Shown here: in pieces, positions 1 to 23,697 of the stretch
Numbering within the stretch: position 1 is the stretch's first letter
How the letters are laid out: every line of letters begins with the position of its first letter
Source: a virus
DNA length: 23,697 nt
Strand: one strand, 5' to 3'
IMG/VR virus record: IMGVR_UViG_3300021438_000071
Location: 1 to 23,697 of that record
Made by a program: the position numbers and the translations under genes
The notes under the pieces: model-generated
Seen by the model: the letters and a program-made list of their open reading frames with translations, nothing else
Told to the model about the DNA's origin: nothing
The model's database searches: none

Positions 1-257
1 TCAAAGCTGGCAAACTCCTCAGCGTTCAGGCCAAAGTGGTTGGCCATAGCCAGGATCATGTCGGCTTTAGTAACCCTGGCCTGACCCTTAGCCGCGGTCT
101 TTGGCACGTACACTCCCTCACGGGAGAGTTTTGCCACAATCGACCGCACCGATTTGCCAAACTGCTCAGCAATCTGCTCAGTGCTCGTGCCGGTCATGTA
201 CAGGCCAACGATTTGTTGGGTTTGCTCAGGGGTGTAGTTTACAGTCTTGTCAGTCAT
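1..257 (-). CDS. HTH DNA-binding-like protein, paralog A (3' end cut by window)
   Basis: The leftward frame is open from 257 to the window edge, so the C-terminus is missing (about 85 codons visible). The N-terminal half matches two other genes here (894-1220 and 4826-5152): an opening of the type TVNYTPEQTQ, then GKSVRSIVAKLSREGVY. The block from 'EQIAEQFGKSVRSIV' onward has the look of a helix-turn-helix. After the shared block this copy differs: a basic linker (VPKTAAKGQARVTKAD), then a segment ending near LNAEEFASF. Two ATGs are adjacent (260 and 257). I chose 257 because AAAGGA at 264-269 is then 6 bases away and the protein aligns with its paralogs. A promoter lies at 302-330. The role is inferred to be a small phage DNA-binding regulator; the family name is not certain. 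Confidence 0.8.
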   Translation of the reverse strand, partial: MTDKTVNYTPEQTQQIVGLYMTGTSTEQIAEQFGKSVRSIVAKLSREGVYVPKTAAKGQARVTKADMILAMANHFGLNAEEFASF

Positions 258-301
258 CATATGTCCTTTGTGTTTCGGTTTCTGCGCTGCGTTAAGATTC
301 T

Positions 302-330
302 ATTATACGCTTGTCAGAAGGGAATATCAA
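302..330 (-). promoter_or_regulatory. Leftward sigma70-type promoter for paralog A
   Basis: Read on the - strand: -35 TTGATA (325-330), a 17-base spacer, -10 TATAAT (302-307). It lies across the end of the acidic small gene 314-439, so paralog A can be transcribed separately from it. Confidence 0.65.
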
Positions 331-439
331 GATCAAAATTACTAGGGTCAACCGGGTAGTCTGGGTAGTGGCGGTGGTCGAATTCCTCATCCTTCCAGTC
401 GTCCCACCACTCCTCACAATCGTCTCTAAAGTCTTTCAT
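314..439 (-). CDS. Small acidic protein, 41 residues, unknown function
   Basis: Leftward ORF of 41 codons plus TGA. It is supported by a good ribosome site (GTGAGGAACCG directly before ATG) and by its own promoter at 464-492. By hand count 15 of 41 residues are Asp or Glu, with a Trp-rich patch (EEWWDDWKDEE, about residues 9-19) and a His/Tyr/Pro-rich tail ending in DLDIPF. It has no Cys-based metal site, signal peptide or membrane segment. I do not recognise a family. Such an acidic early phage protein could bind a basic host protein or mimic nucleic acid, but nothing in the sequence proves that. Confidence 0.65.
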   Translation of the reverse strand: MKDFRDDCEEWWDDWKDEEFDHRHYPDYPVDPSNFDLDIPF

Positions 440-463
440 CGGTTCCTCACTGTCTAAGATTCT

Positions 464-492
464 ATTATACAGGGATTGACCAGGCACTACAA
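464..492 (-). promoter_or_regulatory. Leftward promoter for the acidic small gene
   Basis: On the - strand: -35 TTGTAG (487-492, a weak match), a 17-base spacer, -10 TATAAT (464-469). The start codon at 439 lies about 25 bases beyond the -10 box. The sequence after the -10 (AGAATCTTA) is shared with the promoter at 302-330. Confidence 0.55.
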
Positions 493-631
493 TATTAAAT
501 TTTTTGTGGTTGGCCAGGCCACAGTTAAATTTACACTTGACACGGTTGCTCTAACACTGTACACTTGCTCGCGGCCAGCACCCTCAAGAATTTGCACTAG
601 ATTCGGCACTGGCGCAGCAGGCCTAGCGCCT

Positions 632-716
632 GCACCAAAGTGGTGCGCGATTGCACCAAAGTGGTGCGTGCCCCAACTTGGTGCGCCCCAGAACGGTGCA
701 TGCACCAAAGTGGTGC
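632..716. repeat. Iteron-like array of 15-base imperfect palindromes
   Basis: Three exact copies of GCACCAAAGTGGTGC (632-646, 653-667, 702-716) surround two degenerate copies (670-684 GCCCCAACTTGGTGC and 685-699 GCCCCAGAACGGTGC). Each is a short palindrome, GCACCA / TGGTGC around AAG. Successive starts are 21, 17, 15 and 17 bases apart. The array sits in a gene-free stretch (470-893) and is GC-richer than its surroundings. It could be an operator cluster or origin-type iterons; the sequence alone does not decide. The rest of 493-631 shows nothing else I can support. Confidence 0.8.
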
Positions 717-747
717 GCACCTGGCCGGTGCTTAGGGTAAACCCTAT

Positions 748-817
748 TAGGGAAAGTCCCTATGTTGTATTTTTGCAAAAACCCTTGACACGCGCCCAAT
801 TATACAAGTATAATTGG
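748..817 (+). promoter_or_regulatory. Regulatory cassette copy 1: operator palindrome plus rightward promoter
   Basis: Contains the palindrome TAGGGAAAGTCCCTA (748-762), the motif TGTTGTATTTTTGC (763-776), and a rightward promoter: -35 TTGACA (785-790), 18 bases, TATAAT (809-814). The -10 box lies in an inverted repeat with arms CCAATTATAC (796-805) and GTATAATTGG (808-817). The palindrome/TGTTGTA block is inverted relative to copies 2, 3 and 5. No rightward gene follows; a terminator is met at 857-884. Confidence 0.6.
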
Positions 818-819
818 CG

Positions 820-884
820 CCATTTTTAATTATATTTTTTATAATGATTTACATAAAATAAAAGCGGCAATTGCCGCTTTTATT
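820..884 (+). ncRNA. Possible short rightward RNA between promoter 785-814 and terminator 857-884
   Basis: The rightward promoter would start RNA near 820, and the palindromic terminator at 857-884 would end it after about 60 bases. There is no ORF inside. An AT hairpin (ATTATA 829-834 / TATAAT 840-845) precedes the terminator. The RNA is inferred only from promoter and terminator geometry. Confidence 0.3.
857..884. terminator. Bidirectional intrinsic terminator
   Basis: Perfect 28-base palindrome with arms AATAAAAGCGGCAA and its complement. The GC core is flanked by A and T runs on both sides, so it can end transcription in either direction. It lies 10 bases beyond the leftward stop of 894-1220. 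Confidence 0.8.
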
Positions 885-893
885 AAACCTGGA

Positions 894-1220
894 TTAAATA
901 GGTTTTGAATTTGCCAATGCCTCAAAAATTGCTTTTAGTGCAGATTTATTAGCCTTGGTCAGCGATTCAACGTCATTTTCTGGCAATCGGAGAATTGCAC
1001 CAATTGCATCAGCGTGCGCGTCTTTTTTAACCACCGGCTCGCCAGTTTTTGTTTTATATTGTTTTTTCTGATAAACACCCTCACGCGAAAGTTTAGCAAC
1101 AATCGAGCGAACAGATTTACCAAATTGCATAGCCAATTGCTCAACGGCAACACCAGATTGATAATCGGCAATCAGGCTTTGGGTTTGTTCTTGGGTATAG
1201 TTTACGGTTTTTTCAGTCAT
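894..1220 (-). CDS. HTH DNA-binding-like protein, paralog B (108 residues)
   Basis: Leftward gene preceded by CGGAG and a promoter at 1245-1273, and closed by the terminator at 857-884. Residues about 26-50 (EQLAMQFGKSVRSIVAKLS and on) look like a helix-turn-helix. This is followed by a basic segment (KKQYKTKTG, 52-60) and an acidic, helical C-terminal part rich in Lys and Ala. By hand alignment it is identical to 4826-5152 at 90 of 108 positions. Residues 34-108 differ at only three positions, although the DNA carries many silent differences. Most amino-acid change is in the first 33 residues, where partner or operator choice might differ. The role is inferred to be transcriptional regulation; the family is not named with certainty. 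Confidence 0.88.
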   Translation of the reverse strand: MTEKTVNYTQEQTQSLIADYQSGVAVEQLAMQFGKSVRSIVAKLSREGVYQKKQYKTKTGEPVVKKDAHADAIGAILRLPENDVESLTKANKSALKAIFEALANSKPI

Positions 1221-1244
1221 TGCGTTTTCTCCGAGTAAGTGTAT

Positions 1245-1273
1245 ATTGTACAGTAGTCTAGCGGTAAAATCAA
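1245..1273 (-). promoter_or_regulatory. Leftward promoter for HTH paralog B
   Basis: On the - strand: -35 TTGATT (1268-1273), a 17-base spacer, -10 TACAAT (1245-1250), followed by CGGAG and the ATG at 1220. No terminator separates it from 1281-1622, so read-through from the upstream operon is also possible. Confidence 0.6.
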
Positions 1274-1280
1274 GTCTAAA

Positions 1281-1622
1281 TTATTCGTGGTCTAGGTCAG
1301 CAAGGTAAATATTAGGCAAATCAAATGCGTGTTTCATTGCAATTGCCATCATAATAAAATTATTACCATGCCATTCTACAATCTTATTCTCCTGCTGCCA
1401 TGCATGAATTAATTCGTGGGCAATCAATTCGTCAATTGTACGCCGAGCGGTAATATCCTGATTGCCCAGATATAGGGTAATCTTATGCGCTTTTAAATTA
1501 CCGCGATTACTAAACTTTGGCAAATAAACTGCATCCGAATGTTTATTGCTTTTAGTTTTAAAAGTCAATTCCACGGGAAATTGCAGTTTTAAAAACTCAA
1601 TGTAATATGCGAGGTTTTCCAT
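1281..1622 (-). CDS. SprT-like zinc metalloprotease 1 (113 residues)
   Basis: The zinc protease motif HELIH (H69, E70, H73) is clear, with a further His at 85 in EWHGNNF that suits the third metal ligand of the SprT/SPRTN fold. The protein is short and consists of the catalytic core only, with no C-terminal Cys-type zinc ribbon. I chose the ATG at 1622, one base after the TAA of the upstream exonuclease (TAAAATG), because it gives tight coupling. A longer frame to 1688 would overlap that gene and adds 22 unlikely residues. SprT-like proteins cut proteins bound to DNA in other organisms; the substrate here is unknown. Position next to an exonuclease suggests a DNA metabolism operon. Confidence 0.85.
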   Translation of the reverse strand: MENLAYYIEFLKLQFPVELTFKTKSNKHSDAVYLPKFSNRGNLKAHKITLYLGNQDITARRTIDELIAHELIHAWQQENKIVEWHGNNFIMMAIAMKHAFDLPNIYLADLDHE

Positions 1623-1623
1623 T

Positions 1624-2325
1624 TTAGATTGCCTTGTAAAAATCTTTGACTTGAAAGTTTTTCCAGTTATGTGCGATAATGTTATCACGCCAATTGCGAC
1701 GTTTTAGAATATTGACCAAGATTGGCAATTCGAAATCTTGTGCATCTTCTAATGCGGTATGGGGTTCTTCAATAAACTCGCCATTAAGAAAAGCAAAAAC
1801 AGATTCCGCAGTAGTTTTAATGGACATATTGCCCAGTTTAGTCGGAGCATTAAAAAGATGATTGTTTAATGCAAATTGACGATAGGGCTTTTTGCAAATA
1901 TTGCCAATAGCGGCTTGCCATAGGCAAAACGATTCTGCAAAACCCGACAAGTCAATACCGGTATTCTGGCATTTTTGTTTATCAAACACCAGATTGTAAG
2001 CGGTTAATGTAGGATTGTATTTACCAATGGCTTTTTGAATCCACGCATTGATCGCGGCAACAGACGCCAATTGCCGCCGACCTTGATCAAGCATTGCAAA
2101 ATATTCGGCTTGCTTTTTGCTTGCGTATTCACGCGACCACATCTCGGAATTGCTTTTTGTTTTGTCATAAAATAAATCCATTGTGTCAAAATGCCCGCGA
2201 ACCAATACCGCGCATTTTGTATAAATGCGACCATTGCGATCACAGATTACAATGGCAAAATCTGCAACAGTATCGTTGCAGGTGGTTTCAGTGTCGAGAA
2301 TTGCAAAAAACTGTTTTTTGGCCAT
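1624..2325 (-). CDS. DEDDh 3'-5' exonuclease, DnaQ-like (233 residues)
   Basis: All three exonuclease motifs of the DnaQ/RNase T type are visible: ExoI LDTETT (D11, E13), ExoII AYNLVFDK (N111, D115) and ExoIII HTALEDAQD (H189, D194), giving a DEDDh active site with two metals. The expected activity is 3'-5' removal of nucleotides from DNA or RNA. I chose the start MAKKQFFAILDT at 2325, since the family begins a few residues before ExoI. The open frame continues to 2520, but that part encodes the promoter and operator sequences (2365-2520) and is not protein. Ribosome site weak. It is first in an operon with the SprT-like gene, driven by the promoter at 2365-2393. Confidence 0.9.
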   Translation of the reverse strand: MAKKQFFAILDTETTCNDTVADFAIVICDRNGRIYTKCAVLVRGHFDTMDLFYDKTKSNSEMWSREYASKKQAEYFAMLDQGRRQLASVAAINAWIQKAIGKYNPTLTAYNLVFDKQKCQNTGIDLSGFAESFCLWQAAIGNICKKPYRQFALNNHLFNAPTKLGNMSIKTTAESVFAFLNGEFIEEPHTALEDAQDFELPILVNILKRRNWRDNIIAHNWKNFQVKDFYKAI

Positions 2326-2364
2326 GATATAGATTGTGAGCCAGGGCACGTCGCCCAAGTCATA

Positions 2365-2393
2365 ACTATACACGAATTTTCGGCCCATGCCAA
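2365..2393 (-). promoter_or_regulatory. Leftward promoter for the exonuclease/SprT operon
   Basis: On the - strand: -35 TTGGCA (2388-2393), 17 bases, -10 TATAGT (2365-2370). The spacer end GAAAATTCGTG is shared with the promoter at 5188-5216. Confidence 0.7.
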
Positions 2394-2398
2394 CAAGT

Positions 2399-2490
2399 GC
2401 AAAAATACAACATAGGGGATTTCCCCTATTGACAAAAAATTTTGGCCGTGGTAAAATTTTGGCGCCAAGCGTTGTATAAATACAACACAA
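2399..2490 (+). promoter_or_regulatory. Regulatory cassette copy 2a: motif, palindrome, rightward promoter
   Basis: Holds GCAAAAATACAACA (2399-2412), the palindrome TAGGGGATTTCCCCTA (2413-2428), then directly TTGACA (2429-2434), 17 bases, TAAAAT (2452-2457), GGCGCC and a partial GTTGTA..TACAAC repeat (2471-2486). Exactly 35 bases separate this -35 box from the leftward one at 2388-2393, as in copies 3 and 5. Confidence 0.6.
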
Positions 2491-2506
2491 ATTTTTCAAA
2501 TTTTGC

Positions 2507-2570
2507 TTGACGCGGCCCAAAATTATATGGTATAATTTTGGCGCAATGTGTTGTATTTTTACAACACATT
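2507..2570 (+). promoter_or_regulatory. Regulatory cassette copy 2b: second rightward promoter with two inverted repeats
   Basis: -35 TTGACG (2507-2512), 18 bases, TATAAT (2531-2536) with extended TGG. The -10 lies in an inverted repeat CCAAAATTATA (2517-2527) / TATAATTTTGG (2531-2541). This is followed by a hairpin AATGTGTTGTA (2545-2555) / TACAACACATT (2560-2570) that ends 5 bases short of the leftward stop codon at 2576. It points against the 2576-2758 gene. Confidence 0.6.
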
Positions 2571-2575
2571 TTATA

Positions 2576-2758
2576 TTAATCGTCAGAATTATCGCGATTC
2601 ATTATTTCAATTAATAAATCAATTTCACGTTCAAAGTCTGATTCCGTCCATTGGCTAGTATCAATCCAACGCGGACGCACGCCCATTGCATCCTTGTAAG
2701 CGTCCCAGTGGGTTATTGCCAATTGCTGCAATTTGGGTAATTGATCCCAGGGTATCAT
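2576..2758 (-). CDS. Conserved-type phage hypothetical protein, 60 residues
   Basis: Starts with ATG overlapping the stop of the upstream gene by one base (TAATG). It contains WDAYKDAMGVRPRW (about residues 18-31), a pattern I associate with small conserved phage proteins of unknown function, and an acidic C-terminal helix (ESDFEREIDLLIEIMNRD). No membrane segment or catalytic motif. Last of a three-gene operon after a HAD phosphatase. Confidence 0.75.
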   Translation of the reverse strand: MIPWDQLPKLQQLAITHWDAYKDAMGVRPRWIDTSQWTESDFEREIDLLIEIMNRDNSDD

Positions 2759-2853
2759 TATACAGCCCCAATAAAGGTAAGATAAGCGATTGCAAAAACG
2801 CTGGCAATCAGCGCATAAAAAACAATTCGATCTGGATCGTTATTGTTTGTCAT
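2758..2853 (-). CDS. Very small single-pass membrane protein, 31 residues
   Basis: ATG at 2853 lies one base past the TAA of the HAD gene, with AAGGAC as ribosome site. A polar start (MTNNNDPDR) is followed by about 20 hydrophobic residues (IVFYALIASVFAIAYLTFIG) and almost no tail, so it is probably a single inner-membrane helix. The longer frame back to 2967 overlaps the HAD gene and is unlikely. Function unknown. Confidence 0.6.
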   Translation of the reverse strand: MTNNNDPDRIVFYALIASVFAIAYLTFIGAV

Positions 2854-2854
2854 T

Positions 2855-3334
2855 TTAATGTCCTTGTTTGCTAGGAATATACTCGCCGCGAATATTAAAG
2901 TAATCGCATACCGCTTTAAGATAATGCACGTTATCCTCATAGAAAACAACGTCATCCATTGCGGCAAGATTAATATTAGCCGTTTTGAAACATTCGATCA
3001 AGCCGTTAATCTTTAGCGTGGAACCTGATTGTTGATCGTCACGAGTGCGCGAGATAACATAATCGGGAACACCTAAAACCTCGCGCATAAACTGCCAATC
3101 GGGTTCATTCATAACCCGCGCAGTCGCAATGATAGTATAACATTCTGCGTCCATGCAATCTTGCTGATATTTATCAGCCAGTGGCAATAGGCCATCCAAC
3201 ATTGCCAAGTGTTGATGATCTCGCCAGTAGCCAATATCAATGCGCTCGCCTGCGTCGGTGAGAATAGTCCGATAACGGTGGCTTGAATCCACAATAGTGC
3301 CGTCCATGTCATAGATAGCGATTCGCTTGATCAT
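2855..3334 (-). CDS. HAD-superfamily phosphatase, polynucleotide 3'-phosphatase-like (159 residues)
   Basis: HAD motif I is YDMDGTIVD (nucleophile D9, D11), motif II is IIATAR (T71), a Lys at 108 suits motif III, and FYEDN (E133, D134) is motif IV. Size and motif layout resemble the phosphatase half of T4 polynucleotide kinase and related phage HAD enzymes, suggesting removal of 3' phosphates from nucleic acid ends. A nucleotide or small-molecule substrate is also possible. I chose ATG 3334 because GGAAG precedes it and motif I falls at residues 8-14. The open frame back to 3436 covers promoter sequence. It is the first gene after the promoter at 3366-3394. Confidence 0.85.
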   Translation of the reverse strand: MIKRIAIYDMDGTIVDSSHRYRTILTDAGERIDIGYWRDHQHLAMLDGLLPLADKYQQDCMDAECYTIIATARVMNEPDWQFMREVLGVPDYVISRTRDDQQSGSTLKINGLIECFKTANINLAAMDDVVFYEDNVHYLKAVCDYFNIRGEYIPSKQGH

Positions 3335-3365
3335 CTTGCTTCCTTGCGTTGTGTCCATGTAGAGA

Positions 3366-3394
3366 ATTATACACGAAAAATCGGGTTGTGCCAG
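3366..3394 (-). promoter_or_regulatory. Leftward promoter for the HAD phosphatase operon
   Basis: On the - strand: -35 CTGGCA (3389-3394), 17 bases, -10 TATAAT (3366-3371), followed by TCTCTACATGG, also seen in near form at 4073. Confidence 0.7.
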
Positions 3395-3399
3395 GTTTT

Positions 3400-3491
3400 G
3401 CAAAAATACAACATTAGGGGAAACCCCTATTGACACGCTCCAATTTTACATGGTAAAATTGGCGCCACAGGTGTTGTAAATTTACAACACC
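3400..3491 (+). promoter_or_regulatory. Regulatory cassette copy 3: motif, palindrome, rightward promoter, hairpin
   Basis: GCAAAAATACAACA (3400-3413), palindrome TAGGGGAAACCCCTA (3415-3429), -35 TTGACA (3430-3435), 18 bases, TAAAAT (3454-3459). The -10 lies in the repeat CCAATTTTAC (3440-3449) / GTAAAATTGG (3453-3462). A perfect 22-base palindrome with arm GGTGTTGTAAA follows (3470-3491). The cassette faces the 3' end of the leftward gene at 3504. Confidence 0.65.
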
Positions 3492-3503
3492 CTGGCTTGT
3501 TAT

Positions 3504-3683
3504 TTATTCAATAACGAATTCCAATTTACGCTTTACGGTAATTGGTTGAACCTTAAACCATTCCAGATCGTCAAAATCTGCATCGGTTAATTCAAAACCG
3601 AATTGCAAGTCTTGCCAAACTTCGTCAATTGAATTACCCATTGACATAATGTCATCACCATTAATGCTTTTTGCCATAAACAT
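3504..3683 (-). CDS. Small acidic hypothetical protein, 59 residues
   Basis: Third gene of the 4046-3504 operon. AAAGGAG in the end of the upstream gene is only about 2 bases from an ATG at 3689 (which overlaps that gene's TGA) but 7 bases from the ATG at 3683, so I chose 3683 (start MFMAKSINGDD). The middle is acidic with aromatic residues (ELTDADFDDLEWF). No recognised motif. A small inverted repeat GTTATT/AATAAC (3499-3515) spans the stop codon. Confidence 0.7.
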   Translation of the reverse strand: MFMAKSINGDDIMSMGNSIDEVWQDLQFGFELTDADFDDLEWFKVQPITVKRKLEFVIE

Positions 3684-3685
3684 AG

Positions 3686-3883
3686 TCATTCTCCTTTACC
3701 AAAGTATTGTTTAGCATCAATCAAATGTTTTGCAGTGCGATAAACTCTAGTTAACAGTGCATTATAATCCAATTCTATCATCTCGTGCATTTTAACAGAT
3801 TCTACAAAGTAAATCAATTCGTCACGAGTTAATTGCGAGGTTTCAAACCTTGCAGCCTGTTCAATTAAATGAAATTTATTCAT
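3686..3883 (-). CDS. Hypothetical helical protein, 65 residues
   Basis: I chose the start MNKFHLIEQAARF at 3883, where its ATG overlaps the last codons of the upstream gene; the earlier ATG at 3901 has no ribosome site. Predicted to be mostly helical with charged and hydrophobic residues alternating (TRDELIYFVESVKMHEM). No catalytic motif seen. Middle gene of a three-gene overlapping operon. Confidence 0.7.
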   Translation of the reverse strand: MNKFHLIEQAARFETSQLTRDELIYFVESVKMHEMIELDYNALLTRVYRTAKHLIDAKQYFGKGE

Positions 3884-4046
3884 CGCCAAATCCCCAACCA
3901 TTAAACAGTTTAGCCAATTTTGAACGCTTTTTATTTGGAATAACCCTAGGCTTAAATGGGCTATTTACAAATAGTGGTTTATGCGCCCTAGCATCTGGTT
4001 TGCTGGCCCGCTTCATTGCTAATTCTAAATGCAGTTTAGTCGCCAT
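3876..4046 (-). CDS. Small basic hypothetical protein, 56 residues
   Basis: Leftward ORF with CGGAG before ATG 4046 and the promoter at 4073-4101 upstream. Lys/Arg-rich throughout (KRASKPDARAHKP; PRVIPNKKRSKLAKLF), ending in GWGFGDE. The charge suggests nucleic-acid or membrane-surface binding, but no family is recognised. Its stop codon lies inside the next gene's start (ATGAATAA), which suggests translational coupling. Confidence 0.7.
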   Translation of the reverse strand: MATKLHLELAMKRASKPDARAHKPLFVNSPFKPRVIPNKKRSKLAKLFNGWGFGDE

Positions 4047-4072
4047 CGTTTTGTCTCCGATCCATGTAGAGT

Positions 4073-4101
4073 ATTATACAGGGTTTTCTAGATTGTGCAA
4101 G
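4073..4101 (-). promoter_or_regulatory. Leftward promoter for the 4046-3504 operon
   Basis: On the - strand: -10 TATAAT (4073-4078); at 17 bases the -35 is CTTGCA (4096-4101), a weak match. It resembles the 3366 promoter downstream of the -10. Confidence 0.6.
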
Positions 4102-4110
4102 CCCGCCAAG

Positions 4111-4230
4111 TGCGACACGGTGTCGCAGGGTTTCCCCTAGTGTTGTATTTTTGCCCAAAGGGTTGACACGGGCTGCCAATATTATGGTATAATATTGGCG
4201 CCAGCGTGTTGTATTTTTACAACACCTGGC
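4111..4230 (+). promoter_or_regulatory. Regulatory cassette copy 4: extra inverted repeat, rightward promoter, hairpin
   Basis: An additional near-palindrome TGCGACAC-g-GTGTCGCA (4111-4127) comes first, then TTTCCCCTAG and TGTTGTATTTTTGC (4141-4154) in the inverted orientation. The rightward promoter is TTGACA (4163-4168), 19 bases, TATAAT (4188-4193), within arms GCCAATATTAT (4175-4185) / ATAATATTGGC (4189-4199). The hairpin GCCAG-c-GTGTTGTA / TACAACAC-CTGGC (4200-4230) lies 5 bases from the leftward stop at 4235. Confidence 0.65.
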
Positions 4231-4234
4231 CATA

Positions 4235-4441
4235 TTAAATTACATAACGAACAATTCCGATTACGTTGGCAATTAAAAATGCGCCATTTAATACGCCTAA
4301 TGCTTTATCACGTCGCGCTATTGCAATTATTAACCATGATATTGTACCAGTGATAAAACAGATATATCCCCAATTCATTAATCCGAAAGCAACAAGAAAA
4401 GATCCCGCTATGCTGGCAATTGTGCCAATCCATGCCAACAT
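4235..4441 (-). CDS. Small polytopic membrane protein, 68 residues
   Basis: Two to three hydrophobic segments: about residues 3-22 (ending in GSFLVAFGLMNW), 24-41 (FITGTISWLIIAIA) and 50-66 (LNGAFLIANVIGIVRYV), separated by a short basic turn (RRDK). The layout resembles small phage membrane proteins sometimes labelled PnuC-like fragments, but it is too short for a full transporter. Start codon overlaps the stop of the SprT-like gene (TAATG). Function unknown; an inner-membrane location is likely. Confidence 0.75.
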   Translation of the reverse strand: MLAWIGTIASIAGSFLVAFGLMNWGYICFITGTISWLIIAIARRDKALGVLNGAFLIANVIGIVRYVI

Positions 4442-4803
4442 TATAATTCCATGTCGTGATAGGTAACGGGATCAACGCCATAGTCTAACATTATTTTTTG
4501 CCATGTTCTACCATGCCAGCGATTGCCTTGTGGTACGCCATTAAGGTTATAGTCTACCTGATGCGCTATTTCATGTATCAAAATTTCGCCTAGCATACGA
4601 TCATAATGCTTATCGAAAAACTTAGTACCTAAATCAATGTAATTTGCTTCCATAAAGCAACGCCCTGCTGTTTTTGTAAGCCTACCATTAAGTTTAATGG
4701 TAGGCTTATCAAAGCCTAGCAACCCAGTATAAATGCTAGTATAACGAACCCATATCTTAGTCGCCTGAGCCTGAATGGTGGCGTTTAGTGTTGCGATGGT
4801 CAT
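4441..4803 (-). CDS. SprT-like zinc metalloprotease 2 (120 residues)
   Basis: Zinc motif HEIAH (H77, E78, H81) with a downstream His (H97, in RWHGRTWQKIM) matches the SprT pattern of HExxH followed by a further His before a conserved Trp. TAGRCF at 45-50 fits the strand preceding the catalytic helix in this family. Compared with SprT-like gene 1 (1281-1622) it is clearly different in sequence, so the window holds two distinct members. The start at 4803 has AGGA about 9 bases upstream. It lies in the operon 5152-4235 between an HTH protein and a membrane protein. Substrate unknown. Confidence 0.87.
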   Translation of the reverse strand: MTIATLNATIQAQATKIWVRYTSIYTGLLGFDKPTIKLNGRLTKTAGRCFMEANYIDLGTKFFDKHYDRMLGEILIHEIAHQVDYNLNGVPQGNRWHGRTWQKIMLDYGVDPVTYHDMEL

Positions 4804-4825
4804 GGGTTCGTTATCCTATGGTTAC

Positions 4826-5152
4826 TTACAGTGGTTTGCTATTAGCCAATGCGTCAAAGATCGCTTTAAGCGCGCTCTTATTAGCCTTGGTCAGCGATTC
4901 GATGTCATTCTCAGGCAAGCGCAGGATTGCGCCAATTGCATCAGCATGAGCATCTTTTTTTACAACGGGTTCACCCGTTTTTGTTTTGTATTGCTTTTTC
5001 TGATACACGCCTTCGCGTGACAGTTTAGCAACAATTGAACGAACGGATTTACCCATTGCCAATGCAATGCTTTCGACAGTAATGCCAGCGGCATAGTCTG
5101 CGATAACCTGAGCGGTTTGCTCTGGGGTATAGTTTACGGCTTTTTCTGCCAT
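4826..5152 (-). CDS. HTH DNA-binding-like protein, paralog C (108 residues)
   Basis: Same length and layout as 894-1220: NYTPEQT start, predicted helix-turn-helix with GKSVRSIVAKLSREGVY at residues 34-50, basic stretch 52-60, conserved C-terminal part. Canonical ribosome site AAGGAG before ATG 5152. It is first in its operon and nearest to the divergent control region, so it is well placed to be an early regulator. Acidic or conservative changes separate it from paralog B at 18 positions, 15 of them in the first 33 residues. Confidence 0.88.
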   Translation of the reverse strand: MAEKAVNYTPEQTAQVIADYAAGITVESIALAMGKSVRSIVAKLSREGVYQKKQYKTKTGEPVVKKDAHADAIGAILRLPENDIESLTKANKSALKAIFDALANSKPL

Positions 5153-5187
5153 TGCGCTCTCCTTGTGAGTGCTGTTTCGATGTAGTA

Positions 5188-5216
5188 ATTATACACGAAT
5201 TTTCGCCGTGTGCCAA
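5188..5216 (-). promoter_or_regulatory. Leftward promoter for HTH paralog C operon
   Basis: On the - strand: -35 TTGGCA (5211-5216), 17 bases, -10 TATAAT (5188-5193). Best match of the leftward series. Confidence 0.75.
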
Positions 5217-5221
5217 GAATT

Positions 5222-5281
5222 GCAAAAATACAACATAGGGGGAAACCCCTATTGACGCGCACCCATTTTATATGGTATAAT
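5222..5281 (+). promoter_or_regulatory. Regulatory cassette copy 5: motif, palindrome, rightward promoter
   Basis: GCAAAAATACAACA (5222-5235), palindrome TAGGGGGAAACCCCTA (5236-5251), -35 TTGACG (5252-5257), 18 bases, TATAAT (5276-5281) with the same TATATGG before it as copy 2b. This copy lacks the right half of the -10 inverted repeat and the TGTTGTA hairpin. It is the only copy that points toward rightward genes. Confidence 0.6.
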
Positions 5282-5482
5282 ATTAAATAGGTTTATTACA
5301 AATAATATAACTAGGGCGGTTATTAGACATTATGAATAATATAACTATATGGACCCCCCAACACGGCCAACTTTAGGAATTTTTTCCGCAAAACTTTCGG
5401 TGCCAAAGCCAATACAAATATTATATCATAACAATCGCCAAAATTCAAGAAAATTTTTCCCAACACCACAAAATTTTCAACC
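5282..5482. other. Divergent intergenic region without a convincing gene
   Basis: It holds a 13-base direct repeat AATAATATAACTA (5301-5313 and 5335-5347). It also has a leftward promoter-like pair: -35 TTGAAT (5443-5448), 17 bases, TATAAT (5420-5425) on the - strand. The only start codons give ORFs of about 14 residues in either direction, so no coding sequence is called. Confidence 0.5.
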
Positions 5483-5511
5483 TTGACAACTTAACCCTAA
5501 GGTGTTATACT
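5483..5511 (+). promoter_or_regulatory. Rightward promoter of the first rightward operon
   Basis: -35 TTGACA (5483-5488), 17 bases, -10 TATACT (5506-5511), followed by GGAGGT and the ATG at 5534. It is not part of a TAGGGG cassette, so it may be under different control from the early promoters. Confidence 0.75.
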
Positions 5512-5533
5512 CTTAGGAACTGGAGGTCACACC

Positions 5534-5686
5534 ATGGAAATTATCGAGTTAATGCTAAAAGCTTGGCCAGTATTTGTAGCCTTTATTATGATTGTAGTCC
5601 TTTTCGCCAAGGCCGACATGCGCCTGGGTGTTTTGGAGGAAAAGGTAAAAACCTTATTTGATCTCTACAACAAGGGTCAGAAGTAA
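5534..5686 (+). CDS. Small single-pass membrane protein, 50 residues
   Basis: Strong ribosome site (GGAGGT, 6 bases before ATG) directly after a promoter. One hydrophobic helix at about residues 9-25 (KAWPVFVAFIMIVVLFAK) is followed by a charged helix with heptad-like spacing (RLGVLEEKVKTLFDLYN), i.e. N-terminal anchor and short cytoplasmic or periplasmic coil. Holin-like or spanin-like proteins can look like this, but no specific family is recognised. It ends 2 bases before the next gene. Confidence 0.75.
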   Translation: MEIIELMLKAWPVFVAFIMIVVLFAKADMRLGVLEEKVKTLFDLYNKGQK

Positions 5687-5688
5687 TC

Positions 5689-6471
5689 GTGGCACACTAT
5701 CGTGCTATTTTTATTAGTGACGTGCACTTGGGTACTAGGGCTAGTAAAGCAGAGTATCTTAGTAATTTCCTAAAATCCAACACCTGCGATGAACTTTACC
5801 TAGTAGGTGATATTATTGATGGCTGGAAGGTCAAGCAGAATAAGCTGCGCTGGGCAAACTCACACACCAATGTAGTGCGTCATGTCTTAGCCAAAGCCAA
5901 TCGTGAAAAAACTCGAGTCATATATGTAGCCGGTAATCATGATGAATTCCTCAGACCACTAATTAGCTACGGACTTAAATTTGGCCGGGTAGAGGTGGTA
6001 AACCAGTGTGAATACGTAGACGTAGAGGGTCGCCGCTGGTTAGTGACTCACGGCGATATGTTTGACGGCATTACCCGCTTAGCACCTTGGTTAGCTTGGC
6101 TAGGTGACAGCGCCTATGATTTTGTCTTAGGCCTAAACACACACTTTAATCAGTGGCGGCATAGGTTGGGCTTTGGCTATTGGTCACTATCACAGTGGTT
6201 AAAGGGCAGGGTAAAACGCGCGGTCGACTTTATCTTTAAATTTGAGCAGACTATTACCAAATACGCTGAAAAGCGCAAGTTTTTTGGTGTTATCTGCGGC
6301 CATATTCATCAGGCTGAAATTAAGCTGGTTGGTGACGTAGGTTATATGAATTCGGGCGATTGGGTAGAAAGCTGCACTGCACTAGTAGAGCACGAGAGTG
6401 GTACTTGGGAAATCATAACTTGGAGGCCCAATAGTGTGGCTACTAATACTTCTAGCAGTACATCAGAGTGA
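5689..6471 (+). CDS. LpxH-like metallophosphoesterase (UDP-2,3-diacylglucosamine diphosphatase family), 260 residues
   Basis: All calcineurin-type metal motifs are present in order: DVH (D11, H13), GDIID (D41, D44), GNHDE (N83, H84), HGD (H121) and GHIH (H205, H207). The whole protein, including LVGDIIDGW, GYWSLSQWLK and NSGDWVES, resembles the proteobacterial UDP-2,3-diacylglucosamine diphosphatase group, which cleaves a lipid A precursor at the inner membrane. Whether the phage enzyme acts on that substrate or another glycolipid is unknown. The start is GTG at 5689 with AAGGG some 12 bases upstream. The glycosyltransferase at 6589-7587 follows, as in some betaproteobacterial genomes, so the pair was probably acquired together to alter the host envelope. 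Confidence 0.88.
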   Translation: MAHYRAIFISDVHLGTRASKAEYLSNFLKSNTCDELYLVGDIIDGWKVKQNKLRWANSHTNVVRHVLAKANREKTRVIYVAGNHDEFLRPLISYGLKFGRVEVVNQCEYVDVEGRRWLVTHGDMFDGITRLAPWLAWLGDSAYDFVLGLNTHFNQWRHRLGFGYWSLSQWLKGRVKRAVDFIFKFEQTITKYAEKRKFFGVICGHIHQAEIKLVGDVGYMNSGDWVESCTALVEHESGTWEIITWRPNSVATNTSSSTSE

Positions 6472-6607
6472 CCCTAAGGACGTGCCAGGCCGCGTGACCT
6501 TAGAGTTTGCAACTCAAGAACAGTGCATGTCGGCACAACGTAGTATCCAGTGGCAACTAAAGTTTCCACAATTTAAGGTGGTTGCACAATGTCAAAAACA
6601 GTCTTAA
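6434..6607 (+). CDS. Overlapping small protein, GTG start, 57 residues
   Basis: This ORF overlaps both neighbours: the last 38 bases of 5689-6471 and the first 19 of 6589-7587. GGAGG at 6422-6426 lies 7 bases before the GTG, an excellent site that serves no other start. The product begins with a short hydrophobic stretch (MWLLILLAVH) and then has a normal-looking mixed sequence with two Cys (EQCMSAQRS and VVAQCQKQS). The N-terminus resembles a short signal or anchor; a periplasmic or membrane-attached protein is possible. I recognise no family. Confidence 0.6.
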   Translation: MWLLILLAVHQSDPKDVPGRVTLEFATQEQCMSAQRSIQWQLKFPQFKVVAQCQKQS

Positions 6608-7587
6608 TAGTCACTGATAATGTCCCACAGCAAATTAACGGCGTGGTTACTACGTTCCACAACCTGGAATACCAAGCAAGTCGCTATGGCTATAACTTTG
6701 TATACTGTGATCCCCGGCAGTTCCCTAATTGTGGTGCTCCTGGTTATGGCGATATTAGGTTATCGTGGCCTAAAGGCATTGACGAGAAGCTTGAGGCCGT
6801 AGACCCTGATTATGTGCATATAGCCACTGAGGGTCCACTAGGCTTGGCAGCACGTTGCTGGATGGATCGCAATGGTTGGTTATATAACACCAGCTATCAT
6901 ACGCGAATCCCAGAAGCACTTAAACGCTACTATGGCGTACCAGAATCGTGGACCTATAAGTACTTGCGCTGGTTTCATAAACATAGTGGTAGGGTGTTAG
7001 CTACTACTGTGAGTATGGTTCAGGAGCTTAAGCAACGTGGCTTTAGAGACAACTTGGTGCCCTGGACCCGCGGTGTAGACCGTAGCCTATTCTGGCAGGG
7101 TCCGGGCAGCGGGAATAAGCAGCCTACCCTGCTCTGGGTTGGACGTGTGAGTGTGGAAAAAGGCTGCGAAGACTTTTGTAAACTGGAATACTTAGGTGCT
7201 CGGAAGATTGTGGTTGGTTCGGGGCCGCAGCTAAAGTACTTGGCTGCAAAATACCCTGAAGTTGAATTTGTGGGTGTTAAGGTGGGCAAGGAATTAGCCC
7301 GCTACTACCAAACCGCAGACTGCTTAGTATTTACCAGCCGCTGGGATACCTTTGGCATTGTAATGGTAGAGTCCATGGCTTGCGGTACACCAGTAGCAGC
7401 CTATCCAGTTTGTGGTCCACAGGATGTAATAGAACCTCAAAAAACCGGTGCCATTAGCCTAGACCTAAAAGCCGCAGTAGTGCAAGCACTAGCCATTCCA
7501 CGTGAAACTGTGCTAGTAAACAGCTATCACTGGTCTTGGGAACGGTGCTGGCGTATATTTGAAAATAACTTAGTGAGTAGAAGATGA
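6589..7587 (+). CDS. GT4-type glycosyltransferase (mannosyltransferase-like), 332 residues
   Basis: GT-B fold features are clear: N-terminal domain with NGVVTTFHNL (17-26), HIATEGPLGLAAR (77-89) and SYHTRIPE; C-terminal donor domain with VGRVSVEKG (R186, K191), GSGP, and DTFGIVMVESMACGTPVA, where D253 and E261 take the place of the E-x7-E donor-site motif. The protein is close in pattern to GT1/GT4 enzymes that add mannose or glucose to membrane lipids and to lipopolysaccharide-type glycans. It is somewhat short for the family (usually about 340-400). AAGGTGG precedes ATG. Its stop overlaps the small terminase start (ATGA), so it is translated in the same operon. Likely role: host surface modification, for example blocking superinfection (inferred). 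Confidence 0.88.
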   Translation: MSKTVLIVTDNVPQQINGVVTTFHNLEYQASRYGYNFVYCDPRQFPNCGAPGYGDIRLSWPKGIDEKLEAVDPDYVHIATEGPLGLAARCWMDRNGWLYNTSYHTRIPEALKRYYGVPESWTYKYLRWFHKHSGRVLATTVSMVQELKQRGFRDNLVPWTRGVDRSLFWQGPGSGNKQPTLLWVGRVSVEKGCEDFCKLEYLGARKIVVGSGPQLKYLAAKYPEVEFVGVKVGKELARYYQTADCLVFTSRWDTFGIVMVESMACGTPVAAYPVCGPQDVIEPQKTGAISLDLKAAVVQALAIPRETVLVNSYHWSWERCWRIFENNLVSRR

Positions 7588-8066
7588 ACCTGACCCCAAC
7601 CAGTGCACCCGCAGAAGTCTTGGAAATCTCGCCAGAAGCACTGGAAGTAGCTAACTGTTACCTGCAGTGCCAAGACGCACGTGCCGTAGCAGATAACCTA
7701 GACTTACCAGTTGAATCAGTCTCCAGCATCTTGAGTCGCCGTGAGGTCAAGGCCTATATCAACCAAGTTTTCTTTGACTTAGGGTTTAACAACCGCTTTA
7801 AGATGCGAGCGGCAATGGACGCTGTGCTCAAGCGCAAGTTTCAGGAAATGGAGGAGGCTGACGTTGGCTCCAACAAAGACATTGCCGAACTACTCGCCTT
7901 ATCACACAAAATGAGCATGGAATTGCTAGACCGTGAGATACAGCTGGAAAAGCTGCGTGCGGAGCGCGCTGGACCTAAGTCGCAGGTAAACGTGCAGATT
8001 AACGAGGGCGGAGACGGTACCAAGTACGGAGCGCTTATTAGCAGACTCCTAGGGGATAAACTATAA
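7584..8066 (+). CDS. Terminase small subunit, 160 residues
   Basis: Directly precedes and abuts the large terminase, which sets its identity. Residues about 15-50 (SPEALEVANCYLQCQDARAV..LDLPVESVSSILSRREVKAYI) read as a DNA-binding helix-turn-helix, followed by a long charged helical region (90-130) for oligomer formation and a C-terminal tail (GGDGTKYGALISRLLGDKL) that may contact the large subunit. It should recognise the packaging site on phage DNA and recruit the motor. ATGA overlap with the glycosyltransferase. Confidence 0.8.
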   Translation: MNLTPTSAPAEVLEISPEALEVANCYLQCQDARAVADNLDLPVESVSSILSRREVKAYINQVFFDLGFNNRFKMRAAMDAVLKRKFQEMEEADVGSNKDIAELLALSHKMSMELLDREIQLEKLRAERAGPKSQVNVQINEGGDGTKYGALISRLLGDKL

Positions 8067-9356
8067 ATGCTTAAAGTTTCAAGACCAGATGTAGATTGTG
8101 AGGAGATTACAGAGTTTCCGCTAGAAAGCCGATTTATTAAACTGCCTATTCAAAACTACCTAAAGCTCTTAGGTGCTTGGGATTCAATGAATCGTCCACA
8201 GATTGCACTTATCAACGCCATTAACAACCCCAAGTACCGATTTGTTTGCGCTGCACTAGCCCGCAGGTTGGGCAAAACTTACATTGCTAATATTATTGCA
8301 CAGCTGGTCTCCCTAGTACCCGGCTGCAATATTTTAATTATATCGCCAAACTACAACTTGAGTTCAATCTCATTTGAACTGCAGCGTAAGTTTATTCGTC
8401 ACTTTGACCTTGAGGTAGAGCGAGATAACTTAAAGGACAAGGTTGTAGAACTCTCAAATGGTTCGACCATTCGCATGGGTTCGCTATCAACTGTGGACTC
8501 GACCGTTGGACGCAGCTATCAAATTATCCTGTTCGACGAGGCTGCCTTAGGCGAGGACGGAGAATCGGCATTTAACGTGCAGCTCAGACCTACCCTAGAC
8601 AGACCTAATTCAAAAGGTATTTTTATTAGTACGCCCCGCGGTCAGCAAAACTGGTTTAGCCGTTTCTACCAACGTGGTTTTAGCGACGACTATCCTGAGT
8701 GGTGTAGTATCCAAGCAGATTACACTGAGAATAGTCGAATGGCTGAGAGTGACGTGCAGGAAGCTCGTCGTTCGATGTCGAAAGCTGAATTTGAGCAGGA
8801 ATACTTGGCTAGCTTTACGGTGTTTGAGGGTCAAATCTACAACTTTGATCGTAGCGTAGGGGTTTTAGAATATGAGCATCAAGATGGTTGTGAATACATT
8901 GCTGGCTGCGATCCCGGCTATCGTGATGCTACTGCTTTCGTGGTTATTAGTTATAATCCTGTTAGTGACCAGTTTCATATCATAGACGAGTACCTACGAA
9001 GTGAGGCTACCACCGATAAACACGCGGTAGCATTTTGCGAGTACTTGGACAAGTGGCAGGTAGAAGTAGTATTTATAGACTCGGCAGCAGCACAATTTGC
9101 TGGTGACCTTGCCTATACCTACAACATCTCCACCACCAAGGCTAAAAAAGATCTCCTACCCGGCATTGCCTATGTGCAGACCCTAGTAGAAACCGGCAGG
9201 TTAAAAGTAGCGCCGCATTGTACAAATGTGCTAGACGTTATGGACCAGTATCGTTGGGATAAACGCGAAACTCTAACGCGTGAAAAGCCCATACATGACA
9301 AATACTCACACATGGCTGATGCCATTCGTTATGCACTTTACACGTACACTGTTTAG
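8067..9356 (+). CDS. Terminase large subunit, 429 residues
   Basis: N-terminal ATPase: Walker A-like ARRLGKT (65-71), Walker B IILFDE (153-158, catalytic E158), coupling motif ISTPRG (187-192). C-terminal RNase H-type nuclease: GCDPGYRDATAF (first metal Asp), VVFIDSAAAQFAG and SHMADAIRYAL near the end, the usual three-acid layout. Length fits the family. It packages DNA into the prohead and cuts the concatemer; an HNH protein downstream (9879-10310) may assist, as in HK97. AGGGGA precedes the ATG at 8067, which follows the TAA of the small subunit directly. Confidence 0.95.
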   Translation: MLKVSRPDVDCEEITEFPLESRFIKLPIQNYLKLLGAWDSMNRPQIALINAINNPKYRFVCAALARRLGKTYIANIIAQLVSLVPGCNILIISPNYNLSSISFELQRKFIRHFDLEVERDNLKDKVVELSNGSTIRMGSLSTVDSTVGRSYQIILFDEAALGEDGESAFNVQLRPTLDRPNSKGIFISTPRGQQNWFSRFYQRGFSDDYPEWCSIQADYTENSRMAESDVQEARRSMSKAEFEQEYLASFTVFEGQIYNFDRSVGVLEYEHQDGCEYIAGCDPGYRDATAFVVISYNPVSDQFHIIDEYLRSEATTDKHAVAFCEYLDKWQVEVVFIDSAAAQFAGDLAYTYNISTTKAKKDLLPGIAYVQTLVETGRLKVAPHCTNVLDVMDQYRWDKRETLTREKPIHDKYSHMADAIRYALYTYTV

Positions 9357-9373
9357 GTCATAAAAAAATTATG

Positions 9374-9402
9374 TTGACTTATTCGTGCTCAAGGTGTACA
9401 AT
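9374..9402 (+). promoter_or_regulatory. Rightward promoter before the Dps-like gene
   Basis: -35 TTGACT (9374-9379), 17 bases, -10 TACAAT (9397-9402), 36 bases before the ATG at 9438. It gives the Dps-like gene and the head genes a start separate from the terminase operon. Confidence 0.7.
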
Positions 9403-9437
9403 ACCTGTATTATAAAAATTTAACCAGGCACCAGAGC

Positions 9438-9878
9438 ATGGACAAAACAGAATACTACCTAGAACTAAAGCGCGTTTTTGCTAGTGAATTTGCGTTTTAT
9501 CTTAAAAGTGCAAACTTTCATTGGAACGTGGAAGGTTCTGACTTTTATGAATTTCATCTCCTGTTCGAGCGTATTTATACTGAAGTCTATGGTGTGATCG
9601 ATCAATTTGCTGAAGAGTTGCGCGCCCTGCAACTTCAAGTTCCAGCTAGTTTTACACAGTTTTTGCAATTAACTTATGTCTTAGATCAAACAGTGCCTGG
9701 CGATTCAAAAGCCCTGGTGCAAGAGTTGCTAATGGATTCGGATACAATGGCCATGAAGTTTCAGCAATTGTTTATGATGGCTGAGGAAGCTGGCGATCAT
9801 GGCTTATCGAACTTCTTGGCTGATCGTCAAGATGCACATAAAAAACACAGTTGGATGTTGCGCGCTAGTTTAAAATAA
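9438..9878 (+). CDS. Dps-like mini-ferritin, 146 residues
   Basis: Four-helix Dps pattern: NFHWNVEGSDFYEFHLLFERIYTEV fits the first helix of Dps when split at H28 and H40. Using the Dps spacing of the ferroxidase centre (His, +12 His, +16 Asp, +27 Asp, +31 Glu), the residues here are H28, H40, E44, D55 and E59; only the +16 Asp is changed, to Glu. The site should therefore be able to oxidise iron. There is no Lys-rich N-terminal tail such as E. coli Dps uses to bind DNA. Dps forms 12-subunit shells that store iron and remove peroxide. A role in protecting phage or host DNA during infection is inferred. It has its own promoter and abuts the HNH gene. Confidence 0.88.
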   Translation: MDKTEYYLELKRVFASEFAFYLKSANFHWNVEGSDFYEFHLLFERIYTEVYGVIDQFAEELRALQLQVPASFTQFLQLTYVLDQTVPGDSKALVQELLMDSDTMAMKFQQLFMMAEEAGDHGLSNFLADRQDAHKKHSWMLRASLK

Positions 9879-10310
9879 ATGGCAAAGAATACAAATAAGC
9901 GGATTCCCGTCAAACACGTTAGAGATAAAGCCAAGTCGGCTTATGAAAAGCAAGACCATTGCTATATTTGCAACACAAGTCAGGACCTGGAATTACATCA
10001 CCTACACAGCGTTACCCTGTTGCTAGAAAACTGGGCTCGCCGTATGGGTTATGATATTTCAACTGATGAGGGAATTTTAGCTGTCAGGGACGAGTTTATT
10101 AGTGAACATCATAGTGAGTTATATGAACAGGTTTACACCCTATGTAATCCGCACCATGTAGCGCTCCATGGAGTGTACGGTAAGACTCCTCAGCCTGGCA
10201 GCGAACCCAAACAAGCGCGCTGGATTGAAATTCAACGTGACAAAGTTGCTGGTGGCAGTCGTGCTGTTCCTAAGCAAAGCTATGGAAGTTTCTTTAGCGA
10301 ATTTACTTAG
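9879..10310 (+). CDS. HNH-type zinc-binding protein, probable nuclease (143 residues)
   Basis: Zinc-binding pairs CYIC (C28, C31) and CNPHH (C89, H92, H93) bracket ELHHLH (H40, H41), an arrangement like an HNH nuclease with structural zinc, although the insertion between the halves (residues 44-80) is long. Placed between large terminase and portal, it matches the HNH proteins that many cos phages need for efficient DNA cutting during packaging. A homing-type nuclease is the other option. Starts directly after the Dps stop codon (TAAATG). Confidence 0.75.
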   Translation: MAKNTNKRIPVKHVRDKAKSAYEKQDHCYICNTSQDLELHHLHSVTLLLENWARRMGYDISTDEGILAVRDEFISEHHSELYEQVYTLCNPHHVALHGVYGKTPQPGSEPKQARWIEIQRDKVAGGSRAVPKQSYGSFFSEFT

Positions 10311-10318
10311 GATAAAAA

Positions 10319-11506
10319 ATGGGTTTAATTACAAATAGCGTGCAGTGGATTCGTGAAAAACTGAATCCTGCACAAGTTAGAATTGCACAGGCTGAGGGTA
10401 CACATATTCCCTCAACCAGTAAAATTACTTATCGCGACGCTTTTAGAAATCTAGAAGTTGTTAATCGCGCAGTAAACATGGTTGTGTCAGCAGCCTCGTC
10501 ACTAGACTATGACGTAAAAGACAAGTTAAATGAAGGCGTTGTTAGTGGCATCAGGCAAAAGCAGTTGGTAAATTTGCTTAACTTTAGGCCTAACCCCTAT
10601 CAAAGCATACAAGAATTTCGTCAGGCCATTTTTACTGACCTGATCCTAGAAGGCAATGTGTTTATACACTTCGACGGTGTATTCATGTATCACTTGCCAG
10701 CACAAAACACAGAAATCTTAACCGACCCTAAAACGTTTATTCGTGGCTACCGTTATAGCGGATACATCGAATTTGACGAAAAGGACGTGTTTCATTTTCG
10801 TGACCTAAGTTCACAAAGTATTTATCGCGGTGCTAGCCGGCTTGAGTCAGCCCAGCATAGTATCGATTTGCTTAATAGTATGTACCAGTTTCAAACACAA
10901 TTTTTTGAAAACGGTGCTACATTTGGTTTTGTGCTTACCAGCGATAATACCTTATCACAAATAGCCAAAGAAAAAACTATTCAATATTGGCTGCAGCGCT
11001 ATAGTACTAAACAAGGTGGTAAGCGTCCAATGATTTTGGACAGCGGTTTAAAACCACACTCAATTAGCAATAACAGCTACAAAGACTTAGACTTTGACGT
11101 AGCAGTTAAAACGCACAATGACTTGCTCCTACAAGTAATCGGTGTTCCGCCCATTTTATTAGACGGTGGCAACAACGCTAATATTTCACCTAATCTCAGG
11201 CTTTTCTATTTAGAAACAGTAATGCCAGTGATCAGGAAATTTATTAGTGCCCTAGAGCGTTATTATGGATACGATGTAGATGCAATTACCAGTAACGTAA
11301 GCGCACTACAACCAGAGTTAAAAGATATTGCAACTTATCATCAAACCCTTGTAAACGGTGGTATTATTACCCCTAACGAGGCACGTGTAGAACTGCGATA
11401 TGAAAAAATGCCAGGTCACGATGAGTTACGTGTTCCTGCTAATATTGCTGGTAGTGCTGTAAACCCAGCACAAGGTGGTCGTCCCGCCACAAACCCTAAG
11501 GAATAA
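10319..11506 (+). CDS. Portal protein, HK97-like (395 residues)
   Basis: Family hallmarks are visible: N-terminal SKITYRDAFRNLEVVNRAVN with the first conserved helix, DLILEGNVFIHFDG in the wing, and VIGVPPILLDGG followed by LRLFYLETVMPVIRKF near the stem/crown. Length is close to HK97 gp3. It forms the 12-subunit ring at the vertex through which DNA passes and to which the connector binds. AGGA precedes the ATG. Followed by the protease-capsid gene, in the usual order. Confidence 0.93.
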   Translation: MGLITNSVQWIREKLNPAQVRIAQAEGTHIPSTSKITYRDAFRNLEVVNRAVNMVVSAASSLDYDVKDKLNEGVVSGIRQKQLVNLLNFRPNPYQSIQEFRQAIFTDLILEGNVFIHFDGVFMYHLPAQNTEILTDPKTFIRGYRYSGYIEFDEKDVFHFRDLSSQSIYRGASRLESAQHSIDLLNSMYQFQTQFFENGATFGFVLTSDNTLSQIAKEKTIQYWLQRYSTKQGGKRPMILDSGLKPHSISNNSYKDLDFDVAVKTHNDLLLQVIGVPPILLDGGNNANISPNLRLFYLETVMPVIRKFISALERYYGYDVDAITSNVSALQPELKDIATYHQTLVNGGIITPNEARVELRYEKMPGHDELRVPANIAGSAVNPAQGGRPATNPKE

Positions 11507-11518
11507 CAGGGAGAATAT

Positions 11519-13477
11519 ATGGTAGATAAAAATAAAGTACTTACACTAACGAGTACTTTTACTAAGAGTAATCTACCTACCAAGGACATGAGCATTGATT
11601 CGATTATGATCGAAGGTTACGCAAGTACCACAGATACTGATCGGCAAGGCGATATTGTACCAGCCACGGTGTGGAAAAATGGTATGCAAAATTACTTGAA
11701 AAATCCAGTAATTTTAGCTTACCACGATCACAGCGAGCCTGTTGGTAGGATGGTAGATCACAGGATCGACGGTAAGGGTTTGTGGATTAAAGCCAGAATT
11801 TCTGCAGCCGCAGGAGAGGTATTTAATCTTATCAAAGACGGTGTACTTACTGCTTTTAGTATTGGTTTTCGTATCGCTGATGCGGAATATGATGCAGCCA
11901 CAGAGCTGTTTGTTGTTAAAGACTTGGAACTACATGAGATTTCAGTAGTGTCCGTACCTGCAAATCAAAACACATTATTTAGTTTATCTAAGTCGTTTAA
12001 AAACGACGAAGAACTTAAATTTTTCAAACTGCAATTTGCGCCCAAGCCGGAATCAGCTAAAGGGCTCGAGTCCACTATGGAAGCAAATAGCGACACTACA
12101 AAGGAATGGAACATGGATCCTAAAGAATTGGAAAAACTGCTTGCTGACACAGCTAAGCAAGCTGCTGTTGAAACAGCAAAAGCTATTGCTGAAACGCAAG
12201 CCAAAGCCGCTGCTGAAAAAGCATTGGCTGACAAAGCACAAGCTGACCTTGATGCTAAAATCAAAGCTGCTGTTGCACAAGTGCAAACAGTGGACACGGG
12301 TGCTGAGCGTTTGCTGGCCGAAGTGGAAAAGCGTGTTGCTGAGCAAGAGCAATCGCACAAAGCTGCGCTCGAGGGCTTGGAAGCTACTCTGCGTGAAAAA
12401 GCTGCTGAAATCGAGGCTATCAACAAGTCGCGTATGCAGTTTCAAGACCCTAAGTCGGGCGAAATGCCTTACGCGGAAAAAGAAAAAGCTGTTTTCTTGT
12501 CCAAAATGGCTGGTAAGTCGCTGGAAGGCACGAAATATGGCCGTGACATGGTTCAAAAGTACGGTGCACACGTTCCGTCGGCTACGTGGGAACTGGAAGT
12601 TAGCCTGAACTTGGAAGCTGAGGTTCGTCGCCGCTTGGTGGTCGCTCCTCTGTTCCGTAACATCGCTATGCAAACCAACGTGATGACCATTCCAGTCAAT
12701 CCAGAAGCTGGTACTGCAACGTGGGTTACTAACGCACAGTTTGGTGCTGTTCCTGCTACGTTGGGTGCTGCTGGTGCTAGCGCTGGTAACACAGCTGTGC
12801 ATGCATTAAAAGAGATTACTCTTAATGCATACAAAGTGGCTACAAACGAGTACACGGCTTACGAAGAAGAGGAAGATAGCCTTATCGCTATTATGCCTGT
12901 GATTCGTGACGGTATGATCCGCCGCGTTGCTCGTGCAGTTGACAAGGCTTTCTTGCTTGGCGCCGGTTCGGGTTCCGATCCAGTTAGCGGTTTGGCTACA
13001 CAAGCTACTAACTCCACTGGCAACATCACCACAAGCACGCCTTCGGCTAGCTTTGTGGCTACTGTTAGCACGCTGCGCGCTCTTCGTAAGGGCCTTGGTG
13101 TGTGGGGTCTTGATCCTGCTGATGTGGTGTTCTTGGTCTCCAGCGAAGTCTACTACAACCTGCTCGAAGATACAACGTTCCAGACAATGAACCAAGTTGG
13201 TCCTCAGGCTACCCTGTTGACTGGCCAAATCGGTCAAGTCGGTAACTCACCAGTGTTAGTTTCTGGCGAATTCGCTAGTGCCGCTTCTGGTGCAGTTGGT
13301 ATCATCGCTTGTGCTCCTAGCAACTTTATCGTTGGTAATCAGCGCGGCCTCCGCATTGATACACAAGAGTTGGTTGAAACACAGCGTCGCGTTATGGTCG
13401 CTAGCTTGCGTACAGGTATGGTTAAAGTTACCGCTAACTACGGTGCTGGTGTTACCAAGCTTGTTTACTCTGCCTAA
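11519..13477 (+). CDS. Fused prohead protease (S78) and HK97-fold major capsid protein, 652 residues
   Basis: Residues about 25-155 are an HK97 gp4-type serine protease: IEGYASTTDTDRQGD, YHDHSEPVG (H69), TAFSIGFR (S114) and LHEISVVSVPAN (E140), which fits the His/Ser/Glu site. Residues about 199-300 are a charged coiled-coil of delta/scaffold type (KAIAETQAKAAAEKALADKA and on). Residues about 310-652 are the HK97-fold capsid (NQ.. to VTANYGAGVTKL). Normally these are two genes. GGGAG precedes the ATG. Codon use becomes GC-richer with favoured codons after about 12,100, as expected for an abundant capsid protein. A strong terminator follows. Confidence 0.93.
   Translation: MVDKNKVLTLTSTFTKSNLPTKDMSIDSIMIEGYASTTDTDRQGDIVPATVWKNGMQNYLKNPVILAYHDHSEPVGRMVDHRIDGKGLWIKARISAAAGEVFNLIKDGVLTAFSIGFRIADAEYDAATELFVVKDLELHEISVVSVPANQNTLFSLSKSFKNDEELKFFKLQFAPKPESAKGLESTMEANSDTTKEWNMDPKELEKLLADTAKQAAVETAKAIAETQAKAAAEKALADKAQADLDAKIKAAVAQVQTVDTGAERLLAEVEKRVAEQEQSHKAALEGLEATLREKAAEIEAINKSRMQFQDPKSGEMPYAEKEKAVFLSKMAGKSLEGTKYGRDMVQKYGAHVPSATWELEVSLNLEAEVRRRLVVAPLFRNIAMQTNVMTIPVNPEAGTATWVTNAQFGAVPATLGAAGASAGNTAVHALKEITLNAYKVATNEYTAYEEEEDSLIAIMPVIRDGMIRRVARAVDKAFLLGAGSGSDPVSGLATQATNSTGNITTSTPSASFVATVSTLRALRKGLGVWGLDPADVVFLVSSEVYYNLLEDTTFQTMNQVGPQATLLTGQIGQVGNSPVLVSGEFASAASGAVGIIACAPSNFIVGNQRGLRIDTQELVETQRRVMVASLRTGMVKVTANYGAGVTKLVYSA
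12113..13477 (+). CDS. Probable internal start giving free major capsid protein (454 residues)
   Basis: An in-frame ATG at 12113 (product start MDPKELEKLL) has AAGGAA at 12101-12106, 6 bases upstream. It lies exactly at the join between the protease domain and the scaffold-like coiled coil. Initiation here would make capsid protein with its delta-type domain but without protease, solving the need for several hundred capsid copies per few protease copies. Another in-frame ATG at 12077 has no such site. The nested product is inferred from the ribosome site and domain border. Confidence 0.55.
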   Translation: MDPKELEKLLADTAKQAAVETAKAIAETQAKAAAEKALADKAQADLDAKIKAAVAQVQTVDTGAERLLAEVEKRVAEQEQSHKAALEGLEATLREKAAEIEAINKSRMQFQDPKSGEMPYAEKEKAVFLSKMAGKSLEGTKYGRDMVQKYGAHVPSATWELEVSLNLEAEVRRRLVVAPLFRNIAMQTNVMTIPVNPEAGTATWVTNAQFGAVPATLGAAGASAGNTAVHALKEITLNAYKVATNEYTAYEEEEDSLIAIMPVIRDGMIRRVARAVDKAFLLGAGSGSDPVSGLATQATNSTGNITTSTPSASFVATVSTLRALRKGLGVWGLDPADVVFLVSSEVYYNLLEDTTFQTMNQVGPQATLLTGQIGQVGNSPVLVSGEFASAASGAVGIIACAPSNFIVGNQRGLRIDTQELVETQRRVMVASLRTGMVKVTANYGAGVTKLVYSA

Positions 13478-13493
13478 TCTTCGGATTGGTACT

Positions 13494-13519
13494 GACAGGG
13501 CTGAAAAGCCCTGTCTTTT
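13494..13519 (+). terminator. Intrinsic terminator after the major capsid gene
   Basis: Nine-base stem GACAGGGCT (13494-13502) / AGCCCTGTC (13507-13515) with a GAAA loop, followed by TTTT. Lies 17 bases after the stop codon. Confidence 0.85.
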
Positions 13520-13551
13520 ATATGGGTTTTTTGGGAATCCATATAAAAGAC
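13513..13551 (+). repeat. Second hairpin overlapping the terminator stem
   Basis: Arms GTCTTTTATATGG (13513-13525) and CCATATAAAAGAC (13539-13551), perfect over 13 bases around a T-rich loop. The first three bases also belong to the terminator stem, so the two structures compete for 13513-13515. Confidence 0.7.
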
Positions 13552-13564
13552 AAACGAGGTCAAT

Positions 13565-14161
13565 ATGGCATTAAATTTAATTACCCTAGTAGAATATAAA
13601 ACTTATGCCGGAATCAAAAGCACCAACTATGATGCAGAGATTACTGCACTAATTCCTCGTATAAGTCAATTTGTTAAGAATTATTGCGGCAGGACTTTTG
13701 TAGACTATGTTGATGTGGACAAAGTCGAGTACTTTAATGGTGGTACCAATAGGTTTATTCTAGCCGAAGGACCAGTTATTAGTGTTTCAAGTGTTGGTTA
13801 CAGCACAGACTTTGGTCAAACCTATACCAACCTTACAGAATATGTAGACTGGGTGCTAGACGACGGAGCTATTCGTAGCCTAAATACCACAGGCATTACC
13901 AGTTTGATTACAGTAAATCAAGCATTTCGTGAAATGATTCGTGGTTATCGTGTAACCTATCGCGCAGGATATGATGATGTACCAGGTGACGTTGCACTAG
14001 CAATTATGGACATGGTAACCTACTATCGCAAAAGCGATATGAGTGTTCACAGTAATAAAGCGCCGGGTACTAATAACGTGCAGATTGAGTATATTTCTAC
14101 CACCAATCTGCCAGCGCATATTAAACGTGTGCTAGATATGTACAGGTCAGACTACACATGA
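13565..14161 (+). CDS. Head-tail connector, gp6-like (198 residues)
   Basis: N-terminal ITLVEYKTYAGIKSTNYDAEI and LIPRISQFVKNYCGRTF are typical of the HK97 gp6 / phiE125 gp8 type connector, and VALAIMDMVTYYRKSD is the conserved later helix. It forms the ring beneath the portal. GAGGT lies 5 bases before the ATG, just after the capsid terminator and hairpin. Stop overlaps the next start (ATGA). Confidence 0.87.
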   Translation: MALNLITLVEYKTYAGIKSTNYDAEITALIPRISQFVKNYCGRTFVDYVDVDKVEYFNGGTNRFILAEGPVISVSSVGYSTDFGQTYTNLTEYVDWVLDDGAIRSLNTTGITSLITVNQAFREMIRGYRVTYRAGYDDVPGDVALAIMDMVTYYRKSDMSVHSNKAPGTNNVQIEYISTTNLPAHIKRVLDMYRSDYT

Positions 14162-15627
14162 GTATCGAAAATTTTACTTCTGCTATTCAAAGTAAAATCT
14201 ACGAAACTTGGCTTAAAAAATTAAACGATAATATTATTACTAACAGCGCTAAAAGTATACGAAAAAAGGAGCAAGTGGCAAGTAAAACTAGTTTTTATAT
14301 GACCACAGATACTCTTCAAAATATGTATGAACGTATAACTGGTGAAAAGATGCCAGAAGTGCGAGCAAAGCGCATTATTAATAATTTGGTTGAAGCTACT
14401 TCTTTTCCTGGTAAGGAAAGTGGTAAAGCAATTAAGGTAAGTGGTAAAGATGCCATTTTTATTGAATCAATAAGCTGGGAAGGTATTAGTGATCTTGTAG
14501 CACCAGTATTTGATAATGATCCTAAAGTTTTAGCTGCCTATGCTAAAACTGAAAAAGAATATGTAGATTCGCAAATGGCTGTTATTAATAACACCAAATA
14601 TGCAAAAGGTTCTGAAAAACAAGCAGCTATTACTGAAGCTGAAAAAGAAGGTAAGCGCCGAGGAAGCTTTGGCTACTTTGTAAATAAAGGCCACGTTATA
14701 AGTGTGGCCACTAATTTAGTAAAAAAGTTTCGTGATAATCTAAGAAGCCTAGAAGGTTTGCAGGATCAACAAAAATCCTCACTAATAAGTGTATTAGATA
14801 CTTATATTAGTAAATTAGAAGAAGACGATATTGCTAGTAGTAATTTAAAAAGTATTGATCAAACTATATATGCCGGATATGTTAAAGACAGTTACGGTAA
14901 ATACTTAGTAGAATTTCAATTTAGTACTGAAAATCAAACTTCTGGTAGAGTTAGTGCCACTATATTAAATGAACTTAGTAAAGTATTTACGCTAACAACC
15001 CAAGATGCTAAAAGTATCCTAACGAATTCTCCGGGGCTTGGTGTAGCGCTACTAAATACAGAGGGTTCTCCTAGCTATCTTCAAATGCTCGCTAATAATA
15101 TAGCAGATCATATTAAAACTGGTACTAGCAAAAACGAAACATATTCGGCAAAACCTAAACAGGTAGCTAAAAAATCTACAAAAGTATCTAAAAGTAATAC
15201 AAACGCTAATAAGATTAAAGAACTAAAGGCTTTAAGCAATGATCTTAAAAAATCATTAAAAACACCTACTGTTGTAGAAGCCATAGAACAACAATCTGAA
15301 GTAAATTTATTATCTTTGCAAAATATAATTAATAGTTTATTAGCAAAAACTATTAAAGAAAACATGGGTACTGGTAATCGCAAGGATATTTTAAACCTGC
15401 GTACTGGTAGGTTTGCTGAAAGTGTAACGGTAGAACGACTGTCACAAAGTCGTGAAGGTATGATTACTGCTTTTTATAGTTATATGCGTAATCCATACGG
15501 CACGTTTAGTGATGGTGGACGTCAAGAAAGTCCAAAAACCAGAAATCCTAAACTGCTGATAGCTAAATCAATCAGGGAAATTGCTGAAACCCAAGTAAAA
15601 AATAGATTAAGGGCGGTATTAGTATGA
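14158..15627 (+). CDS. Neck-region protein with HK97-gp10-like C-terminus (489 residues)
   Basis: Gene position between connector and tail terminator is where the head-closure or HK97 gp10-type tail component is normally coded. Only the last ~90 residues resemble that type (RTGRFAESVTVERLSQSREG.. split by MITAFYSYMRNPYG and FSDGGRQ), which usually is a protein of 110-170 residues. The first ~390 residues are an unrecognised, Lys-rich region with predicted helices and a KQVAKKSTKVSKSN linker at about 337-350. AT-rich compared with the genes before it. Overlaps neighbours on both sides by 4 bases, so it is part of a coupled operon. Confidence 0.65.
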   Translation: MSIENFTSAIQSKIYETWLKKLNDNIITNSAKSIRKKEQVASKTSFYMTTDTLQNMYERITGEKMPEVRAKRIINNLVEATSFPGKESGKAIKVSGKDAIFIESISWEGISDLVAPVFDNDPKVLAAYAKTEKEYVDSQMAVINNTKYAKGSEKQAAITEAEKEGKRRGSFGYFVNKGHVISVATNLVKKFRDNLRSLEGLQDQQKSSLISVLDTYISKLEEDDIASSNLKSIDQTIYAGYVKDSYGKYLVEFQFSTENQTSGRVSATILNELSKVFTLTTQDAKSILTNSPGLGVALLNTEGSPSYLQMLANNIADHIKTGTSKNETYSAKPKQVAKKSTKVSKSNTNANKIKELKALSNDLKKSLKTPTVVEAIEQQSEVNLLSLQNIINSLLAKTIKENMGTGNRKDILNLRTGRFAESVTVERLSQSREGMITAFYSYMRNPYGTFSDGGRQESPKTRNPKLLIAKSIREIAETQVKNRLRAVLV

Positions 15628-16058
15628 GTAAGCGCACACAAATTGTAAAAGCCTTAACTGCTAAACTAAACTTAATTGATGGTAAAGCACCTTATACGGT
15701 TAACTTATTTAAAAATGCCTATGCTAAATTAAAATTCTGGGATGAAGTAGATGACTTTCCTAGTGTTTTCTTATCACCAGGAACTGAACTGCGTGAATAT
15801 CATCCCAGTGATTTTGCTTGGGGATTTTTAGGTGTTTGTATAAAGGTATACTGCCACGGCGAGTATAGTAGTGAGCAACTAGAGGCTCTGCTAACCGATA
15901 TAGAAAAATGCATACACGATAATCGTGACCTAGTCTACGATTCCAACAATAATTCCACGACTGAGATCTTAATCCAGTCAATCACAACAGATGAGGGACT
16001 ATTAGCTCCTTATGCGGTTGGAGAGATCAACTTACAAGTCCGATATCAGATTCTGTAA
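15624..16058 (+). CDS. Tail terminator protein (144 residues)
   Basis: Gene order (after the neck protein, before the tail tube), size and sequence features (MSKRTQIVKALTAKLN start, FPSVFLSPGTE, LEALLTDIEKCIHDN, IQSITTDEGLLAPYAVGEI, ending VRYQIL) fit the lambda gpU / HK97-type tail terminator family, whose hexamer caps the tail tube and joins it to the head. ATGA coupling with the upstream gene. Confidence 0.75.
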   Translation: MSKRTQIVKALTAKLNLIDGKAPYTVNLFKNAYAKLKFWDEVDDFPSVFLSPGTELREYHPSDFAWGFLGVCIKVYCHGEYSSEQLEALLTDIEKCIHDNRDLVYDSNNNSTTEILIQSITTDEGLLAPYAVGEINLQVRYQIL

Positions 16059-16135
16059 GCAACCATGCTGATAAGTGCTAAAAACAGATAAATGTCTAGT
16101 TTATGCATTTTGGGCATTAACAAAAAGGAAATAAA

Positions 16136-17377
16136 ATGGCATTTAATTTAATTCGTAGTAGTAGAGTATTTTTTACTACAAACGTAGATACGTATGGTTA
16201 TGTTCACAGTGATAATGGTGGCGTCACTCCTGCATTTACTGCTACTAATACCCGTGAAATTCAAGTTTTAGCAGGTTTTAGTTTTAGTCAAACTACTGCA
16301 ACAGAAACCGTTACACTTAGTGAAGCTGGTCCAACGCCTAACCGCGGTCAGCGCAACTACAACACAGCACTTAATCCAGTTGATTTTAGCTTTACGACCT
16401 ATATGCGTCCACGCGATGCTGGTGGTACAGTGGATGCTGAAGAAGGTGCCTTGTGGAACGCAATGTTTGGTTATGACCCTATTGCCGGAACAGCACCAGC
16501 ATGGACTGCTGCTTCAGGATATGCAACTTGTGTTACTACAAATTCCAATAAACATCAACTTCAACCTTTTGGTTTGATTATTTGTCTTGATGATGCTACA
16601 TTTGTTATCGACAACTGTGTTATGGATCAAGCAGTAATTGATTTTGGTCTGGACGCAATTGCTAGTATTGCTTGGACCGGTAAAGGTGCAGCCCTGCGTC
16701 GTTTAACAACAAAAGTTACGCTGGGTACAGTTACTGGTGCTGCAGGAACTCTGCAAACACAACCAATTACTGGCGGTAGCTGGACTAACCCACTTACTGG
16801 CGCTTCTATTACAAACACTAGCGGTGTTGCAGCTTATAAACATACTGCGGCTCCTTACTTGGCCAATAAGTTAAGTACAGTGGTATTTGATAAAGAAGTC
16901 GGCTCTGGTAGTGGTACAAGTTATACTATTCCTATTACTGGTGGTAGCCTTACATTTGCAAACAATATTACCTACTTAACGCCAGCTAATTTAGGTGTGG
17001 TTAATACCCCAATTACCTATTTTACAGGTACGCGTGCAATTAGTGGCTCGATTAATGCTTACTTACGCACAGGCACAGGTAGTAGCCCACTTTACACAGC
17101 TGATTTGTTAACAGCTATGTTTGCTGATTCGGCTAATACAAGCCCAGTGTACTCAATGAAAATTAGTATTGGTGGCAGTACTACTGCAGCTACTCGAGTG
17201 GATATCGATCTGCCGGCAATTATGCCTAGCTTCCCGACTATTGCTACTGAGCAAGTTATTAGTACAACAATTGGCTTTACAGCTCAAGGTTACACAGGTA
17301 GTGCCTTTGATATTGAGAAAACTAACGAAGCTACTATTACATATTACGCTGCAGAATCAACTGCCGTAAATAACTAA
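16136..17377 (+). CDS. Major tail tube protein, probably duplicated tube domain (413 residues)
   Basis: Located between tail terminator and tail chaperone, as in lambda-like phages. It is Ser/Thr/Gly-rich with beta-strand pattern. Two segments look alike: DFSFTTYMRP..ALWNAMFG (83-112) against SGSINAYLRT..LLTAMFADS (303-332), and VIDNCVMDQAVIDFG..TGKGA (157-185) against VDIDLPAIMPSF..FTAQG (355-385). This suggests two tube domains in one chain, as in T5 pb6, which makes trimeric rings. The region between (about 195-270) is an insert or linker. AAGGAA precedes the ATG. Confidence 0.8.
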   Translation: MAFNLIRSSRVFFTTNVDTYGYVHSDNGGVTPAFTATNTREIQVLAGFSFSQTTATETVTLSEAGPTPNRGQRNYNTALNPVDFSFTTYMRPRDAGGTVDAEEGALWNAMFGYDPIAGTAPAWTAASGYATCVTTNSNKHQLQPFGLIICLDDATFVIDNCVMDQAVIDFGLDAIASIAWTGKGAALRRLTTKVTLGTVTGAAGTLQTQPITGGSWTNPLTGASITNTSGVAAYKHTAAPYLANKLSTVVFDKEVGSGSGTSYTIPITGGSLTFANNITYLTPANLGVVNTPITYFTGTRAISGSINAYLRTGTGSSPLYTADLLTAMFADSANTSPVYSMKISIGGSTTAATRVDIDLPAIMPSFPTIATEQVISTTIGFTAQGYTGSAFDIEKTNEATITYYAAESTAVNN

Positions 17378-17389
17378 ACACTTTAAACA

Positions 17390-17415
17390 CAAGGGCTGGA
17401 ATACTCCAGCCCTTG
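17390..17415 (+). terminator. Hairpin after the tail tube gene, weak or partial terminator
   Basis: Eleven-base perfect stem CAAGGGCTGGA (17390-17400) / TCCAGCCCTTG (17405-17415) with an ATAC loop. No T run follows, so it may protect or cut mRNA rather than end it. The next ribosome site begins 10 bases later. Confidence 0.55.
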
Positions 17416-17433
17416 ACCTAACTCAAGGTGAGT

Positions 17434-17853
17434 ATGTCTACACTTTCACTCAAAACACTACTAGTTCCCTCTAAGTCAGTAGAAGTTGAATATCCTGGTA
17501 TGCCAGGCTTTAAATTGCAACTTAGCTTTTTGTCTAGGGAAATCCTACTTAACATTCGCAAAAAATCTACAAAAACTACTTTTAAAAATCGTCAACCACA
17601 AGAAGAATTTAACGAAGATCTTTTCTTGCAGTTGTACACAGAAAATGCTATTAAAGGTTGGTCAGGATTTAAACTTAAATATCTGGAGCAACTGGCACCA
17701 GTTGACTTGACTGATCAAGACTTAGAAGATTTCTTAGAGTTTACAAATGAAAACGCACTGTATTTGATGAAAAATTCAAGCAATTTTGATGCGTTTATTA
17801 GTGAACAGGTAAGCGATCTGGCAAATTTTTCGACGAGCAGCTTGCCGAAGTAA
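17434..17853 (+). CDS. Tail assembly chaperone, short (G-type) form (139 residues)
   Basis: Placed between the tail tube and tape measure genes, like lambda G. N-terminal MSTLSLKTLLV and a helical body (LTDQDLEDFLEFTNENALYLM) fit the family. I chose ATG 17434, with AAGGTGAG 5' of it; a GTG at 17428 in the same frame would add two residues. The gene ends at 17853, but a slippery heptamer at 17823-17829 sends some ribosomes into the -1 frame to make the long form. Confidence 0.85.
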   Translation: MSTLSLKTLLVPSKSVEVEYPGMPGFKLQLSFLSREILLNIRKKSTKTTFKNRQPQEEFNEDLFLQLYTENAIKGWSGFKLKYLEQLAPVDLTDQDLEDFLEFTNENALYLMKNSSNFDAFISEQVSDLANFSTSSLPK

Positions 17854-17863
17854 ACAGGCTGCT
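17823..17863 (+). promoter_or_regulatory. Programmed -1 frameshift site with downstream stem
   Basis: The heptamer A AAT TTT (17823-17829) is in the right phase (X XXY YYZ) in the chaperone frame. Six bases downstream a stem AGCAGC (17836-17841) / GCTGCT (17858-17863) can form. The -1 frame is open from here to 18209, whereas frame 0 stops at 17853. Confidence 0.8.
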
Positions 17864-18209
17864 TAAAAGTTACTTTCAAAATAGTGCTGTTAGTATGACT
17901 AAAGAAGCCTATTTTGAAATGTGTGAAATGCTGGGTACTGAACCCATTGAAGAAGAAATTCCGGTTGAATTTGATGATTTTCACTATGAAGTGCAGCAGG
18001 CTTTTATTGTGTATAGAATGTTGCGTGATGAATGGGAAGGCATGAATGGGATCTACTTAGGTAAATCCTTAACTGGAATTAAAGAAATTTTACAGGTTTG
18101 TGAAATCGACCCACAAGACCATAAAATTATCTTGTCACTTGTGCAAACAATTGATGGTATTAGACAAGATCAAATTAATACTAAGCCCGAAAACAAAAAA
18201 CCCGCTTAA
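17829..18209 (+). CDS. Tail chaperone -1 frameshift extension (T-type part, 126 residues)
   Basis: Read only after the -1 slip at 17823-17829, giving a fusion of about 260 residues (258 counted from 17434) joined to the G-type part. The junction reads ...LANF then FDEQLAEVNRLLKSYF. The first ATG in this frame (17895) has no ribosome site, so separate initiation is unlikely. Content is helical and acidic (EMCEMLGTEPIEEEIPVEFDD), as in lambda T-type extensions that bind the tape measure. The stop codon lies within the stem of the terminator at 18199-18233. Confidence 0.82.
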   Translation, partial: FDEQLAEVNRLLKSYFQNSAVSMTKEAYFEMCEMLGTEPIEEEIPVEFDDFHYEVQQAFIVYRMLRDEWEGMNGIYLGKSLTGIKEILQVCEIDPQDHKIILSLVQTIDGIRQDQINTKPENKKPA

Positions 18210-18233
18210 TAGAATAATTAAGCGGGTTTTTTT
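18199..18233 (+). terminator. Intrinsic terminator after the chaperone genes
   Basis: Twelve-base stem AACCCGCTTAAT (18199-18210) / ATTAAGCGGGTT (18217-18228) with loop AGAATA and a run of seven T (18227-18233). An A run before the stem would allow action on the other strand too. Confidence 0.9.
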
Positions 18234-18256
18234 ATGTTGTTTGAAAATTTTTTGTG

Positions 18257-18285
18257 TTGACACCTATTTGCCTATATGGTATAAT
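18257..18285 (+). promoter_or_regulatory. Consensus promoter for the tape measure gene
   Basis: -35 TTGACA (18257-18262), 17 bases, -10 TATAAT (18280-18285), with TGG before the -10. Both hexamers are perfect. The stretch TATATGGTATAAT matches the rightward promoters at 2507 and 5252. Confidence 0.85.
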
Positions 18286-18303
18286 TGGTATACATAAAAA
18301 TAT

Positions 18304-18323
18304 GCAACCAATTTACTGGTTGC
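18304..18323 (+). repeat. Leader hairpin of the tape measure mRNA
   Basis: Stem GCAACCA (18304-18310) / TGGTTGC (18317-18323) with loop ATTTAC, between the promoter and the ribosome site GGAG (18336-18339 region). May stabilise the message. Confidence 0.55.
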
Positions 18324-18344
18324 CTAAGATTACTTGGAGATGCT

Positions 18345-21300
18345 ATGGCAGATCAAACCGTTAATATTCGCTTGAAGATTGATGACCAAGGCGATATGCG
18401 CCGAAGAACTCAAGAAGCCAAGGAATACAATAAAGAAGCTGAAAAGTTTGGTAAAGGACCTGCCGCACTATCTTCAATGCAGTATGGTCGTGCTCGTGGC
18501 GCCGCAGGTGTAACGGGTGCCAGTGCTCGAGACTTTGCTAATGAACAGCAAGGACTCGGTGGATTAGTTCGCCTATACGCTACAGTTGCGGCTAATACTT
18601 ATGCGGCTGCTACTGCCTTTAAAGCATTAAGTAACGCCATGGATACTGATACCATGGTTAAGGGCCTGGATCAACTTGGTGCTAGAAGTGGTATTGCCTT
18701 GGGCACACTGGCTCAAAACTTAGTAAAAGCAACCGGCGGAGCAATTAGCTTAAAAGATGCTATGACGGCAACCGCACAAGGCACTAGTGCAGGTTTAACT
18801 AGCGCCCAAATGCTGCGCCTTACTGAAGTAGCCAAAAAAGCATCACAAGCACTAGGAATTGATGTAACTGATGCACTTAGCAGATTAAGTCGTGGTGTTA
18901 CTAAGTTAGAACCAGAACTACTTGATGAATTAGGTATTTTTACTAAAATTGGTCCGGCTACTGAAAATTATGCTAGAAGTATTGGTAAAACCGCTAGTCA
19001 GTTAACTGATTTTGAAAAGCGCCAAGCTTTTGCTAATGCGGTTTTAAAAGAGGGAACTGATAAGTTTGGTAGTATTGACCTACCAGTTAATCCTTATAAA
19101 GAATTGCAAGCTAGTCTTATAAATATAGCTCAAAGTACATTAAGTATAGTAAATACTGTAATAGCACCTATTGCAAGTTTATTAGCTAATAATACAGGAC
19201 TACTAACAGCGGCTATTGTAGGTATAGGATTTAAATTAGCTAAAATGGCTATTCCTGCACTACAGGATTGGCAATCACAAATTGTTAAAAGTGCTGAACT
19301 AGCAAAAGCAAAAGCTAGAGATATTAATGAAAGTTTTGGTGACATTGCTGTTAATAGAATTAGTGCAAAAGCACAAATACCAGCTTTAAAAGAGGCAGAG
19401 GAAAATCTTAAAAAAGATTTAGATGCAGCCAGACAAGAATTTGCTAGTGGAAGTACTAGACGTACAGCTATTGCAAAAGGATTAGGTAGTAATGACCAAG
19501 GAGTTGTTCAAAGTACTCTTGCAACCTTAGATTTAAATAAGGCTCAAAAAGAGGTTAATGATAGTCGTAAAAAAGCAAACGACTTGCTAGACAAAGAACA
19601 AAAGACTCAAATTGCTCTTACTAACAGTGAACAACAAAAGGTAAAAATATACACTGAACACGCTAATGCTCTACAAAAAATAATTGATATTAAACAAAAA
19701 CAATTAGTATTAGATGAAAAAATTACTGCTGCTAATACTTTTGCACTTGAGGCTGCTGAAAAAGGTACACTGTACGAAAATATTGCAATGAAAGCAAGGG
19801 CTAAAATAAGCCAACAAGCAGGATCTAGAGCTGAACGTCTAGGTATAGTTTCTAAAGTTGCTGAAGAAACCGAAATAGGCGGCATTGGTTTTGCCCGTGA
19901 AGAATTGGCAAAACGTATTGCAGCAAGTAAAGAACTAGGTACATTCGGTAAAATGTTAGCCAATGTACAAGGTACTGCTGCAGCTGTTGGTACAGAAATA
20001 GGAATTATTGGAGCAGCATTTGCTCCTTGGATAGAGGGCGGCCTTGCACTAGTAACTGCATTTACAGTATTAGAACCACTTTTAAGTAGTAATACAAAAG
20101 AAGCAGAAGATTTTAATAATGCCTTAGAAAATAGTAAAAGTTCTATGGATAGTGTTGCCAAAACTGTAGCTGAATTGGACAAAGGTTTTGGCGGATTTAT
20201 TCCTGATAGTATACAAGGACTTAATGCAATTGCTACTGCCTTTAGTAATGTTGCTGACTCAATACAGTTAGTTGCTGAAAAAGCTAAAAAATCCAAAGAA
20301 GCAATGAATTGGTGGTTTGATAAACCTATTGATTGGGTAAAAGGCATTGTCGGCAAAGATATTGATAACGTATTAGCAGAAGATCTTGGCAAACAAGTCA
20401 TGAGTGGCTTAAGTTTACTTAAACGAAGCGGTTTAAAAGGTAAAGCAGAAGCGCAATTAAAAGCAGACTTAGGAATTCAAAATCTTGATCTAGAAAGTGT
20501 TACAAAAGCTTTTAAACGCTTAGGCGAAGAAGGCAGTACTAAAGTAATAGAAAGATTTCAAGAACTTGGAGTAGCTGCAAAAAGTAGCAGTGGTAGATTA
20601 CAAGAATTTAAATCTGCTACGGAAAGTACTACAAAAGCTTACCAAGATTTTTTACTTTCTACTGCTAGTAATGATCCAGTATTTAAACTAGGTGCTTCCT
20701 TACAGAATCTTGGCAGCATCATGAATAAGCTGGCTAGTGATGATATAGATGAAGTTAAAGCCGCAATGCTTGACTTGGCCAAAAGTCCAGAGGGTGGTGT
20801 ACTATTTGGACCTAAATTTATACAAGGTTTAATAGGTATTCGTAAAGAGTTAGGAACACAAACTTTAGCATATTCACAGCTTAATGTTGTTGTTGAAGAA
20901 TATGATACTAAGATTGATGATCTTAATAAAAAATTACGTAATACTGGATACCGCGAAGGTCAATCAGGAACCAGTAATCAGCAAAAATCTTTATTAGAGC
21001 AAATTAATCAAGCAACTAAAAGCAGAGATATAGCTGCACAAATGAAATTAGGCATTGATCAAAGCGCAGTTAAAACAGCTAATGAATTATTTGCTGATGG
21101 ACTAAATACTGTATTTGAAAAAGGTTCTAAATTAATAGAACAAGGCTTAGGTAATGCTTCAGAACAAGCAGCATTAACAATTGCTAAAGCACAACTTGGT
21201 GGATTAAGTGGTGAGCGTAAAGCACGAGAAGAAGCTAGAATTGCAGACGAAGGTTTTAAAATTCAATTACGAGCAATTGAAACTAATACTGAATTAATAT

Positions 21301-23697
21301 TAGCAACTGAACGATTAACTGCAGAAATTAATGAATCTAATGCAAAAAGTGGTTTGGCCGACGCTATAAAAGAAAAGAAAAGTCCAGATACAATTGCAAG
21401 GCTACAAAGCGGCGTAGATGCAGCAGCAGCCGTTAAAGAAATTCTAGGTACAGAAAAGGAAGGTACTAAATTAACTACTAAAAATATTGATAGTTTAGTT
21501 ACAAAAGTACTGGGAGAAAGTGCAGATAAACTTACAGTTGCATTAACAAGAAGTCAGTTATTAGCTATAGTAAACAAAACCGCTGCTCAAGAAGCCAGTA
21601 AAATCAAAGTAAAAAGTGAACAAACTGCTGCTGCTATTACTGGTCAACGTGCCATTGAATCCGGTAAAGTAGAAGATATACAAAAAGCAATTAGTCTTGA
21701 ACAAAATATTAATCAGGTTTTACAAGCAAGATTAGGTTTACAAGCCCTTTCAGCCGGATATATGAGTGATGAATATTTAGCTGAACAAAATACCTATGAG
21801 TTCTTTACCCAAGCTAACAAAGTAAAAACCGAAATACTATCTGCAGATTTAGCAATTAAAAATGCTGCTACAGAACAAGAACGTGAAATTCAAAAGCAGT
21901 ATAAAACTCTTATCTTACGCAGACAGCTTGAAGAAGCCACTAATTTAGAAATACAGCAGAGTGTTAGAAAGATTAATAATGAATTTGCCAAACAAAATAA
22001 TTTACGAGAGCATTTTGTTAAGCTGCAAGATTTAGCAAATCAATCACAGACTCAGGCACTTCAATTTAATATTGACTTATTAGGTATATATGATAAAATT
22101 GGTGTAAGTGGTGGCCAAATAGCTACAAACTTGCGTAATCAATTACGGTTAGAACAAGATATTTTAACTACAAATACTGCTAAGCAAAATGCACAAAATG
22201 AGTATAATCGAGAGTACACAAAACTTCAGCAACAAATTGATACTGCATTAGCCGCTAATAAAGATGCTAATGTTGACCTGTATAAAACTGAACAAGATCG
22301 CTTAAAAGTACTACGAGATCAAAAGTTTGGTTTAGCCGATCAAACTTTAGAAAATAAAAATCAATTGCGTGTAGTAGACGATTTAATAGCACGCAATGAA
22401 GCTGCTACAAAACTGGAACAAAAACGTTTACAAAATTTACAGGCAATAGCAGCATTTCAAAATGAATTAAATGGATTACAAGATACTGGCTTAGAATATT
22501 TGTCTAAAAAGACAATACTTGATCGCCAAAGCCAAGAGCGAGCATTGTTTAATTTAGATATAGCAAGTCAACAAGCACAGGCAGAAAGAAAACTTGGAGA
22601 ATTAACACAAGCACAAATAACTGCACAAGAAGTTTTTAATAGACAAAAACAAATTGCTGAAGGTATGGGTGGCGAAGCTAGTGGCCAACAAGTACAAGAT
22701 TATATAAGAGCAAAAGAACAATTAGATGCTGCAAATGAAGGTCTTAAAATTGGTAAAGAAGATAATGCTGACACAAAAAGAAAGATAGATTTAAGCAAAG
22801 ACTTATTTGGTATTAAACAACAAATTTTTGTTATAGACAATGAATATAGACGAATAACTGCTGAAAAAGAGCGGGCTTATAGATTAGATTCTGTTATACT
22901 AGATACTGCTGAACAAGAGTTAAGAATAACCAAAGAAAAGTTTGATTTAGACGTACAACGTGGAATTATTACTGGGCAAAGAAAGCGTGAGTTTGACGAA
23001 AACGTTGCACGATTAGATTCAGAAAATAAATACCAACGTGATAAGATAAACTTAGATAAAGAAGAATCAACAGCATTAGATAAACTACGACGAGATGAAA
23101 AAGCAAGACTTGCTGCTGGTGGTAGTGAGGATGAAGAAGGCTTTACTCTAATCATGAATAATGAAAGAGCAATTTTTGCAGCAAAACGTAAAAATCTCAC
23201 CATTGACAAAGAAGCTAGAGATGCACAGATTAATGCTACTTTTGAATTAAGTGATCGTCAAGAAGCTTACCTAGATGTATTTAAAGGTACATTTGATAAG
23301 ATGACTGACGTTATCGTAGACTTTGTAAAAACTGGCAAATTAAATCATAAAGACTTAATAAATTCAATGTTAGAAGGATTGCTGCGTTATGAATTAGAGC
23401 AGCAAAAAATTGCTTTATATGCTAATGCACGTTCTGGAATAATGAGCTTTTTAAATCCTTTTGGTTCTAATGCTGATATTGCTAAAAGTGCTTTAGCTAG
23501 CAGTACTAGTTCAGGATATGGTGCAAATGTATTTAGTGCAGCAGCAAAAGGTGCTGCATATGATCAAGGCTATCCGGTTCACAGATTTGCAATGGGTGGT
23601 GCATTTACTAATCAAATAGTAAATAGCCCTACACTATTTAAATTTGCACAAGGTACAGGTATGATGGGTGAAGCAGGACCCGAAGCCATTATTTTCC
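18345..23697 (+). CDS. Tail tape measure protein, lambda gpH-like (at least 1784 residues, 3' end outside window)
   Basis: Open from the ATG at 18345 (TTGGAG upstream) through the right edge. The start (ADQTVNIRLKIDDQGD) is followed by a conserved N-terminal region containing LYATVAANTYAAATAFKALS, then a hydrophobic helix pair near ITV..IAPIASLLANNTGLLTAAIVG, then more than 1000 residues of charged, Gln/Lys/Glu-rich helix as expected for a rod. Near the edge, FAMGGAFTNQIVNSPTLFKF and GTGMMGEAGPEAII match the C-terminal domain of lambda gpH, so roughly the last one to two hundred residues are missing. It sets tail length and is ejected with DNA. Own promoter and upstream terminator; no competing gene on the other strand. 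Confidence 0.95.
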   Translation, partial: MADQTVNIRLKIDDQGDMRRRTQEAKEYNKEAEKFGKGPAALSSMQYGRARGAAGVTGASARDFANEQQGLGGLVRLYATVAANTYAAATAFKALSNAMDTDTMVKGLDQLGARSGIALGTLAQNLVKATGGAISLKDAMTATAQGTSAGLTSAQMLRLTEVAKKASQALGIDVTDALSRLSRGVTKLEPELLDELGIFTKIGPATENYARSIGKTASQLTDFEKRQAFANAVLKEGTDKFGSIDLPVNPYKELQASLINIAQSTLSIVNTVIAPIASLLANNTGLLTAAIVGIGFKLAKMAIPALQDWQSQIVKSAELAKAKARDINESFGDIAVNRISAKAQIPALKEAEENLKKDLDAARQEFASGSTRRTAIAKGLGSNDQGVVQSTLATLDLNKAQKEVNDSRKKANDLLDKEQKTQIALTNSEQQKVKIYTEHANALQKIIDIKQKQLVLDEKITAANTFALEAAEKGTLYENIAMKARAKISQQAGSRAERLGIVSKVAEETEIGGIGFAREELAKRIAASKELGTFGKMLANVQGTAAAVGTEIGIIGAAFAPWIEGGLALVTAFTVLEPLLSSNTKEAEDFNNALENSKSSMDSVAKTVAELDKGFGGFIPDSIQGLNAIATAFSNVADSIQLVAEKAKKSKEAMNWWFDKPIDWVKGIVGKDIDNVLAEDLGKQVMSGLSLLKRSGLKGKAEAQLKADLGIQNLDLESVTKAFKRLGEEGSTKVIERFQELGVAAKSSSGRLQEFKSATESTTKAYQDFLLSTASNDPVFKLGASLQNLGSIMNKLASDDIDEVKAAMLDLAKSPEGGVLFGPKFIQGLIGIRKELGTQTLAYSQLNVVVEEYDTKIDDLNKKLRNTGYREGQSGTSNQQKSLLEQINQATKSRDIAAQMKLGIDQSAVKTANELFADGLNTVFEKGSKLIEQGLGNASEQAALTIAKAQLGGLSGERKAREEARIADEGFKIQLRAIETNTELILATERLTAEINESNAKSGLADAIKEKKSPDTIARLQSGVDAAAAVKEILGTEKEGTKLTTKNIDSLVTKVLGESADKLTVALTRSQLLAIVNKTAAQEASKIKVKSEQTAAAITGQRAIESGKVEDIQKAISLEQNINQVLQARLGLQALSAGYMSDEYLAEQNTYEFFTQANKVKTEILSADLAIKNAATEQEREIQKQYKTLILRRQLEEATNLEIQQSVRKINNEFAKQNNLREHFVKLQDLANQSQTQALQFNIDLLGIYDKIGVSGGQIATNLRNQLRLEQDILTTNTAKQNAQNEYNREYTKLQQQIDTALAANKDANVDLYKTEQDRLKVLRDQKFGLADQTLENKNQLRVVDDLIARNEAATKLEQKRLQNLQAIAAFQNELNGLQDTGLEYLSKKTILDRQSQERALFNLDIASQQAQAERKLGELTQAQITAQEVFNRQKQIAEGMGGEASGQQVQDYIRAKEQLDAANEGLKIGKEDNADTKRKIDLSKDLFGIKQQIFVIDNEYRRITAEKERAYRLDSVILDTAEQELRITKEKFDLDVQRGIITGQRKREFDENVARLDSENKYQRDKINLDKEESTALDKLRRDEKARLAAGGSEDEEGFTLIMNNERAIFAAKRKNLTIDKEARDAQINATFELSDRQEAYLDVFKGTFDKMTDVIVDFVKTGKLNHKDLINSMLEGLLRYELEQQKIALYANARSGIMSFLNPFGSNADIAKSALASSTSSGYGANVFSAAAKGAAYDQGYPVHRFAMGGAFTNQIVNSPTLFKFAQGTGMMGEAGPEAIIF

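Follow-up and report, generated by a model that had tools for sequence, protein, structure and literature searches.

Promoter cassettes of the window

The window is IMG/VR record IMGVR_UViG_3300021438_000071 (23,697 nt), in which promoter cassettes were located by reading the sequence and by motif scans. Rightward promoters that face leftward genes are called counter-promoters here. The following features are found (+, rightward; -, leftward):

748-776, +, dyad TAGGGAAAGTCCCTA (748-762) and block TGTTGTATTTTTGC (763-776), 8 nt upstream of the rightward -35 at 785
785-821, +, counter-promoter 1: TTGACA 785-790, TATAAT 809-814 within the palindrome CCAATTATAC-AA-GTATAATTGG, GGCGCC
861-890, GCGGCAATTGCCGC hairpin with T runs on both sides, bidirectional terminator-like, at the end of the leftward operon finishing at 894 (read from the sequence)
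894-1220, -, HTH protein paralogue with a weak GcrA/D5-like match, a candidate regulator by position only
2365-2393, -, leftward gene promoter: -35 TTGGCA 2393-2388, -10 TATAGT 2370-2365
2399-2428, no strand, shared 30-bp block: GCAAAAATACAACA 2399-2412 and dyad TAGGGGATTTCCCCTA 2413-2428
2429-2486, +, counter-promoter 2: TTGACA, 17 bp, TAAAAT 2452-2457, GGCGCC, no palindrome; dyad GTTGTATAAATACAAC 2471-2486
2507-2570, +, counter-promoter 3: TTGACG 2507-2512, TATAAT 2531-2536 within the palindrome 2517-2541, GGCGC, hairpin 2545-2570
2855-3334, -, HAD protein homologous to T5 dmp (deoxynucleoside-5'-monophosphatase)
3366-3394, -, promoter of the dmp-like operon: -35 CTGGCA 3394-3389, -10 TATAAT 3371-3366
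3400-3429, no strand, shared block: GCAAAAATACAACA and TAGGGGAAACCCCTA
3430-3490, +, counter-promoter 4: TTGACA, 18 bp, TAAAAT 3454-3459 within the palindrome 3440-3462, GGCGCC, dyad GTGTTGTAAATTTACAACAC 3471-3490
4073-4078, -, -10 TATAAT of the leftward promoter of the 4046-3504 operon, uncoupled from the 35-bp cassette (read from the sequence)
4128-4154, +, inverted block: GGGTTTCCCCTAG and TGTTGTATTTTTGC (4141-4154), 8 nt upstream of the rightward -35
4163-4225, +, counter-promoter 5: TTGACA, 19 bp, TATAAT 4188-4193 within the palindrome 4176-4198, GGCGCC, dyad GTGTTGTATTTTTACAACAC 4206-4225
4826-5152, -, second HTH paralogue
5188-5216, -, promoter of the HTH/SprT operon: -35 TTGGCA 5216-5211, -10 TATAAT 5193-5188
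5222-5251, no strand, shared block: GCAAAAATACAACA and TAGGGGGAAACCCCTA
5252-5281, +, rightward promoter: TTGACG, 18 bp, TATAAT, then ATATT, with neither GGCGC nor dyad

The first-pass annotation had described three back-to-back cassettes of common design at 2388-2434, 3389-3435 and 5211-5257, and these were confirmed. According to the hexamer positions, obtained by sequence reading and scans, the leftward and rightward -35 elements are separated by exactly 35 bases in all three, and every gap contains, as claimed, GCAAAAATACAACA followed by a TAGGGG..CCCCTA dyad abutting the rightward -35. The two regions in which the same parts had been seen rearranged are also real: an inverted block at 763 precedes the rightward TTGACA at 785 by 8 nt, and another at 4141 precedes the one at 4163 by the same distance. 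Every copy of the shared block in the window keeps one of two distances, either 5 nt to a leftward -35 or 8 nt to a rightward -35. Motif scans found five exact copies of TGTTGTATTTTTGC, confined to these promoter-cassette gaps; at up to 2 mismatches there are 8 matches vs. 0.9 expected, and TAGGGGNNNCCCCTA at up to 3 mismatches gives 14 vs. 4.1 expected.

The rightward promoters named in the earlier annotation exist, but their total is six rather than five, the one at 2507 (TTGACG-18-TATAAT) having been overlooked. Four of them (785, 2507, 3430 and 4163) have a near-perfect palindrome around the -10, then GGCGC, then a dyad; at 2429 GGCGC and the dyad are present and the palindrome is absent. 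The promoter at 5252 is the only one that does not lie at the 3' end of a leftward operon. Every visible leftward operon end in the window has a counter-promoter, and the suggestion that the rightward partner promoter lacks a gene is supported.

Rightward promoters in uncultured T5-like phages

An IMG/VR scan that used only the rightward -10 palindrome and GGCGC as the query, the -35 not being required, yielded 283 distinct sites. A TTGACA-like -35 (at least 5/6) is located exactly 18 bp upstream in 275 of these 283, within the 16-18 bp between the hexamers of a sigma-70 promoter. In a collection of 538 sites, the spacer is 18 bp in 491 and 17 bp in 47. The -10 arms covary, being palindromic in 146/284 vs. 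1/284 in the control, and a strong dyad follows GGCGC directly in 217 of 275 promoters (79%) vs. 7 of 275 shuffled ones, beginning 0-2 nt after it at most sites. Promoter features, palindrome and dyad are all far above chance. The wobble pairs of the -10 palindrome are skewed to G-T (29:4), a skew that is confounded since the right arm is fixed by the promoter sequence. The neighbouring ORF, as called by a simple ORF caller, is convergent in 236/283 cases (about 83%), and the median distance from counter-promoter to facing gene end is about 60 nt.

Homologues of window proteins are encoded at 144 of the 145 site-bearing loci. Of the 58 GCGC-type promoters of seven near-complete genomes, 53 sit in one 5-7 kb stretch (5.4-7.3 kb) beside terminase; without exception, these 53 share the strand of terminase and are directed towards it. 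The element has a defined anatomy, is repeated, is biased to one strand and is restricted to one phage lineage; the rightward partner promoter is not incidental. No cultured phage in the isolate collection carries this region, and a DNA search of cultured phages with window positions 1-8000 returned a single 103-bp match, outside the promoter-bearing stretch. A host-encoded or prophage element was rejected, as 84,980 bacterial and archaeal genomes gave 7 palindrome matches, none of which, judged by eye, has TTGACA 18 bp upstream. A known RNA family was rejected too: Rfam 15 had no match above the gathering score in the window, L007 or L036, except one tRNA in L007. Literature searches on antisense, convergent or palindromic phage promoters, covering open-access papers, returned no description of the counter-promoter element.

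The dmp homologue of the window shares 37.5% identity with T5 dmp over 88 aa (E 3e-11) and has matches in 535 phage records, many annotated as monophosphatase. In T5, dmp belongs to the terminal-repeat or first-step-transfer region, which is pre-early and first-entering. The promoter-bearing stretch likewise carries dmp and is positioned beside the terminase block. T5 differs from the window relatives in gene orientation relative to terminase, and no comparable array of counter-promoters appears in its annotation. The contig ends of two relatives of ~99 kb are adjacent in another genome, so that these assemblies can be closed into circles, in keeping with terminal redundancy. Predicted gene-less counter-promoters of this type occur in a large set of uncultured T5-like phages.

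The GGCGC element invites comparison with two known sequences. Promoters of the rrn P1 type combine an A/T-rich upstream region, near-consensus hexamers and a GCGC discriminator. The rightward promoters share the A/T-rich upstream region, the near-consensus hexamers and a G+C-rich GCGC discriminator, but have 0-6 bases between the -10 and GGCGC, a palindromic -10 and no stable RNA gene here. Among the traits of rrn P1-like stringently controlled promoters, which are inhibited by ppGpp/DksA, the GCGC discriminator sequence is the one seen here. The second comparison is with T5-type single-strand nicks or replication priming sites. T5 nicks are annotated NPu|GCGCN, which resembles GGCGC, one window protein is 40% identical to a Vibrio phage homologue that carries the annotation nicking endonuclease, and all sites are on one strand. 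However, the three T5 nicks examined are all A|GCGCAGGG, a context absent or single in these genomes, and a T5-type nick site at GGCGC was rejected. GGCGC is not followed by AGGG here, and DNA processing of either kind, which would leave the promoter spacing unexplained, is hardly credible.

The shared block and a putative regulator

Relatives have the TAGG..CCTA dyad abutting TTGAC at 127 distinct sites, among which GC(n)AAAATACAACA predominates. Conservation of the 35-bp cassette in related phage genomes had been proposed as a check, and the cassette turned out to be conserved: the leftward -10 lies 28-29 nt from the block in 65 of the 127, vs. no position above 5 sites in a shuffled control. 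The outer bases of the dyad are kept and its inner pairs are frequently broken, and a covarying hairpin was rejected on this ground. Such internal breakage is expected of a protein-bound dyad, which makes a regulator common to these sites plausible. About a quarter of the rightward promoters have the block and about three quarters lack it; the rightward promoter, not the block, is therefore the more general element.

It had been suggested that one regulator controls all early operons at once. A real, conserved block at fixed spacing stands, but in the relatives of 77-102 kb the block occurs in only one 5-7 kb stretch beside terminase and therefore cannot serve all early operons. In a narrowed form, the 30-bp block (GCnAAAATACAACA and TAGG..CCTA) would be an operator or upstream activating site through which one phage regulator co-ordinates the operons of this stretch, the rightward promoter being a by-product or the regulator's second target. 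Conservation, the fixed distances to the leftward -10 and to the -35 elements, the unpaired inner dyad bases and the HTH paralogues encoded in the same stretch all argue for it. Against it are the absence of the dyad from most rightward promoters, the confinement of the block and the possibility that it is instead an A-tract UP element; moreover, a fold search with the predicted HTH model gave no match at E below 0.001. On balance this reading seems rather unlikely. DnaA boxes at the leftward -10 (TTATACACA/G) were rejected: perfect boxes are absent from the terminase-side stretch in 5 of 6 genomes, with one copy in the sixth.

The proposed comparison with dispersed operators of mycobacteriophages holds only loosely. 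In the L5-type system (stoperators), a short asymmetric site is repeated between operons genome-wide and is bound by one phage repressor. A short repeated inter-operon site, possibly recognized by one protein, is common to both. The window sites differ in being intergenic, clustered and tied to promoters at fixed spacing, with a gene-less promoter, and in relatives they occupy one stretch of ~100 kb genomes instead of being scattered genome-wide.

Counter-promoters between operons

The counter-promoter array looks like an undescribed phage module that keeps neighbouring operons apart, and a cis-acting inter-operon barrier is our best guess (probability about 0.38). Each inter-operon gap of the stretch carries a predicted strong sigma-70-type promoter directed against the genes, into the neighbouring operon's 3' end, and this promoter encodes no protein. 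It consists of TTGACA, 18 bp, TATAAT or TAAAAT and GGCGC; a palindrome constrained by complementarity encloses the -10, and another dyad follows the start point immediately. RNA polymerase would be loaded head-on to leftward transcription, and the dyad would stop, slow or release it after a few tens of bases at most, thereby keeping read-through from one operon out of the next. At about a quarter of sites, the counter-promoter is fused back to back with the next operon's promoter via the shared block, which probably binds a regulator. We infer transcription from the counter-promoter and an insulating effect, binding of a protein to the block, and pre-early expression of the region.

Several observations bear on the barrier. 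In its favour are the exact promoter spacing, the downstream dyads, the convergent neighbouring ORFs, the one-strand clustering beside terminase and the counter-promoters at visible operon ends, together with the window promoter at 5252, which is not at an operon end and lacks GGCGC and the dyad. With 144 different arm sequences among the downstream dyads, there is no conservation of the RNA as a sequence, and this points to a role in cis. Also in favour, an intrinsic-terminator-like structure in the promoter's own direction occurs within 150 nt in 191/511 cases (37%) vs. 1/511 shuffled and 3/168 random genomic pieces. Directly downstream of GGCGC, d>0 is reached at only 103 of 497 sites, compared with 8 of 10 annotated T5 terminators; most dyads do not look like canonical intrinsic terminators, so that a prompt stop of the rightward RNA is only putative at most sites. 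As with bidirectional intrinsic terminators between convergent units, a hairpin lies between gene end and opposing promoter; unlike them, it usually has no T tract here, and a strong promoter abuts it. Against the barrier, a polymerase sitting at the promoter should already halt the leftward polymerase before the dyad is transcribed, which leaves the dyad no obvious part in leftward 3' ends; nor does the barrier explain the covarying -10 palindrome. A cruciform or supercoiling effect as the reason for the palindrome is only a guess.

The same geometry could serve cis-antisense RNAs. Lambda OOP and similar RNAs are short, promoter-driven and oppose an operon 3' end. Here the predicted RNAs, carrying a 5' stem-loop, would pair with the 3' ends of pre-early mRNAs and later shut them off, at every operon; unlike in lambda, there are many copies, one per operon end, and their RNA sequence varies. 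The short distance to the facing gene end, a dyad that abuts the presumed start as a stabilising 5' hairpin would, and the annotation of T5 (A1 note), in which the pre-early genes are shut off, are consistent with this. The terminator-like structures found at 37% of sites speak against it, and wobble asymmetry of the downstream dyad lends no support to a rightward RNA: it was rejected as a strand indicator, because a first tally of 31 vs. 15 failed to hold and a cleaner count gave 50 A-C vs. 35 G-T (p 0.13). We consider an antisense function possible but doubtful.

The 172-bp cassette of window 2398-2569 recurs in L071 between other operons, with 94% identity against about 83% for the flanks; it behaves as an interchangeable spacer, which counts for the barrier. 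The recurrence could also mean that cassettes are recombination linkers, kept alike by exchange between inter-operon positions and marking gene-shuffling boundaries, with transcription incidental. This is highly improbable, as the exact 18-bp spacing, the strand bias and the ever-changing dyads are functional signatures that homogenisation would not produce.

Finally, the dyads may bind different host proteins (ParB, Fur, other repressors) as sensors, decoys or anchors. The parS core GTTTCACGTGAAAC occurs at 23 distinct places, 21 of them within 70 nt downstream of GGCGC promoters, and the same holds for 16 of the 22 strict Fur 7-1-7 boxes. Some relatives have a Fur box as the dyad itself, with parS sites after it. 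The T5 injection stop signal contains a run of Fur-like boxes, like those of some relatives. The core is the same 16-mer as the parS consensus (PMC10197239). The array might then read or hijack host physiology before phage proteins exist, each strong promoter being gated by, or capturing, a different host protein on the first-entering DNA, and the T5 boxes would be a version of the same. This is improbable, however: only sub-lineages have parS or Fur boxes, the window has neither, and most dyads match nothing nameable. With a handful of copies, abundant host proteins could not be titrated before replication, which counts against decoys. In the relatives that have parS and Fur sites, these would link the phage DNA, as it enters, with proteins of the host.

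If the barrier is true, repeated gene-less head-on promoters at operon ends, set in a covarying palindrome throughout a large phage lineage, would be an unusual way to separate operons, by opposing polymerases instead of ordinary terminators. The switch from pre-early to later transcription in T5-like phages is still open (PMC7472727), and the promoter-bearing stretch offers a defined, clonable target for this question.

A rightward promoter as the general element

The first-pass annotation described three back-to-back cassettes between window positions 2365 and 5281, and all three are present where it placed them. Their opposed -35 hexamers lie exactly 35 bases apart in every case, and the shared block (a conserved motif plus a TAGG..CCTA dyad abutting the rightward -35) occurs well above shuffled expectation. 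In the two gaps described as rearranged, the block is inverted, 8 nt upstream of the rightward -35. The first pass overlooked the promoter at 2507, the sixth that points rightward.

The 20-mer GCAAAAATACAACATAGGGG was found in 29 IMG/VR contigs, whose flanks align as one architecture. So as not to select on the block, IMG/VR was scanned with two patterns, each a version of the -10 palindrome with GGCGC after it; neither pattern included the -35. The scans gave at least 283 distinct sites; the contigs are related, and counts refer to distinct sequences, not independent events. Among the matches listed, 275 of 283 distinct sites have TTGACA (at least 5/6) exactly 18 bp upstream. Among sites selected by neither pattern, palindromic arms of at least 8 occur in 146/284 vs. 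1/284 with the spacer shuffled, with 54 different right arms. Single changes in one arm are mirrored in the other (TTCGG/CCGAA, TTCTGG/CCAGAA), and the spacing between the -35 and -10 hexamers remains 17-18 bp. The general element is the rightward promoter.

The TAGG..CCTA dyad abutting TTGAC was seen in 127 of 514 distinct upstream sequences, among which GC(n)AAAATACAACA is dominant, and 65 of the 127 have a leftward -10 at 28-29 nt. The 35-bp cassette is therefore conserved in relatives, yet in a subset of sites only. Upstream sequences without the dyad are A/T-rich at about -40 to -56, as are UP elements. Cassettes move by exchange between non-orthologous inter-operon positions: window 2398-2569 aligns at 94% with 13741-13570 of the IMG/VR locus L071, which lies in another inter-operon gap (flanking alignments, ~83%).

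Genomic position and relatives

Near-consensus promoters were listed on both strands of seven relatives of 77-102 kb. GCGC lies within 10 nt of the -10 in 58 promoters, 53 of them inside one 5.4-7.3 kb block, each of the 53 sharing the strand of the terminase and directed towards it. This block encodes a homologue of the T5 gene dmp, located in that phage in the terminal repeat, the first part to enter the cell. Terminases of 113-kb Vibrio T5-like phages are ~50% identical to that of the window, a 23.7 kb IMG/VR virus fragment. A window-protein homologue is encoded in 144 of the 145 loci bearing sites. The HTH paralogues, four copies in each of the seven relatives, give weak GcrA/D5-like matches; the HTH gene was found in no isolate of the phage collection searched.

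Other features of the window and related loci
Window 1-259, 894-1220, 4826-5152: paralogous HTH proteins (~100 aa) flanking and punctuating the block
Window 537-610; L036 13010; L040 1576, 3231: second GGCGC promoter type, non-palindromic, core CACTTGACA..CACTGTATAAT, repeated CACTTGACA/TTTGCACTGGCGC motifs, near outer HTH genes; also present within the block
Window 600-720: GCACCAAAGTGGTGC inverted repeats, clustered and adjoining the last counter-promoter; a similar cluster in L008, beside an orientation-2 site
Window 9438-9878: Ferritin-like protein (Pfam Ferritin), between the terminase and HNH genes
Window 9879-10310: HNH protein with 40% identity to an annotated nicking endonuclease of a Vibrio phage; the clade may carry T5-like single-strand interruptions

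Predicted host-protein sites

The 2.4 Mb of loci searched contain 23 distinct parS cores (GTTTCACGTGAAAC; 16-mer as in PMC10197239) and 22 distinct strict Fur boxes (7-1-7 arrangement as in PMC7536154); 21 and 16 of these, respectively, are found downstream of a GGCGC promoter at a distance of 70 nt or less. One locus, L088, has several of each.

Predicted sites past counter-promoters
L088 749, 1625, 2368, 3744; also L099, L133, L152, L045, L005, L007 and others: canonical parS cores just past the counter-promoters
L088 1646, 2397, 3772; others: dyads fitting the Fur 7-1-7 box directly after GGCGC

In T5 (AY543070), position 233 of the first-step-transfer DNA bears a Fur box with a perfect 7-1-7 match, and the injection stop signal (9553-9719) contains a run of Fur-like boxes beside the major nick. 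The predicted parS and Fur sites may be a functional clue, or a property of sub-lineages only.

Downstream sequence and possible roles

Among the matches listed, 217 of 275 sites have a strong dyad 3' of GGCGC (7/275 when shuffled), starting mostly 0-2 nt past it and comprising 144 different arm sequences. As a rule the dyad differs from a textbook terminator: a terminator score was obtained directly downstream at 103 of 497 sites, and within 150 nt at 191 of 511 vs. 1/511 shuffled.

The GGCGC of the counter-promoters is reminiscent of rrn P1 discriminators. T5 early and late promoters differ mainly in the discriminator, which is ATATT in early ones (PMC7472727). The window promoter at 5252 has this ATATT where the counter-promoters have GGCGC. 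The palindromic -10 could possibly form a cruciform competing with promoter opening, by analogy with older work on engineered promoters, in which a cruciform reportedly can so compete.

A simple ORF caller placed a convergent ORF downstream of 236 of the 283 sites among the matches listed, some non-convergent calls being spurious ORFs (e.g., window 2519). Cis-antisense control by the counter-promoters is a serious alternative to insulation. Since the downstream sequence is unconserved and the promoter, its orientation and its position are conserved, a role in cis is favored over a trans-acting RNA, and putative insulation between neighboring operons fits best.

Follow-up and report, generated by a model that had tools for sequence, protein, structure and literature searches.

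The T4-type phages reportedly carry promoter early stem-loop (PeSL) cassettes, whose description is attributed to Arbiol (2010) and Comeau (2014). To our knowledge, promoter hairpins driven by supercoiling come mainly from the promoters of the N4 virion RNA polymerase and from engineered constructs. The T4-type PeSL cassettes are treated in a citing paper (PMC4503421). The N4 promoters are used by a phage polymerase and carry a G+C-rich hairpin centred at −11, and inserting an N4 hairpin between −35 and −10 abolished the activity of an rrnB promoter, which was restored by gyrase inhibition (PMC4496689). G/C-rich discriminators correlate with supercoiling sensitivity (PMC8422995).

The DNA analysed here, called the window below, is the whole of a 23,697-base virus record and represents a fragment of a T5-like siphophage. 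Its TerL is about 50% identical to the TerL of Vibrio T5-like phages, and IMG/VR holds more than 80 relatives, with identities of up to 94% in this protein. Two of the relatives, G001 (99,362 bp) and G002 (99,208 bp), look like complete genomes, as their ends match over about 120 bp. In another record (G014, the source of locus L177) the terminase frame (TerL, 94286-95611) contains two TAG stops, which may point to recoding of TAG or to a disrupted gene. The window carries small leftward genes up to about 5.3 kb, and the late genes lie to the right and run rightward. One region carries three D5-like DNA-binding paralogues. The genes recognised in this part of the window were:

1-257: D5-like paralogue at the left edge of the window, recognised by eye in our own reading
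894-1220, leftward, stop at 894: D5-like DNA-binding protein gene, by comparison with PHROGs
4826-5152: D5-like paralogue, by similarity
left of about 5.3 kb, leftward: two SprT-like genes
left of about 5.3 kb, leftward: exonuclease-like gene, in our own reading
left of about 5.3 kb, leftward: polynucleotide-kinase-like HAD gene

Positions 1 to 6000 contain six rightward TTGAC-N-TAWAAT sites (785, 2429, 2507, 3430, 4163 and 5252) where 0.08 are expected (mean of 400 dinucleotide shuffles, both strands of 1-6000), and the shuffled sequences (n=400) had no palindromic site with arms of at least 9 bp. A preliminary description of this DNA had listed the first five as promoters, and all are present, with spacers of 17-19 bp; it had omitted the sixth, as well as the second hairpins found downstream of the palindromic sites. 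It had also placed the −10 within a near-perfect inverted repeat at four sites. At 785, 2507, 3430 and 4163 the arms measure 10-11 bp and are perfect, and their sequences vary among the four copies while pairing is maintained, as had been described. The predicted promoters and stems were:

785-821, + strand: palindromic promoter 1, TTGACA (785-790), 18 bp, TATAAT (809-814), GGCGCC; 10-bp arms at 796-805 and 808-817
855-887: stem AAAAGCGGCAATTGCCGCTTTT (861-882), one side A-rich and the other T-rich, taken from the sequence and the hairpin found at the module
2365-2393, − strand: leftward promoter, TTGGCA-17-TATAGT, with a −35 that starts 36 bp to the left of that at 2429
2412-2429, − strand: leftward terminator-like stem TAGGGG..CCCCTA with TGTTGTATTTT, between divergent promoters
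2429-2486, + strand: tandem non-palindromic promoter upstream of 2507, TTGACA-17-TAAAAT and GGCGCC, with a hairpin GTTGTA(TAAA)TACAAC 3' of it at 2471-2486
2507-2544, + strand: palindromic promoter 2, TTGACG-18-TATAAT, GGCGC; 11-bp arms at 2517-2527 and 2531-2541
2545-2570: hairpin A of module 2, AATGTGTTGTA(TTTT)TACAACACATT, then TTTTATATT; rightward terminator-like
3366-3394, − strand: leftward promoter, CTGGCA-17-TATAAT, lying 36 bp away from the −35 of promoter 3
3415-3429 and 5235-5252, − strand: further leftward terminator-like stems between divergent promoters
3430-3466, + strand: palindromic promoter 3 (the site given at the outset), TTGACA-18-TAAAAT (3454-3459), GGCGCC; 10-bp arms at 3440-3449 and 3453-3462
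about 3470-3491: hairpin A of module 3, GGTGTTGTA(AATT)TACAACACC, just past GGCGCC and before the leftward stop at 3504
4073-4100, − strand: leftward promoter, TTGCAC-16-TATAAT, divergent from promoter 4
4163-4200, + strand: palindromic promoter 4, TTGACA-19-TATAAT (4188-4193); 11-bp arms at 4175-4185 and 4189-4199
about 4201-4229: hairpin A of module 4, CCAG..GTGTTGTA(TTTT)TACAACAC..CTGG, adjoining the palindrome of promoter 4
5188-5216, − strand: leftward promoter, TTGGCA-17-TATAAT, lying 36 bp away from the −35 of the rightward promoter at 5252
5252-5281, + strand: sixth rightward promoter, TTGACG-18-TATAAT, without GGCGC and without a long palindrome

Promoter 1 points at the stop of the leftward D5-like gene 894-1220, and the stem at 861-882, which lies between the two, looks like a bidirectional terminator; downstream of 785 the second hairpin is weak only. 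The site at 5252 is the only one of the six that faces rightward genes (from 5534 on), and it sits at the divergence point. When folded as single-strand DNA, the four palindromic modules gave z-scores of −3.9 to −6.9 (compare −0.3 and −0.4 for the non-palindromic 2429 and 5252, and −2.1 for the late promoter at 18257).

A survey of 216 loci (about 2.2 Mb), made up of relatives and of contigs retrieved by pattern, gave 335 distinct sites in which a palindrome over the −10 has GGCGC close behind. The second contig set was retrieved with TTGAC-N19-TATAAT-N0-4-GGCGCC, so that its −35, spacer and GGCGCC are partly ascertained; the palindrome was in no search pattern. The element runs in the order TTGACA, 18 bp, TATAAT or TAAAAT within the palindrome, GGCGC and, usually, the second hairpin (hairpin A). 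Its spacer is 18 bp in 332 of the 335 sites, whereas other sigma-70-like sites mostly have 17 bp. No mismatch interrupts the palindrome in 323 of the 335, intermediates are almost absent, and the distribution of palindrome scores has two peaks. Taking palindrome (TAWAAT) plus GGCGC as the starting point, 294 of 306 sites carry TTGACA (at least 5 of 6 bases) at exactly 18 bp, and the remaining 12 are mostly the same sites read on the opposite strand. The −35 and spacer are thus as conserved as the palindrome, and promoter and palindrome are inseparable. When sites with an 18-bp spacer and GGCGC were counted, 332 of 433 proved palindromic, meaning that GGCGC promoters without a palindrome exist too. 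Among the sigma-70-like sites of the same phages that lack GGCGC, the palindrome was present in 5 and absent in 352; the late promoters have the TATATGGTATAAT core in common with the element promoters. The arrangement is real and is conserved across hundreds of sites. As read from the sequences, it has near-consensus −35 and −10 hexamers within the 16-19 bp spacing of sigma-70 promoters, and the predicted promoter combines an 18-bp spacer, a −10 in one palindrome arm, GGCGC at the putative discriminator or start and, usually, a second hairpin immediately behind.

The preliminary description had named paired changes across relatives as a check; this was run and was positive. The mean arm length was 9.91 bp for each site's own arms and 6.83 bp (sd 0.10) when right halves were swapped among sites, and TATAAT left arms joined to TAAAAT right halves gave a mean of 3.12 bp. 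For 30 distinct sequences in one register, 97.7% of cells were paired (89.7% when shuffled), a percentage that is high by construction because these sequences were chosen for their palindromes. The informative part of this test is the slid controls and the covariation score, which was 0.221 as against 0.084 for shuffled sequences; in the same set 4 pairs were changed on both sides, with 26 doubly changed cells (0 of 500 shuffles). Identical inner arms amounted to 18% within a contig and 17% between contigs. Since the arm sequence changes while the symmetry stays, structure rather than sequence appears to matter. Mismatches in the −10 palindrome are more often G-T (10) than A-C (4).

Hairpin A is near-perfect and begins at most 14 bases from GGCGC in 272 of 312 elements (87%), compared with 3% at other promoters. 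It falls into 160 stem classes, and its 7-mer sharing is 0.164 within a contig and 0.044 between contigs. Mismatches affect 95 of its 2902 pairs, with 16 G-T and 13 A-C, whereas the terminator-like stems of the same loci show 137 G-T and 83 A-C. The pairs of these predicted stems are almost all Watson-Crick, without a G-U excess, which points to a constraint acting on the DNA, or on both strands, more than on a single RNA strand, in a comparison that rests on 29 informative mismatches and on a hairpin search which itself favours perfect stems. Hairpin A is followed by T in at least 5 of 8 bases at 32 of 218 modules; as a clear T-run is absent after most of them, the position of the RNA end is uncertain. 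Terminators within 160 nt are rightward at 24% of elements (1% at other promoters) and leftward at 13% (3% at other sites), and in some relatives (L027, L060) a separate leftward terminator precedes the element. The −10 palindrome itself was rejected as an intrinsic terminator: its arms are A+T-rich, and it is followed by GGCGC on the + strand and by G+C-rich sequence on the − strand. The window has no match above the gathering threshold of Rfam 15, and a described RNA family was rejected. Some of the hairpin A sequences (AAATGAGAATGATTCTCATTT and AAATGCGAATGATTCGCATTT, in modules of L060, L034, L035, L070, L173 and L181) resemble what we take to be Fur boxes, and L172 has a core, GTGAGCGCTCAC, that is presumably lac-operator-like.

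The promoters had been described as facing leftward genes. Family-wide, the gene ahead of the promoter is convergent at 245 elements and co-directional at 47 (compare 24 and 237 for the other sigma-70-like sites). These counts were made with ORFs of at least 80 aa, ORFs of 50 aa having given noisy counts, and spurious ORFs probably account for some of the 47 co-directional cases. On their left, 52% of elements have a leftward promoter within 200 bp (8% when shuffled, 37% for other sites). The element, whose promoter is directed at the 3' end of the next gene, a leftward one, often adjoins in divergent orientation the leftward promoter that serves the following cassette. The order of cassettes varies among the window, L013, L027, L035, L060 and L071, and the element is kept 3' of most leftward cassettes. 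Throughout the eight records searched, the elements are confined to this leftward-gene region and have a single orientation.

Among 20 contigs chosen from the bearers of the GGCGC pattern, 18 encode the same TerL (56-80% identity), and the two without it have non-palindromic sites only; in the contigs examined, the palindromic element is found only in this TerL lineage. One exact sub-pattern of the element had no match in 84,980 bacterial and archaeal genomes. Among cultured phages nothing convincingly matched the 39-nt element (best E about 0.6), and their sole match to the window, of 103 nt, lies elsewhere than the element. A limited literature search with partial coverage found no earlier account of this element. 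Two loci whose TerL is 56% identical, L118 and L124, have GGCGC promoters without the palindrome, which is thus not essential to the oldest role of the element, and L118 suggests that the GGCGC class of predicted promoters is older than the palindrome. Some of the non-palindromic GGCGC promoters of L118 (a 94 kb record) face leftward genes. A second type of GGCGC promoter, '...GCACTGTATAAT..GGCGC', which has no palindrome, was seen in L013 (504), L023, L026, L060 (748) and others, next to a rightward D5-like gene and close to the region's left end. As a separate observation, GTTYCACGTGRAAC, which we take to match the bacterial centromere site parS, was counted 57 times across 32 loci, and three scrambled palindromes gave no occurrence; of its 56 unique sites, 50 are close to a GGCGC promoter, for the most part 61-127 bp downstream of the −35 (for example L060 at 3875, 5251, 5994 and 6870; L152; L111; and other relatives), and is absent from the window.

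We propose, with a probability of roughly 0.45, that this is a repeated cassette-boundary element, a predicted sigma-70 promoter that would make a short hairpin RNA and whose palindrome would act as a DNA structure. Conservation of the −35, the spacer and the −10 speaks for binding by sigma-70 RNA polymerase. The host RNA polymerase would fire rightward from the element and yield a short hairpin RNA of about 35-100 nt, ending at hairpin A or at a shared terminator before the leftward gene. More tentatively, the palindrome could extrude under negative supercoiling and hide the −10, and the G+C-rich discriminator could make promoter opening supercoiling-dependent; with both features, the promoter would respond to local twist, which the divergent leftward promoter would generate together with polymerases moving leftward out of the next gene. 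Overall, this would set a boundary between shuffling cassettes, each of them transcribed independently. From the N4-hairpin/rrnB precedent and the discriminator correlation, we propose a boundary promoter gated by DNA topology. An AT-rich palindrome of 10 bp may not extrude at physiological supercoiling, and we consider it possible, if doubtful, that sigma-70 promoters gated by DNA shape are widespread in nature throughout this T5-like lineage, where local supercoiling from neighbouring transcription would open or hide the −10 and the promoters would mark cassette borders. Of the two outcomes envisaged in the preliminary description, the predicted rightward promoters for antisense or short structured RNAs fit the conservation of −35, 18-bp spacer and −10, the hairpin at the start site and the frequency of rightward terminators; the other outcome, operators or 3'-end signals, is for the most part left without support.

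Several other explanations have to be weighed. The element could be a PeSL-like recombination patch, providing short homologies for cassette exchange between phages, with a promoter that is incidental or serves expression after shuffling. The varying order of cassettes, with the element staying at the 3' side of each, and the greater likeness of hairpin A within contigs than between them speak for this. However, the arms are no more alike within a genome than between genomes and would thus give poor homology; recombination alone also leaves the strict 18-bp spacer, the constant orientation and the perfect pairing unexplained, and the promoter of the T4 PeSL faces the next gene, whereas that of the element faces away, so that we find this explanation rather unlikely. 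An insulator, in which polymerase bound or firing at the head-on promoter and the hairpins would block leftward read-through between cassettes, agrees with the head-on orientation at nearly every cassette border and with terminators enriched in both directions. We nevertheless regard it as unlikely: ordinary leftward terminators are already present in L027 and L060, terminator-like stems occur beyond the promoter in the window, and insulation itself does not explain why the −10 is covered by a palindrome.

A palindrome at a promoter is frequently an operator, the region also codes for D5-like DNA-binding proteins, and hairpin A shows some homogenisation within genomes. A dimeric repressor of the phage or the host, with the D5-like proteins as candidates, could bind the −10 palindrome and switch the rightward promoter. 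Yet no half-site is common to the copies in one genome: the arms vary as much within a genome as between genomes, with compensating changes that keep them perfectly paired, where a dimer site would tolerate one-sided changes. A sequence-specific operator is therefore quite improbable. We give still less credit to RNA hairpins at the 3' end of the leftward mRNAs, acting in stability or as an end signal, with the promoter match as a by-product. The leftward terminator-like stems of the window lie beyond the element, and an mRNA could hold both hairpins; but TTGACA at exactly 18 bp is conserved as well as the palindrome, and the leftward mRNA ends before the element in some relatives. Indeed, the separate terminators of L027 and L060, the low share of leftward terminators (13%) and the lack of a G-U excess on the leftward strand make a general leftward 3'-end signal unlikely. 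It is scarcely credible that a quasi-palindrome around the −10 is continually made perfect by template switching in replication, with pairing not under selection, even though the arms are perfect, intermediates are nearly absent and a constrained −10 could serve as template; such a mutational artefact would have to be confined to the GGCGC class, the palindrome being so rare (5 sites) outside it despite the common TATATGGTATAAT core. The palindrome also resembles what we take to be the N15 telRL core; a protelomerase (telRL-like) site was rejected, the PF16684 telomere resolvase being absent in six relatives with a positive control. PF00940 (T7/N4-type RNA polymerase) had no match in six relatives, and its control gave no match either.

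The survey holds several hundred natural sigma-70-type promoters in which the −10 box and its mirror arm covary. Provided that they are active, the lineage would be a natural test of whether host RNA polymerase is controlled by DNA hairpins, and of how phages maintain separate transcription of cassettes that shuffle.

Neither of the two closest kinds, the T4 PeSL cassettes and the N4 hairpin promoters, fits the element fully. Like the T4 PeSL, it is a repeated intergenic promoter with a stem-loop among shuffling small genes. In contrast to the PeSL, its promoter opposes the adjacent gene (convergent in 245 of the 292 cases with a neighbour), its −10 lies in a palindrome, its stem-loop follows the start site and its GGCGC is fixed; moreover, the PeSL belongs to T4-like phages and the element to T5-like phages. 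With the early promoters of the N4 virion RNA polymerase it shares a short inverted repeat that spans the promoter core and has a small loop, in which non-conserved stem bases are free to change while pairing is kept (PMC4496689). It differs from them by a full sigma-70 −35 and −10 at 18 bp and by A+T-rich stems of 8-14 bp; N4-type promoters need no sigma-70 −35, whereas TTGACA at 18 bp is strictly conserved here. The engineered rrnB/N4-hairpin promoter (PMC4496689) likewise has a palindrome in the spacer/−10 region of a sigma-70 promoter, but the element is natural, repeated and conserved. Finally, it resembles the sigma-70 promoters of the stable RNA type (PMC8422995) in its near-consensus −35 and −10 and in a G+C-rich block between −10 and start, and departs from them in having GCGC 1-5 bases after the −10, an 18-bp spacer and an added palindrome.
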